NCBI GenBank assembly: GCA_012719445.1
Contig: JAAYAH010000281.1
Location: 1 to 64,000 of the forward strand
DNA length: 64,000 nucleotides
DNA from: Actinomycetales bacterium
GTDB lineage: Bacteria > Actinomycetota > Actinomycetes > Actinomycetales > Kineosporiaceae
Direction of reading: 5' to 3'
The position numbers were made by a program, and so were the translations under genes. The first letter of the stretch is position 1. Every line of letters begins with the position of its first letter. Positions 1 through 64,000 of the stretch are shown here, piece by piece. The notes below the pieces were generated by a model. It made no database searches. It was not told the origin of the DNA and was given only the letters and a program-made list of their open reading frames with translations.

Positions 1-218
1 CGCCCGGACAGCTCCTGCTGCAGCGACCGCACGAACGGGCCGCCGGTGATCCCCAGCCCGGGCATCTCCCCGGTCCCCCTGGCGAAGACCACCTCCACCT
101 CCGCACACGCCGCCGCCTGCGACTGCGCCGACACCACGGCGACCCCCGCCGCCAGCAGGACCCCGACGGCCGTCAGCCGGGCGATCACCCGATGCAGGGG
201 AATCCGGAGAACTCGCAT
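1..218 (-). CDS. Cutinase family protein, N-terminal part (runs off the left edge)
   Basis: The first 72 codons of a secreted serine esterase. Residues 1-37 are a signal peptide: a basic start (MRVLRIPLHRVIAR), a hydrophobic core and a small-residue end. Cys38 then opens the cutinase signature CAEVEVVFARGTGE followed by a GLG motif. In this family the Cys forms the first disulfide and the FARGTGE strand precedes the oxyanion region; the catalytic Ser, Asp and His lie beyond the window. A GAGGGA ribosome site sits just upstream at about 231-236. Family members cleave cutin, polyesters or lipids outside the cell. The substrate cannot be told from this fragment. It lies on the same strand as the neighbouring type VII cassette but is separated from it by about 270 bases. 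Confidence 0.85.
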   Translation of the reverse strand, partial: MRVLRIPLHRVIARLTAVGVLLAAGVAVVSAQSQAAACAEVEVVFARGTGEMPGLGITGGPFVRSLQQELSG

Positions 219-486
219 GGTCGGTCAGCTCCCTCGTCGGTCGGTACCGCGGGGGCGGTCGTACTCCGGACCCGCGACACCGGTCCCTGCCACAGGTCCG
301 GTCGATCGGCGGTGTCCGGGCGCACGTCCGCCGCCCCTTCACCGGAGTGACCGGCGAGGCCGGGAGCGACTTACGGAAACACACTCGAACAGCGCAAGGA
401 GCGTTCGGAACGAGAGCGGTGTCTTACGGAGAGTGCTGGACTCCCGGACAGGCGCGGTGAGTTCGTCCGCACCGCTGCCCGAACCG

Positions 487-1188
487 CTACCCGTCGTTCC
501 CCGAGCCGATGATGCTCAGCCGCACGGCGAGCTCGTCGACCCGGGCTGCCAGTTCGTCGCCGAGGACGACTGCCGTCCACCGGCCGGACAACATGGCATA
601 CCCTCCGAGACCGGGAGGCAGCACCACGTACGTCACGCCCTCGGTGACCCGGATGCCGCCGTCGGGCTCACCAGTCGGTTGGTCCTCCCGCATGCGGCGC
701 AGTCGCAGGCCGGGGCCGCTGGGAAGGTCACGACGATCCCGTTCCGCCTCTCCGACGGTGACTCCCTCGGAGCCGAGAATGGCCTCGACGTCGTCGAGGG
801 TGAGCGCCTCCCCGTCCTCGAACGGGACGAGGTCGACGTCCCAGAGGGCGAGCACCGGCTCCAGCGGGTCCGGCTGGAACGCCAGGGCGAGGAAGGTCAA
901 CGGGCCGGCGTCCATGGCCAGGCGGACGGCGTCAGCGAGCGAGGCGGCGGCCGCCTCGATCCGCTCCACCGGGGCGTCGGACGGCGCCATGGAGCGGGTC
1001 TGTGCCAGAGCCCAGGCGTCGGGGTCCTCGCCGTCCGGGACCGCCAAGTCGATCCACCCCGGGGGACAGTCAAGGGACACCCCGACCTCGTCGTCCTCGG
1101 TCTCCGGGAGCCGGCCGGCGACGGGTCCGGTTGCGCCGGGGCGCGGCTCGTCGGCAACGTGTCGTCCCATCGTCGTCACCACACCCAT
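487..1188 (-). CDS. Hypothetical protein of the type VII cassette (paralogue of the preceding gene)
   Basis: A 233-residue soluble protein with no signal peptide or membrane segment and no family I can name. It starts with a strand carrying CPPGWIDLAVPDGED, has a middle strand LTFLALAFQPDP, and ends with YVVLPPGLGGYAMLSGRW plus a helix (DELAARVDELAVRLS). This order matches the gene just upstream (PDGWWRIDL; IELYLSMMVAEP; GAFLVLTFSSPL plus a C-terminal helix), so the two look like diverged copies. The chosen ATG overlaps the upstream stop by 13 bases; a second ATG at 1170 would remove the overlap. It is the last gene of a co-directional group of five and is probably translated by coupling. Function unknown. 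Confidence 0.75.
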   Translation of the reverse strand: MGVVTTMGRHVADEPRPGATGPVAGRLPETEDDEVGVSLDCPPGWIDLAVPDGEDPDAWALAQTRSMAPSDAPVERIEAAAASLADAVRLAMDAGPLTFLALAFQPDPLEPVLALWDVDLVPFEDGEALTLDDVEAILGSEGVTVGEAERDRRDLPSGPGLRLRRMREDQPTGEPDGGIRVTEGVTYVVLPPGLGGYAMLSGRWTAVVLGDELAARVDELAVRLSIIGSGNDG

Positions 1189-1928
1189 CGCAGCGTCGTC
1201 GCCACGGCGTCGAAGAGCTCGACCAGCGCGTCCTCGAGCGCGGCGAGCGGGGAGGAGAAGGTCAGCACCAGGAACGCGCCGTGGCCTTCCGGCACCGGCA
1301 GGTGGTACTCGACGCCGAAGGTCTCCACGGTCAGGGGGAGGTCCTCGGCCTCGTCGGTCGGAGGAACAACGTCGGTCGGAGGAACAACGGAGTCGTCGGG
1401 GCTGTCGGGTGGATCGCCGGGGGGAGTCTCGGCTGCGGCACCGGTACCCGAGCCGGGGGCGGTGTCCGGCCCGGTGTCGAGGTCGAGAGATCGCTCGGTC
1501 CGGCTCCGCCGTCGCACCGCGGGTCCGGAGGGGAGGTCGACGAGAGAGACCTCGACGGCACCGGGTTCGGCGGCGAAGGGCTCCACCAGGGCCTCGACGG
1601 GCATCACCTGCTCCGGGGCCGGTGGCGTGAGACCGACCAGCAGCGATGCCGGGATGGTCGCCGGCTCGGCGACCATCATGGACAGGTACAGCTCGATCCC
1701 GCCGATCTCGCGGGCGGCCGTGGCCTGGGCTGTGAGCCGGGCTCGCAGGTCCTGCTTGAGCAGCGGGGCGTCGTCGAGTCCGCGGAAGACCTGCTCGACG
1801 AGACGCTCGATGGACTGCGCCTGTCCCCCCGCGAGGTCGATGCGCCACCAGCCGTCGGGCAGCACGATCCGGTAGGTGCTGGGACGCCGCCCGTCCGCCG
1901 CCGCCTCGGCTCCGGCTTCTGCGATCAT
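1176..1928 (-). CDS. Hypothetical protein of the type VII cassette with a Pro/Asp-rich middle
   Basis: A 250-residue protein, apparently cytoplasmic. An N-terminal segment (about residues 17-30, YRIVLPDGWWRIDL) and the middle strand IELYLSMMVAEP are well ordered. Residues about 120-200 are a low-complexity Pro/Asp/Thr-rich linker that contains the tandem hexapeptide VVPPTDVVPPTD, encoded by an exact 18-base duplication. The C terminus (GAFLVLTFSSPLAALEDALVE and onward) resembles the end of the next gene. A GGAGG ribosome site lies 8 bases before the ATG at 1928; an open extension upstream to 2015 lacks one. The gene follows the membrane-protein gene after about 70 bases. I do not recognise a named family; similar genes tend to accompany WXG100-type operons in actinomycetes, which is inference here. 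Confidence 0.75.
   Translation of the reverse strand: MIAEAGAEAAADGRRPSTYRIVLPDGWWRIDLAGGQAQSIERLVEQVFRGLDDAPLLKQDLRARLTAQATAAREIGGIELYLSMMVAEPATIPASLLVGLTPPAPEQVMPVEALVEPFAAEPGAVEVSLVDLPSGPAVRRRSRTERSLDLDTGPDTAPGSGTGAAAETPPGDPPDSPDDSVVPPTDVVPPTDEAEDLPLTVETFGVEYHLPVPEGHGAFLVLTFSSPLAALEDALVELFDAVATTLRWVW
1353..1388. repeat. Exact 18-bp tandem duplication inside a coding region
   Basis: Two adjacent identical 18-base units (1353-1370 and 1371-1388) built on GTCGGTCGGAGGAACAAC. On the coding (minus) strand each adds the hexapeptide VVPPTD in frame, within the flexible linker of the 1176-1928 protein. It is a probable site of copy-number variation between strains. Confidence 0.9.
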
Positions 1929-1998
1929 CCGTCCATCCTCCGCCTCGCCCGGGCAGCCCGGGGATCGACACCCTGTTCGGTCGGACCGGTCACCCGGT

Positions 1999-3345
1999 CT
2001 AGGCCGCCGGGCCACGAGCCGTCCGGTCGTCGGGCACCGGGGTGACCGCTCGGACGTTCCACCGCACCCGCCATCCTGACACCGCGCTCGAGCCGAGGGC
2101 CGCGACCAGGACGGTCCCTGCCGTCGCAGCGGCCGCCGGAGCAGGGGTTCGTCCGATGGCGGCCACCAGGAGCGTGAGCGCGGAGAGGGCGACGAGCTGC
2201 GGGCGGGTCCCCGGTGGCGGCAGGGCGGGTCGGAGCAGCCGCCGGACGAGTACCTGGTCCCGCGTCAGCGGCCGGAACGTCCACGGGAGCTCACCACCCC
2301 GGGAGAGGTCGAGGGCGTCCCGGTCGACCGGCAGCGCGCTGTGAGCCGCCCAGGCCGAGAGGGCAGCACCCCCTCCGGGGCCGGCGAACCAGGCGTCCCA
2401 GGGAAGGGCGGCACGACATGATCCGTCCTCCGTTCTCAGCTCCACCCACCGCGGTCCGTCGCCGGAGCTGACGACGGCGATCCCGGCGACCCGTTCCGGT
2501 CCGGACCTCGGCAGCCATCGCTCGGAGCCGGTCTGGTCGACGACCACGAGATCCTCGGGCTCCGCCCGCAGCAGGGCCTTCCGGAGGAAGCCCCGCGGTG
2601 CCGGGCCGCCGGGGGACGGGCGCAGCACGGCCTGGGTCGGCAGCGCCCTCGCCGACCGGCGGTCGCGCAAGACCCCGGCGAGGTGCGCGCTCAGGTCCAG
2701 CGCTCCGGTCCCGGCCAAGGCCAGCGCGGCGATCAGGACCAGCACCGGTGCCGCGCCGCGGAGGGCGATCCCCGACAGCAGCGCCACCGCGGTGACCAGG
2801 CTGGCAGCCACCCGGGCTCCGGTCCACCAGCCGCCGAGCCGGTGCCCGGGGGAGAGCCGGACGGTCCGCTCCGACTCCCTTCCCTCGGCGATGTCCCGCA
2901 GCATCGGGTCGACCGCGTCGTCGGAGAGCCGGTGGACGCGTCGCAGGGGCAGGCCGAGCAGCGCGGTGGCGGCGACGAGCCCCGACAGCCGCAGCGCCGC
3001 CGCGGGATCCGGGCCGTCGGCGGCCTCCGGGGTCCAGGCGCCGAGGGGGATCCGCACCACCGAGGTGAAGTCCCGGGCGCGCAGGTCGACGAACCCCAGC
3101 GGCCCGTCACCGAGCACCTCCCCGGCACCGGTGCCCGGGGCATCGTGGTCGATCGCGGCGACGTCCACGTGGACGGCGTCGACGACCTCGCCGCACGCAC
3201 CGGTCCTCCAGCACCGGGTCCCGCCGTGTTCGTCGTGGTAGGTCAGCGTGTCGCCCTCGGCGACGAGCCTGGCCCTGCGGACCACGTCGACCTCCGGATG
3301 GCCACGGGCGCTGGGGCGAACGACGACCCGGGTGGGGGACGTCAT
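1999..3345 (-). CDS. Polytopic membrane protein of the type VII cassette
   Basis: 448 residues. The first 180 residues form a soluble domain without a signal peptide. A pair of hydrophobic helices follows (about 190-235, VAASLVTAVALL then VLVLIAALALAGTGAL), then a soluble segment of about 160 residues that ends in SRGGELPWTFRPLTRDQ, then two further helices near the C terminus (about 395-435). Four membrane spans are the simplest reading. It overlaps the upstream effector-like gene by four bases (ATGA), so the two are translationally coupled. The family is not recognised. By position it could anchor or process the type VII substrate, or protect the cell from it; neither role is shown by the sequence. 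Confidence 0.8.
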   Translation of the reverse strand: MTSPTRVVVRPSARGHPEVDVVRRARLVAEGDTLTYHDEHGGTRCWRTGACGEVVDAVHVDVAAIDHDAPGTGAGEVLGDGPLGFVDLRARDFTSVVRIPLGAWTPEAADGPDPAAALRLSGLVAATALLGLPLRRVHRLSDDAVDPMLRDIAEGRESERTVRLSPGHRLGGWWTGARVAASLVTAVALLSGIALRGAAPVLVLIAALALAGTGALDLSAHLAGVLRDRRSARALPTQAVLRPSPGGPAPRGFLRKALLRAEPEDLVVVDQTGSERWLPRSGPERVAGIAVVSSGDGPRWVELRTEDGSCRAALPWDAWFAGPGGGAALSAWAAHSALPVDRDALDLSRGGELPWTFRPLTRDQVLVRRLLRPALPPPGTRPQLVALSALTLLVAAIGRTPAPAAAATAGTVLVAALGSSAVSGWRVRWNVRAVTPVPDDRTARGPAA

Positions 3346-4781
3346 TGCACGCCGAGGTGGCTCTTGACCCAGTTGATGGCCGGCGGCGTTGCGCTGACGA
3401 TGGTGACACCGGTGCCGACGAAGGTGTTGCCGTAGAAGCTCACCATCTGCCTGCCGAACCCGTTGGCGTACTGGGTGGACCTCAGCGCCGCCGGGATCCC
3501 CTTGATTGTGCCTCCCGCGTTGGCCAGCTCGGGGCTGACGATCTTGTTGATGAGGTTTCCCTGCCCGCGCGTCAGACCCTGCCAGCCGAGCTTGACCTCG
3601 TTGACGATCTGCTTGGAGAAGACCGTCTTCGTGGCCGACCAGGTCTCGCTCGCGATGACCTTCGGGCTGAAGCCCTCCAGGACATGGCCCAGTCTCGGCA
3701 GGAAACCCTTCGGTGCGGCCTTCATCGCCGCCTCGGCGATCTTGGCCTGACCTGCTGCCTTGATCGTGGGCCCGCCCAGCTCGCGGCCGACGGCGTTCCA
3801 GGCCTTGTGGGTCTTGCTGAGCACGTAGGTCTTGTTAGCCAGGTGCTTGACCGAGGCCTTCGCCAGCTTCTGCGCGAGGATCTGCTCGGCGCGGGTGCTC
3901 CGGGCCATGGCCATGGTGCCCTTGGAGGCAGCCTTCGCGCCGGAGGCCGCCGCTCGGCCGAGACCGAAGGTCGCCAGGCAGACAACGTCCAGCGCGACGT
4001 CGAACCAGCCGCCGTCGCCGGAGAGCACCAGCGCGAGGTGGCACACGAACGAGACGATGGTCGCGGCCAGGGCGATGGCTGCCAGCACCTGGCCGAGGAC
4101 CGGGACCCAGCCGAGAACGAGCGACAGCACCCCGGCGATCGCGGCCACATAGCCGGCGATCTCAGCGATCTTCTTGAGGAGATCGGCGTGTTCGTGGATC
4201 CAGTTCTTGGTCTTGTCCCACCAGGTGTCCCGGAGCCCGTCGTTGACGGACACGTTGTGGATCGCCTTGGCGGCGGTCTCGGCTGCCTGGTTCCGGATGG
4301 TGACCGCTCTCGAGAGCGTCCGGCGGGCGCTCTCGAGGTCGTCGAGTGCCTGGTCACGCTGCTGCTTCAGGCTGACGTACCGGGCGTCCTCTGGGTTCGT
4401 GACCTGTGTCATGCCGGCAACGGCGGCACGTCGCCGGTCCTCGGCGTCCTTGGCCGAGGTGAGGGCCGACGCCGCGGTGTTCTGCGCCCGGAGCAGCTCC
4501 GGGTGGTAGGCGTTCAGGGCCTTCGCCGCGGTGGCGTAGCGGTCGAAGACCTGGTCGAGCTTCTTCGCGGTCTCGTGGGCCGTCTTCCGGAACTTCCGGC
4601 CGGCGCCGCTGTCCCAGTACTCGTCGCTGCACATGGCGCGGAGCTGCTTCGCCTGGTCCTGGATGGCCTGGGCGGTCCGGCCGAGCCGACCGGCGAGTGC
4701 GGCGACCCGGTCCGGATCGCCGGGGACCGGGTCGGACGTCGCCAGCGGGTGCCAGTCGGTTGGCCGGGTCATGGTGCTCAC
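3342..4781 (-). CDS. Putative type VII-secreted protein with an N-terminal T7SS signal domain
   Basis: 479 residues. The N terminus (WHPLATSDPVPGDPDRVAAL followed by a helix) is the hallmark of the long WXG100-like signal domain found on actinobacterial type VII substrates. Residues 20-190 are mostly helical and probably coiled, with YWDSGAGRKFRK near residue 55. A hydrophobic segment (about 205-270) has three candidate membrane helices, including LVLGWVPVLGQVLAAIALAA. The C-terminal 200 residues are basic and helical; I could not match them to a known toxin fold. GTG 4781 overlaps the WXG100-like gene by four bases; ATG 4772 is an alternative start. It resembles large secreted or surface WXG proteins rather than a machinery component. 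No EccC, EccD or other secretion core gene is in the window. Confidence 0.8.
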   Translation of the reverse strand: MSTMTRPTDWHPLATSDPVPGDPDRVAALAGRLGRTAQAIQDQAKQLRAMCSDEYWDSGAGRKFRKTAHETAKKLDQVFDRYATAAKALNAYHPELLRAQNTAASALTSAKDAEDRRRAAVAGMTQVTNPEDARYVSLKQQRDQALDDLESARRTLSRAVTIRNQAAETAAKAIHNVSVNDGLRDTWWDKTKNWIHEHADLLKKIAEIAGYVAAIAGVLSLVLGWVPVLGQVLAAIALAATIVSFVCHLALVLSGDGGWFDVALDVVCLATFGLGRAAASGAKAASKGTMAMARSTRAEQILAQKLAKASVKHLANKTYVLSKTHKAWNAVGRELGGPTIKAAGQAKIAEAAMKAAPKGFLPRLGHVLEGFSPKVIASETWSATKTVFSKQIVNEVKLGWQGLTRGQGNLINKIVSPELANAGGTIKGIPAALRSTQYANGFGRQMVSFYGNTFVGTGVTIVSATPPAINWVKSHLGVQ

Positions 4782-5080
4782 TCGTCCTTCGGTGCGCTGT
4801 CCGTCAACGCCTTCGTCAGTGACTCGTCGAGGCCGGTGTAGCCGTCCGCAGCCGCTTTCGCCCAGGCGCTGAAGGTCTTGAGGTCGTCGGAGAGCCGCTG
4901 CCGGTGGATCCGCCAGTTGGAGGAGAACTCGTCCAGCCTGTTGGCGAGCGTCCCGGCCCCGACGATGCCGCGGTGGGAGTCGGTGAGCGCCTCGGCGCCG
5001 TCCAACTCGTTCTTGATCGATGCGAGGGCCGAGGCGACGTCACGCACCCGGTCGACGTCCACCTTCAGTCTCTCGCCCAT
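4778..5080 (-). CDS. WXG100-like small helical protein
   Basis: A 100-residue, all-helical protein with no signal peptide: two long helices (about 3-30 and 48-85) joined by a turn near GTLANRLDEF, the hairpin layout of ESAT-6-like partners. The exact Trp-X-Gly turn is missing. Trp53 in SSNWRIHRQRL and Trp70 in FSAWAKAAADGY occupy similar places, so it is best called WXG100-like. A GGAGG site lies five bases before the ATG at 5080; an upstream GTG at 5086 is too close to that site. It is the first gene of the cassette and is coupled to the large substrate by a four-base overlap, which suggests that the pair is secreted as a complex. Confidence 0.8.
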   Translation of the reverse strand: MGERLKVDVDRVRDVASALASIKNELDGAEALTDSHRGIVGAGTLANRLDEFSSNWRIHRQRLSDDLKTFSAWAKAAADGYTGLDESLTKALTDSAPKDE

Positions 5081-5552
5081 GACCACCTCCGGTGACTCAC
5101 CGTCCGGATCCCCTCGTCGGTGCCCGCCTCCGACCGCGTCGAGCGGTGGGAGGGGCGCATCGCGGCCGAATCCTAGCGAGCGGGCGATCAGGGAGGGGAC
5201 GGTTCGGGGACAGGGGGCGATCTCCGCGGAGGAGGGGGAGTCGGTCGTCGTCGGGGGAGCGGGACCTGCGTCGTCGGGCTCACGACCCGTCGAGACCGTC
5301 CGGAACCACCGGCGAGTATTCCGGGGACGTTCTTTCCGGTGCGTGCGGGGAAGCCCGTGGACCCGAGATTGTCACCCAGGGTGGGATTCCCTGTACCGGG
5401 GGATTCCGTGCTTGACTCCGCAGCGGCTCCCGGATGCAATGAGGTGTCCCCTGACCAGGTGAATACCGGTTGTTCGGGGGTGCGGCCGGGAACCCGGCCC
5501 ATTTCCGGGACGAACGGCGCCGGGTTCCTTCAGAGCACCGGAGAGCACCGAT
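5081..5552. other. Divergent intergenic region between the type VII cassette and the cellulase gene
   Basis: No convincing gene. On the plus strand a promoter can be proposed at 5412-5440. Two copies of GGGATTCC (near 5381-5402) lie about 19 bases apart just upstream of it and could be activator half-sites. For the minus-strand cassette I see only a -10-like TAGGAT (complement of about 5170-5176) with no good -35. Confidence 0.5.
5412..5440 (+). promoter_or_regulatory. Candidate housekeeping promoter of the cellulase gene
   Basis: TTGACT (5412-5417), a 17-base spacer and TGCAAT (5435-5440), giving a start near 5447 and a leader of about 105 bases before the cellulase ATG at 5553. Assigned by eye from matches to the primary-sigma consensus. 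Confidence 0.45.
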
Positions 5553-7349
5553 ATGTCGACACGTATTCCCAGAAGGTTCTCGCAGGGCCGGCACCTGCGG
5601 ATCACCGCCGTCGCCCTCGGCGCTGCGCTGGTCACGGCCCCCGTCGTCGTCCTGAGCCAGGCGCCGCTCGCTGCCTCGGCTCCGGGGGCCGGAGCCGGGT
5701 TCTGGCACACCAACGGCAACCAGATCCTCGACGCCAACAACGTGCCCGTGCGTATCGCCGGGATCAACTGGTACGGCTTCGAGACCACGGCGAAGGTCGC
5801 CCACGGCCTGTACGCGCAGGACTACCACGACATCATCGACACCATCAAGAACCTCGGGTACACCACGATCCGGCTGCCGTTCTCCAATGACGTGGTGGAG
5901 AACCCGATCCAGTCGACGCACATCGGTTGGGCCAACGGCGTCGAGGCGACGAACCTCGACCTCAGGGGACTCGACTCGCTCCAGGTGATGGACAAGATCA
6001 TCGACTATGCGGGACAGCTCGGACTCAAGGTGATCCTGGACAACCACCGGTCCGACGCCGGCAACAGCGCCCAGGAGAACGGACTCTGGTACACGGCGGC
6101 CTACCCGCACCGGGCCTGGCTGGACGACTGGGCCCTCATGGCCCGGCGGTACGCGGGCAACCCGACCGTGGTCGGCTACGACCTCCGGAACGAGCCGCAC
6201 ACCCCGGCCGACACCCCGTACGAGGACGGGGCGACCTGGGGCACGGGGGACAAGGCGACCGACTGGCGGCTGGCGGCGGAGGAGGCCGGGAACCTCATCC
6301 TCTCGATCAACCCCGACGCGTTGATCCTCGTCGAGGGGATCGGGCAGACTCCGAACGCCTCCGGCGGCATGGACGCGACCTGGTGGGGAGGGGACCTCGC
6401 CCTTGCCGGGCAGTACCCGGTCCGGCTCTCGGTCCCGGGGCGGCTCGTGTACTCCCCGCACGACTACGGTCCCCGGCTCTACCGCCAGACCTGGTTCAAC
6501 GCCGGCACCACCCAGGCGAGTCTCGAGGCGGTGTGGGACATGTTCTGGGGCTACCTGCACCGGGAGGCGATCGCCCCGATCATGGTGGGGGAGTTCGGGA
6601 CGACGAACTCCGCCGACGAGATCTCCAGCACCACGCCGGGGTCGCAGGGACAGTGGTTCTCCGCGATGATCAGCTATCTCCGGAAGAACCCCTCGATGGG
6701 CTGGACGTACTGGGCCCTGAACGGCAACGACGACTTCGGGCTGCTCGGTGCCCAGTTCGGACCGACGCCGCTGAGCAGCGCGAAGCAGCAGTTGCTCGCC
6801 ACGATCCAGTTCCCCCTGCCCGGTGCGGTGAACGGCTCGACCACCTCGACCACCCCGGTCACGACCACCGCGACGACGCCGGTCACGACCACCCGCATCA
6901 CGACCACCCGCACCACGACCACGACGACGCCGGCGACGACCACCACGACGACGCCGGCGACGACCACCCGCACCACGACCACGACGACGCGGACCACGCC
7001 GGTCACGACCACCCGCACCACGACCACGACCAGGACGGGGGCGAGTGGGGGGCCCGGTGGGTGCACGGCGGCGTACGCGGTCAGCAGTTCGTGGCCGAGC
7101 GGGTTCGTCGCCACCGTGACGGTCACGGCGGACAGCGCGGGAACGAACGAGTGGCGGGTGGTGATGTCCCTGCCCGGCGGAGCCACGATCGTCAACATGT
7201 GGAACGGCGTGGCCACCGGAACCTCCGGAACGGTGGTTGTCGCCAACGCCCCCTACAACGGCCGGCTGTCCGGTGGGCAGTCGACCAGCTTCGGGTTCCA
7301 GGGCAGCGGCACCGGGGCCGGGGCGTCCGTGATCTGCGACGGGCTGTGA
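5553..7349 (+). CDS. Secreted GH5 cellulase with a Thr-rich linker and CBM2
   Basis: 598 residues in the order signal peptide (1-43), catalytic glycoside hydrolase family 5 domain (about 48-425), Thr/Pro linker (about 427-495) and family 2 carbohydrate-binding module (about 500-598). The retaining-enzyme glutamates are visible: Glu214 in DLRNEPH as acid/base and Glu347 in MVGEFGTT as nucleophile. The CBM2 has the usual terminal Cys pair (Cys near 503 and 595) and the WPSGFVATVTV and NAPYNGRLSGGQS stretches. It should cut beta-1,4-glucan outside the cell; a beta-mannanase cannot be fully excluded within GH5. The adjacent sugar importer and LacI regulator support a polysaccharide-use locus. A strong hairpin terminator follows at 7422-7460. 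Confidence 0.92.
   Translation: MSTRIPRRFSQGRHLRITAVALGAALVTAPVVVLSQAPLAASAPGAGAGFWHTNGNQILDANNVPVRIAGINWYGFETTAKVAHGLYAQDYHDIIDTIKNLGYTTIRLPFSNDVVENPIQSTHIGWANGVEATNLDLRGLDSLQVMDKIIDYAGQLGLKVILDNHRSDAGNSAQENGLWYTAAYPHRAWLDDWALMARRYAGNPTVVGYDLRNEPHTPADTPYEDGATWGTGDKATDWRLAAEEAGNLILSINPDALILVEGIGQTPNASGGMDATWWGGDLALAGQYPVRLSVPGRLVYSPHDYGPRLYRQTWFNAGTTQASLEAVWDMFWGYLHREAIAPIMVGEFGTTNSADEISSTTPGSQGQWFSAMISYLRKNPSMGWTYWALNGNDDFGLLGAQFGPTPLSSAKQQLLATIQFPLPGAVNGSTTSTTPVTTTATTPVTTTRITTTRTTTTTTPATTTTTTPATTTRTTTTTTRTTPVTTTRTTTTTRTGASGGPGGCTAAYAVSSSWPSGFVATVTVTADSAGTNEWRVVMSLPGGATIVNMWNGVATGTSGTVVVANAPYNGRLSGGQSTSFGFQGSGTGAGASVICDGL
6836..7036 (+). repeat. Thr-codon repeat tract encoding the cellulase linker
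   Basis: An approximately 200-base low-complexity tract of ACC/ACG Thr codons interrupted by CCG Pro and CGC Arg codons. Near-copies of modules such as CCGGTCACGACCACC and CGCACCACGACCACGACG recur. It encodes TTTT/TTPVTTT/TTRTTT modules. Such linkers are often O-mannosylated in actinobacteria, and the DNA is prone to slippage. Confidence 0.85.
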
Positions 7350-7354
7350 GCCGG

Positions 7355-7406
7355 TCGCGAGGGTGACGCCTCGGGCACTGTCGCGGGAGTGACACCTCGG
7401 GCACTG
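7355..7406. repeat. 26-bp imperfect tandem duplication just after the cellulase stop
   Basis: Units 7355-7380 and 7381-7406 abut and differ at only three positions; both end in CCTCGGGCACTG. The first unit begins six bases after the stop codon (7347-7349). Confidence 0.85.
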
Positions 7407-7421
7407 GGCCGGAAGGGAAGG

Positions 7422-7460
7422 GACGACGCTCGCCTCCACCACGGGGAGGCGGGCGTCGTC
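7422..7460 (+). terminator. Strong hairpin terminator after the cellulase
   Basis: A 16-base-pair stem with one G-T wobble (GACGACGCTCGCCTCC pairing with GGAGGCGGGCGTCGTC) and a 7-base loop. There is no T-run, as is usual for actinobacterial terminators. Confidence 0.8.
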
Positions 7461-7505
7461 CGGTGAGAGTTGGTCCGGGACGGTGCGTGATGCCGAACGT
7501 TTTGA

Positions 7506-7518
7506 ACTGACCGTCAGT
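7506..7518. promoter_or_regulatory. Palindromic operator candidate ACTGAC-C-GTCAGT
   Basis: A perfect inverted repeat with 6-base arms around one base. Its core TGACCGTCA recurs at the importer promoter about 290 bases downstream. A LacI-like AACGTT core lies directly upstream at 7496-7501. It is a candidate site for the LacI-family regulator at 11399-12424 or another regulator. Confidence 0.4.
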
Positions 7519-7767
7519 AAACGACAATCGGTGAGTGTGCCGGCTCGATGCGGTGTGGCCACGAAGCGGGCCCTGTAGCGACGGCCTCGTCACCACTGCC
7601 ACCACGGGGCGCCCCGGGGGGCCACTGAGCCGGCGTGTCCCGGCTTCGGCACGCTCCTGTCACGATAACCGCTGGTCATACGCCCTGTCGTGGGTGGGTC
7701 GGGAGTCGGTGGCTGCGCCGGGTGCTGCCCAGTCGGGGTGGGGTGGTGATCCCGAGGGGCGAGACCA

Positions 7768-7796
7768 TTGACGATCAGGAGGACTGACCTTAATCT
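7768..7796 (+). promoter_or_regulatory. Promoter of the sugar importer operon
   Basis: TTGACG (7768-7773), a 17-base spacer and TAATCT (7791-7796), a near-consensus primary-sigma promoter. The start would be near 7803, leaving a leader of about 85 bases before the ATG at 7889. Confidence 0.65.
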
Positions 7797-7806
7797 GACC
7801 GTCACT
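7794..7806. promoter_or_regulatory. Operator candidate overlapping the importer -10 and start site
   Basis: TCTGACCGTCACT shares TGACCGTCA with the perfect palindrome at 7506-7518 and covers the end of the -10 and the start point, where a repressor would block transcription. A loop between the two sites is possible. This is inference from sequence similarity. Confidence 0.4.
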
Positions 7807-7888
7807 CAATCTCCATCAGTCCCGGACGTGGCGGGTTGTGACCCGACACCCGGGCGTCGCCCCGCACAAGGGACGGAAGGGGCCAGCA

Positions 7889-9187
7889 ATGAGAACCCGA
7901 CTGTCAGCCGTCGCGGCCCTCGCGATCACCGTCGGCATGCTCGCCGCCTGTGGATCGGACGACGAGCAGCCCGATCAGGGCGCCACCGGGTCGGAGGTCT
8001 CCGGCTCGATCACGGTGCTCACCCAACGAACCGACATCGTCGACTCCGTGTTCAAGAAGCAGTACCTCCCCCGCTTCAACCAGAAGTACCCCGGGGTGAC
8101 GGTGAAGTTCGAGGCGATCACCGACTACGAGGGGGAGGTGCGGATCCGGATGAACACGAAGGACTACGGGGACGTCCTCCTCATTCCCAACAGCGTCACA
8201 GCCGACCAGTTGCCCACCTTCTTCGAGCCCCTCGGAACCCTCGACGAGCTGAGGCCGAAGTACCGGTTCACCACCGAGCAGGCCTACCAGGGGAAGGTCT
8301 ACGGGATCGCCATCACCGGCAACGCCCAGGGCATCCTCTACAACAAGAAGGTCTTCCAGCAGGCCGGCGTCACCGAGATGCCGAAGACCCCGGACGAGTT
8401 CCTGGCCGCGCTGAAGCTGGTCAAGGAGAAGACCTCGGCGATCCCGCTCTACACGAACTACGCGGCGGGCTGGCCGTTGACCCAGTGGGAGGGGATGCGG
8501 GGCGGGATCACCAACGATCCGGAAGCGGTGAACAAGCTGGCGCATCTCGACGCACCCTGGGCCCCGGGAGCGGAGCACTTCACCATCGACTCGCTCCTCT
8601 ACAACGTCGTCAAGCAGGGCCTCGTCGAGAAGGACCCCACCACGACGGACTGGGAGCAGTCGAAGTCCATGCTGGCCAAGGGCGAGATCGCGACCATGGT
8701 GCTCGGATCGTGGGCCATCATCCAGATGCAGGAGAAGGCCACCGACAAGGCCGACATCGGCTACATGCCGATCCCGGTGGCCGTCGGCGGCACGTACTAC
8801 TCGGTGACGGGCGGCGACTACAAGAACGCCATCAACATCAATTCGAAGAACAAGGCGGCGGCACGGGCCTGGCTGGACTGGTTCGCGAACGAGTCGAACT
8901 ACGCCTTCGACCAGGGCGGCCTCCCGCCGCTGAAGAGCGGTCGGATGCCGCAGCAGCTCGTCGACTTCCAGAAGCTGGGGGTGGAGTTCATGGAGCTCAA
9001 CCCGGCGCCGTCGGGGGAGGAGGGGCTCGTCCAGCGCATCGACGCCGAGGCCGAGATCGGGCTGTGGGAGCCGAAGTACCGGCAGCGGATCGTGGACGCC
9101 GCCCGAGGCGCAGGCAAGGAGACGTTGGAGCAGATCTTCGCCGACCTGAACGCCAGGTGGGCGAAGGCACGGGCCGAGACGACGTAG
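7889..9187 (+). CDS. Sugar ABC transporter substrate-binding lipoprotein
   Basis: 432 residues. A lipoprotein signal peptide ends in MLAAC with Cys21 as the lipidated residue. Next come a short Asp/Gln-rich spacer and a family 1 extracellular solute-binding fold starting at GSITVLTQRTD. Typical elements are PRFNQKYPGVTVKFE, the YGIAITGNAQGILYNKK hinge strand and GEIATMVLGSW. It should be tethered outside the membrane and deliver a sugar or oligosaccharide to the two permeases that follow. The ATG at 7889 has GGAAGGGG upstream; an earlier GTG does not fit a signal peptide. Next to a cellulase and a LacI gene, cello-oligosaccharides are the favoured substrate, as with the CebE system, but this is inference. 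Confidence 0.9.
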   Translation: MRTRLSAVAALAITVGMLAACGSDDEQPDQGATGSEVSGSITVLTQRTDIVDSVFKKQYLPRFNQKYPGVTVKFEAITDYEGEVRIRMNTKDYGDVLLIPNSVTADQLPTFFEPLGTLDELRPKYRFTTEQAYQGKVYGIAITGNAQGILYNKKVFQQAGVTEMPKTPDEFLAALKLVKEKTSAIPLYTNYAAGWPLTQWEGMRGGITNDPEAVNKLAHLDAPWAPGAEHFTIDSLLYNVVKQGLVEKDPTTTDWEQSKSMLAKGEIATMVLGSWAIIQMQEKATDKADIGYMPIPVAVGGTYYSVTGGDYKNAININSKNKAAARAWLDWFANESNYAFDQGGLPPLKSGRMPQQLVDFQKLGVEFMELNPAPSGEEGLVQRIDAEAEIGLWEPKYRQRIVDAARGAGKETLEQIFADLNARWAKARAETT

Positions 9188-9189
9188 TC

Positions 9190-9230
9190 CACGGGGCCGG
9201 GATCCGGCGGCGCGGGATCCCGGCCCCGTG
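9190..9230 (+). terminator. Hairpin between the binding-protein gene and the permease genes
   Basis: A perfect 16-base-pair stem (CACGGGGCCGGGATCC with its complement) and a 9-base loop directly after the stop at 9185-9187. In such operons a hairpin here usually stabilises or partly terminates the message so that binding protein exceeds permease. Confidence 0.75.
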
Positions 9231-9277
9231 CGGGTCCGGCTGACGAGGACGGCGCGAGGACGACGGAGGGAGGCCCG

Positions 9278-10237
9278 GTGGTGACCCCAGCCACCCCGGT
9301 CCGGGTGACGACCGGGACCCCGGGAGACGGTGGTCGACGGCCGAGGGCAGGACGTGTCGGCGGCACGGGTCTGGAGCGGAGGATCCTCCCGCTCCTCTTC
9401 CTCCTGGTGCCGATGCTGCTGCTCCTCACGTTCACCTACCTGCCGACGGTCAACATGTTCCACTACAGCCTGACGAAGTGGGACGGGCTCGACCCGGTCA
9501 AGGAGTTCGTCGGCCTGGACAACTACCGGGAGGTCTTCACCCGGCCGGATCTGTTCGGCGTCTTCTCGGTGAGCCTCTACTACCTGGCCGGGACCGTCGT
9601 GCAGATGGCCCTCGCGCTCTACTTCGCGACGGTGCTGAGCTTCAAGGTCCGGTTCAAGAACTTCTTCAAGGGAGTCCTGTTCTTCCCGTACCTCATCAAC
9701 GGCGTGGCCATCGGGTTCACCTTCCTCTACTTTTTCCGGCCGGACGGCGTCCTGGACTCGTTGCTCGACACGGCCGGCCTGGAGGAGGCCAAGCGGCTGT
9801 GGCTCGGGGACCGGTCCGTCATCAACGTCTCGCTGGCCGGGGTCTCCGTGTGGCGCTACATGGGCCTGAACTTCGTCCTCTTCCTCGGCGCCATCCAGTC
9901 GATATCGTCCGATCTCTACGAGGCGGCGGAGATCGACGGTGCGAACCGCTGGCAGCAGTTCCGGCACATCATCGCCCCGGGGATCCGGCCGGTCATCGGC
10001 CTCAGCGTCATCCTGGCCGTCCAGGGCGCGCTGAGCGTGTTCGAGATCCCCTACATCATGGTGTTCGGCGCGAACGGCAGCGCGACCTTCGTGATCCAGA
10101 CCGTGGAGATGGCCTTCAAGTACCACAAGGTCGGGCTCGCCTCGGCCATGGCCGTCGTCCTCCTCGTGATCATTCTCGTGGTGACCGGGATCCAACGGTT
10201 GATCCTTCCGGACAAGGCCCTGGAGTCGTTCACGTGA
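9278..10237 (+). CDS. Sugar ABC transporter permease (MalF/CebF type)
   Basis: 319 residues with six predicted membrane helices. A Gly/Arg-rich cytoplasmic start leads into LPLLFLLVPMLLLLTFTYL. The permease EAA loop, which docks the ATPase, is EAAEIDGANRWQQFRHIIAP at about residues 215-234. A GGAGGGAGG ribosome site precedes two in-frame GTG codons (9278 and 9281). The end overlaps the second permease by four bases (GTGA). No ATPase gene lies in the operon, so a shared MsiK-like ATPase elsewhere would be needed, as in streptomycete Ceb and Mal systems. Confidence 0.9.
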   Translation: MVTPATPVRVTTGTPGDGGRRPRAGRVGGTGLERRILPLLFLLVPMLLLLTFTYLPTVNMFHYSLTKWDGLDPVKEFVGLDNYREVFTRPDLFGVFSVSLYYLAGTVVQMALALYFATVLSFKVRFKNFFKGVLFFPYLINGVAIGFTFLYFFRPDGVLDSLLDTAGLEEAKRLWLGDRSVINVSLAGVSVWRYMGLNFVLFLGAIQSISSDLYEAAEIDGANRWQQFRHIIAPGIRPVIGLSVILAVQGALSVFEIPYIMVFGANGSATFVIQTVEMAFKYHKVGLASAMAVVLLVIILVVTGIQRLILPDKALESFT

Positions 10238-11142
10238 CCACCGCGACCCGCACCGTCGACCGCCCGCCCGCACCCGACATGGGGTCGCGCAGCCCGCACC
10301 GGCCGGGAGCCGTCACCGTCCGGCGGGTGGTCACCGTCCTGAAGTACCTCTCCCTCGTCGCGGGTGCCACCGTCGCGCTGCTGCCCCTGCTGGTCATCTT
10401 CAGCACCTCGTTCAAGACCGGCGAGGAGTTCGACCGGGGTGAACCGCTCGCCCTACCGGGGAGCCTGCTCAACCTGGACAACTACTACGTCGCGTTCACC
10501 GACGGCCACATGCTCCTGGCGTTCCTGAACACAGCGATCATCCTGCTGGTCTCGGTGACCGGAACGGTGATCATCGGATCGATGGCCGCCTACGCCCTGA
10601 GCCGGTTCGACTTCCGGATGAAAAAGCCGGTGCTGTTCCTGTTCCTGCTGGCGACGCTGGTGCCCCCGGTGACCCAGCAGGTGGCGACCTTCCAGGTCAT
10701 CAGCGCCCTCGGGCTGTTCAACACCCGCTGGGCGGCCATCGTGCTCTTCATGGGGACGGACATCGTCTCGATCTACATCTTCCTGCAGTTCCTCCGCACC
10801 ATCCCGAGGGCGCTCGACGAGGCTGCGGTGCTCGACGGCGCCTCCTACACCAGGATCTACTGGCAGATCATCCTGCCGCTGATGAAGCCGGCCATCGCGA
10901 CGGTGGTCATCATCAAGAGCGTCGCCATCTACAACGACTTCTACACCCCCTTCCTCTACATGCCGAACAAGGACGAGTTGGGAGTCGTCTCGACCGTGCT
11001 GTTCAGCTTCAAGGGGCCGTTCAACACCGAGTGGGAGGTCATCGCCGCGGCCATCGTCATCGCGATCGTGCCGACCCTCGTGGCGTTCCTCGCCCTGCAG
11101 AGGTACATCTACAGCGGGCTGACCACGGGCGCGACGAAGTGA
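10234..11142 (+). CDS. Sugar ABC transporter permease (MalG/CebG type)
   Basis: 302 residues. The GTG start lies inside the stop of the first permease gene, so translation is coupled. Six membrane helices are seen, beginning with YLSLVAGATVALLPLLVIFS. The EAA loop is DEAAVLDGASYTRIYWQIIL at about residue 195, and the C-terminal LQRYIYSGLTTGATK is typical of the MalG group. It pairs with the preceding permease to form the transmembrane channel of the importer. A 9-base-pair hairpin directly after the stop probably ends the operon before the regulator gene. Confidence 0.9.
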   Translation: MTTATRTVDRPPAPDMGSRSPHRPGAVTVRRVVTVLKYLSLVAGATVALLPLLVIFSTSFKTGEEFDRGEPLALPGSLLNLDNYYVAFTDGHMLLAFLNTAIILLVSVTGTVIIGSMAAYALSRFDFRMKKPVLFLFLLATLVPPVTQQVATFQVISALGLFNTRWAAIVLFMGTDIVSIYIFLQFLRTIPRALDEAAVLDGASYTRIYWQIILPLMKPAIATVVIIKSVAIYNDFYTPFLYMPNKDELGVVSTVLFSFKGPFNTEWEVIAAAIVIAIVPTLVAFLALQRYIYSGLTTGATK

Positions 11143-11144
11143 TC

Positions 11145-11178
11145 CCGGTCCGCTGAGCCGAGCGGATCGGCGGACCGG
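11145..11178 (+). terminator. Hairpin after the importer operon
   Basis: CCGGTCCGC (11145-11153) pairs perfectly with GCGGACCGG (11170-11178) around a 16-base loop, immediately after the stop of the second permease. Confidence 0.5.
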
Positions 11179-11398
11179 CTCCGCGGCCCGCCGGGCCGTC
11201 GACCAGGACGATCGGACGGGAGGAGGAGATCGATCCGGTCGTGGCATGCTGTGCCGCGAGCCGTCGGTCGCGACCGCGTCGGCTGGGACCCGGCCGGTCC
11301 GAGGGCCGGGTCCGGTCGGGGCGCACCGTGCCGGCCCTCCTGTACCACCTGCTCCGAAAGGGCTGCTCGTGGAGCCGCATGGCGCGAAGGAGCGAACG

Positions 11399-12424
11399 AT
11401 GAGTGACCCGGAGGCACCGGCGGGCCGGGTGACCCTGAGCACGGTGGCGGAGGTCGCCGGGGTCTCCCGGGCTGCGGCGTCCCTGGCGCTACGGGGGAAG
11501 CCGGGAGTCGGCGCGGAGACCCGGCAACGGGTCCTCCAGGTCGCGAACGAGATCGGCTACCGGGCCAGGCCGTCGACAGGGGCGGCCGCGACCGGCACGG
11601 TGGGGCTCCTGGTCAAGTCACGGCCGACGGACGTCGGTGTCGTCAACGCCTTCTACGGCCCGGTCATCGCGGGCATCAGCCAGGCGTGCACGGAGCTGCA
11701 CATCGACCTGCGGCTGGACTCCCTCGCCGTCAACGAGCGGTTCGATCCGATCGAGGTGCCCCGCATGATCCAGTCCGCGGACATCGACGGTCTGATCATC
11801 CTCGGGACCTACCTGTCCGAGGCCACCGCGTCCGTGATCGGGGCCAAGCCCGCGGTCCTCGTCGACGGGTACTCCGTCGACCCCGCCCGGTTCCCCGCCA
11901 TCGTCTGCGACAACCGGGGCGGGACGGCGGCCGCGACCCGGCACCTCATCGGTCTCGGTCACCGCCGGATCGCGCTGGTGGGGACCACCCCCACCTCGTT
12001 CCCCTCGATCCTGGAGCGACGCGCCGGGTACGAGGCCGCCATGCGCGCGGCCGGGCTCGACCCGGTGTACGTCGATGCCCCCCACGACGACCAGCTCGCG
12101 TGCGTGACGGCCGCGAGGCAGGCTCTCGCCGCGGATCCGACGATCACCGCGATCGCCGCGGCCAACGACGTGATCGCGGTGACGGTCCTCGGCGAGTTGC
12201 AGGACCGGATCCCGCACGAGATCTCGGTCACCGGGTTCGACGACATCGACGCGGCGCACATGGTGCGTCCCCGGCTGGACACCGTGTCCGTCGACAAGCA
12301 GGCCATGGGCCGCCTCGCCGTCTCGGTGCTGCGTCATCGCATCGCCAACCCCGAGGACCCCGTGTTCGCCCTGGTCCAGCAGACCCGGCTCGTCGTGAGG
12401 GAGAGCTCGGCACCGCCGAGGTGA
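11399..12424 (+). CDS. LacI-family transcriptional regulator
   Basis: 341 residues. The N-terminal helix-turn-helix (about 11-57) reads [20 protein letters not shown] followed by a hinge-helix region ending [11 protein letters not shown]. The rest is a periplasmic-binding-protein-like sensor domain from [10 protein letters not shown] onward, with the family pattern GHRRIALVG and the C-terminal [20 protein letters not shown]. The start ATG has GAAGGAG seven bases upstream; a longer open frame from 11246 has no support. It is most likely the local repressor of the importer, and possibly of the cellulase, released by an imported sugar. Candidate operators lie at 7506-7518 and 7794-7806. The ligand is unknown. 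Confidence 0.9.
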
Positions 12425-12627
12425 CCCCGTGGCCGGTCCGGCGGACCGCGGCACGGGCGAGGGGGACCCCCGTCCGCCCGACCCGCGCCTCATCGAGCCA
12501 GTCGTTACCCTGGCTGGCGGTACCGGTGGACGGAGCCCGTCGCGAGGAGGCGAGAGCTCGGCGTCACGACCGGACCCGACAGGGATCGGCGGTCCCGACC
12601 GGGAGCCGCCACAGGGAGATACAGCCG

Positions 12628-12999
12628 ATGTTCCGTACCATGCTGAAGTCCAAGATCCACCGGGCGACGGTCACCCAGGCCGATCTGGACTACGTCGGGT
12701 CGCTCACCGTGGATCGCGACCTCCTCGACGCGGTGGACCTCCTCCCCGGTGAGCAGGTCCACGTCGTCGACGTCACCAACGGTGCCCGGTTGATCACCTA
12801 CGTCATCGAGGGGGAGCGGGGCTCGGGAGTCATCGGCGTCAACGGTGCCGCGGCGCGGCTCGTCCACCCCGGTGACGTCGTCATCGTCATCGCCTACGCC
12901 CTCACCGCGGACGCCGAGGCCGCGTCCCTCCTGCCGAAGGTCGTCCTCGTCGACGCGCAGAACCGGATCGTCGACGAGGGACACCGCATCGATCGCTGA
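12628..12999 (+). CDS. panD: Aspartate 1-decarboxylase
   Basis: 123 residues. This pyruvoyl enzyme makes beta-alanine from L-aspartate for pantothenate and coenzyme A synthesis. It is made as a proenzyme that cleaves itself between Gly24 and Ser25 in YVGSLTVD, Ser25 becoming the pyruvoyl group; both residues are present. Lys9 in [11 protein letters not shown] and the [12 protein letters not shown] stretch (active-site Asn and the HPGD turn) are conserved. The length is slightly shorter than the mycobacterial enzyme but complete. It stands alone here, with no panB or panC next to it, and faces the recombinase-like gene tail to tail with only 29 bases between them. Confidence 0.95.
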
Positions 13000-13028
13000 T
13001 CCCCGGGCAGGGCGGTCCTCCCGTCCGG

Positions 13029-13958
13029 TCAGGAGGCGGGGGAGTCGTCCCCCTGACCCGGCGACGGGTCGCCCGGTGACTCCGGCTCGTCGGGGCGGGC
13101 CGAGCGACGGAGGTCGGCGAGCGCTGGGGACAGCGGCTGCCAGCCCGGACGTCCCGCCAGCGCCTCGTTGAGCCGTTCGACCGACGCCGCGTGCGCCCTG
13201 AGCAGCCCACGGGCGCGCAGCGGGAGCCCGGCCGGGAGCACCCGCCGGTCGTCGTGGTTGCCGCCGAGCGAGACCCAGACGGCTCGGACGTGCGGGGTCC
13301 TGGAGACCGCCGCGGTCCGGTGCGGCAGCCAGTGGCGGAGCAGGGAGCCGGTCGCCGGGCTGACCGAGCGCATCGTGGCGGCGCGCGCCGACCGCGCCGC
13401 CTGGGGGGCAGGGGTGACCCGGATCTGCCGGTTCGCCAGGTCGAGGTCGTCGACGGTCATCGCCAGGACCTCTCCGGTCCGCAGGCCGAGCTCCGCGACG
13501 AGGTGGGCGATGGCGGCTGTCCGGACCGTGATCCCCAGGGCGTCGGGGGCGGAGGCCTCCACCCGCCACCAGTCCAGGGCCGGCGCGACGAGGCGGGGAT
13601 CGGGGCCGGGGAGCGGGGGAGTGGTCCTCCCCGTTGCCGGTACGGCGTGGCCGGGGCCGAGTGTCGCCGTGGCCAGCGCGGCGAGGCAGGATCTCCTGAC
13701 CCTGGCGCTGCCGGTGGCGGTGCCTGTGGTGGTGCCGGACGGCGTCCGTCTGCGGAAGCTGCCGAGTTCGGCGGCGGCGAGGTATCGGCCGAGGAACCGG
13801 TCGTCGAACCAGTCCGCGGGTTCTGTCGGGGACCAGCCGAGCTCGCGCGCCGCCAGGGCCAGCTCCCCGGCGACCCACAGGAGTTGCCGGGTCCGGGACG
13901 GGCTCGTGTCCATGGTGGCCGAGGTGACCAGTCGGGACAGGGAAGACGGCAGGTCCAT
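13029..13958 (-). CDS. Degenerate tyrosine-recombinase-like protein
   Basis: 309 residues. An N-terminal helical part (about 1-110) resembles the core-binding domain of phage-type integrases. HLVAELGLRTGEVLAMTVDD (about residue 155-175) matches the start of their catalytic domain, including the first catalytic arginine. The later catalytic elements (His-x-x-Arg and the tyrosine) are not visible; the C terminus is a Pro/Asp-rich tail. It is therefore unlikely to recombine DNA and may be a repurposed DNA-binding protein. The ATG at 13958 lies seven bases after a -10-like TTATCT on the minus strand with no ribosome site, which suggests a leaderless message. No attachment-site repeats or phage genes are nearby. 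Confidence 0.6.
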   Translation of the reverse strand: MDLPSSLSRLVTSATMDTSPSRTRQLLWVAGELALAARELGWSPTEPADWFDDRFLGRYLAAAELGSFRRRTPSGTTTGTATGSARVRRSCLAALATATLGPGHAVPATGRTTPPLPGPDPRLVAPALDWWRVEASAPDALGITVRTAAIAHLVAELGLRTGEVLAMTVDDLDLANRQIRVTPAPQAARSARAATMRSVSPATGSLLRHWLPHRTAAVSRTPHVRAVWVSLGGNHDDRRVLPAGLPLRARGLLRAHAASVERLNEALAGRPGWQPLSPALADLRRSARPDEPESPGDPSPGQGDDSPAS

Positions 13959-14622
13959 GACAGAAAGATAACAGGCCCACCGGTCGTGCTCCCGATGACA
14001 CCCGACCCACAGGCGCAACGACACCGGTGGGTTCTTCGGCCCGTTATCTCGATGGCCGCATCGCGGGGTGGGCGGGCCGGCCAGGGGAGGGAGGGGGCTG
14101 GTGATCGGCACTCAGCGTCGTCCATGATTTACCTCAGCGTTACCGCTTCGACACCCAAAACGGCAAGAACCGGACGTTGATGCTGCTAGCGTGATGGCAC
14201 AGGGCGTTCCTGAGAGGACCACCGCGACCGGACGGGTCAGCGTCCGCCGCGGATCATGTAGATGACGGTGCCTGCACGACGTGGTCGGGCCGGCACCTGC
14301 ATACGGGGGACGGCGGTCGAGGTGGACCGCAGGGTCCGCCTCGACCACGCCTGAGTCGATCGGCCTTCCGGTGGGGTGCTCCGTGCGCGGGAGCGCCTTC
14401 GCACCGGGGGCGCCACCGTCACCGCGTGCCGGGTGAGGGGTCCGTCCGACCCGGCGCTGAGACCTGACCGCTACCGCGGATCCACCCCGCTCGGGCGATC
14501 CGCCGCCCAGACACGCCCTCATCCTCCCCGCGGCGGCCTGAACCGACCGAGGAGGCCTGCCGTCGACCCGCCACCCGGGATCGAGCTCTCTCCCACGACC
14601 CGTCCGAGGAGGCCCGGCCACC
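13959..14622. other. Long intergenic region before the glycosyltransferase gene
   Basis: No gene is supported. An inverted repeat pairs AGATAAC(A)GGCC (from 13966) with GGCC(C)GTTATCT (ending 14048), about 60 bases apart, next to the presumed leaderless start of the recombinase-like gene. The stretch 14120-14200 is less GC-rich than its surroundings and may hold the glycosyltransferase promoter; I cannot place its boxes. Confidence 0.4.
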
Positions 14623-16185
14623 ATGCCCGTTCGGAGTGCTCTGAAACCGCCGCCGACGTCCGGCGGCCCTCTGCTCGACACCCTGCCCGTGCCGCCGCCG
14701 GACGCCGAGAAGTACCTCCACGTCGGCCGCCGGAGGCCGTGGCTTCCCTTCGTCCAGCTCGGGGTGGTCGCGCTGGTCGCCGCCTCCACCCTCCGGTTCG
14801 TGGCGAACACCCCGTACACGGAGCTCCTCCTGCTGCCCCTCGCGGTCAGCGTGCTCGGGGCCCTGCTGTCCTTCGTGACCACGGTCCCGCACCGCCGCGA
14901 CAGCGAGTGGAGCCACGATCTCCGGGTCGCTCTCCACCGTCCGTCGACCTGGCCGTCCGTCGACGTGTTCCTGCCCAGCTGTGGGGAGGATCTCGAGGTC
15001 GTGCGGAACACCTGTCGCTGGGTGTCCCGGCTCCGGTGGCCGGGACGGCTGGCCGTGCACGTCCTCGACGACTCCGCCCGGCCGGAGGTCGCCGCCCTCA
15101 GCCGCGAGTTCGGCTTCGTCTACCACAGCAGGCCCGAGCGGGGGCACCTCAAGAAGGCGGGCAACCTCCAGTACGGGTTCGAGCGCACCACCGGTGACCT
15201 GATCGCGATCTTCGACGCCGACTTCTGCCCCCGCGCCGACTTCCTCGCCGAGCTCGTGCCCTACTTCGAGGAGCCGGACGTCGGCATCGTGCAGAGCCCG
15301 CAGTACTTCGACGTCGATCGGCGGATGAGCTGGATCCAGCGCACCGCCGCCGCCAGCCAGGAGTACTTCTACCGGTGGGTGCAGCCGGCGAGGGACCGGG
15401 TGGACGCCGCGATCTGCGTCGGCACCAACGCCGTCTACCGCCGGGCAGCCCTCGAACGGACCGGCGGCTTCGCCAGGATCGACCACAGCGAGGACGTCTA
15501 CACCGGGGTGAGCCTCACCGAGGTGGGGTACCGCACCCGTTACGTCCCGGTCATCCTCGCCAAGGGGCTCTGCCCGGAGCGGATCGACCAGTTCGTCTCC
15601 CAGCAGTACCGCTGGTGCGCGGGCTCGTTGAGCCTCCTCCTCTCCTGGAGGTTCCACCGCTCCCCGATGTCCCTCCGGCAGCGGTTGTGTTTCTGGGCGG
15701 GGTTCCTCTACTACGTGAGCACGGTGACCGACCTCCTGCTGGGGGTGCTGCCGGTGCTCCTGACCGGGATCCTGCGCCCCCGGGGGATCCAGCCGGCCAG
15801 CTACCTCCTGGTGGCACTCGCCGCGCTGGCCTGGTTGCTCATCCAGCCGATCGTCACCGCGCGAAGGGGACGTCCGCTGGCCCTGGCCAGGGCCCAGGTC
15901 CTCTGCAGCTTCGCCCACCTCGTCGCCCTGTGGGACACGGTGCGGCGGCGGCCGGCCGGCTGGGTGCCGACGGGCGCGGGCGCACGGGACCGGATGGACC
16001 TTCCGGCCCGGGTCGACACCGCGCTCGTGCGCTACCACGCCGCCTTCCAGGTGACGTTGTGGACGGTGCTCGCCGTCCGCGTCCCCGGCTACGGCATGGG
16101 GTCCTACTGGCCGCTGGCGGTGCTCGCCGTCGCCCATCTGGTCGTCGTCGGGCCGCTGCTGCGTCGCGACGAGGGCAGGTCGTGA
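14623..16185 (+). CDS. Cellulose-synthase-like family 2 glycosyltransferase, membrane-bound
   Basis: 520 residues. Two N-terminal membrane helices (about 45-90) precede a cytoplasmic GT2 domain, and further helices follow from about 365 to the end. The processive-enzyme motifs are in order: VLDDSARPE (about 148), FDADF (about 198), HSEDVYTG (about 289) and QQYRWCAGS (about 327), that is D, DxD, ED and Q(Q/R)xRW. It should build a beta-linked polysaccharide from a nucleotide sugar and pass it across the membrane. No PilZ domain or BcsB partner is adjacent. A separate PilZ-like protein is encoded 26 kb away, and a link is only speculative. The small repeat-protein gene follows after about 95 bases. 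Confidence 0.85.
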   Translation: MPVRSALKPPPTSGGPLLDTLPVPPPDAEKYLHVGRRRPWLPFVQLGVVALVAASTLRFVANTPYTELLLLPLAVSVLGALLSFVTTVPHRRDSEWSHDLRVALHRPSTWPSVDVFLPSCGEDLEVVRNTCRWVSRLRWPGRLAVHVLDDSARPEVAALSREFGFVYHSRPERGHLKKAGNLQYGFERTTGDLIAIFDADFCPRADFLAELVPYFEEPDVGIVQSPQYFDVDRRMSWIQRTAAASQEYFYRWVQPARDRVDAAICVGTNAVYRRAALERTGGFARIDHSEDVYTGVSLTEVGYRTRYVPVILAKGLCPERIDQFVSQQYRWCAGSLSLLLSWRFHRSPMSLRQRLCFWAGFLYYVSTVTDLLLGVLPVLLTGILRPRGIQPASYLLVALAALAWLLIQPIVTARRGRPLALARAQVLCSFAHLVALWDTVRRRPAGWVPTGAGARDRMDLPARVDTALVRYHAAFQVTLWTVLAVRVPGYGMGSYWPLAVLAVAHLVVVGPLLRRDEGRS

Positions 16186-16279
16186 CGGTGACCCCCGGGC
16201 CGACCGTAAGGACCGGGCGACTCGACTGTCAGGACAGGTGAGACCCCGGCCGTGGCTCTCCGTCCCGAGAGAGGCATCG

Positions 16280-16609
16280 ATGCACCCCACCATGCTGGTC
16301 GACACTGAGTTGGTCGACATTGCGCTGGCCGACACCGTGCTGGCCGACACTGCGGTGGTCGACACCGTGCTGGTCGACGAGTCCCTCGCCATCGAGTACC
16401 TCGCTGACGGCAGGATCGTCGCGACGAGGAGACCGACGGTGACGGCCGTGTCGCTCGCCGTCGTCGTCTCGCTCAGGGGCAGGTTCCGCCCGGCCCCCGA
16501 CCTGATCCGCTTCGACTGCGGCACCACCTACCGGATCGGTGACCGCATCGACTGGCGCACCCCCGGCGGCGCCGTCGAGCTGCGACGGGTGCCGGCCGAG
16601 CCGGTCTGA
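16280..16609 (+). CDS. Small protein with an N-terminal LVDT-like pentad repeat
   Basis: 109 residues, family unknown. Residues about 6-35 are six tandem five-residue units of the form (L/V)(V/A)D(T/I/E)x, such as [15 protein letters not shown] and VVDTV. A conserved-looking domain follows: [17 protein letters not shown], a hydrophobic [12 protein letters not shown], then [20 protein letters not shown]. Third codon positions in the C-terminal part are almost all G or C, which supports this strand rather than the antisense frame. GAGAGAGG lies six bases before the ATG at 16280. The pentads could form a short beta-solenoid-like edge or an amphipathic segment; they do not match the A(D/N)Lxx pentapeptide family. 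It may be functionally tied to the upstream glycosyltransferase. Confidence 0.6.
16295..16384 (+). repeat. Six tandem 15-bp repeats
   Basis: Six consecutive 15-base units built on CTGGTCGACACTGAG and CTGGCCGACACCGTG, differing mainly at transition positions (T/C, G/A). They encode the pentads of the 16280-16609 protein in frame. Unlike the surrounding DNA they carry several A/T third-position bases. Confidence 0.85.
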
Positions 16610-16659
16610 CCGGTCGAGGAGCCGACCCGCCGCCCGGCAGCGGTGCGAGACTTGGAGTC

Positions 16660-17664
16660 GTGCGGGCATGGGTTGTCCAGGAGCCGGGGCCGATCACGGC
16701 CGGTCCGCTGCGCCTGGTCGAGCGGCGGGTCCCCGAGCCGGGACCGGGCGAGGTGCTGCTCCGGGTGAACGCCTGCGGGGTCTGCCGCACCGACCTGCAC
16801 CTGGCCGAGGGGGACCTCGCGCCTCGCGCACCGGCCGTCGTCCCGGGTCACCAGGTGATCGGCCGAGTGACCGCCTCCGGTCAGGGAGCGCGGCGGTTCG
16901 CCGTCGGCGATCGGGTGGGCGTGGCCTGGCTGCGGGGAACCTGCGGGCGGTGCCGGTACTGCCGTCGGGGCAGGGAGAACCTCTGCCCCGACGCCCTCTT
17001 CACCGGGTGGGACGCCGACGGAGGATTCGCGGAGTACGCCGTCGTCCCGGAGTCCTTCGCCTACCGGATACCCGACCGGTACGACGACGTCAGCGCGGCC
17101 CCCCTGCTCTGCGCGGGCATCGTCGGGTACCGGGCGCTGCGTCGGGCGGAGCTCCCCCCGGGCGGGCGGCTGGGGATCTACGGCTTCGGGGGCTCGGCCC
17201 ACCTGACGGCCCAGCTCGCCGTCGCCGAGGGGGCGCGGGTCCACGTCCTCACCCGCTCGGCCGCCGCCCGCTCCCTCGCGCTCGAGCTCGGGGCGGCCTC
17301 GGCTGGCGACAGTGAGGAGGGTCCGCCGGAGCCCCTGGACGCCGCGGTGCTGTTCGCGCCGGCAGGCGATCTCGTCCCCAGGGCTCTCGCCGCTCTGGAC
17401 CGGGGCGGGATCCTGTCCGTCGCGGGCATCCACCTCAGTGACGTGCCACCCCTGCGCTACGCCGAGCACCTCTTCGACGAGCGGCAGGTGCGCAGCACCA
17501 CCGCGAACACGAGGGCGGACGGCGAGGAGTTCCTGTCCCTCGCCGAGCGGATCCCGCTGCGGGTCCTGACCGTCCCGTTCGGTCTCGCCGAGGCGGACCA
17601 GGCTCTGGTCGCGCTGGCCACCGGCCGGATCAGCGGGGCCGGGGTGCTGCTGACCGACGGCTGA
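16660..17664 (+). CDS. Zinc-dependent alcohol dehydrogenase family protein
   Basis: 334 residues, medium-chain dehydrogenase fold. Catalytic-zinc ligands are Cys42 (GVCRTDLH) and His63 (VPGHQVIG); the structural-zinc cysteines are Cys95, 98, 101 and 109 in [15 protein letters not shown]. The dinucleotide-binding turn is YGFGGSAHL (about residue 180). The pattern PGHxxxGxV, GVAWLxGTCGxC and the DGGFAEY stretch match the AdhA subgroup (Rv1862-like) that oxidises primary alcohols or reduces aldehydes with NAD(P). It starts at GTG 16660. A Gly/Cys-poor region after residue 215 ([13 protein letters not shown]) is a small insertion. There is no clear operon partner. Confidence 0.88.
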
Positions 17665-17739
17665 GCCGTCCCTGCGACTCCCAGGGAGCCGGACGAGGCC
17701 CCGCCCGGCCCCGGGGCTCCCCCCGGACGGTGTCGGGAC

Positions 17740-17756
17740 CTTCACGAAGGCTTCAT
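17740..17756 (+). promoter_or_regulatory. Direct repeat with 11-bp period, candidate response-regulator box
   Basis: CTTCAC (17740-17745) and CTTCAT (17751-17756) stand 11 bases apart, the spacing typical of OmpR/PhoB-family sites. They lie about 130 bases before the small secreted-protein gene and upstream of the response regulator at 18364, so autoregulation is likely. Confidence 0.5.
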
Positions 17757-17882
17757 CACCGCCGCGGTCGACCCCTCACGCCGGTCGCCGAGAGTCGTCC
17801 CATCGGCGGTCGACGCAGGAGTCCGGAACGGCCGGACACCGCCGGGAACCGCAGGAGTCCACAGACATGGAGGAAGGTACCC

Positions 17883-18248
17883 ATGAAGCTGTCGAAGATC
17901 CTCGTCGCCGGCGGGCTGGGACTGGCTCTGGCCGTCCCGGGCGGGATCGCGATCGCCTCGGCCGCCACCACGTCCCCGTCTCCCACCGTGACCACCCGGC
18001 CGGGAGACGACGCACCCGGCCCGCGGTTCGGCAGGGGATCGGGCGGGCGTTGGGCCGAGGGCCGCGAGGACTGCCCCTACCGTGACTCGCCGGAGATGAA
18101 GGCCTGGCGCGAGGGTCGCGAGGAGCGGCAGGAGCAGATGCGCAGGCTGCACGGGGACGACTGGACCCCGCCCCGGGACGGGACCGGCCCCTTCCACGAC
18201 CGGTCTCCCCGCGCCCAGCGGGAGCGGGACGTCGCGCCGTCCTCCTGA
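17883..18248 (+). CDS. Small secreted protein preceding a two-component system
   Basis: 121 residues. A signal peptide (MKLSKILVAGGLGLALAVPG, cleavage after IAIASA) is followed by a Thr/Pro linker and a charged, Arg/Glu-rich helix (MKAWREGREERQEQMRRLHG). A single Cys lies in EGREDCPYRD. A GGAGGAAGG site precedes the ATG. The charged-helix design and the place just before a sensor kinase recall Spy/CpxP-type stress proteins, which can bind misfolded proteins or the sensor; no clear homology is visible, so this is inference. A very strong hairpin (18269-18312) separates it from the response-regulator gene, so it is probably made in excess. Confidence 0.75.
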   Translation: MKLSKILVAGGLGLALAVPGGIAIASAATTSPSPTVTTRPGDDAPGPRFGRGSGGRWAEGREDCPYRDSPEMKAWREGREERQEQMRRLHGDDWTPPRDGTGPFHDRSPRAQRERDVAPSS

Positions 18249-18268
18249 CCGTCGCCGTGACACAGTGG

Positions 18269-18312
18269 CGGCCGGTCCACCCACCCCCTGGGCACCGGGT
18301 GGACCGGCCGCC
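18269..18312 (+). terminator. Strong hairpin between the secreted-protein and response-regulator genes
   Basis: A perfect 15-base-pair stem (GCGGCCGGTCCACCC, 18269-18283, with its complement 18298-18312) and a 14-base loop, starting about 20 bases after the stop at 18246-18248. It would end or attenuate transcription into the two-component genes. Confidence 0.75.
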
Positions 18313-18363
18313 CGGTCGCGTCCCGGTCCGTACCGCTGTCACCCGACTCCTGGGGGTCACGCC

Positions 18364-19053
18364 ATGACGCAGGTGCTCGTCGTCGACGACGAACCGCACA
18401 TCCGTTCCGTGCTCCGCGGGTACCTGGAGAGCGACGGGCACGTCGTGTCCGAGGCCGTGGACGGCGAGACAGCCCTGGACCTGCTGCGGCGCGACCGGTT
18501 CGATCTCGTGCTGCTGGATGTGATGATGCCGGGTGTCGACGGTCTCGAGGTGCTGCGGCGCCTCCGTGCCACGAGCGACGTCTACGTGATCCTGGTGACC
18601 GCCCGCACCGAGGAGGTCGACAAGCTGGTCGGGCTCGGTGTGGGCGCCGACGACTACATCACCAAGCCGTTCAGCCCGCGCGAGGTGGCGGCCAGGGTCA
18701 AGGCGGTGCTGCGGCGGGATAGAGGCCACCGGACCGGGGACCCGGACACGCTGCGGTTCGAGCGCCTGGTCATCGACGTCGCCGGGCGGGAGGTCACCGC
18801 GGACGACCGGCCCGTCGCGCTGTCCAGCCTGGAGTTCGACCTGCTCACCGCCCTCGCCGCAGCCCCTGGTCGGGTCTTCTCCCGGCGGCAGCTGTTGGAG
18901 CGGGTGTGGGGGTACGACTTCTACGGCGACGAGCGGGTGGTCGACGTGCACGTCCGCAGCCTGAGGGCGAGGCTCGGCGACGACGCCGCCGACCCGCACC
19001 TCATCGCGACCGTCCGAGGCGTGGGGTACAAGTTCGTCGGACGGCAGCGGTGA
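18364..19053 (+). CDS. OmpR/PhoB-family response regulator
   Basis: 229 residues. The receiver domain (1-120) has the acidic pair Asp8/Asp9, phospho-acceptor Asp52 (VLLDVMMPG) and the conserved Lys near 101 (ITKPFSPRE). The winged-helix DNA-binding domain (about 130-228) ends RLGDDAADPHLIATVRGVGY. It is phosphorylated by the kinase encoded next, whose GTG start overlaps this stop by four bases. It probably binds the 11-base-spaced repeats at 17740-17756. Confidence 0.93.
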   Translation: MTQVLVVDDEPHIRSVLRGYLESDGHVVSEAVDGETALDLLRRDRFDLVLLDVMMPGVDGLEVLRRLRATSDVYVILVTARTEEVDKLVGLGVGADDYITKPFSPREVAARVKAVLRRDRGHRTGDPDTLRFERLVIDVAGREVTADDRPVALSSLEFDLLTALAAAPGRVFSRRQLLERVWGYDFYGDERVVDVHVRSLRARLGDDAADPHLIATVRGVGYKFVGRQR

Positions 19054-20219
19054 CCCCGGGCTCGGCGGCCGTCCCCGGCCGCAGGAGTTTGGCGGCCGTC
19101 CGGTTCCCGGTCCGACTGTTCGCCTCCTACGTCCTGGTCGTGGCGGTGGGTGCGGTCACCGCCTACCTGACGGTGCGGCTGCTGGCGCCGCCCCTCTACG
19201 AGCACCGCCTCGGCGGCATGGACGGGACGGGTCCCGGGACCGGGCAGGGACACCCGATGGGGCAGGGTCCCGGCCAGGGGCGGATGCTGCGGGGCACCTT
19301 CGTCTCGGCGCTGAACACCGCTCTGCTCATCGCGATCGCCGCCAGCACCGCGGTGGCGGCCCTGGTCGCCGCCGTCACCACCCGACGGCTGGTCAGCCCG
19401 CTGGACGCCGTGCGGCGAGCGACCCGCCGGATCGCGGCGGGGGAGTACGCGGTCCGGGTGGAGCAGCCGGGCGAACCGGAGCTGGCCGCCCTCGCCGCCG
19501 ACGTCAACACGCTGGCCAGGGTGCTCGGCGAGACGGAGGCCCGGCGCACCCGGCTGCTCGGCGAGGTGGCCCACGAGATGCGCACCCCGCTCACCGCCCT
19601 GGACGGGTACGTGGAGGGGATCATCGACGGGGTCTTCGAGGCGAGCCCGGAGACCCTCGGGACGATCGGCGACGAGTTGCGTCGGCTGCACCGGCTCGCG
19701 GACGACCTCTCGGAGCTCTCCCGGGCGGAGGAGCACCGGCTCGACCTACACCCGGTGGACGCCGACCTGTCCGCGTTGGCCGAGAGGGCGGTCAGCCGGC
19801 TGGCACCACAGTTCGACGACGCAGGGGTGGCGCTGCGGGTCGAGGTGCCGGGGCCGGTCCTGGTGCGGCTCGACCCGGACCGGGTGGTCCAGATCCTCAC
19901 GAACCTGCTGGGCAACGCCCTCGTCGCCACCCCCGCCGGTGGGAGCGTCACGGTGCGGGTCGGCACCGGGGGCGGCGAGGCAGGGGTCGAGGTCTCCGAC
20001 ACCGGGGTCGGGCTGGCCACGGGGGAGGAGGAACGGATCTTCGACCGGTTCCACCGGGCCCCCGGCGCGATCCGGCGCTCCGAGGGCTCGGGGATCGGGC
20101 TCACCATCGCCCGGGGCATCGCCCGGGCCCACGGCGGAGACGTCACGGCCGCCTCACCCGGCCCCGGTCGGGGGGCGACGTTCCGGCTGACGCTCCCGAT
20201 CCGTGGCACCGGGTCCTGA
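19050..20219 (+). CDS. Sensor histidine kinase
   Basis: 389 residues. Two membrane helices (about 22-45 and 88-112) enclose a short extracellular loop that is mostly Gly, Pro, Gln and Met (GPGTGQGHPMGQGPGQG). Then come a HAMP linker, the dimerisation/phospho-acceptor box LLGEVAHEMRTPLTALDGY with His175, and an ATPase domain with the N box (NLLGNALVAT), DTGVGL and GSGIGLTIARGI. The short Gly-rich loop is unlikely to be a folded ligand-binding domain, so sensing is probably through membrane state or a partner protein such as the secreted protein at 17883. The GTG start overlaps the regulator gene by four bases. Confidence 0.92.
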   Translation: MTPGSAAVPGRRSLAAVRFPVRLFASYVLVVAVGAVTAYLTVRLLAPPLYEHRLGGMDGTGPGTGQGHPMGQGPGQGRMLRGTFVSALNTALLIAIAASTAVAALVAAVTTRRLVSPLDAVRRATRRIAAGEYAVRVEQPGEPELAALAADVNTLARVLGETEARRTRLLGEVAHEMRTPLTALDGYVEGIIDGVFEASPETLGTIGDELRRLHRLADDLSELSRAEEHRLDLHPVDADLSALAERAVSRLAPQFDDAGVALRVEVPGPVLVRLDPDRVVQILTNLLGNALVATPAGGSVTVRVGTGGGEAGVEVSDTGVGLATGEEERIFDRFHRAPGAIRRSEGSGIGLTIARGIARAHGGDVTAASPGPGRGATFRLTLPIRGTGS

Positions 20220-20222
20220 TGC

Positions 20223-20282
20223 TCTGCTGCGGGGTGCCGTGTTCTGCCGGGCGGCGGGTTCTGCTGCGGGGTGCCGTGTTCT
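20223..20282. repeat. 23-bp direct repeat after the kinase gene
   Basis: Two identical 23-base copies (20223-20245 and 20260-20282) of a sequence containing GCTGCGGGGTGCCGTG, 37 bases apart. The first begins four bases after the kinase stop codon. No inverted ends or open frame are associated with it. Confidence 0.85.
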
Positions 20283-20327
20283 AGGGTGAGGGCGTTCACC
20301 GCCCGTCCGCCTGCCAGGGAGGCTCTC

Positions 20328-20813
20328 GTGTCCGTCGTGGGATCGCTGCGCCGAGGGCGTCGTCCTGCCGTCGTGGTCGCCGCCGTCGTCATCGGCGTCT
20401 CGGTGGCCGGGGCGACGACGGGTTGCTCGTCCGGCTCCGACGCCGCGGCGCCGTCCGCCTCAGCCCCTGCCGCGAGCCCTGCGGGCGAGACCAGGCCGGA
20501 CCACATCGCCGCCGAGACCTTCGCCTCGGCGATGGCCGAGGACGGGGTCGTCCTGCTCGACGTCCGCACCGCCCAGGAGTTCGCCGAGGGACACCTCGAG
20601 GGGGCGCGGAACATCGACGTGCAGGCCCCCGACTTCGTCCAGCAGCTCCAGGCCCTGGACAACTCGGCGACCTACCTCGTCTACTGCCGGACCGGCGTTC
20701 GTTCCGGGGTCGCAGCCGACCAGCTGAGGGCTGCCGGGTTCGCCGACGTCACCGGGTTGGCGGGCGGGATCGTGGCCTGGCAGGCCGAGGGCCGGAAGGT
20801 CGTCACCGGCTGA
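20328..20813 (+). CDS. Rhodanese-domain lipoprotein
   Basis: 161 residues. A signal peptide with hydrophobic core VVVAAVVIGVSVAG ends in ATTGC, a lipobox-like site with Cys33, followed by a Ser/Ala/Pro spacer. The rhodanese domain (about 60-160) has LLDVRTAQEFAEGHLEGA and the active-site loop CRTGVRSG with the sulfur-accepting Cys120. It probably works as a sulfurtransferase or thiol-handling protein on the outer face of the membrane. AGGGAGG sits six bases before the GTG at 20328; the longer open frame has no ribosome site. It lies about 110 bases after the kinase and could be a member of its regulon. Confidence 0.88.
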   Translation: MSVVGSLRRGRRPAVVVAAVVIGVSVAGATTGCSSGSDAAAPSASAPAASPAGETRPDHIAAETFASAMAEDGVVLLDVRTAQEFAEGHLEGARNIDVQAPDFVQQLQALDNSATYLVYCRTGVRSGVAADQLRAAGFADVTGLAGGIVAWQAEGRKVVTG

Positions 20814-21352
20814 CGGACGAGCCGGAGCGGGGACCCGAGCCGATCACTGAGCGGGGTCGTCGTCTCGCCCGTCCTCCGTTCGGCCCCTCCGCCGTCCCCC
20901 GTTCGGCCCCTGTCCGACTCGGCGGGAACCGCCGGAATCGTGTCACCGGGGCGTCGCGGCGCGTGATGTGATCGATCTGACGTCGAGCGGCCGACGCCGG
21001 CGACCCCGCTGTGAGCGGCACAAAAGCCGTCAGATCGTCGTTGCTGCAGGTGTCAGGGCGGTTGCAGGGGGGACCTTCGTCGCGCCGGACCCCGACAGGC
21101 CGGGAGATGGTTGACACGGCAAAATGAGATCGGTGCCCCGATGCCGACCCGGTCGATCCGGACCAGGGAGATCAATGTCCGTGGGATGCGTCGACGGGAA
21201 CACGCCGACGGTCACGGTGGAGACCACCGCCATCGTGACCGAGAGTGATATGGCCACCCCCACCAGCCGGGCGACGACCGGAGGGGGTCCATGGCGGGAT
21301 CATGGGGTAACGATCAACGACCTGGACGGGGTCGTGCGGGTCTAGGAGAGAT
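20814..21352. other. Intergenic region before the transcarboxylase operon
   Basis: No gene is supported. It holds a 19-base direct repeat (20870-20888 and 20893-20911) differing at one position. TTGACA at 21111-21116 is followed by an AT-richer stretch (AAAATGAGAT) but has no convincing -10 at the right distance. The operon leader and promoter must lie here, but I cannot place the start site. Confidence 0.4.
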
Positions 21353-22843
21353 GTGACAGTGAACCGCAAGATCGACGTGACGGAGCTCGCGCTGCGGGAC
21401 GCCCACCAGAGCCTCATGGCCACCCGGATGGCCATAGAGGACATGGTCCCGGCGTGCGAGGACATCGACACCGCCGGGTACTGGAGCGTCGAGTGCTGGG
21501 GCGGGGCCACCTTCGACTCCTGCATCCGTTACCTCAACGAGGACCCGTGGGAGCGGCTGCGGACCTTCCGCCGGCTGATGCCGAACTCGCGGCTGCAGAT
21601 GCTGCTGCGCGGGCAGAACCTGCTCGGCTACCGCCACTACGAGGACGAGGTCGTCGACCGCTTCGTGGCCAAGGCCGCCGAGAACGGGATGGACGTCTTC
21701 CGGGTCTTCGACGCCCTCAACGACGTCCGCAACGTCAAGCAGGCCATCGCCGCGGTCAAGCGTGCGGGCAAGCACGCCCAGGGCACCATCTGCTACACGG
21801 TCAGCCCGCTGCACACGGTCGAGGGCTACGTGAAGATGGCCAAGGACCTCATGGCCCTGGGCTGCGACTCGCTCTGCCTGAAGGACATGGCCGCGCTGCT
21901 CAAGCCGCAGCCCGCCTACGACATCGTCAAGGCGATCAAGAAAGAGCTCGGTCAGGACACCCGGGTCCACCTCCACTGCCACGCGACGACCGGGGTGACC
22001 CTGGTCTCGCTGATGAAGGCCATCGAGGCAGGGGCCGACGCGGTCGACACCGCCATCAGCTCGCTCAGCCTCGGGCCGGGGCACAACCCCACCGAGAGCC
22101 TGGTCGAGATGCTCGAGGGCACCGCCTACCACACCGAGCTCGACTACGACCGGCTGCTGAAGATCCGGGACCACTTCGCCGGGGTCCGGCCGCGGTACGC
22201 CGAGTTCCTCTCCGGGATCACCGGCGTCGAGACCGAGATCTTCAAGAGCCAGATCCCCGGCGGGATGATCTCCAACATGGAGAGCCAGCTCAAGCAGCAG
22301 GGAGCTGGCGACAAGCTCAAGGAGGTCCTCGAGGAGGTGCCGCGGGTGCGCGCGGTCGCCGGGTACCCGCCGCTGGTGACCCCGTCCAGCCAGATCGTCG
22401 GCACCCAGGCCGTCTTCAACGTGCTCATGGGCCGGTACAAGGTCCTCACCGCCGAGTTCGCCGACCTCATGCTCGGCTACTACGGCGAGACCATCGGCGA
22501 GCGCGACCCCGAGGTGATCGAGATCGCCGAGAGGCAGACCAAGAAGCCCCCGATCACCTGCCGTCCCGCCGATCTGCTCACCCCGGAGTGGGAGCAGCTG
22601 CGTACCGAGACCCTCGGCCTCGAGGGGAACGACGGAACCGACGAGGACGTCCTGACCCGGGCCATGTTCCCCCAGGTCGCACCGACGTTCTTCCGGGAGC
22701 GGGAGGACGGTCCGAAGAACGTCGGCCGCGACCCGGAGGAGGCCGCCGCCGCGGGATCCTCCGCCAACCCTGTCCGCACCCCCATCAAGTACCGGGTGAC
22801 CGTCAACGGCACGTCGCACAGCGTTGCCGTCGCGCCCGCGTGA
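21353..22843 (+). CDS. Transcarboxylase 5S subunit (methylmalonyl-CoA:pyruvate carboxyltransferase)
   Basis: 496 residues. This HMGL/pyruvate-carboxylase-type TIM barrel transfers CO2 from carboxybiotin to pyruvate, giving oxaloacetate. Asp16 in LRDAHQSLMATRM, Lys177 in LCLKDMAALL (the residue carbamylated in the family) and the metal ligands His208 and His210 in HLHCHATTG are present. A conserved C-terminal region follows (TPSSQIVGTQAVFNVLMGRY). The last residues, YRVTVNGTSHSVAVAPA, look like the first strands of a biotinyl domain, but the protein ends before an AMKM site, so biotin must come from the separate 1.3S protein. AGGAGAG precedes two GTG starts (21353 and 21359). It could equally be an oxaloacetate decarboxylase alpha chain; the 12S and 1.3S neighbours favour transcarboxylase. 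Confidence 0.88.
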   Translation: MTVNRKIDVTELALRDAHQSLMATRMAIEDMVPACEDIDTAGYWSVECWGGATFDSCIRYLNEDPWERLRTFRRLMPNSRLQMLLRGQNLLGYRHYEDEVVDRFVAKAAENGMDVFRVFDALNDVRNVKQAIAAVKRAGKHAQGTICYTVSPLHTVEGYVKMAKDLMALGCDSLCLKDMAALLKPQPAYDIVKAIKKELGQDTRVHLHCHATTGVTLVSLMKAIEAGADAVDTAISSLSLGPGHNPTESLVEMLEGTAYHTELDYDRLLKIRDHFAGVRPRYAEFLSGITGVETEIFKSQIPGGMISNMESQLKQQGAGDKLKEVLEEVPRVRAVAGYPPLVTPSSQIVGTQAVFNVLMGRYKVLTAEFADLMLGYYGETIGERDPEVIEIAERQTKKPPITCRPADLLTPEWEQLRTETLGLEGNDGTDEDVLTRAMFPQVAPTFFREREDGPKNVGRDPEEAAAAGSSANPVRTPIKYRVTVNGTSHSVAVAPA

Positions 22844-22850
22844 GGACGCC

Positions 22851-24434
22851 GTGAATCCCAAGGTGAGCTCCAAGGTGACCGCCAAGACCATGAACATGAA
22901 GCAGCGCGTCGAGCTGCTGAAGGAGCGTCGCGAGGAGGTCGCGGCGGGAGGTGGCGAGCGCAGGCTCGAGAAGCAACGGGCCGAGGGCAAGCTGACCGCC
23001 CGCGAGCGGATCGCCGAGCTGGTCGACCCGGACAGCTTCCAGGAGAGCGGGATGTTCGCCCAGCACCGGGCGACCCTGTTCGGCATGGCGGACTCCACGC
23101 TGCCCGCCGACGGGGTGGTCACCGGCGCGGCGACGGTCCTCGGCCGCCCGGTGCACCTGGCCAGCCAGGACTTCACCGTCGCGGGCGGCTCCGCAGGCGA
23201 GGTCCACTCGGAGAAGGTCGCCGCGACGATGCGGGCGTCCCTGAAGACGGGCACCCCGTTCGTCTTCATCAACGACTCCGGGGGAGCGCGGGTCCAGGAG
23301 GGCATCGACTCGCTGTCCGGGTACGGCCGGGTCTTCTTCAACAACGTCATGCTCAGCGGCGTCGTCCCGCAGATCTCCGTGATCGCGGGTCCGTGCGCCG
23401 GGGGCGCGGCGTACTCCCCGGCCCTGACCGACTTCATCATCCAGACCAGGGCCGCCAGGATGTTCATCACCGGGCCCAACGTCATCCAGCAGGTCACCGG
23501 CGAGACCGTGAGCGCCGAGCAGCTCGGTGGCCCGGACACGCACATGGCCAACTCCGGGGTCACCCACTTCATCGCCGAGGACGACCGGCACGCCCTGTTC
23601 CTGGTGAAGAAGCTGCTGAGCTTCCTGCCGCTGAACAACAGCGAGGAGCCGCCCGTCGTCCCCAACGAGGGCATCGTCGAGCCGAACCCGCGGCTCAACG
23701 AGATCGTGCCGGCGAAGGCCAAGAAGGGCTACGACGTCCGCGAGGTCATCGCCAACCTCGTCGACGAGGGGGACTTCCTCGAGGTCCAGGCCGGGTACGC
23801 CGCGAACATCGTGGTCGGGTTCGCCCGGATCATCGGTCGCACGGTGGGGATCGTGGCGAACCAACCGATGGTGCTGTCCGGGGTCCTCGACATCAACGCC
23901 TCGGACAAGGGTTCCCGGTTCGTCAGGTTCTGCAACGCGTTCAACATCCCGCTGGTCACCCTGGTCGACGTCCCCGGGTTCCTGCCGGGCGTGCAGCAGG
24001 AGTACGACGGGATCATCCGGCACGGCGCCAAGCTGCTCTTCGCATACTCGGCGGCGACGGTGCCGAAGGTGACCGTCGTGCTGCGCAAGGCGTACGGGGG
24101 TGCCTACCTGGCGATGTGCAGCAAGGACCTGGGCGCCGACCGGGTGTTCGCCTGGCCGACGGCCGAGGTCGCGGTCATGGGTGCCGAGGGTGCCGCGGAG
24201 ATCGTGTTCCGCAAGGAGATCAAGGCGGCGGAGGACGCCGCGGCGAAGCGGGCGGAGCTCATCGAGACCTACCGCGAGGCCTTCTCGACCCCGTACGTCG
24301 CCGCCTCACGGGGACTCGTCGACGACATCATCGAACCGGCCGAGACCCGGAAGGCGCTGGCGATGGCGCTGGAGACGCTGCACTCGAAGCGGGAGCTGCG
24401 GCCGCAGAAGAAGCACGGACTGATCCCGCTGTGA
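22851..24434 (+). CDS. Transcarboxylase 12S subunit (methylmalonyl-CoA carboxyltransferase)
   Basis: 527 residues, crotonase-fold carboxyltransferase of the propionyl-CoA carboxylase beta / MmdA family. N- and C-terminal half-domains show the oxyanion turns SGGARVQEG, GPCAGGAAYSPALTDF and, in the second half, PGFLPGVQQEYDGIIRHGAK and YGGAYLAM. It exchanges the carboxyl group between methylmalonyl-CoA and biotin on the 1.3S subunit. The GTG at 22851 has GAGGA upstream and lies 7 bases after the 5S stop. The last codons and the stop are duplicated in tandem (24417-24452), giving a second in-frame stop 18 bases downstream. No biotin carboxylase gene is in the operon, which supports transcarboxylation rather than ATP-driven carboxylation. 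Confidence 0.9.
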   Translation: MNPKVSSKVTAKTMNMKQRVELLKERREEVAAGGGERRLEKQRAEGKLTARERIAELVDPDSFQESGMFAQHRATLFGMADSTLPADGVVTGAATVLGRPVHLASQDFTVAGGSAGEVHSEKVAATMRASLKTGTPFVFINDSGGARVQEGIDSLSGYGRVFFNNVMLSGVVPQISVIAGPCAGGAAYSPALTDFIIQTRAARMFITGPNVIQQVTGETVSAEQLGGPDTHMANSGVTHFIAEDDRHALFLVKKLLSFLPLNNSEEPPVVPNEGIVEPNPRLNEIVPAKAKKGYDVREVIANLVDEGDFLEVQAGYAANIVVGFARIIGRTVGIVANQPMVLSGVLDINASDKGSRFVRFCNAFNIPLVTLVDVPGFLPGVQQEYDGIIRHGAKLLFAYSAATVPKVTVVLRKAYGGAYLAMCSKDLGADRVFAWPTAEVAVMGAEGAAEIVFRKEIKAAEDAAAKRAELIETYREAFSTPYVAASRGLVDDIIEPAETRKALAMALETLHSKRELRPQKKHGLIPL

Positions 24435-24452
24435 GGACTGATCCCGCTGTGA
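24417..24452. repeat. Exact 18-bp tandem duplication over the 12S stop codon
   Basis: Units 24417-24434 and 24435-24452 are identical (GGACTGATCCCGCTGTGA). Each encodes GLIPL plus a stop in the same frame, so the stop codon is doubled six codons apart. Confidence 0.9.
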
Positions 24453-24459
24453 GGACCGC

Positions 24460-24795
24460 ATGAGCACCGACATGGACACCCTGACGACGGCCGACCTGCA
24501 CCGCATGGTGGAGGAGCTCGCCTTCCGCGTGGAGCGGCTCGAGGCCGAACTGGTCGAGGTGCGCCGCGCCTGGGCCGAGACCCGCTCCGCCCAGGAGCAG
24601 GGTGGTACGGCCGGGGCCGCGGCGTCTCCCGCGGCCCTGCCGGCGGAGGTGGTGCTCGCCATCTCCGCCGCCGTGGCCGCCTACCTCGGCAAGCGGGCCG
24701 TCGTCAAGCAGATCCACTTCGCCGGTGACACGGCCTGGGCGCAGCAGGGGCGCGCGGCGGTCCAGAGCTCCCACTTCGTGCACGGGGTGCGGTAG
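24460..24795 (+). CDS. Small transcarboxylase-operon protein with OadG-like C terminus
   Basis: 111 residues. The N-terminal 35 residues form a heptad-patterned coiled coil (DLHRMVEELAFRVERLEAEL). A Gly/Ala linker follows, then a motif EVVLAISAAVAAYLGKR plus VKQIHFAGDTAWAQQGR and a terminal SSHFVHGVR. The AAVAAYLG...I...WaxxGR pattern resembles the cytoplasmic end of OadG/MmdD-type small subunits of biotin-dependent decarboxylases, which hold the complex together; no membrane helix is present. In the operon it lies between the 12S and 1.3S genes. A role in assembling 5S, 12S and 1.3S is inferred from this. Confidence 0.7.
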   Translation: MSTDMDTLTTADLHRMVEELAFRVERLEAELVEVRRAWAETRSAQEQGGTAGAAASPAALPAEVVLAISAAVAAYLGKRAVVKQIHFAGDTAWAQQGRAAVQSSHFVHGVR

Positions 24796-24848
24796 CCCCC
24801 TCCGCACCGCACCATGCCCTCTCGGAACCCGTACCAGCAAGGATGGCG

Positions 24849-25223
24849 ATGAAGCTCAAGGTGACCGTCAACGGGGCCGCCTACGACGTCGAGGTCGACG
24901 TCGAGGAGGAGCCGCCCCCGACCCTCGGCGGGTTCTACCTGCAGGCTGCGGCGCCGGTGTCGGCCGCGGCCCCGCCGATGCCGACGCAGGCCCGGAACCC
25001 TGCCGACGAGGGCAAGGCGCTCCGCGCCGCGATCTCCGGGACGGTGACCCGGGTCGTGGTCGCCGCGGGGCAGGCGGTGGAGGCGGGGGAGACCCTGCTC
25101 GTCCTCGAGGCGATGAAGATGGAGACCGAGATCACCGCTCCGGCGGCAGGGACGGTGGCCGCGGTCGCCGTCTCCCCCGGGGAGGCCGTCACCGGCGGCC
25201 AGGTGCTCATCGAGTGGGAGTGA
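24849..25223 (+). CDS. Biotin carboxyl carrier 1.3S subunit of transcarboxylase
   Basis: 124 residues, close in length and pattern to the propionibacterial 1.3S protein. It begins MKLKVTVNGAAYDVEVDVEE, has an Ala/Pro linker (about 35-50) and ends in a biotinyl domain with LVLEAMKMETEI, where Lys90 carries biotin. It shuttles the carboxyl group between the 12S and 5S sites. AAGGA lies about five bases before the ATG at 24849, so this start is preferred over the ATG at 24843. A biotin ligase would be needed from elsewhere. Confidence 0.93.
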   Translation: MKLKVTVNGAAYDVEVDVEEEPPPTLGGFYLQAAAPVSAAAPPMPTQARNPADEGKALRAAISGTVTRVVVAAGQAVEAGETLLVLEAMKMETEITAPAAGTVAAVAVSPGEAVTGGQVLIEWE

Positions 25224-25259
25224 GCGCTCCGGCCCGCTCCGAAGGGGAGTGAGCGCTCC
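25216..25259. repeat. 15-bp direct repeat with GAGCGCTC palindromes at the 1.3S stop
   Basis: GGGAGTGAGCGCTCC occurs at 25216-25230, containing the 1.3S stop codon at 25221-25223, and again at 25245-25259. Each copy contains the palindrome GAGCGCTC and can fold as a short hairpin (GGAG/CTCC arms), so it may be a weak terminator, a pair of regulator sites for the lipoprotein gene, or both. Confidence 0.75.
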
Positions 25260-25347
25260 CGTCGGCAGCCTCCGGACCGGGCGGCTCCCCGGCCGGCAGT
25301 AGCATGGGCGTTCCGAGCCGGCGGCGGCCGTCTCACTGGGGGTAGGG

Positions 25348-26631
25348 ATGGCGATGATGCAGCGACCGGACGGCGTTTCGGCCCCCGCGGCGACGCGCCG
25401 GGCTCTCCACCGGAGGCACAGGACCCTGGTCCTCCTCCTCGGCACGGTCCTGGCGACGGCGGGGTGTGGGCTCCTCGGCGGCGAGGACCCGGAGGACGCC
25501 GCGTCGCTGGCGGTCCCGACGGAGATGGCGGAGAGCCCCACGACCACCACCGCGACGCCGAGCACCACCTCGACCACCGCGACACCGCGGGGGCCGGCGT
25601 CCTGGCGGCGCAGCTTCCGGCGGGTCGCCAGGATCACCGGCGACATCAGCCCCAAGTCCGTCGTCGCCTCACCGGACGGCTACGTCACGGCGCAGAACAT
25701 GATGTACCGCCACACCGTCACGGTCTACGACGGTGACCACGAGCTGGTGCGCACCATTCCGGACCGGGTGGTGCCCTCGAGGTTCGGCTACTCGACGTGG
25801 CGGACCGTGGTCAGGGGCGCTCCCGTCGAGGCGTCGTTCAGCCCGGACGGCGAGAGCCTGTGGGTGTCCAACTACTCCATGTACGGCAAGGGCTTCGGGC
25901 CGGAGGGGTCGGACAGCTGCACCCCGCAGTCCGGCTACGACCGGTCCTTCGTGTACCGGATCTCGACGAGCACCTGGCGGATCGAGGACATCGTCCTCGT
26001 CGGGTCGGTGCCCAAGTACGTGCAGACCAGCCCGGACGGACGGTACGTCCTGGTGACGAACTGGTGCACCTGGGACCTCTCGATCGTTGACGCCGAGCGG
26101 TCGAGGCTGGTCGCCAAGGTCCAGTTGGGCCGCTACCCGCGGGGGATCGCGATCTCGCCGGACAGCTCCCGCGCCTACGTCGCGGTGATGGGCTCCTCCG
26201 ACGTCGCGGTCGTCGACATCCCGGGGGCGGTCGCCCGGAAGGGCAGGAGCCAGGTGCTGTCGTGGTTCCGCGGGGTCGGTGCCGGGCCGCGCCACCTCAA
26301 CCTGTCCCCGAACGGCCGGTACCTCTACGCCACCCTCAACGCCGCCGGGCAGGTCGCGAAGATCGACGCTCGTACCGGGCGGGTCCTGGCCAGGGTGAGC
26401 ACGGGCCGGCAGCCCCGGTCGTCCGTGCTGAGTCCGGATGGGACGGCGCTGTTCGTCGTGAACTACGAGTCCGACACGGTGACCCGGCTGCGGACGAAGG
26501 ACATGGCCAGGATGGGCACCGTGAAGACCGACCACCACCCGATCGGGATCACCTACTCCCCGGCGAACGAGGAGATCTGGGTGGCCGCCTACGTCGGCAG
26601 CATCACCGTCTTCAAGGATCAGGCCGCGTAG
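25348..26631 (+). CDS. YVTN/YncE-like beta-propeller lipoprotein
   Basis: 427 residues. A long basic start precedes a hydrophobic core and the lipobox LATAGC with Cys40. A Thr-rich linker follows (about 65-85, TTTTATPSTTSTT), then a seven-bladed propeller of about 330 residues. Blades carry the SPDGRY/SPDSSRAYV signature (SFSPDGESLWVSNY, TSPDGRYVLVTNW, AISPDSSRAYVAV, LSPNGRYLYATLN, LSPDGTALFVVNY, YSPANEEIWVAAY). Such proteins bind ligands or partners at the cell surface; no enzyme motif is seen. It starts 125 bases after the transcarboxylase operon, behind the GAGCGCTC repeats. The function in this organism is unknown. Confidence 0.85.
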   Translation: MAMMQRPDGVSAPAATRRALHRRHRTLVLLLGTVLATAGCGLLGGEDPEDAASLAVPTEMAESPTTTTATPSTTSTTATPRGPASWRRSFRRVARITGDISPKSVVASPDGYVTAQNMMYRHTVTVYDGDHELVRTIPDRVVPSRFGYSTWRTVVRGAPVEASFSPDGESLWVSNYSMYGKGFGPEGSDSCTPQSGYDRSFVYRISTSTWRIEDIVLVGSVPKYVQTSPDGRYVLVTNWCTWDLSIVDAERSRLVAKVQLGRYPRGIAISPDSSRAYVAVMGSSDVAVVDIPGAVARKGRSQVLSWFRGVGAGPRHLNLSPNGRYLYATLNAAGQVAKIDARTGRVLARVSTGRQPRSSVLSPDGTALFVVNYESDTVTRLRTKDMARMGTVKTDHHPIGITYSPANEEIWVAAYVGSITVFKDQAA

Positions 26632-26686
26632 TCTTGCCCTGCCGCCGGTGGGCGGTGCCGGACAGGGACGGGTCGAGAGGACCAGG

Positions 26687-27337
26687 GTGGGGCCAGTGCT
26701 CAGCGGCCAGGGGACGGGTCGCACCGAGGCCGTCGACCGCGTCCTCACCGTCCCCAACGTGTTGAGCCTGCTCAGGCTGCTCCTGGTGCCCCTGTTCGGC
26801 TGGCTCATCGTCACGCGGAGGGACGGCGCGGCCGTCGCCGTGCTGGCGGGCAGCGGCTTCACCGACTGGCTGGACGGCACCATCGCCCGGCGCTGGGGAC
26901 AGGTCTCCCGGCTCGGGCAGCTCCTCGACCCTCTCGTCGACCGGCTCTACATTCTGGCGACCCTGCTCGGCCTGACCTACCGGGGCGTGCTGCCGGTGTG
27001 GCTGCTGGCCGTGCTGGTGCTCCGGGACGTCTGCATCGCGCTCACCCTGCCGGTGCTCAGGAGGTACGGGTACGCACCGCTGCCGGTGCACTACGTCGGC
27101 AAGGCCGCGACCTTCAACCTGCTCTGCGCCTTCCCGCTGCTGCTGCTCGGGGACGGGGCCGGCACCGCAGCCGAGCTCACCGGGGCCGTGGGGTGGGCGT
27201 TCGCCTGGTGGGGGACCGTTCTGTACTGGTATGCCGGGTTGCTCTACCTGGGTCAGACCGTCTCTCTCGTCCGCGCGGCCCGCGCCGAGGGGGACGGACC
27301 GGGGGCGGGGGCCGACGCGTCCGGGGGAAACGGGTGA
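26687..27337 (+). CDS. CDP-alcohol phosphatidyltransferase (PgsA2-like)
   Basis: 216 residues with about five membrane helices. The full catalytic signature D-x2-DG-x2-AR-x8-G-x3-D-x3-D is at Asp60, Asp63-Gly64, Ala67-Arg68, Gly77, Asp81 and Asp85 (DWLDGTIARRW...GQLLDPLVDR). Such enzymes join a CDP-activated lipid to glycerol phosphate or another alcohol; the position matches Rv1822 (pgsA2), whose product is not settled, so phosphatidylglycerophosphate or cardiolipin synthesis are both possible. The GTG at 26687 has GAGAGGA five bases upstream. The stop overlaps the next gene by GTGA. Confidence 0.88.
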   Translation: MGPVLSGQGTGRTEAVDRVLTVPNVLSLLRLLLVPLFGWLIVTRRDGAAVAVLAGSGFTDWLDGTIARRWGQVSRLGQLLDPLVDRLYILATLLGLTYRGVLPVWLLAVLVLRDVCIALTLPVLRRYGYAPLPVHYVGKAATFNLLCAFPLLLLGDGAGTAAELTGAVGWAFAWWGTVLYWYAGLLYLGQTVSLVRAARAEGDGPGAGADASGGNG

Positions 27338-28383
27338 GCAGCGGGGAGTGTGGTGGTCGACGTGCCACTATTGGCGAAGTGGCCCCTGGTACGACTGCTC
27401 CGGACCGGAACGGGCGCCCGGTGACGGGCGGCGTCCCGCGGCGGGTCGACGCCTCGAAGCTCCTCTACGAGGTGATGAGGCATCCCCTGGACCCCGGGTA
27501 CGAGCTGGCGGCTCGCGACCGTGACCGCGACCCGGACCGGCGGCGGCCGCTGTCCCGCGGAGTGGTCACCATGGTGCTCGCCGTCTTCCTGGCCTTCGTC
27601 ACCGTCTCGGCGGTGCGGGACCTGCGCGCGCCCGAGCCGGAGACCCTGCGGTTGCGCCGCAGCCTCGAACAGCAGATCGAGGAGCGGACCAGGGTGGTCA
27701 AGGAGCGCCAGGAGGCCAACGCGACGCTGCACCAGGCGATCGCCTACCGGCAGGACGAGGAGCTGACCCAGCGGGGGGCCGCGGAGCTGGCGACCCGGAT
27801 GGAACGGCTGAGCGTCGCCTCGGGGGAGCTGCCCGTCCACGGTCCTGGGGTCGAGCTGACCCTCTACGACGCGGAGTCGGAGGGCGGGGACTCCGTCGGC
27901 GGCCTCCGGGACGACCCCGCGAGCATCGAGGGGAAGGTCGTCGACCGGGACCTCCAGGTGGTCGTCAACGGGATGTGGGTCGCCGGTGCGGAGGCCGTCT
28001 CGGTGAACGGGCAGCGGCTCACGGCGCTCTCCGCGATCCGCGGCGCAGGCCAGGCCATCCTCGTGGACTACCGGCCGCTGGTCCCGCCCTACGTCATCCG
28101 GGCGATCGGCGATCCGGCCCAGCTCCAGGCGGGATTCGCCGCGGATCTCGCCGGTTCCTACATCCAGACCCTGCGCAACAACTACGGGATCACCTCGACG
28201 ATGGACGTCAAGGACACGCTGACCGTTCCCGGTGCCGGGGAGTTCTCCCTGCACTGGGCACAGCCGGAGCATCCCCAGGAGACCGGGTACCCGTTCGCCC
28301 GTCCCGGGGCCGACGGCAGGGGTACCGCAGCGACGCCCCTGCACAAGACGCACAGCACTACCGACACGGAGGTGTCACCGTGA
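27334..28383 (+). CDS. DUF881 family membrane-anchored protein (first copy)
   Basis: 349 residues. A cytoplasmic basic segment (DRDRDPDRRRPLSRG) leads to one membrane helix (about 80-98, VVTMVLAVFLAFVTVSAV). Next is a coiled coil (LRRSLEQQIEERTRVVKERQE) and the extracellular DUF881 domain with GPGVELTLYDAE, VVDRDLQVVVNGMWVAGAEA and PYVIRAIGDPAQLQAGF. The family is near-universal in Gram-positive bacteria, paired with the sbp gene, and resembles sporulation or cell-envelope proteins; its role is not established. GTG 27334 overlaps the pgsA-like stop; a GTG at 27379 is possible but has no ribosome site. It matches the place of Rv1823. Confidence 0.85.
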   Translation: MSSGECGGRRATIGEVAPGTTAPDRNGRPVTGGVPRRVDASKLLYEVMRHPLDPGYELAARDRDRDPDRRRPLSRGVVTMVLAVFLAFVTVSAVRDLRAPEPETLRLRRSLEQQIEERTRVVKERQEANATLHQAIAYRQDEELTQRGAAELATRMERLSVASGELPVHGPGVELTLYDAESEGGDSVGGLRDDPASIEGKVVDRDLQVVVNGMWVAGAEAVSVNGQRLTALSAIRGAGQAILVDYRPLVPPYVIRAIGDPAQLQAGFAADLAGSYIQTLRNNYGITSTMDVKDTLTVPGAGEFSLHWAQPEHPQETGYPFARPGADGRGTAATPLHKTHSTTDTEVSP

Positions 28384-28712
28384 TCGCCGTCCTCGGGCTG
28401 ATCCTCGGCATCGGAGCTGGACTGGTCTTCGAACCGACGGTTCCGATCTGGTTGCAGCCGTACCTGCCCATCGCGGTCGTCGCGGCCCTCGACGCCGTCT
28501 TCGGGGCGCTCCGGGCGGTGCTGGACGGTGTGTTCGACGATCGCGTGTTCACGGTCTCCTTCCTGTCCAACGTCGTCGTCGCCGCCCTGATCGTCTACCT
28601 GGGTGACCAGATGGGCGTGGGGTCCCAGCTCTCGACGGCCGTGGTGGTGGTCCTGGGGGTCCGCATCTTCTCCAACGCCGCCGCGATTCGCCGGCACCTC
28701 CTCGGAGCCTGA
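28380..28712 (+). CDS. sbp: Small basic protein (DUF1290)
   Basis: 110 residues, almost all membrane: helices at about 2-17, 25-45, 55-73 and 82-97. The family core is FEPTVPIWLQPYLPIAVVAA, followed by LDAVFGALRA and FLSNVVVAALIVYLGDQMGV. The GTG start overlaps the upstream stop by four bases. It corresponds to Rv1824 and is always found between or beside DUF881 genes; a joint membrane complex is likely but unproved. Confidence 0.9.
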   Translation: MIAVLGLILGIGAGLVFEPTVPIWLQPYLPIAVVAALDAVFGALRAVLDGVFDDRVFTVSFLSNVVVAALIVYLGDQMGVGSQLSTAVVVVLGVRIFSNAAAIRRHLLGA

Positions 28713-28713
28713 G

Positions 28714-30468
28714 ATGGCGACGGCGGACAGGTCAGGAACGGCAGGCCCGGCTCCGGACGAGCCGGAGGGCACCGACAGCCAGCCCCGGTCGACCGGGGGG
28801 TCGGCGCCGGCTCCCGAGGTCCCCGCCTCGTCCGGCGAGGACGAGCTCTCGGCCTCGGTCGAGGAGGAGCCCACCGGTGCTCCCGAGGCCCAGGGCAGGG
28901 ACCACGACCAGGACCAGGACGACGGTGCCTCCGCCGGTGGAGGCTCAGGGGACGACGTCCAGGACGAGGCCGTCCCCGAGGGCGCCGCCCCCGGGAGCGA
29001 TGCCGACTCCGACGACTCCGACGACTCGGGGGACCTCGGTGACGACGGAGCGCCCGGCGGCGCCACGGACACCGCCGAGGTCGGCGACGGCAACCCCGTC
29101 GACGACGGGAGCGACGCGGATGCCGGAGGTGCCCTCGACGAGCCGCCCCCCGACGACATCGGCCGGTCGACCGCCGGTCGTGCCGCGGCCGAGGGCGAGG
29201 CTGCCGAGAACGACGTCGAAGCCGACGCCGGTGACGACGAGGCCGAGGCGGCGCCGGTCGGGGACGGCGGTCAGGAGCCCTCGGGCAGCGGTGGTCGCGG
29301 CGAGCGCGAGGGAACCGCCCCGGCCGAGGCCGAGCTCGACGAGGGCGGCCCGGCCGGCGTCCCGTCCCCGGACCCCGGCGAGGACGCGGACGGCTCCCTC
29401 CCGGGCCACCCGGGGGACGACGACCGGGCCCCCGAGCCCAGGGTCCTCGCGCCGGGGCGCCACCGTCCCGGCAGGGTCGCGCCGCCGCCCCGGTATCCCG
29501 GTCCGGCGGGAGCGGGTGGGCTCGACGCCGCGGCCGGGCTGCGGCCGGCGGATCCGCGGACGGCACAGGGCAGGCAGGCCCGCCCCCACCGTCCGGTCTC
29601 CCCGGAGGGTGTCGGCGTCCCGCCGCCGCCGAGGTTCGCCCGGCCATCGCAGGAGCCGGGCCAGGACCGCAGGGTCGGCCCCGAGCCCGGCACGGCACCG
29701 GGGACTCCGGTCACGGGTCCCGCGGTCCCACCGGTTGCGCCCAGCGCCAGGAGGCGGCTCCTCGCCGGGATGAAGCCCCGGGCCACCAGGGGCCAGCTCC
29801 TCGGCGGGCTGCTGTGCATGGTGCTGGGCTTCGCTCTCGTCGTGCAGGCCCGCTCCACCCAGGAGCAGGGGCTGTCCTCGCTGCGACAGGCGGATCTGGT
29901 GCGGATCCTCGCCGGGCTCACCGATGAGGCCACCCGGCTGGAGGAGGAGGCCAGGTCGCTCCAGTCCACCTACGACGAGCTCCGGTCCGGATCGGGGACC
30001 TCGGAGGCGGCCGAGGAGGCCGCACGGGAGCGGCTGGAGGTTCTCGGCATCCTCACCGGGACCGAGCCCGCCGTCGGACCGGGGATCGTGCTGGAGATCT
30101 CCGACCCGGAGGAGGCCGTCGGCGCGGCGGAGCTGCTCGACACCCTCCAGGAGCTGCGGGATGCCGGGGCGGAGGCGATCCAGATCGGTGGCACCCGGAT
30201 CGTGGCGAGCACGTCCTTCGTGCGGAACATGGACGAGCCCGGGATCCGGGTCGACGGTAAGCTCCTTCGCCAGCCCTACGTGTTCAAGGTCATCGGTGAT
30301 CCGCAGACCCTGGCGACGGCGCTGGACATCCCCGGAGGGGCGCTGGAGGTGCTGCGTCAGCAGGGGGGCGAGGGCAGGGTGAGTCAGAGCCAGACCGTCG
30401 AGGTGTCCGCCGTCCGGGACGTCCCGGCGGCCCGGTACGCCCAGCCGGCACCCGCGGCGACACCCTGA
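28714..30468 (+). CDS. DUF881 protein with a ~350-residue disordered acidic/proline-rich N terminus
   Basis: 584 residues, more than twice the usual DUF881 length. Residues about 15-235 are low-complexity and strongly acidic (runs such as DADSDDSDDSGDLGDDGAPG). Residues about 240-352 turn basic and Pro-rich (APGRHRPGRVAPPPRYPGPA). One membrane helix follows (about 361-379, LLGGLLCMVLGFALVVQA), then a coiled coil and a complete DUF881 domain (GPGIVLEISDPEE, GTRIVASTSFVRNMD, PYVFKVIGDPQTLATAL). The tail should lie in the cytoplasm. The ATG is one base after the sbp stop, and codon use stays GC-rich throughout the tail, so it is not a misread frame. It matches Rv1825 by position. The tail may bind a positively charged partner or form a condensate; its function is unknown. 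Confidence 0.85.
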   Translation: MATADRSGTAGPAPDEPEGTDSQPRSTGGSAPAPEVPASSGEDELSASVEEEPTGAPEAQGRDHDQDQDDGASAGGGSGDDVQDEAVPEGAAPGSDADSDDSDDSGDLGDDGAPGGATDTAEVGDGNPVDDGSDADAGGALDEPPPDDIGRSTAGRAAAEGEAAENDVEADAGDDEAEAAPVGDGGQEPSGSGGRGEREGTAPAEAELDEGGPAGVPSPDPGEDADGSLPGHPGDDDRAPEPRVLAPGRHRPGRVAPPPRYPGPAGAGGLDAAAGLRPADPRTAQGRQARPHRPVSPEGVGVPPPPRFARPSQEPGQDRRVGPEPGTAPGTPVTGPAVPPVAPSARRRLLAGMKPRATRGQLLGGLLCMVLGFALVVQARSTQEQGLSSLRQADLVRILAGLTDEATRLEEEARSLQSTYDELRSGSGTSEAAEEAARERLEVLGILTGTEPAVGPGIVLEISDPEEAVGAAELLDTLQELRDAGAEAIQIGGTRIVASTSFVRNMDEPGIRVDGKLLRQPYVFKVIGDPQTLATALDIPGGALEVLRQQGGEGRVSQSQTVEVSAVRDVPAARYAQPAPAATP

Positions 30469-30524
30469 GCGTCCGCGGCGACCTCCTGGGCACGGCGGGG
30501 CGACCCGGCGGACAGGCCACCGGC

Positions 30525-30545
30525 TGACCGGTCCGTCACCGGTCA
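30525..30545. promoter_or_regulatory. Inverted repeat before gcvH
   Basis: TGACCGGT (30525-30532) and ACCGGTCA (30538-30545) flank five bases, 16 bases before the gcvH start. It could be an operator or a leader hairpin occluding translation; no glycine riboswitch motif was seen. Confidence 0.35.
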
Positions 30546-30561
30546 CGACGACAGGAGCACC

Positions 30562-30948
30562 ATGGCAGAGATCGCTGTCCCGGGGGACCTGCACTACACC
30601 CGGGACCACGAGTGGGTCCGGGTCGAGGGCGACCTGGTGCGGATGGGGATCACGGACTTCGCGCAGGACGCGCTGGGGGATGTCGTCTACGTCAACCTCC
30701 CCGCGCCGGGCTCGCGGGTCTCGGCGGGCACGGCATGCGGCGAGGTGGAGTCGACGAAGAGCGTCAGCGACGTCTTCGCCCCTCTCGACGGCACGGTCGT
30801 GGAGACCAATCCGCAGCTCGGCACCGCCCCCGAACTGGTGAACAGCGACGCCTACGGCCAGGGGTGGATGATCCTGCTCCGTCCCGACGCGCCCGCCGCG
30901 GTCGAGGGGCTGATCGACGCCGACGGGTACCGTGCCATGCTGGGGTGA
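30562..30948 (+). CDS. gcvH: Glycine cleavage system H protein
   Basis: 128 residues, full length. The lipoyl domain signature GEVESTKSVSDVFAP places the lipoyl group on Lys66. The H protein carries the aminomethyl group from the P protein to the T and L proteins. An ACAGGAG ribosome site precedes the ATG. The P protein gene (gcvP) is 4 kb downstream on the same strand; gcvT is not in the window. It corresponds to Rv1826. Confidence 0.95.
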   Translation: MAEIAVPGDLHYTRDHEWVRVEGDLVRMGITDFAQDALGDVVYVNLPAPGSRVSAGTACGEVESTKSVSDVFAPLDGTVVETNPQLGTAPELVNSDAYGQGWMILLRPDAPAAVEGLIDADGYRAMLG

Positions 30949-31015
30949 CGGACCGGGGAGGGGTCGTCCGGGGCAGGAGACCGAACGGATCGGTGCATCC
31001 GGCCGAACCGGACTG

Positions 31016-31043
31016 CCCTCGACCTGGTGTCGAGGGTTAGGCT
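31016..31043 (+). promoter_or_regulatory. Candidate garA promoter with an inverted repeat upstream of the -10
   Basis: CCCTCGAC (31016-31023) and GTCGAGGG (31029-31036) form an 8-base inverted repeat directly next to TAGGCT (31038-31043), a plausible -10. A protein bound there would sit on the -35/spacer region, as MerR-type activators do. The leader to the garA ATG would be about 60 bases. Confidence 0.4.
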
Positions 31044-31110
31044 TGGTCACTCAGGGCGCCCGGATCGTTCCGGACGCGAGACACGGGGATGCGGGTTACG
31101 AGGAGGCGAC

Positions 31111-31596
31111 ATGTCGGTTCCCCCGCCGGGGGTCGGCCCAGGGCCGGGCGAGGACGCTCCACAGCAGGCGCGGACGCCGGGAGCCGTCGACACCACGCTG
31201 TCGTTCGGCGCCATTCCTCCGGTCGAGGCCGCCGAGCCGACGGAAGCGAGGATGACGGCTGCCGACGAGGGAGCCGTCCATGCCCTGCCCGCCGGGTCAG
31301 CCCTGCTCATCGTCCAGCGGGGCCCCAACGCCGGTGCCCGGTTCCTGCTCGACTCCGGGCGCACCACGGCCGGCCGCCGGCCGGACAGCGACATTTTCCT
31401 CGACGACGTGACCGTCTCGCGGCGGCACGCGGAGTTCCTCTACCGGGACGGCAAGTTCGTCGTCCGGGACGTCGGGAGCCTCAACGGCACCTACGTCCGA
31501 CGGGACCGGATCGAGGAAGCGGTCCTGGCCGACGGTGACGAGGTACAGATCGGCAAGTACCGGCTGGTCTTCCACCCCAGCCCTCGGGACGTGTGA
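31111..31596 (+). CDS. garA: FHA-domain signalling protein, GarA/OdhI type
   Basis: 161 residues. A flexible N terminus contains the adjacent threonines Thr28-Thr29 in VDTTLSFGAIP, the place where GarA is phosphorylated by Ser/Thr kinases such as PknB or PknG. The FHA domain (about 70-150) has GRRPDSDIFLDDVTVSRRHAEF and SLNGTYVRRDR. In the known family the unphosphorylated protein inhibits 2-oxoglutarate dehydrogenase and glutamate dehydrogenase, setting carbon/nitrogen flow. The N-terminal ETTS motif of mycobacteria is here VDTTLS. A GGAGG site precedes the ATG. It corresponds to Rv1827. Confidence 0.9.
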   Translation: MSVPPPGVGPGPGEDAPQQARTPGAVDTTLSFGAIPPVEAAEPTEARMTAADEGAVHALPAGSALLIVQRGPNAGARFLLDSGRTTAGRRPDSDIFLDDVTVSRRHAEFLYRDGKFVVRDVGSLNGTYVRRDRIEEAVLADGDEVQIGKYRLVFHPSPRDV

Positions 31597-31621
31597 ACCG
31601 GGACGAGGCGGTGAAAGCGCC

Positions 31622-32362
31622 GTGGTGAACGCGGCGATCGGTCGTCGGGGGGGCTCCGACGCGACGATGAACATCGGCGAGGTGCTCGCCGCGTTGCGCC
31701 CGGAGTTCCCGGACATCTCGATCTCGAAGATCCGCTTTCTCGAGGAGCGCGGGCTCGTCGATCCGGAGCGGACTCCCTCGGGCTACCGCAAGTTCTCCCA
31801 CGCCGATGTCGAGCGGCTGCGGTTCGTGCTCAGCCGTCAGCGGGACCACTACCTCCCGCTCCGGGTGATCCGCGAGTACCTCGACGCCCTGGACCAGGGG
31901 CTCGACCCGGAGCCGCTCCCCGGCGGCCCCCTGCGCGGTCCCCGGCTGGTCACGGATCCGCCCGAGGACGACCGGCCCGGCGCCGCGGCGGACGTCCCGT
32001 TGCAGCGGGACGAGGTCCTCGCCCGTTCCGGGGCCGACACCGAACTGCTCACCGAGCTGGAGTCCTACGGTCTCGTGGCACCGCGGCCGGGCACCGGGCA
32101 CTACGGGGAGGAGGCGGTCGCCGTGGCGGAGGCGGCGGTCGGCCTCGCGGCGTTCGGGGTGGGACCGCGTCACCTCAGGGCGTTCCGCTCGGCGGCGGAC
32201 CGGGAGGCGGGCCTGGTGGAGCAGATCGTCGCGCCGCTGCGCCGGCAGCGCGGCACCGAGGCCGCGGCCCGGGCCGAGGAGACCACCCGGGAGGTCGCCG
32301 CACTGTGTGTCCGGCTGCACGCCGCACTGGTCAGGGCGGCCCTGGGGCGTGGGTCCGGCTGA
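31622..32362 (+). CDS. ftsR: MerR-type regulator, FtsR/Rv1828 family
   Basis: 246 residues. The N-terminal winged helix (about 15-90) reads MNIGEVLAALRPEFPDISIS then FLEERGLVDPERTPSGYRKF and DVERLRFVLSRQRDHYLPL, matching the actinobacterial FtsR group that activates ftsZ in corynebacteria. A Pro/Gly-rich linker follows (about 105-140), then a helical C-terminal domain. Two adjacent in-frame GTG codons (31622, 31625) can serve as the start. It may control its own neighbourhood, including the inverted repeat before garA. Confidence 0.85.
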   Translation: MVNAAIGRRGGSDATMNIGEVLAALRPEFPDISISKIRFLEERGLVDPERTPSGYRKFSHADVERLRFVLSRQRDHYLPLRVIREYLDALDQGLDPEPLPGGPLRGPRLVTDPPEDDRPGAAADVPLQRDEVLARSGADTELLTELESYGLVAPRPGTGHYGEEAVAVAEAAVGLAAFGVGPRHLRAFRSAADREAGLVEQIVAPLRRQRGTEAAARAEETTREVAALCVRLHAALVRAALGRGSG

Positions 32363-32427
32363 GGCACCGCCGGGAGCACCGGGGAGACGCCGTCGCGCGG
32401 CGCAGCCCGCGGAGGTACCGTGACAGG

Positions 32428-32907
32428 GTGCGTGAGCTGGATGTGGTCGGCGTAAGGGTGGAGATGCCATCCAACAGCCCCATCGTGCTGCTTCGTGAAC
32501 GAGACGGTGAGCGGTACCTGCCGATCTGGGTCGGCGGCCCCGAGGCCAGTGCCATCGCGTTCGCCCAGCAGGGCGTCGTCCCGCCCCGGCCGATGACCCA
32601 CGACCTCCTCCGCAACCTCATCGAGGCCTTCGGGCGGCGCCTGGAGGAGGTCCGGATCGTCGCGATCCGGGACAGCGTCTTCCACGCCGAACTGGCCTTC
32701 GACGGCGGCCTCACCGTGGAGTCCCGGTCCTCCGACGCCATCGCCCTGGCGTTGCGGGTCGGCTGCCGGATCGTCGGCGCCGAGGAGGTGCTCGAGGCCG
32801 GGGGAGTCGCCGTCCCCAGCGACGACGAGGACGAGGTCGAGAAGTTCCGCGAGTTCCTCGACCAGATCTCCCCGGAGGACTTCGGCGAGGGTCGGCTCCA
32901 GGGCTGA
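32428..32907 (+). CDS. Bifunctional nuclease family protein (DUF151)
   Basis: 159 residues. The compact DUF151 domain has LLRERDGERYLPIWVGGPEA, RPMTHDLLRNLIEAFG and VESRSSDAIALALRV. The family name comes from a plant protein with RNase and DNase activity, but the bacterial role is unsettled. The acidic end (DDEDEVEKFREFLDQISPEDF) is typical of actinobacterial members. It lies between two MerR genes, as Rv1829 does. The GTG at 32428 is used; GGAGG lies rather far upstream (about 12 bases). Confidence 0.88.
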   Translation: MRELDVVGVRVEMPSNSPIVLLRERDGERYLPIWVGGPEASAIAFAQQGVVPPRPMTHDLLRNLIEAFGRRLEEVRIVAIRDSVFHAELAFDGGLTVESRSSDAIALALRVGCRIVGAEEVLEAGGVAVPSDDEDEVEKFREFLDQISPEDFGEGRLQG

Positions 32908-33028
32908 GCAGGGCTCGCGTGGGCGTTCGACCCCGGCTCGGGGTCCGCTCACCGGGGGTGACAGGATCGGCCTCCACCGACGACGCACCAGGCTCCACGA
33001 CACGCCGTCGGCGGTAGGTCAGGTGTCG

Positions 33029-33069
33029 TTGACGCCCCCCTGCACGGCGCCTACCGTTCACAGTGAACG
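33029..33069 (+). promoter_or_regulatory. Promoter with an overlapping 15-bp palindrome before the second MerR gene
   Basis: TTGACG (33029-33034), a 17-base spacer and TACCGT (33052-33057) form a good primary-sigma promoter. The perfect palindrome CGTTCAC-A-GTGAACG (33055-33069) covers the end of the -10 and the start point, a classic repressor position. It is probably the autoregulatory site of the 33169 regulator. Confidence 0.65.
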
Positions 33070-33168
33070 TCCTCGGTGTGCTCGCACATCCATCGGCTGA
33101 GGTGTCGCAACCCGGTCCGGGGACGGCCTGGGCGTCGAGGGTCGGGGACGACGGAGGTGGAGGTCGGC

Positions 33169-33762
33169 GTGAGCGGGACCGGTGACGCCACGGGACAGGC
33201 CGACTCTCGGCATGTTCCGGTGGGGGCCCAGGGACTGCTCTTCACCGAGGACCTGCCGATGCTCGACGAGCAGGCCGGCTACCGCGGGCCGGTGGCCTGC
33301 CGGGCCGCGGGCATCACCTACCGCAAGCTCGACTACTGGGCCAGGACGGGCCTGGTCGAGCCGAGCGTCCGCCCCGCGGCGGGGTCCGGTTCCCAACGCC
33401 TCTACAGCTTCCAGGACATCCTGGTCCTCAAGGTGGTCAAGCGGCTGCTGGACACCGGGGTCTCCCTGCAGCAGATCCGGGTCGCCGTCGGCCACCTCCG
33501 GGAGCGGGGCGTCGAGGACCTCGCCCAGATCACTCTCATGAGCGACGGGGCGAGCGTCTACGAGTGCACCTCGGCGGACGAGGTGATCGACCTCGTCCAG
33601 GGCGGGCAGGGCGTGTTCGGCATCGCCGTCGGCCGGGTCTGGCGGGAGGTCGAGGGCAGCCTCGCGAAGCTCCCGTCGGAGCGCAGCGACGAGGCGGACG
33701 CGGGGCACGGGGAGCCGACGGACGAGTTGTCCCGGCGGCGCCGGATCCGGGCGACCGGCTGA
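33169..33762 (+). CDS. MerR-type regulator, Rv1830 (McdR)-like
   Basis: 197 residues. The DNA-binding part (about 35-105) is YRGPVACRAAGITYRKLDYW, ARTGLVEPSVRPAAGSGSQR and YSFQDILVLKVVKRLLDTGV; effector-type helices follow (QIRVAVGHLRERGVEDLAQI). The C-terminal part has GQGVFGIAVGRVWREVEGSL and a charged tail. In mycobacteria the orthologue influences cell-cycle genes. The GTG at 33169 lies behind a GGAGGTGGAGG site. Its promoter carries a perfect palindrome over the start point. Confidence 0.85.
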   Translation: MSGTGDATGQADSRHVPVGAQGLLFTEDLPMLDEQAGYRGPVACRAAGITYRKLDYWARTGLVEPSVRPAAGSGSQRLYSFQDILVLKVVKRLLDTGVSLQQIRVAVGHLRERGVEDLAQITLMSDGASVYECTSADEVIDLVQGGQGVFGIAVGRVWREVEGSLAKLPSERSDEADAGHGEPTDELSRRRRIRATG

Positions 33763-33935
33763 GCCGTCCGGCCCGACGATCCCGCACCACAGTCCCGCAC
33801 GACATCGACCCTTCCGGATCCCCGGGGAGTCCTGCGACGCGTCCGTCGACCTCCGTAGCCGGCCGCTGACGCACGGCCGTCACTCCACAGCCGCTGTCCC
33901 AAGGCCGGTGCTCCACGGCCGCCCCGCCGACCGGC

Positions 33936-34745
33936 TCACCGGGTGGGAGCGGTCACCTTCCTGCGGGTCCGCGTGGAGGAGCGCAGCAGCCGCCCGAGGT
34001 GTGACTCGAAGATCCGGGACAGCTCCTGCGCGGCCGAGCCGGGCCAGGAGTGCACCGGCCTGCTGGCCCCCTGCGCCTGCTGGAGGGCACTGCGCTCCGG
34101 GATCGGCGGGGACAGGACCAGCGGTCCGAACATCTCGGACAGCTCCGTCAACCGGTACCGGTGCTCGGGGGAGCGCTCCCGGTACCGGTTGATGAGCACG
34201 CCGAGCGGCTGGACCTCCGGGGCGACGGTCTGCCGGATCTCGTGCACGGCCCGCAGCGCGCGGTCGGCCGCGGTGACCGAGAACAGCGCCGGTTCGGTGA
34301 CGACGACCACCCGGTGCGCCGCGACCAGCCCGGACCGGGTGAGTGCGCCCAACGAGGGCGGGCAGTCCACGAGCACCAGCCGGTACCCCTCGACGAACTC
34401 CAACGCCTCCGTGAGCCGGAACAGCGACCGTTCGCTCGCCCGGCCGTCGAGGTGCGCCACCTCGGAGGACCCTCGCATCACGTCGAGCAGTCCCGGGCGG
34501 TCCTCCGACCATCCGCTCTGAGCGATCGACTCCTCGACCACCCGCCGCCTGGGCGAGGTGAGCACGTCACCGATGTGGAGTTCCTGGTGGACGGCGACGT
34601 CGAGGCCCGTCGTCGCATCGGCCTGGGGGTCCAGGTCGACGACGAGGGTCGGCACGCCCTTGGACAGGGCCGCCGAGGCGAGGCCGAGCACGACGGAGGT
34701 CTTGCCGACCCCGCCCTTCAGGCTGCACACGCTGACGACCAGCAC
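33936..34745 (-). CDS. Orphan ParA-family ATPase
   Basis: 269 residues. The deviant Walker A is SLKGGVGKTSVV with Lys10 and Lys15; Walker A' is LVVDLDPQADATTGLD and Walker B LVLVDCPPSLGAL. This is the ParA/MinD fold that forms ATP-dependent dimers on DNA or membrane to place cargo. No parB gene or parS-like site is adjacent, so it is not the chromosome ParA pair. It sits on the opposite strand between the MerR gene and gcvP, where M. tuberculosis has Rv1831. The GTG at 34745 follows a -10-like TACCGT by six bases with no ribosome site, so the message may be leaderless. A long antisense frame over gcvP runs into this gene and is not real. Confidence 0.85.
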   Translation of the reverse strand: MLVVSVCSLKGGVGKTSVVLGLASAALSKGVPTLVVDLDPQADATTGLDVAVHQELHIGDVLTSPRRRVVEESIAQSGWSEDRPGLLDVMRGSSEVAHLDGRASERSLFRLTEALEFVEGYRLVLVDCPPSLGALTRSGLVAAHRVVVVTEPALFSVTAADRALRAVHEIRQTVAPEVQPLGVLINRYRERSPEHRYRLTELSEMFGPLVLSPPIPERSALQQAQGASRPVHSWPGSAAQELSRIFESHLGRLLRSSTRTRRKVTAPTR

Positions 34746-35036
34746 GATCGAACGGTACCGCCGCCGACCCCCGTCTGCTGGCGCGCATCGCCTGCTACCG
34801 TCGACCCGGCCGGCGAACCCGGGCGGGAGAGCTCCGGACATGGGGTGCCGAAGGGGCGAGACCTCCCGAACCTCCCGGGCCCGAGGGTCCGCGGGTGAGG
34901 CGACTCCGGAGGGCACGCCGGGTCGCCGGGCAGCGGCGAGGCGGGGAGCAGCTCTGCGGGCATGCCGGGCATGCCGGACGTCGGGGCACTGAGCCGTCGG
35001 CGCCCCCGCACCGCACCGACGACCGTGGGAGCCTCC

Positions 35037-37964
<2,928 letters not shown>

Positions 37965-38040
37965 GCCGAAGGGGTGACCGCGCAGGATAGCTCTGCGCAG
38001 CCCTCTGGTCGACTCGTCGTAATTGTGGTTTCTTGCCTGT

Positions 38041-39540
38041 GTGGGCGAGGAGATCGAGGGTGGTTCCTTCTCCCGGAGTCAGCGGCAGCGCTACCGGGAG
38101 AAGGTGCACGGCTGTCTCGAGGTGCTCGCCGAGATGCTCGCCGGGTCCTCCTTCGACGCCGAGGAGCCGCTGACCGGCTGCGAGGTCGAGCTCAACCTCG
38201 TCGACGAGCACTTCCAGCCGTTGCTGCGCAACCTCGCGGTCCTCGAGGAGATCGCCGATCCGGCGTTCCAGACCGAGCTGGGGTCCTACAACATCGAGCT
38301 CAACCTGCCGCCGACGTCGTTCACCGGCAGGGGGCCGCTCGACCTCGAACAGGAGCTGCGGCGGAGCCTGAACGCCGCGGAGGCCAGGGCGAACCGGTGC
38401 GGGGCGCACACGGTCATGGTCGGCATCCTCCCCACCATCACGGCGGAACACCTCGCCGCCGAGGGGTGGATGAGTCCCTCGGCCCGGTACGCGGCTCTCA
38501 ACGCCGCCATCCTCGCCGCCCGGGGGGAGGACATCCCGATCGAGATCTCCGGGACCGAGCGGCTGTCGATCGAGGCGACGACCCTGGCTCCCGAGTCGGC
38601 CTGCACCAGTGCCCAGCTGCACCTCCAGGTCGCGCCGGAGGACTTCGCGAGGACCTGGAACGCCGCCCAGGTCCTCGCCGGTCCGCAGCTCGCCCTCGGC
38701 GCCAACTCGCCGTTCTTCCTCGGCAGACAGCTGTGGCAGGAGACGCGGAGCGAGCTGTTCCTGCAGTCCACCGACACCCGGTCGGTGGAGCTGCGGAACC
38801 AGGGGGTCCGGCCGCGGGTCTGGTTCGGGGAACGGTGGATCACCACCGTGCTCGACCTGTTCGAGGAGAACGTGCGCTACTTCCCGGCCCTGCTGCCGGA
38901 GGTGGACGGGGAGGACCCGCGCACGGTGCACGCCTCCGGGGCCGCGCCGTCGCTGCGCGAGCTGCGGCTGCTCAACGGCACGATCTACCGGTGGAACCGG
39001 CCGGTCTACGACGTCGTGGACGCCAGGCCCCACCTGCGGGTGGAGAACCGGGTCCTGCCCGCCGGCCCGACCGTGCTCGACGTGGTCGCGAACGCCGCCT
39101 TCTTCTATGGGGTGCTGTGGACCCTGCGGTCGGAGGAGTCCCCGATCTGGTCCCGGATGTCGTTCCGGGCGGCGGAGGACAACTTCCACCGGTGTGCCCG
39201 GTGGGGGACCAGGGCGACCGTGCACTGGCCGGGCCTCGGGGAGGTGGGGGTCTGCGACCTCGTCCTGCACCGGCTGCTGCCGATGGCCCACGCCGGCCTG
39301 GAGAGCTGGGGGGTGGCGGCCGAGGCGAGGGAGCGGTACCTCGGGGTCATCGAGGCGAGGGCACGGACCGGTCGGAACGGTGCGTGGTGGCAGGCGGCGA
39401 CGGTCCGAGCCCTCGAGGCGGCGGGAACCGACCGGCCCACGGCCCTGCGGCGGATGCTGCGTCACTACTGCCAGGCGATGCACAGCAACGAACCTGTACA
39501 TACCTGGCAGGTTCCCGCGAGTCGGGTCCTCGGTCCTTGA
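38041..39540 (+). CDS. Glutamate--cysteine-ligase-like carboxylate-amine ligase
   Basis: 499 residues. The fold markers are GCEVELNLVDE (the acidic metal/ATP pair), LGSYNIELNLPPTSFTG, NSPFFLGRQLWQETRSELFL and the C-terminal MRHYCQAMHSNEPVHTW-like end. This is the long actinobacterial branch of the GCS family; it may make gamma-glutamyl peptides, but mycothiol-using actinomycetes lack glutathione and the true substrate is unknown. A TAATTG -10-like box lies about 15 bases before the GTG at 38041, there is no ribosome site, and the start is therefore probably leaderless. A TTG at 38023 is less likely. It ends 105 bases before the TrpB2 gene. Confidence 0.8.
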   Translation: MGEEIEGGSFSRSQRQRYREKVHGCLEVLAEMLAGSSFDAEEPLTGCEVELNLVDEHFQPLLRNLAVLEEIADPAFQTELGSYNIELNLPPTSFTGRGPLDLEQELRRSLNAAEARANRCGAHTVMVGILPTITAEHLAAEGWMSPSARYAALNAAILAARGEDIPIEISGTERLSIEATTLAPESACTSAQLHLQVAPEDFARTWNAAQVLAGPQLALGANSPFFLGRQLWQETRSELFLQSTDTRSVELRNQGVRPRVWFGERWITTVLDLFEENVRYFPALLPEVDGEDPRTVHASGAAPSLRELRLLNGTIYRWNRPVYDVVDARPHLRVENRVLPAGPTVLDVVANAAFFYGVLWTLRSEESPIWSRMSFRAAEDNFHRCARWGTRATVHWPGLGEVGVCDLVLHRLLPMAHAGLESWGVAAEARERYLGVIEARARTGRNGAWWQAATVRALEAAGTDRPTALRRMLRHYCQAMHSNEPVHTWQVPASRVLGP

Positions 39541-39645
39541 CCAGAGGTGGGTCTCTGCCTGCAATCATGAGCCGACGACCCCGCACGGCCCGTGGGGTCG
39601 GCTGGTCCAGGCGCCTGCCTGCCTGCCTCGTCGAAGGAGATCGCG

Positions 39646-41016
39646 TTGGCCGAGCTGCCTCGTCACAAGGTACTGCTGGACGAGTCGGACATCCCGACCC
39701 GGTGGTACAACATCATTCCGGATCTGCCGACACCACCCCCGCCGCCGCTGCACCCGGGCACGGGGCAGCCGGTCGGGCCGGAGGACCTCGCGCCGCTCTT
39801 CCCGGAGCAGCTCATCCTCCAGGAGGTGACCGCGGACCGGTACGTGGAGATCCCGGGTGAGGTGCTCGACGTCTACCGTCTCTGGCGCCCGGCGCCGCTG
39901 TACCGGGCGCACGGGCTGGAGAAGGCCCTCGGCACGCCGGCGCGGATCTACTACAAGTACGAGGGCGTGTCCCCGGCCGGTTCGCACAAGCCGAACACCT
40001 CCGTCCCGCAGGCGTACTACAACGCCAAGGCCGGGGTCAGGAAGCTGACGACGGAGACCGGCGCCGGCCAGTGGGGGACCGCGCTGTCCTTCGCCTGCTC
40101 GATCTACGGCCTGGAGTGCGAGGTCTGGCAGGTCGGGGCGACGTACGACCAGAAGCCCTACCGGCGGATGATGATGGAGATCTTCGGTGCCTCGGTGCAC
40201 CGGTCGCCGTCCGAGGTCACCCAGAGCGGCAAGGCCATCCTCGCCGAGCGGGCCGACCATCCCGGCTCCCTCGGGATCGCCATCAGCGAGGCCGTCGAGG
40301 TCGCCGCAGGGGACCCCGAGGCCCGCTACGCCCTCGGCAGCGTGCTCAACCACGTCCTGCTGCACCAGACGGTCATCGGCGAGGAGACGCTGCTCCAGTT
40401 CGCGAAGATCGGTGAGGTCCCGGACGTCCTCGTCGGTTGCGTCGGCGGCGGGTCCAACTTCGCCGGGCTGGCCTTCCCGTTCCTGCGGGAGAAGCTGGCC
40501 GGCCGGATGTCGCCCGTCGTCCGGGCCGTCGAGCCGACCTCGTGCCCGTCGTTGACCAAGGGCAAGTACGCCTACGACTTCGGCGACACGGCCGGGCTCA
40601 CCCCGCTGCTGAAGATGCACACCCTCGGCCACGGGTTCGTCCCCGACCCCATCCACGCCGGTGGGCTGCGCTACCACGGCATGGCACCGCTGCTGTCGCA
40701 CGTCCACGACCTGGGCATGATCGAGGCTCTCGCCGTCCCGCAGTCCGAGTGCTTCGTCGCGGCGATCCAGTTCGCGAGGGCCGAGGGCATCGTGGCCGCA
40801 CCGGAGTCCTCGCACGCCCTCGCCGCGTGCATCCGCGAGGCGTTGGCCTGCAAGGAGACGGGGGAGGAGCGGGTCATCCTCGCCGCGCTCTCCGGGCACG
40901 GGCACCTGGACATGCCGTCCTACCAGGCGTATCTGACCGGTGCCATCAGCGACGAGGTGATCACCGAGGACCGATTCACCGCCTCGCTGGCCGAGTTGCC
41001 GGAGATCCAGGGCTGA
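39646..41016 (+). CDS. TrpB2-type (TrpB-like) pyridoxal-phosphate synthase
   Basis: 456 residues, the longer TrpB2 class. The PLP lysine is Lys115 in [11 protein letters not shown], and the phosphate-binding loop is [15 protein letters not shown]. The N-terminal extension ([20 protein letters not shown]) is typical for the class. Members can make tryptophan from indole and serine and may serve as indole salvage enzymes. No trpA or other trp gene is adjacent. AAGGAG sits six bases before a TTG start at 39646, which fits better than an upstream GTG at 39592. A long nested hairpin terminates the gene. Confidence 0.88.
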
Positions 41017-41025
41017 CAGCTGTCC

Positions 41026-41087
41026 CGAGGGCCCTCCCGACGGTGTCCCGGTCCACCCCGGTGGACCGGTCCGGGGGAGGGCCCTCG
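41026..41087 (+). terminator. Nested hairpin terminator after the TrpB2 gene
   Basis: An outer 13-base-pair stem (CGAGGGCCCTCCC, 41026-41038, with its complement 41075-41087) encloses a second hairpin made of CCGGTCCACC and GGTGGACCGG. It begins ten bases after the stop codon. Confidence 0.75.
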
Positions 41088-41311
41088 TCCATCCCGGTGG
41101 CCGAGAGCCGGAGCCCGGTGACCGAGAGCGTGACCGAGACCCCAGTCGCACCCGTGCACCCCGTCGCGCCCTTCGCGAGTCCCTGCCGGATCACCCTCGC
41201 ACGCATCCCCGGGGATCCCTTTGTGGTGTTCCGTCCTTACCAACCCTTGCACCGGACAGTACGGTCGATGCACGGACAGTGCGCTGGGCATCACAACCGG
41301 GAGGAGCCGAC

Positions 41312-41839
41312 GTGGTCACGGTGCGACGTCACGACGCCGACGCGTTCTCCGTCGTCGGCAGCAGGACCTGGATCCCCGGCCAGGACAGCGAGCCCTTCTT
41401 CAGGTTCTGGGAGGAGTGCCGCCAGGACGGGACCCTCGACCGCCTGGAACAGATCCGGGGGCCGAGTCCCGGCCCCGTGACCGGCGGCGTGCTCCTCGGG
41501 GTGTCCCGGGTCGAGCGGCGTCCGCGGGTCCGGCGGTTCTTCTACTACATCGGCGTCGAGGTGGCGCCGGAGTCCGGGGATCACGAGGTCCAGGGCACCC
41601 ACGGCGCGGGGCTGGAGAGGTTCGTCGTTCCCGCGGCGTCCTGGGCCGTGTTCGGCGAGCGGGGCCGGATGCCGGACGTGCTGGTCGAGTGCGAGATGTA
41701 CGCCTTCGAGGAGTGGCTGCCCGAGTCCGGGCTCAGCCACGCGATGGCTCCCGAGCTCGAGGTCTACCTGCCGACCGGTCCGGAGCCGGAGGAGGCCGGT
41801 ATTCCGGTCGAGTTCTGGCTGCCGGTCACCCCGAAGTAG
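41312..41839 (+). CDS. GyrI-like small-molecule-binding domain protein
   Basis: 175 residues. It resembles the effector-binding domain of AraC-type regulators and integron-linked Cass2 proteins, without a DNA-binding part: VTGGVLLGVSRV strand, RRFFYYIGVEV, then FVVPAASWAVFGERG and the terminal YLPTGPEPEEAGIPVEFWLPV. Such stand-alone proteins bind hydrophobic or cationic compounds; drug binding is possible but not shown. GGGAGGAG lies about six bases before the GTG at 41312. A weak promoter (TTACCA, 17 bases, TACGGT) can be drawn about 70 bases upstream. Confidence 0.75.
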   Translation: MVTVRRHDADAFSVVGSRTWIPGQDSEPFFRFWEECRQDGTLDRLEQIRGPSPGPVTGGVLLGVSRVERRPRVRRFFYYIGVEVAPESGDHEVQGTHGAGLERFVVPAASWAVFGERGRMPDVLVECEMYAFEEWLPESGLSHAMAPELEVYLPTGPEPEEAGIPVEFWLPVTPK

Positions 41840-41900
41840 GCATATCCCCCCAGATCGGATGGCGATCGGGTGTGGTCCGCCCCCGGCTCCCGAGCCGGGA

Positions 41901-41944
41901 TTGACATCTCGTGCCGACGGGTCACGATGGACCGACGGGTCACG
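41901..41944 (+). promoter_or_regulatory. Promoter with two 13-bp direct repeats before the PilZ-like gene
   Basis: TTGACA at 41901-41906 is followed at 16 bases by a poor -10 (CACGAT). Two exact copies of CCGACGGGTCACG (41914-41926 and 41932-41944) with an 18-base period cover the spacer, -10 and start region, suggesting a regulator that binds same-face direct repeats. Confidence 0.4.
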
Positions 41945-42100
41945 TGAAGAGGGGTCCCGGCGGGCGTCACGGTCGACGCGCCCCCGGCGGGGCTCCGGCC
42001 GAACGGGTGACCGGCGGGAACCGGCCATCGGTTGACCGCTGGTGATGCCGAGACCAGAAGGGACTCCTGGGTCAGCAGGGTGGCTCCCGATGGAGGTGTC

Positions 42101-42739
42101 ATGGCGGTGGTGGCGGCCGGCAGCGGCCTGGTGCTGCGGGTCGGCGAGAAGCGGGTCGCCCTGCGGGCCCTCCGGGAGGTCGAGCTCGAGGGGGACTGGT
42201 ACATCCCCGTGCTCGCCGGTGCGCCGGCCCTGACCTGGGGCGGGGGGACGGCCGAGGTGGCCACCGACACCGGGCAGATCAGCCTGGACGCCCACCTGTC
42301 GGTCACCGACGGCATGCTCGTGCTGCGCCCCGGTCCGTCGACCCGGCAGGTCGCGGTCCAGCGCCGGCAGGACGTCCGCGCTCCGGTCGCGCTCCCGCTG
42401 CGCGGGGTCGTGGTCACCGGACAGGCCCGGTCGGGGCTCGACCACATCGCGCTCGACGGCACCACCGTCACCGTCTCCGGGGGAGGGATCGAGGCGGAGA
42501 TCGACCTCGCCACGCCCCGGCTCCCGGTCGGCACGGCCGTCTTCGTCGAGCTGAGGCTCCCCGACGACGCGGTGGTCCCGGCGGTCCTCGCGGTGGTGGA
42601 GCACCGTCCCCGCCGGTTCCGGGGACGGTTCGTCGACATCGCCGCCGCTGACCGGGAGCGGCTCGTCCGGCTCGTCTTCGAACAGGAGCGACGGACCCTC
42701 GCCCACCGCCCGCGCTGCCGGGACCTGGGCGCCCCCTGA
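42101..42739 (+). CDS. PilZ-like protein, possible cyclic-di-GMP binder
   Basis: 212 residues. An N-terminal YcgR-like beta domain (about 5-85) is followed by the PilZ start RRQDVRAP (R-x3-R type) near residue 93 and a SGGGIEAEIDL turn near 134. The second PilZ motif normally reads (D/N)xSxxG; here the acidic or Asn position is Thr (TVSGGG), so nucleotide binding may be weakened. Such proteins couple cyclic-di-GMP to polysaccharide synthesis or surface behaviour. No flagellar genes are present. GGAGG lies four bases before the ATG at 42101. The gene converges with the VWA gene, with a weak shared hairpin between them. Confidence 0.75.
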   Translation: MAVVAAGSGLVLRVGEKRVALRALREVELEGDWYIPVLAGAPALTWGGGTAEVATDTGQISLDAHLSVTDGMLVLRPGPSTRQVAVQRRQDVRAPVALPLRGVVVTGQARSGLDHIALDGTTVTVSGGGIEAEIDLATPRLPVGTAVFVELRLPDDAVVPAVLAVVEHRPRRFRGRFVDIAAADRERLVRLVFEQERRTLAHRPRCRDLGAP

Positions 42740-42764
42740 GTCGCGTCCCCGGGGCAACGCCGAT

Positions 42765-42782
42765 CCCGGAGCGCCTTCCGGG
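42765..42782. terminator. Weak bidirectional hairpin between the PilZ-like and VWA genes
   Basis: CCCGGA and TCCGGG form a 6-base-pair stem with a 6-base loop in the 43-base gap between two convergent genes. Confidence 0.3.
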
Positions 42783-44501
42783 TCAGGTCCGCGAGCTCAG
42801 CGCGTCGAAGAGGACCTCCTCCAGTTCGTCCGGCTCCGTCGCCTGGTGGTGGCTCCCGTTCGGGGTGGCCTCGGCGATGCGGCGGAGCGCGTCCATGTCC
42901 GCGCCCTTGCCCATGCCCACGGCGATGATCCTGATCGGCTCGCTACCGCCGGACGCCTCCTCGAGCTGGTCCTCCAGCTCGTCGAGGGAGATGCCCCGTG
43001 ACTCCTCGTTGGTCCCGTCGGTGAGCAGGACGACGACGTTCTCCGACCCCGCGTCGTACCCCTCCCGCATGTGCTCGACGGCACCGAGCACCGTGTCGTA
43101 GACGGCGGTTCCGCCGCTGCGCAGGGAATCGGGGAGCCCGTCGAACAGGTCGGTGAGGCGTTGGCGATGCGTTCCGCCACCGTCGGAGGCGTCGAGCCGG
43201 TCGACGGGGGCGAGCTCGGTCCAGTCCCGGCCGTCCTCCAGTCGGGAGGCGAAGGCCCAGGCGCCCATGGAGTCCTGGTCGGTGAGCAGGGTGAGAGCGC
43301 CCTTCGCGGCGTCGCGGACCAGGCTGATGCGGTCCCGGTCCTCGTCCACCCGAGCGCTCATGGATGTGGAGATGTCGACGAGCACGAGCATCCGGGTCGG
43401 CTCGGCCAGCTCGTTGATCTGGTCGGTCAGCGCCGCGAGATCGGTGGCTGAGTACAGGGGGATGAGCTGGTTGCTCTGCTGGGGCACGTCCTGCCCGTCG
43501 GGGCGGGTGCCCTTCTCGTCATGGAAGCCGTGCGAGCGGATGATCTCGTCGGCTCGCGAGCCGGTGAGCTGGTCGAGCACGGCGGCCACCGCCCGCCGGT
43601 GCTGTTCGGGCCAGTGCGACGAGGCGACGGTGAGCAGCGGGTAGTCGAGCGACGGCGACCCGTCGGAGGGGAAGACCGTGGCGACCGCGGTGGCCATGCT
43701 CGCCCGGTTGGCGGCGAGGACCTTCTGCTCCGTCGTCGGGACCACGGGGGAGTCCGGGCCTCCCTCGACGATGGCGGTCAGCGCCTCCTCGTCGGAGTCG
43801 TGCTCGCCTCGACTGGCGGCGACCAGGGCCGAGGCCAGGGCGCGGCTCCCGTCGGGGACGTCGGCGGCGGACCGGCGAATGGTCAGCAGGGCGCTGAGGC
43901 CCTCGGCGGTGGAGGTGAGGTCGGGGACGGCGACCTGCCTGACGCCGCTGAGGGCCGTGGCCCAGGGCGGTGGGGTCCCGGCCCAGCCGAGGTCGGTCAC
44001 GGTCTCCACGCTGCCGGCGATGACCAGGGGAGAGGTCGCCAGCGTCCGGACCTTCGCCACCGAGAGGTTCTCTGCCCTGGCCACCCACAGGGACGAGTCG
44101 GGGATCCACAGGTCGGGCCAGCGGTCGGTGGGCAGCACCGTCGCACTGGCGATGGTCTGCACCGGGTCCTGCCCCCTGACCTCGACGGCGATGCACGACG
44201 ATCCGAGTTCCCTGCCCTGCACGGGCTCGACGATGGCGGTGACGGCGGGACGGATCTCCGGTGCGGTGACGATCTCGAGGGGGATCGGGGTGCAGTCCTG
44301 CCGGAACGGCCACGGCACGAAGCCGGGGACGACACGGGGCTGTACGGCGGCGACCAGGAGGAGCAGGAGCACGGCTCCGCCCGCGCAGAGCGCGACCAGC
44401 GGCCCGCGTTGGTGGGCTGCGCTCCGCCAGGTCCAGCCTCGACCGCGGTCCGGGCCCTGACCTGGCCCGAGACCGGCGTCGGCGTCCGCATGCCGCCCCA
44501 C
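42783..44501 (-). CDS. Membrane-anchored substrate-binding and von Willebrand A domain protein
   Basis: 572 residues. A cytoplasmic Asp/Gly/Arg-rich start is followed by one membrane helix (about 34-52, LVALCAGGAVLLLLLVAAV). An extracellular solute-binding-like domain follows (about 70-330, starting PIPLEIVTAPEIRPAVTAIV, with DRWPDLWIPDSSLWV). The C-terminal VWA domain (about 365-572) has a complete MIDAS start LVDISTSMS and VVVLLTDGTNEE. It should bind a ligand or protein outside the cell in a metal-dependent way; the family has no assigned job. AGGAGGGTGAC directly precedes the GTG at 44501. Confidence 0.85.
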   Translation of the reverse strand: MGRHADADAGLGPGQGPDRGRGWTWRSAAHQRGPLVALCAGGAVLLLLLVAAVQPRVVPGFVPWPFRQDCTPIPLEIVTAPEIRPAVTAIVEPVQGRELGSSCIAVEVRGQDPVQTIASATVLPTDRWPDLWIPDSSLWVARAENLSVAKVRTLATSPLVIAGSVETVTDLGWAGTPPPWATALSGVRQVAVPDLTSTAEGLSALLTIRRSAADVPDGSRALASALVAASRGEHDSDEEALTAIVEGGPDSPVVPTTEQKVLAANRASMATAVATVFPSDGSPSLDYPLLTVASSHWPEQHRRAVAAVLDQLTGSRADEIIRSHGFHDEKGTRPDGQDVPQQSNQLIPLYSATDLAALTDQINELAEPTRMLVLVDISTSMSARVDEDRDRISLVRDAAKGALTLLTDQDSMGAWAFASRLEDGRDWTELAPVDRLDASDGGGTHRQRLTDLFDGLPDSLRSGGTAVYDTVLGAVEHMREGYDAGSENVVVLLTDGTNEESRGISLDELEDQLEEASGGSEPIRIIAVGMGKGADMDALRRIAEATPNGSHHQATEPDELEEVLFDALSSRT

Positions 44502-44851
44502 GTCACCCTCCTGAGCGCCGATGGGGAGTTACCGGAGGGCGCTCCGGCGTCGATCAAGCTAGCGAAACGTGTGTAACGGTGGAGGTGAAGCGCGTTTCCT
44601 GAAGGGGTTACGTCAGCGAAGAGTACCCACACGGTCCTGGTCATGGGAATGCCTGTCACTCTCCGTAGTGAGCGCAGGGTGAGCCGGGAAGAATCCGCTG
44701 TCCGGGCCGTTGTTCCGACCGTTGTCGGAACATTCCGTGACGATGCCGGGGGAGACGTCCTGATCGGCGGTCGAGCACGGCGGGGCACCGCCCCCGGACT
44801 CCGCACCGGTGGCCTTTGTCCGGGGGAGCGGCGCCGGGTGCCGGGACGACG
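44502..44851. other. Intergenic region between the GNAT and VWA genes
   Basis: No gene is supported on either strand. It contains one clear inverted repeat (44711-44732), either the end of the GNAT transcript or an operator, and a looser GTAAC/GTTAC pair near 44574-44609 in front of the VWA gene. Confidence 0.45.
44711..44732. terminator. Hairpin TGTTCCGAC-CGTT-GTCGGAACA
   Basis: A perfect 9-base-pair stem with a 4-base loop, about 120 bases past the GNAT stop. It has no T-run and could equally be an operator for the VWA gene. Confidence 0.4.
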
Positions 44852-45403
44852 TCAGCGCACGGGTCGACGCATGCAGACCCGTGGCCATCGGTCCATGCCG
44901 TGGGCCGCCTCCCGGTCCCGTGCGGCGCGCAGTCCGGGGGTGACGTCCGCCTCGTCGACGACCTGGAAGCCGCACCGGGCGTAGTAGGGGGCGTTCCAGG
45001 GGACGTCCCGGAACGTGGTGAGGGTCATGGCCGGCACCCCGGCGGCCGCGGCCCGTTCTTCGGCCGTGTCGATGAGGGACCGGCCGAGGCCCCGGTGGGC
45101 GTGGTCCGGGTGAACCGACACCTGCTCGACGTGGAGGTTCCCGTCGACGAGTTCCGCGATGAGGTACGCCACGACGCGCCCCGCGGGATCGGTGCAGACC
45201 CAGGCGAGGTCTTCGCGCTGGTAACCGGCCAGGACCGGCATCGGCAACGGGTCGTCGTCGGCGACCGCGTCCATCCCGAGGTCACGGAAGCAGCGTCCCG
45301 CCGCCCGTTCGATGTCACCGAGGACCTCGAGGTCGTCCGCCGTCGCCTGCCGGATCGCGTAGCGGTCCCGGTCCTGGACGAGCGGGTGGGGGTCGGTGGT
45401 CAC
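44852..45403 (-). CDS. GNAT-family N-acetyltransferase
   Basis: 183 residues. The GNAT core is visible: YAIRQATADDLEVLGDIER (start), LHVEQVSVHPDHAHRGLGRS (acetyl-CoA loop HRGLGRSL of the Q/RxxGxG/A type), then VPAMTLTTFRDVPWNAPYYA and CGFQVVDEADV. The pattern resembles acetyltransferases of amino acids or small amines; the substrate is unknown. The start is uncertain: GTG 45403 is chosen because it lies just before the domain, while ATG 45469 lies directly after an AT-rich palindrome and would add 22 poorly conserved residues. It follows the UvrA-like gene on the same strand but has its own AT-rich promoter region. Confidence 0.8.
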   Translation of the reverse strand: MTTDPHPLVQDRDRYAIRQATADDLEVLGDIERAAGRCFRDLGMDAVADDDPLPMPVLAGYQREDLAWVCTDPAGRVVAYLIAELVDGNLHVEQVSVHPDHAHRGLGRSLIDTAEERAAAAGVPAMTLTTFRDVPWNAPYYARCGFQVVDEADVTPGLRAARDREAAHGMDRWPRVCMRRPVR

Positions 45404-45467
45404 GATCGCCCATGGTGCCAGACGGTGCCGGACCCGGTCTCTGACGAGGCCATGGCCGCTAAATGTC

Positions 45468-45481
45468 ATAATGTAAATTAT
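45468..45481. promoter_or_regulatory. AT-rich palindrome before the GNAT gene
   Basis: ATAAT-GTAA-ATTAT, an inverted repeat in an otherwise GC-rich region, overlapping the upstream candidate ATG (45469). AT-rich palindromes like this are common MarR- or TetR-type operators; on the minus strand it also contains a -10-like TACATT. Confidence 0.4.
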
Positions 45482-45536
45482 CGGCGCACTGGGTCGTGCG
45501 GACAGGTGCGGGGTGAGACAGTTCGACCACCGACGG

Positions 45537-45554
45537 CAGCTCAACCACCGCAGC

Positions 45555-45564
<10 letters not shown>
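45537..45564. repeat. 14-bp tandem duplication over the UvrA-like stop codon
   Basis: Units 45537-45550 and 45551-45564 are identical (CAGCTCAACCACCG). The second contains the stop codon of the minus-strand UvrA-like gene (45555-45557). Confidence 0.85.
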
Positions 45565-47933
<2,369 letters not shown>

Positions 47934-48339
47934 CGGATCTCCGTCCGTCGGGATCGGTCGGGCTGCCGGACCACCACCGGCCGGCAGCGGATGCTGTCCA
48001 TGACGGTCACGCTAGGTCCGGCTCACGGTCCTCGCTTCTCGATTCCTGACCGGCTGCCGATCCTGACCGGGTGCCGAGCGGAGCCTCTCTCCCCCGCGCT
48101 CCCCCGGGACGGCCGCCCACAGGAGACGACAGGTGCGTCGGGTACCCGCGTCTGCGTCAGGCATCCGCATCCTTGACTGCACATAGTCATCAATGGTTGC
48201 ACATGGTATTGATTGCCCATGGTCGTGCCCATGGTCATGGCCACGGACCGTTGCCGCGGCGGCGGGCGGGTGACGCCGATCGGGTGGCCGTGCTACCGCG
48301 ACGCTCAAGCGCGACCCCGGACCGGACGTTGTAGATGGG
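47934..48339. other. Repeat-rich divergent regulatory region
   Basis: No gene is supported. The stretch 48170-48240 is AT-richer and holds nested repeats (listed separately). It probably controls the UvrA-like gene, the peptidase gene or both. A -10-like GTAGAT lies just before the peptidase start. Confidence 0.5.
48184..48236. promoter_or_regulatory. Nested inverted and direct repeats upstream of the UvrA-like gene
   Basis: ATCAAT (about 48188-48193) and ATTGAT (about 48208-48213) form an inverted repeat around 14 bases. Directly after it TGCCCATGGTC occurs twice with a 12-base period (48214-48224 and 48226-48236), each copy containing the palindrome CCATGG. It looks like a regulator-binding array. 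Confidence 0.45.
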
Positions 48340-49620
48340 GTGAGATCGGTGCGATGGGGCTGCCCGTCGGGCGGCCGGGTTCGGCTCGTGACCGTCGTGG
48401 CCCTGCTGACCGCTCTCGCCGTCCCCGTGCCCGGGACGACGTCCGCCGCGGACCCGGCGGTCACCGTGACGTCGCCGGGCGGGTACGCGGTCACCGACGG
48501 CGTACCGACCCCGGCCGACCTCCAGGCGCAGCGCCGGAAGCTCGACGAGCTGCGACAGACCGTCCAGGAGCAGACGGACGAGCTGAGCCGGGCGACGGCG
48601 GACCTGGAGGCTGCGGCCCTGGAGGCTGCCACGGCCCTCGAGGCGTACACCACCGCCGTGCGCGCCTCCCAGCAGGCACAGGCCGTCGAGGACCGGGAGC
48701 GTCGCCTCCTGCTGGAGGCCCGCCTGGAACTGGCCCAGAACCGGCGAGAGCTCGGACGGTGGGCGCGTCAGGCGTACCAGGGCGGCGCGGCCTACGAGGA
48801 GCACCCGGCGGTCGTCACCCTGCTCGGGGCGCGGTCCACCGACGAGGCCGCCACCACTCTTGCCCTACTGCGGGGGGTCGGCCGGGCGAAGGGCCGGGCG
48901 GTGAACGCCGTCGAGGCGGCGGAGCGCCGGCAGAACGTCGCCACGACGCGGGCGGGCAGCGCCGCCTCCGCAGCGGCTGCCGCACAGTCCGCCGCGGCGG
49001 AGGCCAAGCAGGCGCGGGACGAGGCCGTCGCCCGCCAGCGCGAGAAGGTGGCCACCCTGGAGACCGCGCTCCGGAGCACGACGCAGGAGGCCGCCGAGGC
49101 GGAGGCCGAGGAGAGACGGCTCCGGGAGGCCGCCGAACTCGCCCGCAGGCTCCGGGAGTCGGGTGGACCGGGGGGCAACGCGGTCACCGGCGAGGTGGGC
49201 GACTGCACGGGCGGGGACGTCGCGCTCTACCTCAACGGCGAGATCCCCCTCGAGGCGCTGTGCCCGCTGGCCGCAGCTCCCGGTCATCGCCTGCGCGCGG
49301 ATGCCGCCTTCGCCTTCGACAAGCTCGCCGGGGAGTACGCGCGGACCTTCGGTCGGCTGCCCTGCGTCTCCGACTCCTACCGGGACTACCCGTCGCAGGT
49401 GAGCCTCCGCGCCCGCAAGCCGGGACTGGCCGCCGTGCCCGGCACCAGCAACCACGGCTGGGGAACCGCCGTCGACCTGTGCGGCGGGATCGAGTCCTTC
49501 GGGACACCCCAGCACGAGTGGCTGGTTGTCAACGGCCCGATGTTCGGCTGGTACCACCCGTCCTGGGCCCAGGCCGGCGGCTCGAAGCCCGAGCCGTGGC
49601 ACTTCGAGTACGGGGGCTGA
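48340..49620 (+). CDS. Secreted M15 (VanY/D-Ala-D-Ala carboxypeptidase-type) peptidase with a coiled-coil N terminus
   Basis: 426 residues. A signal peptide (core LVTVVALLTALAVPVPG) is followed by a long Ala/Glu/Arg-rich coiled coil (about 55-275) like those of NlpC/P60 and RipA-type hydrolases. A C-terminal peptidase M15B domain (about 285-426) follows. The zinc site is visible: SNHGWGTAVDL (His and Asp) and EPWHFEY (second His), with a catalytic-region DSYRDYPSQ. It should trim peptidoglycan peptides outside the membrane, probably held by the coiled coil to a division partner. GTG 48340 and GTG 48349 are both possible starts. Confidence 0.85.
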   Translation: MRSVRWGCPSGGRVRLVTVVALLTALAVPVPGTTSAADPAVTVTSPGGYAVTDGVPTPADLQAQRRKLDELRQTVQEQTDELSRATADLEAAALEAATALEAYTTAVRASQQAQAVEDRERRLLLEARLELAQNRRELGRWARQAYQGGAAYEEHPAVVTLLGARSTDEAATTLALLRGVGRAKGRAVNAVEAAERRQNVATTRAGSAASAAAAAQSAAAEAKQARDEAVARQREKVATLETALRSTTQEAAEAEAEERRLREAAELARRLRESGGPGGNAVTGEVGDCTGGDVALYLNGEIPLEALCPLAAAPGHRLRADAAFAFDKLAGEYARTFGRLPCVSDSYRDYPSQVSLRARKPGLAAVPGTSNHGWGTAVDLCGGIESFGTPQHEWLVVNGPMFGWYHPSWAQAGGSKPEPWHFEYGG

Positions 49621-49806
49621 GGACGGTCGGGCACGGAGGGCGGGGTTGCCGCGTGGTCTCGGAGGGTGAGCACGCCTACCCATACCCGACGGGCGATGAT
49701 GAACCGATGATGTGCCGTGGACCGGGTTCCCGGCCATGACCAGCAGGATCACTCCCCCGGGTTCGCGGCCCGGTGGTGGAGCGGTCCTCGAGCCCTTGGA
49801 GCTGAC

Positions 49807-51243
49807 GTGGCGACGGACTCCGTGAGTCCCGCGGAGCTGACCTCGGACCGCCCGGCCGCGGATCCCGGCCGTCGCAGGGAGCAGCGAGCCTGGTACGTCT
49901 ACGACTGGGCGAACTCCGCCTACGTGACCACGACGGCGACGGTGCTCTTCGGCCCCTACCTGACCACCGTGGCCAAGCGCGCCGCCTGCCCCGGCCAGGA
50001 CGTCGACCTCCGCTGCGGCACCGACCTCAGCGTCCTCGGCATCCCGGTCAGCCCGGGGTCCCTCGCCCTGTACTCGATCACCGCGGCGACCCTCGCCTCC
50101 GCGGTCCTGCTGCCGTTCGTCGGGGCGCTGGCCGATCGCTCCGGCCGCAAGCGACGGCTGCTCGCCGGACTGGCGTGGGTCGGTGCCGCGGCGGCGGCGT
50201 CCATGGTCCTCGTCGGCGGTACGGCGTGGCAGTTGGGCGTCGCTCTCCAGGTGGTCGCGAGCCTGTGCCTCGGCTCCTCGCTCGTCGTCTACGACGCGAT
50301 CCTGTGCGAGATCGCGACGCCGGACGAGAGGGACCGGGTCTCCAGCCACGGCTGGGCCCTCGGGTACCTGGGCGGCGGGATCCTGCTGAGCGCGAACCTC
50401 GCCCTCGTCACCATGCACGACCGGTTCGGACTCAGCACCGAGGGCGCCGTGCGGGCCAGTCTCTTCACGGCCGGCTGCTGGTGGGCCCTGTTCACCCTGG
50501 TGCCGTACCTGGGGCTGCGGGACCGTCCGCCGGTGCACGCGGTCCCCGACGGGACGGACCGGGCGGCGCGGGGGGCGACCGGCGCCGTCCGGGAGGTGCT
50601 GGCGCCGGCGTTCGGCCAGCTCGTGGCGACCTTCCGGGAGATGCGCGGGTACCCACAGACGCTGCTGTTCCTGCTCGCCTACCTCCTCTACAACGACGGG
50701 ATCCAGACCGTGATCTCGGCGTCGAGCATCTTCGGCCAGGAGGAGCTGGGCTTCGATAGCCAGCAGCTGATCACGACGATCCTGCTGGTCCAGTTCGTGG
50801 CCTTCTTCGGCGCCCTGGTCTTCGGCCGGCTGGCCGCCCGGATCGGGGCCCGGCGCACCGTCCTCGCCGGACTGGTGATGTGGTGCGGCGTCGTCGCCAC
50901 CGGGTACTTCATCCCGACCGGTCAGTTCGTCATGTTCCTCGTCCTCGGAACGCTGATCGGGATGGTTCTCGGCGGCACCCAGGCGATCTCCCGGTCCCTG
51001 TTCAGCCAGCTCATCCCCCGGGGCAGGGAGGCCGAGTACTTCAGCCTCTACCAGGCCGCCGAGCGCGGGACCAGTTGGTTCGGCTCCCTGCTGTTCGGAC
51101 TCGTCTTCCAGATCACCGACTCCTACCGGAACGCCATCGTGGCGCTCATGGTGTTCTTCATCGGCGGCGGGCTGCTCCTGCTGCGGGTCAGGGTCGCCGA
51201 GGGCATCCGGGCTGCGGGCAACCCCCTCCCCCGGATCCTGTGA
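49807..51243 (+). CDS. MFS transporter, UMF1/Atg22 family
   Basis: 478 residues with about 12 membrane helices. The family signature YDWANSAYVTTTATVLFGPY stands at the start of the first helix, and FGPYLTT, LADRSGRKRRLLAG and RLAARIGARRTVLAGL are the MFS loop motifs. Eukaryotic Atg22 exports amino acids from the vacuole; the bacterial UMF1 substrates are unknown. GGAG lies before the GTG at 49807; the longer frame from 49717 has no conserved residues. A cysteine-containing loop (KRAACPGQDVDLRCG) faces outward between helices 1 and 2. Confidence 0.87.
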   Translation: MATDSVSPAELTSDRPAADPGRRREQRAWYVYDWANSAYVTTTATVLFGPYLTTVAKRAACPGQDVDLRCGTDLSVLGIPVSPGSLALYSITAATLASAVLLPFVGALADRSGRKRRLLAGLAWVGAAAAASMVLVGGTAWQLGVALQVVASLCLGSSLVVYDAILCEIATPDERDRVSSHGWALGYLGGGILLSANLALVTMHDRFGLSTEGAVRASLFTAGCWWALFTLVPYLGLRDRPPVHAVPDGTDRAARGATGAVREVLAPAFGQLVATFREMRGYPQTLLFLLAYLLYNDGIQTVISASSIFGQEELGFDSQQLITTILLVQFVAFFGALVFGRLAARIGARRTVLAGLVMWCGVVATGYFIPTGQFVMFLVLGTLIGMVLGGTQAISRSLFSQLIPRGREAEYFSLYQAAERGTSWFGSLLFGLVFQITDSYRNAIVALMVFFIGGGLLLLRVRVAEGIRAAGNPLPRIL

Positions 51244-51312
51244 TCTGTGCCACCAGCCGGGGGAAACCGCAGCCGGCGGCCGTCTCGCGTGAGAAATCGG
51301 TCGGCTCCGGGC

Positions 51313-51338
51313 GGAACACCTCGTGCTACCGGCGCGTT
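51313..51338 (+). promoter_or_regulatory. SigR/SigH-type promoter of rbpA
   Basis: GGAAC (51313-51317), an 18-base spacer and GTT (51336-51338) match the ECF sigma-R consensus (GGAAT/C-N18-GTT). In Streptomyces rbpA is a sigma-R target, which supports this reading. The start would be near 51343. Confidence 0.6.
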
Positions 51339-51380
51339 AACCAACGTGACAGTCCACGACGCATCCGGAGGTGAGCGGCG

Positions 51381-51737
51381 ATGAGCGACCGGAGCATGCG
51401 CGGGACACGGCTCGGGGCGCAGAGCCTCGAGAACGACACCGGGATCCAACCGGCGGCACGTCATCTGGTGACCTACCACTGCCCCAACGATCACACCTTC
51501 GTCGTCCCGCTGTCCGTCGAGGCGGAGATCCCGGCCGTCTGGGAGTGCCGGTGCGGGGCCGAGGCCCTACGGGAGGACGCCGAGCGTCCCCCGCGCAAGC
51601 CCACCCGTCCCCCGCGGACGCACTGGGACATGCTGATGGAACGGCGGACCACCGCCGAGCTGGAGGAGCTCCTGGCCGAGCGCCTCGAACTGCTGCGCAG
51701 CGGCAGGCTGACCAACCAGCGGCGACGCAGCGCCTGA
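51381..51737 (+). CDS. rbpA: RNA polymerase-binding protein RbpA
   Basis: 118 residues. It begins MSDRSMRGTRLGAQSLENDT, has a zinc-binding-type core (YHCPNDHTFVVPLSVEAEIP and WECRCGAEA, with Cys, His and a Cys pair) and the C-terminal sigma-interaction helix RTHWDMLMERRTTAELEELL. RbpA stabilises open complexes with the principal sigma factor and affects rifampicin tolerance. A GGAGGTGAG site precedes the ATG. A SigR-like promoter lies upstream. It ends at a 15-base-pair hairpin shared with ppm1. Confidence 0.95.
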   Translation: MSDRSMRGTRLGAQSLENDTGIQPAARHLVTYHCPNDHTFVVPLSVEAEIPAVWECRCGAEALREDAERPPRKPTRPPRTHWDMLMERRTTAELEELLAERLELLRSGRLTNQRRRSA

Positions 51738-51749
51738 CGACGTCCATGC

Positions 51750-51781
51750 GATGCGGCGGGTCCCCCGGGACCCGCCGCATC
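51750..51781. terminator. Bidirectional terminator between rbpA and ppm1
   Basis: A perfect 15-base-pair stem (GATGCGGCGGGTCCC, 51750-51764, with its complement 51767-51781) lies between two convergent genes. Confidence 0.8.
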
Positions 51782-51812
51782 CTCGTCTCCGCCGCCGCGC
51801 CCGGCCGTCGGC

Positions 51813-52589
51813 TCACCCCTCGGTGGGGCGTCGGATCCTGAGCAGGCGGGCGAGCTGGTCCAGCCGGTGCCGGAACCCCCACACCGTGACCCGGGACAGG
51901 GCCTCGACGACGATGCGCCGGCTCATCTTGCTGGTGCCGACCTCGCGCTCGACGAACTCGATCGGAACCTCCTCGACCCGCAGCCCGTTGCGGATCGCCC
52001 GCCAGGACAGGTCGACCTGGAAGCAGTACCCCTGGGAGGCCACGGTGTCCAGGTCCATCCGGGCGAGGGCGGTCCGCCGGTAGGCGCGGTACCCGCCCGT
52101 CGCGTCGCGGAGCGGGATGCCGAGGGCCAGCCGGACGTAGGTGTTGCCGCCCCTGCTGAGGATCTCCCGGGACTTCGGCCAGTTGACGACCCGCCCGCCG
52201 GGGACCCACCGCGAGCCGAGGACGGCGTCGGCGCCCGCGTCGATCCGCTCCAGCAGCAGCGGGAGCTGTTCCGGCTGGTGGGAGCCGTCGGCGTCCATCT
52301 CGACGACCACGTCGTAGCCCTGCTCGGCAGCCCAGGAGAACCCGTGGAGGTAGGCGGCGCCGAGGCCCTGTTTCCCCGGACGGTGCAGGACGTGGAGGTG
52401 GTCGTCCGCCGCGGCGAGCTCGTCGGCGAGCTGCCCGGTACCGTCGGGACTGTTGTCGTCGGCGACGAGGACGTGGGCTGCGGGGACGGAGGAGCGCACC
52501 CGGGTGATGATCTTGTCGAGGTTCTCGCGTTCGTTGTAGGTCGGGATGACCACGAGGACCCGCTGCGTCGGCGCAGAGGACGTGCTCAC
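51813..52589 (-). CDS. ppm1: Polyprenol monophosphomannose synthase
   Basis: 258 residues, soluble GT2 enzyme. Motifs: [16 protein letters not shown] (start), [35 protein letters not shown] (metal-binding DxD) and [15 protein letters not shown]. It transfers mannose from GDP-mannose to polyprenyl phosphate, giving the donor for lipoarabinomannan and protein O-mannosylation. In M. tuberculosis it is fused to Lnt; here the GTG start overlaps the lnt stop by four bases, so the pair is split but coupled. Confidence 0.93.
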
Positions 52590-54265
52590 GTGGCGGTACC
52601 ACCCTTCGGGATCGGTAGACGAGCGCGCCGGGCGAGGACCCGGCCACCGCGGGTCCGGGCCCCGAGGAGGGCGAGCGTGACACCGGCGGCAGCGAGAAGG
52701 TACTCCGGAATCGGCCCGAGGTGAACGGCAGGAGTTGTGGCGGTGCGTAAGGGCAGACGCCCGGTGAGGACCTGCTGCTGGAAGTGATCGGAACGCTGCA
52801 GGAGGGCGCCGTCCGGGGCGATGAGAGCGCTCACCCCCACGGTCGAGACGTGGACGACCGCCCGCCCGGTCTCCACGGCCCGTAACCGGGAGGCGGCCAA
52901 CTGCTGCACGCTCTCGTCGGTGTAACCGAAGGTGGCGTTGTTGGTCTGGACGGCGAGCAGGTCGGCTCCCGCGCGGACGGTGTCCCGGACCAGCCCGTCG
53001 TGAACGACCTCGAAGCAGATCACGTCGCCGACCCTGGCCGGGCCGACGGACAGGACGCCGACCCGCTCCCCGGGGACGAAGTCCCTCCGCACCAGGTCCA
53101 CCTTGTCGCTGAACACCCGGAAGAAGGAGCGGAAGGGGATGTACTCGGCGAACGGCGCCGGGTGTCGCTTGACGTACCGCTCCCCCGGCCCGGGGGCGGC
53201 CGAGCCGGTGGGACCCCAGACGATGCTCGTGTTGGAGAGGTGGTCCACCGGCTCGCGGAGCACGGCACCCACGAGCACCGGGACCCCCACGGCGTCGGTG
53301 GCCCGGGTGATCACCTCCGCGGCGTCGGGGTTGCGCAGCGGGTCGATGTCGCTGGCGTTCTCCGGCCAGACGACGAGCTCCGGCCGCTCCACCGTCCCGC
53401 GGGCCGCCCTGTCCGCCAGGTCGACGGTGGCCGTGGCGTGGTTGTCCAGGACGGCCCGTCGCTCCGCGTTGAAGTCCAGGCCAGGTTCGGGCACGTTGCC
53501 CTGGACGGCGGCCACCGTGACCGGCGTGCCGGAGACGTCGAGCGGCACGGCGAACCCCACCAGCAGGACGGCCGTCGCGCCGCCGGACGTGCCGAGGACC
53601 CGGCGTGCCCGGCGCGAGCCCGCCGCCTCGGCGACCACGACGGCGAGCAGGGCTCCCGTCGCCGCGACGGCCGCGGTGACCAGGGGCGCACCGCCCAGCC
53701 ACGCGAGCCGGCCGAGGGGGGACTCGGCCTGCGAGAAGGCCAGCCGGCCCCAGGGGAAGCCGCCGAAGGGCACCCGGCCGCGGAGGGCCTCCTCGGCCGT
53801 CCAGAGGCCGGCGACGGCCAGCGCCGTCCCGAGGGGTCCCGCCGGGGCCCGCCACGCGGAGGGGAGAGCCGCGGCCGTCGCGGCGACGAACAGGGCCTGG
53901 GACACGGCGAGCGCCGTCCACGGCAGCAGGCCGACGTAGGTGCCGCTCCAGGCCAGGTGAGGGACGAAGAACGCCAGCCCGAAGACGAGACCGAGCCCCG
54001 AGGCCCGCACCGCCGAGGCGTTCCGGACGGCCAGCAGGAGCCCGGCGACGGCGGGAGGGGCGAGGAGCCAGATCCCGAGCGAGGGGAACGCCGCGGCGAG
54101 ACACAGGCCGGAGGCCACCGCCGTCGCCAGGGCGATCGGGGCCCGCAGCGGGGACGCCGGCGCCTTCGGGGGGTCAGCTGCGGAGGAGGTGGACGGGGGC
54201 CGGGCAGGCCGGTCCGCGGGCTGCGCGTCGGCCACCCGGCCGGCCTCGCGGACGGATTCGCTCAC
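52586..54265 (-). CDS. lnt: Apolipoprotein N-acyltransferase
   Basis: 559 residues. A Pro/Ala-rich start is followed by about seven membrane helices (about 45-245) and an extracytoplasmic nitrilase domain. The catalytic triad is visible: Glu near 302 (VVWPENASD), Lys near 367 ([13 protein letters not shown]) and Cys near 416 ([11 protein letters not shown]). The C-terminal helix follows LGPIPEYLL. It adds the third acyl chain to lipoproteins, several of which are encoded in this window. GTG 54265 is the start. A good promoter stands far upstream (54556-54583, minus strand). Confidence 0.92.
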
Positions 54266-54555
54266 CGACGCAGCGTACGGGACCGCGCCGCACCAGGACG
54301 CGGACCGGTCACCACGGGCCGGCGGTCGACCGGGCCCTGGAGTCCTTCGGTCCGGAACCGACCTCGCCGGCTGCGACGTCGACCCCGTTGTCTACGGAAC
54401 CCCAGGCCCGGTCCCCGTGCCCACCGGTCACCCCCGGCGTCCGGCTCCACGCAGGCACGGGACCTGGCCACAACGGGGGAAGGTCTCCCCCGGCCCGTGC
54501 CGACGTGGTCACCGGTGCCGCGATGATCGACCCAGTGCTCGTGACGGCCACGTCG

Positions 54556-54583
54556 AACGTAGTCCGTCCCCCGGAGCTGTCAA
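54556..54583 (-). promoter_or_regulatory. Near-consensus promoter on the minus strand upstream of lnt
   Basis: Read on the minus strand: TTGACA (54583-54578), a 16-base spacer and TACGTT (54561-54556). The start would be near 54549, giving lnt a leader of almost 300 bases or serving a small leaderless frame that begins with GTG at 54551. Confidence 0.55.
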
Positions 54584-54670
54584 CTCGGCCTTGACCAGCA
54601 GGGATACGAGTCGTCCCAGGTCATCCGGGTCCCTGGGACGCGGGCTCGGCCGAGGTTGGGCTGCCGTCGT

Positions 54671-54696
54671 CGGCGTGTCGCACCGGCGTGTCGCAC
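54671..54696. repeat. 13-bp tandem duplication
   Basis: CGGCGTGTCGCAC occurs at 54671-54683 and again at 54684-54696 without a gap, in non-coding DNA. Confidence 0.85.
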
Positions 54697-54870
54697 CGGC
54701 ACCGCTGAGGTCGGCGACCCCTCCTGCCGAGAAGGAGGACTGCCGGTCCTCGGCGGGTCACGGGGCCGGCCGCGGACCGGCAGCAGGAATGTCCGACACG
54801 GGTGCTGGCAGGTGGACGAGGTGTTCGTCGGGACTCCCGGTAGGGTCACCACCCGGACGGAGGAGATGCG

Positions 54871-55569
54871 GTGATCTACGACCTGGCGCGCCGGTTGCTG
54901 TGGATCGTCTTCCGGGTGCTCTGGAGGCCCCGGGTGCACGGCAGGAGCAGGCTCGGCACGGCCGGGCCGGTGATCCTGGCCAGCAACCACCTGTCCTTCA
55001 GCGACAGCGTCGTGCTCCCGCTCGTGGTGCCGAGGAAGCTGACCTTCCTGGCGAAGAGCGAGTACTTCACCGGCCGGGGGGTGCGCGGCCGGGCCATGGC
55101 GCTGTTCTTCCGGGTGGTCGGTGCCGTTCCGGTGTGCCGCTCCGGGCGGCGCGACGACTCCCTCGCCGCCCTGCGGACGGCCCTGGACGTGCTCACGACG
55201 GGCGGCGCGTTCGCGCTCTACCCGGAGGGCACCCGGTCCCGGGACGGGCGCCTGTACCGGGGCAGGACCGGGGTGGCGTGGCTGGCCCTGGCCTCGGGGG
55301 CTCCGGTCGTGCCCGTCGCGCTGGCCGGGACGGAGCTCCTGCAGCCGATCGGCACCCGGCTCCCCCGGCTGCACCGGGTGCAGGTCCGGTTCGGCTCGCC
55401 CGTCGACCCGGCGCCCTACCAGGCCCGGCAGGCCGCCGGGGAGAGCGCGGGGAGGATCCGGCGGGAGTTCACCGACGTCGTCATGGGACAGATCGCCGCG
55501 ATGTCCGGGCAGGAGCGCGCGACCGGTTACAACGACCTCCCCCTGGAGGACGTCGCGATGGCGGTGTGA
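54871..55569 (+). CDS. 1-acyl-sn-glycerol-3-phosphate acyltransferase (PlsC family)
   Basis: 232 residues. The acyltransferase motifs are NHLSFSD (His40 and Asp45, the HX4D catalytic pair) and LYPEGTRSRDGRLYRGRTG (block III). A single hydrophobic stretch near residues 5-20 may hold it at the membrane. It should acylate lysophosphatidate or a related acceptor. AGGAG lies six bases before the GTG at 54871. It converges with helY. A 32-base stretch after its stop resembles the 3' end of helY. Confidence 0.9.
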   Translation: MIYDLARRLLWIVFRVLWRPRVHGRSRLGTAGPVILASNHLSFSDSVVLPLVVPRKLTFLAKSEYFTGRGVRGRAMALFFRVVGAVPVCRSGRRDDSLAALRTALDVLTTGGAFALYPEGTRSRDGRLYRGRTGVAWLALASGAPVVPVALAGTELLQPIGTRLPRLHRVQVRFGSPVDPAPYQARQAAGESAGRIRREFTDVVMGQIAAMSGQERATGYNDLPLEDVAMAV

Positions 55570-55639
55570 CCAGGACCGGAGCCCTGCCCGGGAGACCGAC
55601 GGGCGGGCGACGGTCCTCGGGAGACCCCCAGAAGACCCC

Positions 55640-58477
55640 TCAGGAGACCGACGAGTAGGCGACGATCCCCCGGCGGACCCGCTCCACGGCGTCCCTCGAC
55701 GTCCGGCGCAGGGGCGCGCTCCCCTCGTCGTCGCCCACCGCCTGCTGCACCTGCCCGAGCAGGTCGACGACCTGCTTGCACCAGCGGACGAAGTCGCCGG
55801 CGGCGAGGTCGCCGTCCTCCAGCACCTCCTCCAGCCGCCTGCCCCTCGCCCACAGGTGCACCGCCCTGGCCAGGCCGGGGTCCGGTTCGGGGGTCACCTC
55901 GAGCCGGTGGTCCCGCTCCCGGTCCTCCAGGGCCGACCAGATGCGCAGGGTCTCGGTGAGGGCGGCCGCCGTGGCTCCGGCGGGGATCCTCGGAGCCGGG
56001 GCGTCCTCCCGGCGGGCCGAGTACACCAGGGCGCTGACGCAGGCGGCCAGCCCGGCGCCGTCCAGCCCGGCCCACACGCCCTCACGCAGGCACTCGGCGA
56101 TGAGCAGGTCGGACTCGGCGTAGATCCGGCCCAGCCGCCGCCCCTGGGCGGTCACCCGGTCGCCGTCGAGGTACCCGCGTTCCTCGAGCAGGTCGCAGAC
56201 CCGGTCGAAGGTCCTGGCGATGGTGTTGGTCCTGCTCTCGATCCGGCGGACCAGGGCGTCGGTCTCGCGCGTGAGCCGCCACCACCGCTCCGCCCAGCGC
56301 GCGTGCTCCTCGCGGCGGTCGCAGCCGTGGCAGGGGTGCGACCGCATCCGGCGGCGCAGCTCGGCGAGGGTCTCGTCGCCGGATGCGGCGGAGCGGCCCC
56401 TGCGGCCCGGGCGACGCTGGTCGGCGAGGTCGACCAGCGCGTTGCGCAGGGTGGAGGCCAGGTCCCGGCGGGCCCGCGGGTCCCTCGGGCTGAAGCCCTT
56501 GGGCACGCTGACCCGGGTGACCGGTTCCATCACCGCGAGCACGTCGGCGCTGGAGAGCCGGTGGATGCGCCGGTCCGCGGTGAGCACCGTCGGCCGGGCC
56601 CGGTCGACGGTGCCCCCGGGCTGGCCTGGTTCGACGACGACAGCCCAGCCCGGCCTCCTGCCGGTCTGGAGCCGGATGACGTCGCCCCGGCGCAGCCGTT
56701 CGACGGAGGCGAGGGCCTCGGCCCGGCGCCGGCTCGACTCGGCGCGGGACAGGTCGGCCTCCCGGTCGGAGATCGCCCGGCGCAGGGCCGCGTACTCGGC
56801 GAAGTCCCCCAGGTGGCAGGTCATCGCCTCGGCGTAGCCGGCGAGCGCCTCCTCCTGGCGGCGGGCCTGCCGGGCCAGGCCGACGACGGCCCGGTCGGCC
56901 TGGAACTGGGCGAACGACGTCTCCAGGATCTCCCGGGCGGCGGCCCTGCCGAACCGGCCGACGAGGTTGACGGCCATGTTGTAGGTGGGCCGGAAGCTGG
57001 AGTGCAGCGGGTAGGTACGGGTCGAGGCGAGCCCGGCCACCGCCTCGGGGTCGAGGCCGTGCTGCCACAGCACCACCGCGTGCCCCTCCACGTCGATCCC
57101 CCGGCGCCCGGCGCGCCCGGTGAGCTGCGTGTACTCCCCCGGGGTCATGTCGGCGTGGGTCTCGCCGTTCCACTTGACCAGCTTCTCCAGCACCACGCTG
57201 CGTGCGGGCATGTTGATGCCGAGGGCCAGGGTCTCCGTCGCGAAGACCGCCTTGACCAGGCCGCGGGAGAACAGCTCCTCGACGACCTCCTTGAAGGTGG
57301 GCAGCAGCCCGGCGTGGTGGGCGGCGATGCCCCGGTCGAGCGCCTCGGCCCAGTCCCAGAAGCCGAGGACGGCGCGGTCCTCCTCCGGGATGTCGGCGCA
57401 CCGCTGCCGCACCACGGTGTCGATCTCCTGCCGCTCGTCGGCTGTGGTCAGCCGCACCCCCGCGGCGACGCACTGGCCGACGGCGGCCTCGCACCCGGCC
57501 CTGCTGAAGATGAAGGTGATGGCGGGGAGCAGTCCGGCCGCGTCGAGCGCGAGGACGGCCTCGGCCCGGCTGGGGGTCCGCCGCGGGGACCGGGGCGGGC
57601 GCCGCCTGGTGCGGCCGCGGGGCCCGCGGGCGTACGGGTGACCGTGCTCCCGCGCCAGCTGGAGCAGTTCCCGGTTGACCCTGGTCTGCGGATCGACTGC
57701 CGTCTCCCCCGGGTCGGCGAACAGGTCGTACAGCCGGGTCCCGACCATGACGTGCTGCCACAGCGGCACCGGGCGGTGTTCGGAGACGACGACCTCGGTG
57801 TCCCCGCGAACCGTGTCGAGCCAGGCCCCGAACTCCTCGGCGTTGCTCACCGTCGCGGAGAGCGAGACCACGAGGACGTCGTCGGGCAGGTGGATGATGA
57901 CCTCTTCCCACACCGCGCCGCGGAACCGGTCGGCGAGGTAGTGCACCTCGTCCATGACGACGTAGCCGAGGCCGGCGAGGGTCGGCGAGTCGGCGTAGAG
58001 CATGTTGCGCAGCACCTCGGTGGTCATCACGACCACCGGTGCCTCGCCGTTGATGGTGTTGTCGCCGGTGAGGAGACCGACCTTCTCCGGGCCGTAGCGG
58101 CGGACCAGGTCGGTGTACTTCTGGTTGCTCAACGCCTTGATCGGGGTGGTGTAGAACGCCTTGCGGCCCCTGGCCAGGGCCAGTTCGACGGCGAACTCCC
58201 CGACGACGGTCTTGCCGGAGCCGGTCGGGGCGGCGACGAGGACCCCCCGCCCGTCCTGCAGCGCCCGGCAGGCACGGACCTGGAACTCGTCGAGCTCGAA
58301 GTCGTAGCGGCCGCGGAACCGGCCGAGCGGGGTGGCCTGCTCCGCCGCGCGCCTGCGGAAGGCCGAGTAGCTCTCCGAGGGGGACGGCCTCCCGGTGCCG
58401 TTGCCCGGCTGCGCGTCCCCGGCGGCGGCTGCGTCGCCTCCGGTCGTCCTCCTGGCGGAACCGGAACCGGCGTTCAT
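55640..58477 (-). CDS. helY: Ski2-like DEAD/DEAH-box helicase, HelY
   Basis: 945 residues from the ATG at 58477; a GTG at 58486 is an alternative start. RecA-like domain 1 has VAAPTGSGKTVVGEFAVELA (Walker A), DEVHYLAD (DEVH) and SATVSNAEEF (SAT). Domain 2 has the motif QLTGRAGRRGIDVEGHAV. The C-terminal part is the winged-helix and DSHCT-like region of Ski2/Mtr4 helicases; a CxxC-containing insert (HPCHGCDRREEH) is present. It probably unwinds structured RNA for turnover. A basic RGRTRRRPPRSPRRTPS insert lies near residue 310. It is the last gene of the paf-tat-dgk-helY strand group. Confidence 0.92.
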   Translation of the reverse strand: MNAGSGSARRTTGGDAAAAGDAQPGNGTGRPSPSESYSAFRRRAAEQATPLGRFRGRYDFELDEFQVRACRALQDGRGVLVAAPTGSGKTVVGEFAVELALARGRKAFYTTPIKALSNQKYTDLVRRYGPEKVGLLTGDNTINGEAPVVVMTTEVLRNMLYADSPTLAGLGYVVMDEVHYLADRFRGAVWEEVIIHLPDDVLVVSLSATVSNAEEFGAWLDTVRGDTEVVVSEHRPVPLWQHVMVGTRLYDLFADPGETAVDPQTRVNRELLQLAREHGHPYARGPRGRTRRRPPRSPRRTPSRAEAVLALDAAGLLPAITFIFSRAGCEAAVGQCVAAGVRLTTADERQEIDTVVRQRCADIPEEDRAVLGFWDWAEALDRGIAAHHAGLLPTFKEVVEELFSRGLVKAVFATETLALGINMPARSVVLEKLVKWNGETHADMTPGEYTQLTGRAGRRGIDVEGHAVVLWQHGLDPEAVAGLASTRTYPLHSSFRPTYNMAVNLVGRFGRAAAREILETSFAQFQADRAVVGLARQARRQEEALAGYAEAMTCHLGDFAEYAALRRAISDREADLSRAESSRRRAEALASVERLRRGDVIRLQTGRRPGWAVVVEPGQPGGTVDRARPTVLTADRRIHRLSSADVLAVMEPVTRVSVPKGFSPRDPRARRDLASTLRNALVDLADQRRPGRRGRSAASGDETLAELRRRMRSHPCHGCDRREEHARWAERWWRLTRETDALVRRIESRTNTIARTFDRVCDLLEERGYLDGDRVTAQGRRLGRIYAESDLLIAECLREGVWAGLDGAGLAACVSALVYSARREDAPAPRIPAGATAAALTETLRIWSALEDRERDHRLEVTPEPDPGLARAVHLWARGRRLEEVLEDGDLAAGDFVRWCKQVVDLLGQVQQAVGDDEGSAPLRRTSRDAVERVRRGIVAYSSVS

Positions 58478-58487
58478 GGGGCACACG

Positions 58488-59477
58488 CTACCCAGCGGGC
58501 GGTGTCCCGGTCCTGCCGTCGGACGGCATCGGGTCGGTGGGGGCGAGCAGCCGGAGGGCTCCCGGCACGGCCTCGCACTCCAGCGGGAGCGGTCCGAGCC
58601 GTTCCCCGTCGGCGTGGGCGATGATGCCCGGCGCGGCCAACCGGACCCGGCGGGCCTGCCGCACGCTCACCCGGGGGTGGTCGACGTGGCGGCCGGAGTA
58701 CACCCTCGGGAAGATCCGCAGCAGTTCGAGGCGGGACACGGGTTCGACGACGAGGACGTCGAGCAGGCCGTCGTCGAGCCGGGCGTCGGGGCAGACCAGC
58801 ATCCCCCCGCCGTAGGACGGACCGTTGCCGACGGCCAGCAGCATGGCCCTGGTCTCCTCGGCGACCCCGTCGAGCTCCAGCTCGTAGCTGCGGGGCCGGA
58901 AGACCGGCAGCTCGCGGAACAGGGCCAGGTCGTAGCGCAGCCGGCCGCGGGGCCACCGCCAGCGGTTCGCGCGGTCGTTGACGATCGCGTCGAAGCCCCC
59001 GGCGAGCACGCCGGCGAACCAGCCCGAACCGTCCGGCCCGGTGTAACGCGCGGTGTCCACGGCCCGGTGCGTCCCGGCGAGCAGCGCGGCGGCGGCGACA
59101 TCGGCCGCGGCGACGGGGTCGGTGACCGGCAGTCCGAGCACCCGGGCGCAGTCGTTCCCGGTTCCCGCCGGCACGACGCCCAACGGGACCCGGCTGCCCG
59201 CCACCGCGTTGACCCCGAGGTGGACCATCCCGTCCCCGCCGACGACGACGAGGGCGTCCGGCTCCTCGGCGACCGCGGCCGCGACGTCCTTGGCGAGGCT
59301 CTGACCGTCGGGGGCGTGCAGCGGGCGGACGTCGAGTCCTCGTTCGCGGAGCCGGTGGACGGCGGCCCCTCCCGCACGGCGACCACGCCCGCGGCCCGCC
59401 GTGGGGTTGACGGCGACCACGACGGCACCGCCGCCCGACCGGGAGCCGGGGGGACGCCCGTCCGTGACGTGATCCAT
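58488..59477 (-). CDS. Diacylglycerol/sphingosine-kinase-family lipid kinase
   Basis: 329 residues. The kinase core has VVVAVNPTAGRGRGRRAG, VVVGGDGMVHLGVN (the GGDG motif) and LGVVPAGTGNDCARVLGL. The C-terminal domain includes GNGPSYGGGMLVCPDA and GIIAHADGERLGPLP. It phosphorylates diacylglycerol or a related lipid in the cytosol or at the membrane. It lies between tatC and helY, with spacings of about 10 bases on each side, as in many actinomycetes. Confidence 0.9.
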   Translation of the reverse strand: MDHVTDGRPPGSRSGGGAVVVAVNPTAGRGRGRRAGGAAVHRLRERGLDVRPLHAPDGQSLAKDVAAAVAEEPDALVVVGGDGMVHLGVNAVAGSRVPLGVVPAGTGNDCARVLGLPVTDPVAAADVAAAALLAGTHRAVDTARYTGPDGSGWFAGVLAGGFDAIVNDRANRWRWPRGRLRYDLALFRELPVFRPRSYELELDGVAEETRAMLLAVGNGPSYGGGMLVCPDARLDDGLLDVLVVEPVSRLELLRIFPRVYSGRHVDHPRVSVRQARRVRLAAPGIIAHADGERLGPLPLECEAVPGALRLLAPTDPMPSDGRTGTPPAG

Positions 59478-59486
59478 CAGGGGAGG

Positions 59487-60308
59487 CTACAGCGGGCTGG
59501 CCTCGTCGTCCTGGAGGTCGGCGAAGCCCTCCTCCCTGGCGCGCCGGGCCCGCCGCCGGTCGTTGAGCACGGCGATCCCCATGGCGGCCAGGTACAGGGC
59601 GACCATGGGCAGGGCGAGGGCGATCATCGAGCCCACCTCGGGGCTCGGCGAGGCGATGGCGGCGAACAGGAAGATCAGGACGACGGCGATCCGCCACCCC
59701 TTGACCAGGGTCTTCGCGCCGAGCACCCCGACCAGGTTGAGCGCGACGAGGAACAGGGGCAGGACGAAGGCCAGCCCGAAGACGAGCATGAGCCGGGTGG
59801 CGAACCCGAAGTAGACCTCGGCGCTGGTGAAGATCGACGAGCCCTGGGGGACGAAGTCGGTGAAGAACCCGACGGCGTTGGGCAGCACCAGCCAGGCGAG
59901 GCCGACCCCGGCCACGAACATGGGGACCGCGGCCCCGGCGAAGGTCATCGCGTAGCGACGCTCCCGCCGGGTGAGCCCCGGGACCACGAACGCCCACAGC
60001 TGGTACAGCCAGACCGGGCTGGCGACGAGGACGCCCAGGTACACCGACAGCTTGAGCTGCAGGTTGAAGGCTCCCATCAACTCCGTGAAGTTGAGGTTCG
60101 CCGCGATGTTGTTCTCCTCGGCGACGTCGAGCAGGGGTTGCTGGAGCGCCTCGTACAGCGGTGTGTAGAGGAACCAGCCGGCCACGGCGCCGACCAGGAC
60201 CGCGATGCTGGAGCGCAGCATCCGGGTGCGCAGCTCGACGAGGTGCTCACGGAGGGGCATCCGCCCCTCGGGGTCCCTGCGTCGTCGGCGTGGAGTGACC
60301 ACCGCCAC
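59487..60308 (-). CDS. tatC: Twin-arginine translocase subunit TatC
   Basis: 273 residues, six membrane helices. The signature MPLREHLVELRTRMLRSSIA is at residues 17-36 (conserved signal-peptide-binding Glu in EHLxELRxR), followed by PLLDVAEENN and the core helices. It binds twin-arginine signal peptides of folded proteins. TatA is encoded five bases upstream on the same strand. The C-terminal tail (RRRARRAREEGFADLQDDE) is charged. Confidence 0.95.
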   Translation of the reverse strand: MAVVTPRRRRRDPEGRMPLREHLVELRTRMLRSSIAVLVGAVAGWFLYTPLYEALQQPLLDVAEENNIAANLNFTELMGAFNLQLKLSVYLGVLVASPVWLYQLWAFVVPGLTRRERRYAMTFAGAAVPMFVAGVGLAWLVLPNAVGFFTDFVPQGSSIFTSAEVYFGFATRLMLVFGLAFVLPLFLVALNLVGVLGAKTLVKGWRIAVVLIFLFAAIASPSPEVGSMIALALPMVALYLAAMGIAVLNDRRRARRAREEGFADLQDDEASPL

Positions 60309-60313
60309 GCGAC

Positions 60314-60604
60314 TCAGGCCTCGGGTCGCCGATCGGTGGACGTCTGCTTCTCGCGGTCGGCCACGGGAGCGTCGACGATCCGGCCCTCGAGGGCCTCGGG
60401 CTCGCCGCGCTTCGCCGGGTCCTTCCGGGACGGGGACGCCGAGGTGCCGTCGTCCTGCAGCTCCTTGATCTCGGACTTGAAGATGCGCAGGGACCGTCCC
60501 AGCCCGCGCGCGGCGTCCGGAAGCCGCTTACCTCCGAAGAGGAGGACGACGACGAGGAGTACAAGGACGAGTTGCCACGGGTTGTCGAACAGCCCTCTGA
60601 CCAT
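60314..60604 (-). CDS. tatA: Sec-independent translocase protein TatA
   Basis: 96 residues. A single N-terminal membrane helix ([20 protein letters not shown]) is followed by the amphipathic helix [20 protein letters not shown] and a charged unstructured tail. The FGGKRLPD hinge is the family hallmark. It forms the pore with TatC. AGAGGA lies eight bases before the ATG. Confidence 0.94.
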
Positions 60605-60685
60605 GACGTGGTCCTCTCGGGAGTCAGTGCGCTGCCGTCATGGTACGGGTCGCCGGCCGGGATCGCGCCGGTGCGTCGGAGCCGG

Positions 60686-61000
60686 TCAGCCGACCTGGCC
60701 GGGGCGTGCGACGAGCCGGGGCTCCGCGCGGTGCCGGGGGTTGCGCACCGAGGGTCGCCCGCGCCGCGCCTGCTCCAGCCGGGAGCGCAGCTCCCCCGGG
60801 TCGGCCAGGACGGCCAGTTCGGGCGGTGCCGGAGCGGTGTCGCCCGCCGCCGCCTCGGCCGCGACGGCGAGCCGGTCGGTCGCGGTCTCCACCTCGTCGA
60901 GCAGGCCGGTGAACGACCGCCACACCGAGCGGACGACGAGGGCGACGGCGACGAGCGCCCCGACCGCCAGCGTCGTCCACAGCAGCACCCAGAAGATCAC
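60686..61000 (-). CDS. Small single-pass membrane protein between pafC and tatA
   Basis: 104 residues. A membrane helix (about 3-24, FWVLLWTTLAVGALVAVALV) is followed by an amphipathic helix with WRSFTGLLDEVETATDRLAV and a basic tail ending in RNPRHRAEPRLVARPG. It resembles a DUF948-like or TatB-like layout, but the TatA/B hinge is absent. It stands 82 bases upstream of tatA on the same strand. A role with the Tat system is only a guess from place. Confidence 0.6.
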   Translation of the reverse strand: MIFWVLLWTTLAVGALVAVALVVRSVWRSFTGLLDEVETATDRLAVAAEAAAGDTAPAPPELAVLADPGELRSRLEQARRGRPSVRNPRHRAEPRLVARPGQVG

Positions 61001-61123
61001 CCGCTCAGGCTACCGCCGGCGCGGCGATGAGGCGGGTGGTGGAGGGGGATGCGGCGGGTGGGGGACGCACCCCGGCGCCGCGCCCTTCAGGGGCCCGGCG
61101 CCGCAGTGAGGCGGTGAGGCTCG

Positions 61124-61486
61124 TCAGGCGGCCGTCTCCGGAGTGGTCCGGGCGTGACGGGGGCCTCCAGCCGCCGCGGCGGCGGCCAGCAGGTCCGCGC
61201 TGTTGAGCCAGAGCGCGAAGTCGAGGACGTCGTCGTAGGTCAGCGCCGGCCCGTCGTGCTGCTCGAGGGCCTCGGCGGGGACCGACCACGGTTCGGCGAC
61301 GACCCCACCGGAGATGAGCAGGGCGACGACGTCCCTGCCCGCGGGCTTCCGGACCTCCTCCTGACAGGTCGTGCAGGTGAACGCGTAGTACGACCAGCTC
61401 TTCACCGAGCACACGACGAGTCGGACCTGCGCGGGGGTCAGCTCGACATCGCCACAGCTCGGGCAAGACGCCTTGATGGTCGTCAT
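61124..61486 (-). CDS. Small zinc-ribbon-like protein between pafC and tatA
   Basis: 120 residues. Two Cys pairs, CPSCG (about 8-12) and CTTC (about 38-41), separated by about 30 residues, suggest a zinc ribbon; the KSWSYYAFTC strand lies between them. The C-terminal half is acidic and helical (DDVLDFALWLNSADLLAAAA). GAGGTG lies seven bases before the ATG at 61486; the longer open frame upstream has no support. Family not named; it probably binds nucleic acid or a protein partner. Confidence 0.7.
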   Translation of the reverse strand: MTTIKASCPSCGDVELTPAQVRLVVCSVKSWSYYAFTCTTCQEEVRKPAGRDVVALLISGGVVAEPWSVPAEALEQHDGPALTYDDVLDFALWLNSADLLAAAAAAGGPRHARTTPETAA

Positions 61487-61651
61487 CGTCGAGGCACCTC
61501 CTGCAGAACCGTCTTCACATCGCGCTGGCCTGTTCTTCGGTAGCCGTGCGCGACTTCTTGAGCACACACAGTCATCCCGGGCGTCATCCTGGCACTCGGA
61601 ACAGGGAAGAGGAAGGGGTTCGGTGGGTGTTGCGCCGAATGGAGCGACGAA

Positions 61652-62614
61652 TCAGGCGTCCGGCCGATATGCGGCCAGAGCCGCATGGGCGGCATCGACG
61701 ACCCTGCGGCGCACGTCCTCCGGTTCGACGACCCGGACCGTTCCGCCCGCGCGCAGGACGAACCGGGGGATCCAGTCCGGGTTGGCGGCGCGCATGAGCA
61801 CCCGCAGGGTGCCGTCCGGTTGTTCCTCCACCGGCTCGACCGAGTAGTACTCGGTGATCCATCGGGCGTCCGGGGACAGGTCGAGGGTCACCACGACGTC
61901 CTCGGGGGACGGCCGGAACAGGTCGTCCGTGCCGCGCGGGACGGCGTCGGCGGGGGGGATCCCGTCCTCGTCGAGGATCCCGACCTCGACGATGCGGTCG
62001 ACCCGGAACAGCCGGACGTCCTCGGCGAGGTGACACCACCCCTCGAGGTACCAGCGATGGCCGACGGAGGTGAGTCGCATCGGGTCCACGTCCCGCTCGG
62101 TCGTCTCGTCCCTGCTGAGCACGAGGTAGCGGATCCTCAGCCGGCGTCCCCCGGCCAGGGCCTCCCTGCAGGTAGAGAGGATCTGCTCCTCCGCGCCGGT
62201 GCCCAGGTGGGCCGAGATGGACGCCGCGGCGGCGGCGGCCTCCCCCGCCGCCGCGGACAGCTTGGTGAGGGCGGCGTCAACGGGACCCCGGTCGTGCAGG
62301 CCGGGCACCTCCGCGAGCATGCGCAGCCCGGCGAGCAGGGCGACGGCCTCGTCGGTGCCCAGCCGGAGCGGTCGCGCGATGGTGTCGGCGTTGCCCAGGT
62401 AGATCCCGCCCGACTCCCACTCCGCCTCGATGAGATCGTCCGGCAGGTGCCCCGGGCGGCCGCAGACGAAGAGGAGCTCCAGATCCTTGATCAGCTGCCG
62501 CTCGGTGATCCCGAAGTGCCGTGCCGCCTCGGGGACGGGCACACCGGGTCGCTGCAGCAGCCACGGCACCATGGTCAGCAGGCGGGACAGCCGGGAGGTC
62601 GCCGCGGCGCTCAT
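61652..62614 (-). CDS. pafC: WYL-domain transcriptional regulator PafC
   Basis: 320 residues. An N-terminal HTH (RLLTMVPWLLQRPGVPVPEA, ITERQLIKDLELLFVCG) is followed by the WYL domain (about 150-225: LRIRYLVLSRDETTERDVDP and RWYLEGWCHLAEDVRLFRVD) and the WCX C-terminal extension (VTLDLSPDARWITEYYSVE). With PafB it forms the activator of the mycobacterial-type DNA damage response. It overlaps the pafB stop by four bases (ATGA). Confidence 0.92.
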   Translation of the reverse strand: MSAAATSRLSRLLTMVPWLLQRPGVPVPEAARHFGITERQLIKDLELLFVCGRPGHLPDDLIEAEWESGGIYLGNADTIARPLRLGTDEAVALLAGLRMLAEVPGLHDRGPVDAALTKLSAAAGEAAAAAASISAHLGTGAEEQILSTCREALAGGRRLRIRYLVLSRDETTERDVDPMRLTSVGHRWYLEGWCHLAEDVRLFRVDRIVEVGILDEDGIPPADAVPRGTDDLFRPSPEDVVVTLDLSPDARWITEYYSVEPVEEQPDGTLRVLMRAANPDWIPRFVLRAGGTVRVVEPEDVRRRVVDAAHAALAAYRPDA

Positions 62615-63651
62615 GACGACTCACCCCGTCCCCGGCTCGGCACCGGCTCGACCGGCTCGGCCCCGTCCGGCTGCGTGCCCCGGTGCGCGTCCAGGGCACC
62701 GGTCAGCCGCCCGACGACGGCCCTGCGGACGTCGTCGGGTTCCACGACGACGACGTCGGAGCCGTAGCCGCTGATCTCGTCCGCGAGCGACCAGATATTG
62801 CCGACCCGGACCTCGATGAGATCCCAGCCCGCTGCGTCCGCCGCCGGGTCGGCCGTCCGGACGACGGTCCCCCGGCGCCGCAGCAGCCCGCCCCGCCCCG
62901 GTCGCACCCGCACCAGCGCGGGACGGTCGTCGCCCGGCTCCGGCATACCGATCATGGTGGAGGCGTCGAGGTCCTCCGGCACGGTGTAGGAGCCGGGCGG
63001 GCCGATCCGGCGGACCCCGCCCTGGACCCGGGACAGCCGGAAGGCACGCGAGGCCCCGCGGTCGCGGTCGTGGCCCACGACGTACCAGCGGTCACCGCTG
63101 CCGGTGACCGCCCACGGCTCGAGGTGTCGCTCGGTCACCTCCCCCGAGGGCTTGCGGTAGCGGAACGTCACCGGGGCACGGTCCCTCGTCGCGGCGTAGA
63201 GCGGGTCGAACGCCGGCTCGGCCGTGCGCACCCGGGGCTCGACCCCGATCATCGAGTCCTCGTCGGGCTCCACCCCGAGGGCGCGCAGCTTCACCAGGGC
63301 CCTGGCCGCCGGTCCGGCGAGGCTCGCCTGCTGCCACAGCCTGCTCGCCAGGCCCAGCACGGCGAGCTCCTCCGCGGAGAAGTCCACCTCGGGCAGGGAG
63401 TACGCGTCGGCGTCGATCCGGTACCCGATCTCGTCCTCGAACCACGCGCTGTCCGAGCCGGTGACCAGGGGGACCCCCAGCTCCCGCAGGTCCTCCTTGT
63501 CCCGCTCGAACATGCGGTCGAAGGCTTCCAGGGACTCGCATCCGGAATACTGCGGTACGGCGGCCCTGATCTGCTCCTTGGTGAGCCAGCGGCGGGTGGC
63601 CAGCAGACAGATCACCAGGTTCAGCAGACGTTCGGTACGACGCGATGACAT
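62611..63651 (-). CDS. pafB: WYL-domain transcriptional regulator PafB
   Basis: 346 residues. The N-terminal winged helix (SSRRTERLLNLVICLLATRR, WLTKEQIRAAVPQY) is followed by DREDLRELGVPL-like helices, a WYL domain (VTFRYRKPSGEVTERHLEPW and RWYVVGHDRDRGASRAFRLS) and a WCX-like tail. Together with PafC it controls LexA/RecA-independent DNA-damage genes. ATG 63651 is preferred; an upstream start at 63675 would add eight residues. The gene is divergent from the DUF3866 gene, with 47 bases between. The proteasome genes pafA and pup should lie to the right, beyond the window or on its other side. Confidence 0.92.
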   Translation of the reverse strand: MSSRRTERLLNLVICLLATRRWLTKEQIRAAVPQYSGCESLEAFDRMFERDKEDLRELGVPLVTGSDSAWFEDEIGYRIDADAYSLPEVDFSAEELAVLGLASRLWQQASLAGPAARALVKLRALGVEPDEDSMIGVEPRVRTAEPAFDPLYAATRDRAPVTFRYRKPSGEVTERHLEPWAVTGSGDRWYVVGHDRDRGASRAFRLSRVQGGVRRIGPPGSYTVPEDLDASTMIGMPEPGDDRPALVRVRPGRGGLLRRRGTVVRTADPAADAAGWDLIEVRVGNIWSLADEISGYGSDVVVVEPDDVRRAVVGRLTGALDAHRGTQPDGAEPVEPVPSRGRGESS

Positions 63652-63698
63652 CAGGTGCACGGTACCCGAGGCCACGCGCGTGCTCGGGGAGGTTGTTC

Positions 63699-64000
63699 GT
63701 GATCCTGTGGCGCGAGGGTCGAGTCGTCGGGATTCGCCGGGAGTGGGGCGGTGCCGTCGAGCTCGACGTCGAGGTCTGCACCCCCGGGACCGGCTCGGGG
63801 GGAGCCTGGTCGGCCTGTCGGGCGCTGGCCTACCCGGCGCTGGTCGGCCGCCCGGAGCCGAACGACCTGGTCCTGCTCAACACCACGGCCCTGGAACGCG
63901 GGCTGGGCACCGGCGGGTACGCCTTCGTCGTCGCCGTCCCCCAGCGCCCGCCCGTCGACCCGCCGATCGGCCCGGGGCATCTCGTCAAGGCCCGGTACAC
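63699..64000 (+). CDS. DUF3866 family protein, N-terminal part (runs off the right edge)
   Basis: About 100 codons are present. The family signature is clear: GAVELDVEV, ACRALAYPALVGRPEPNDLV, LLNTTALERGLGTGGYAFVV and GHLVKARY. No function is known for DUF3866. GGGGAGG lies six bases before the GTG at 63699, and the frame stays open to the end of the window. Confidence 0.88.
   Translation, partial: MILWREGRVVGIRREWGGAVELDVEVCTPGTGSGGAWSACRALAYPALVGRPEPNDLVLLNTTALERGLGTGGYAFVVAVPQRPPVDPPIGPGHLVKARY

Follow-up and report, generated by a model that had tools for sequence, protein, structure and literature searches.

The window, i.e., the whole 64,000 nt stretch of DNA analyzed here, contains a DUF881 gene (coordinates 28,714–30,468, + strand) whose 584 aa product carries a real N-terminal tail of 345 residues, for which an acidic spacer under loose constraint is a likelier role than that of some special novel device. 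This reading accounts best for the data, with the fewest additions, and we consider it reasonably probable that this quickly evolving tail is an acidic spacer, under weak constraint, of a membrane protein that is itself probably associated with division.

The affiliation of the product to the DUF881 family, already proposed in an earlier note on this DNA, was confirmed both by sequence and by fold. PF05949 is its sole Pfam match (residues 441–577; 30,034–30,444, +; E = 1.6e-31, and 109.5 bits against a curated cut-off of 25), and the same domain occurs in Mycobacterium tuberculosis Rv1825 (PDB 3gmg; sequence E = 9e-28). An AlphaFold model made with 55 aligned orthologue fragments, which excluded the tail (mean pLDDT 89.6, pTM 0.68), had 3gmg_A as its top match in the PDB (E = 2.6e-15, TMt 0.88); no other entry reached E ≤ 0.001, PII-like and designed ferredoxin folds being weaker matches. 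In the model, an unbroken helix leaves the membrane and continues as a coiled-coil-like stretch, with an alpha/beta domain after it; the modeled fragment begins at residue 339, so its helix 21–87 corresponds to residues 359–425 (29,788–29,988, +), and the solved chain of 3gmg corresponds only to the part from the end of this long helix onwards. Hydropathy identified one hydrophobic segment in the whole protein, in agreement with this membrane helix. Immediately before it there is a basic juxtamembrane strip (residues 346–358; 29,749–29,787, +), and the first 16 residues past the tail (346–361 in the window) are net positive in 175/175 orthologues, with a median of +5. The tail is probably cytoplasmic, and the coiled coil and the domain extracytoplasmic.

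The reading frame opens with an ATG at 28,714, with a single base between it and the DUF1290 stop codon; 6 nt 5′ of it there is a sequence similar to a ribosome binding site, GGAG (28,704–28,707, +). It is very improbable that the long frame is an artefact, caused either by a true start at Met353 or by misassembly of the tail DNA. Up to the helix, the only in-frame ATG, GTG or TTG codons are those of residues 1 and 353. Met353 does follow an AGGAGG, but this sits 15 nt upstream, and a Met at that position occurs in just 3 of the 55 sequences of the orthologue alignment, in which the window is counted; a start near residue 350, with which the earlier note had reckoned, is unlikely for these two reasons and was rejected. 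Our own codon-usage gene finder, with a slight preference for ATG, picked the start at 28,714, and the sense frame scored top of the six frames for residues 1–100 and 101–237. An artefact would be favored by the score of residues 238–345, where two antisense frames were slightly higher (−0.03 and −0.06) than the sense frame (−0.12), and by an antisense frame of 701 aa (28,945–31,050, −) that is open across the tail, although GC-rich codon bias can yield such frames. Nevertheless, other genomes of the host's family carry long in-frame tails at the same place, which argues against it.

Residues 1–237 (28,714–29,424, +) constitute an acidic low-complexity segment with 42 Asp, 26 Glu, 7 Arg and no Lys, that is, 68 D/E to 7 K/R and a net charge per residue (NCPR) of −0.26. 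It is followed by a Pro-rich and weakly basic segment of 108 aa (residues 238–345; 29,425–29,748, +) with 28 Pro, 15 Arg and 7 D/E (3 Asp, 4 Glu), whose NCPR of +0.07 results from +0.13 in residues 238–290 and +0.02 in residues 291–345. The earlier description of the tail, as some 220 acidic residues followed by some 110 basic, Pro-rich ones, was thus correct for the acidic part and for the prolines, but “basic” is a generous label for the second segment; lysine is absent from all 345 residues. The segregation of charge claimed for the tail exceeded that of shuffled tails, since its best charge split was reached by only 1 of 2,000 shuffles, and its local charge patterning by 9 of 2,000. Among the 338 genes that were called over 479 kb of this genome, a set that includes the window and is thus not a blind sample, no other stretch with few order-promoting residues is as long, by the rule used, as that of the tail (352 aa, against 215 aa for the next). 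From this composition, the tail is probably of the disordered type, as had been proposed. That long acidic tails might be common throughout the genome was also considered and rejected, as no such habit was seen either in the 338 called genes or in FtsQ. The FtsQ of this genome has no comparable tail, showing a basic stretch of ca. 55 aa preceded by a frame that overlaps a MurC-like open frame; its 916 aa open frame is mostly an out-of-frame reading of that upstream frame, which is MurC-like as judged by eye.

DUF881 is named in few papers of a library without most subscription journals, and none of the papers listed was devoted to an actinobacterial DUF881 protein, though relatives were present in 69 of 98 searched genomes (the window's own included) and in 130 of 197 searched genomes of the class. 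Our orthologue set is not a random sample of them: it combines the best 80 of 113 entries of a list of relatives, all 69 genomes of the first search, and 49 of the 130 class genomes (the 30 best, window included, and 19 hand-picked), with the genomes without a match (29/98 and 67/197) left outside the tail comparison. From 195 loci with a domain match, 177 were left after removing 6 without an anchored start and 12 duplicates; L092 and L129 were dropped because their start and the DUF1290 stop are over 60 nt apart. The resulting 175 orthologues comprise 78 from the list of relatives, 20 + 37 from the 98-genome search, 21 + 18 from the class search, and the window. L092 (771–1,092) has a tail that begins like those of its sisters, and the first start in the domain frame appears 332 nt past the DUF1290 stop, which points to a shifted frame or to faulty assembly of this repetitive tail.

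Tail length varied from 0 to 568 aa among the 175 orthologues, with 11, 17, 37, 67.5, 147 and 233 aa at the 10, 25, 50, 75, 90 and 95 % quantiles; tails had at least 60 aa in 48 cases, at least 100 in 27, at least 150 in 18, at least 200 in 12 and at least 345 in 3. This comparison of N-terminal lengths, proposed as a check in the earlier note, places the window tail as extreme but not unique, and agrees with the view that usual members lack such a tail, which is true of the majority. The 13 genomes with the host's family code are represented by 11 (L092 and L098 are absent), with tails of 345, 218, 247, 152, 170, 286, 289, 319, 81, 35, and 568 aa, and the other 164 rows have a median of 33 aa, with at least 100 aa in 18 and at least 200 aa in 5. 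Three genomes with this code share their proteins with records named Kineosporia (L093/L007, L106/L008 and L103/L010), and the window's genome probably belongs to the family of that genus. The NCBI label Kineosporiaceae is wider, and genomes bearing it outside the host's family code have tails of 13 (L006), 23 (L012) and 88 aa (L080). Tails of at least 150 aa occur in five family codes plus Kribbella. Large differences separate even close relatives: the 22 rows of Kribbella span 32–212 aa, and the tails of Arsenicicoccus (28–48 aa) adjoin a relative with 451 aa. On a quick domain tree of 174 rows, with many weak forks, the class of at least 200 aa requires a minimum of 7 changes and that of at least 100 aa a minimum of 17. 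Exact peptide repeats, in three or more copies, appear in 17 of the 175 tails. The longest one, that of L238 (568 aa), contains exact repeats, with PGAQV present seven times. L063, titled Streptomyces sp. SID13031, falls inside Kribbella on the DUF881 tree and is probably misnamed.

The tails evolve faster than the domains they precede, with dN/dS values of 0.47–0.74 for tails, whose alignments are uncertain, and of 0.07–0.25 for domains in 6/6 hand-picked pairs. Since tail dN/dS was below 1 in the six pairs and the charge split of the window tail exceeded shuffles, there may be selection on tail sequence. Acidity was kept in some pairs and less well in others, as indicated by the acidic sites that remained acidic: 69/81 in L088/L089, at 65 % tail identity, 22/29, 21/32 and 16/18 in three further pairs, and only 14/29 in L007/L238 and 8/20 in L206/L210 (the L210 tail contains unknown residues). 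This uneven retention weakens the case for tails being selected to be acidic. There is a negative bias: the net charge is negative in 43 of the 48 tails of at least 60 aa (only 9 of the 48 have an NCPR of −0.2 or lower) and in 115 of the 163 of at least 10 aa, with 28 positive and 20 neutral, although these counts are not independent because the rows are related. In the same 103 loci, second-copy tails were net negative in 65 and those of the first DUF881 copy in 20 (Wilcoxon p = 2.6e-8 on NCPR, ignoring kinship).

A dedicated device made of an acidic and a basic block is not supported. The 27 tails of at least 100 aa range in NCPR from −0.31 to +0.09 and are more acidic distally in 15, so the block order was rejected as a family rule. 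Additionally, tails go from 35 to 568 aa within the host's family code while the domain is kept, the dN/dS of tails contrasts with that of domains, and none of four motif patterns tried ties the window tail to others beyond chance.

The gene is part of a + strand cluster that starts with a CDP-alcohol phosphatidyltransferase (26,648–27,337; PF01066, E = 4.1e-37; start from the ORF tool), followed by the first DUF881 copy (27,334–28,383; PF05949, E = 1.5e-38; putative start, anchored on the upstream gene), a small DUF1290 membrane protein of the Sbp type (28,380–28,712; PF06947, E = 6.8e-36) and, directly, the Rv1825-like second copy. This is the order that we take to exist around Rv1825, i.e., a first DUF881 copy, DUF1290 and then Rv1825 directly. 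Of the 175 rows, which include the window and were selected for a DUF1290 neighbor, all but one (174) have a first copy upstream. Downstream there are genes for a glycine cleavage H protein (30,562–30,948, +; PF01597, E = 8.1e-39), an FHA protein (31,027–31,596, +; PF00498, E = 1.1e-19), GarA/OdhI-like by its position, and a MerR regulator (31,535–32,362, +; PF13411, E = 5.5e-12), FtsR-like by its position, the last two with starts from the ORF tool; these are followed by genes for a bifunctional nuclease and another MerR protein. The FHA, MerR, nuclease and second MerR genes correspond to the odhI/garA-ftsR-nuclease-MerR cluster, for which the available portion of PMC6683498 notes strong conservation in Actinobacteria.

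Among 14 control genomes searched, B. subtilis gave matches to both Pfam families, DUF881 and DUF1290; the others, including C. glutamicum, gave none. We take YlxW to be a DUF881 protein and YlxX a DUF1290 protein. According to an excerpt of PMC12548448, both localize to midcell in C. difficile and lie downstream of ftsQ in Bacillota, whereas in the window two DUF881 copies flank DUF1290. The location of these Bacillota proteins makes the DUF881 family a candidate for division and is the reason for taking the module as division-associated; extended across phyla from a distant relative, it suggests a division-site location of the module, and renders plausible the division link put forward in the earlier note.

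Two other readings of the tail deserve consideration. In one of them, which we judge unlikely, the tail would serve for recruitment or condensation, its acidic block binding basic division partners, its Pro/Arg block binding acidic ones or folding back on the acidic block, and the complex becoming concentrated. The charge split of the window tail is in its favor, as are two analogies known to us from parts of their sources. GlpR from C. glutamicum, a membrane protein of the divisome, has two disordered regions of opposite charge in the cytoplasm, and deleting one of these leads to an elongated multiseptal phenotype (PMC10522489, in part). The likeness is one of working only, both being actinobacterial membrane proteins with oppositely charged cytoplasmic regions of this type and a link to division, a probable one for the window protein; GlpR, as described there, spans the membrane with three predicted helices and has known partners, and the window protein, with its single hydrophobic segment, is not a GlpR. 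The other analogy is the acidic Pro-rich linker of PopZ, which tunes condensates and, at −0.28 per residue, is close in charge density to residues 1–237. The accessible part of PMC9512792 describes this linker as conserved in length and make-up and as adjoining an oligomerizing domain, whereas second-copy tails have neither a conserved length nor a conserved acidic and Pro content. Against recruitment there are also the block order common to just 15 of the 27 long tails, the tail of at most 37 aa in half of the orthologues, and the lack of a comparable tail in FtsQ of the same genome.

A free spacer with short lineage-specific motifs, for phosphorylation or docking, is the other reading, and for the window we hold it to be quite improbable. 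In Kineosporia part of the tail does appear specific, because 6/6 Kineosporia-type tails keep the 13-residue motif R[ST]RVIRPAG[GA]RRP, and five of them also contain TxP[IM]P. The rest of the tail varies in these six (L007, L008, L010, L094, L099 and L238), which span 81–568 aa. TxP[IM]P is absent from the window tail, whose scores for two consensus forms of the Kineosporia motif were reached by 535 and 1,642 of 2,000 shuffles; a shared motif (RVLAPGRHRP in the window against RVIRPAGGRRP) was consequently rejected as no better than shuffles. The window tail is alone among the 175 in having PPPRY and PPPPRF, a possible example of such a motif, but PPPR[YF] is absent from its nearest relative, L004. 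An FHA gene in the same cluster would suit a phospho-threonine reading of the TxxI-like motifs, although both phosphorylation and FHA binding are guesses.

A conserved cytoplasmic part of the module is found in the first copy. Its tail in the window has 74 aa, counted from the GTG at 27,334, in line with the earlier remark that the upstream partner lacks such an extension, and first-copy tails span 21–95 aa (median 52) in 103 loci with a start anchored on the upstream gene. It includes a conserved peptide, RRVDASKLLYEVMRHPLDPGYELAA (27,439–27,513, +), whose relaxed core pattern, written post hoc after viewing the sequences, was found in 88 of 103 whole tails, compared to a mean of 0.6 and a maximum of 3 in 200 rounds of shuffling, and in 0/103 second-copy tails of the same loci. 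A stricter pattern, applied to segments cut 35 residues before the helix, occurred in 82/165, with 9 more cut off; exact LDPGY was present in 62/174 first copies and LDxx[YF] in 112/174. The peptide looks like a docking motif and is a better candidate for recruitment than the second-copy tail. Contrasting it with the varying second-copy tail shows experimenters which cytoplasmic part merits the first pull-down. Very tentatively, and with a low probability in our estimation, the module might split its cytoplasmic work, with a SMTLLTEVMERPLDPGYAAAA-like docking peptide of the first copy for a core division partner and a freely evolving acidic tail of the second copy setting spacing and electrostatics at the same site; if true, this would be an undescribed link between the cytoplasm and the envelope in actinobacteria.

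With the loosely constrained spacer as the preferred reading, the protein would belong, as second DUF881 subunit, to a conserved envelope module of the type DUF881-DUF1290-DUF881 that probably acts at the division site. It would have a disordered polyelectrolyte tail in the cytoplasm at the N-terminus, then a single membrane helix, a coiled coil on the extracytoplasmic side and an alpha/beta DUF881 domain. The chief role of the tail may be that of a bulky spacer with negative charge at the membrane; it would be repelled by the acidic membrane face, and the basic juxtamembrane strip would keep the helix in place. Weak selection would act on disorder and net negativity rather than on a set length, block order or sequence, and the tail would therefore grow and shrink. 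The genome contains a third DUF881 gene elsewhere, in whose open frame, as judged by eye, a long cytoplasmic tail would not fit. Its product (L001) has an acidic, Gly/Thr-rich tail at its end, presumably extracytoplasmic.
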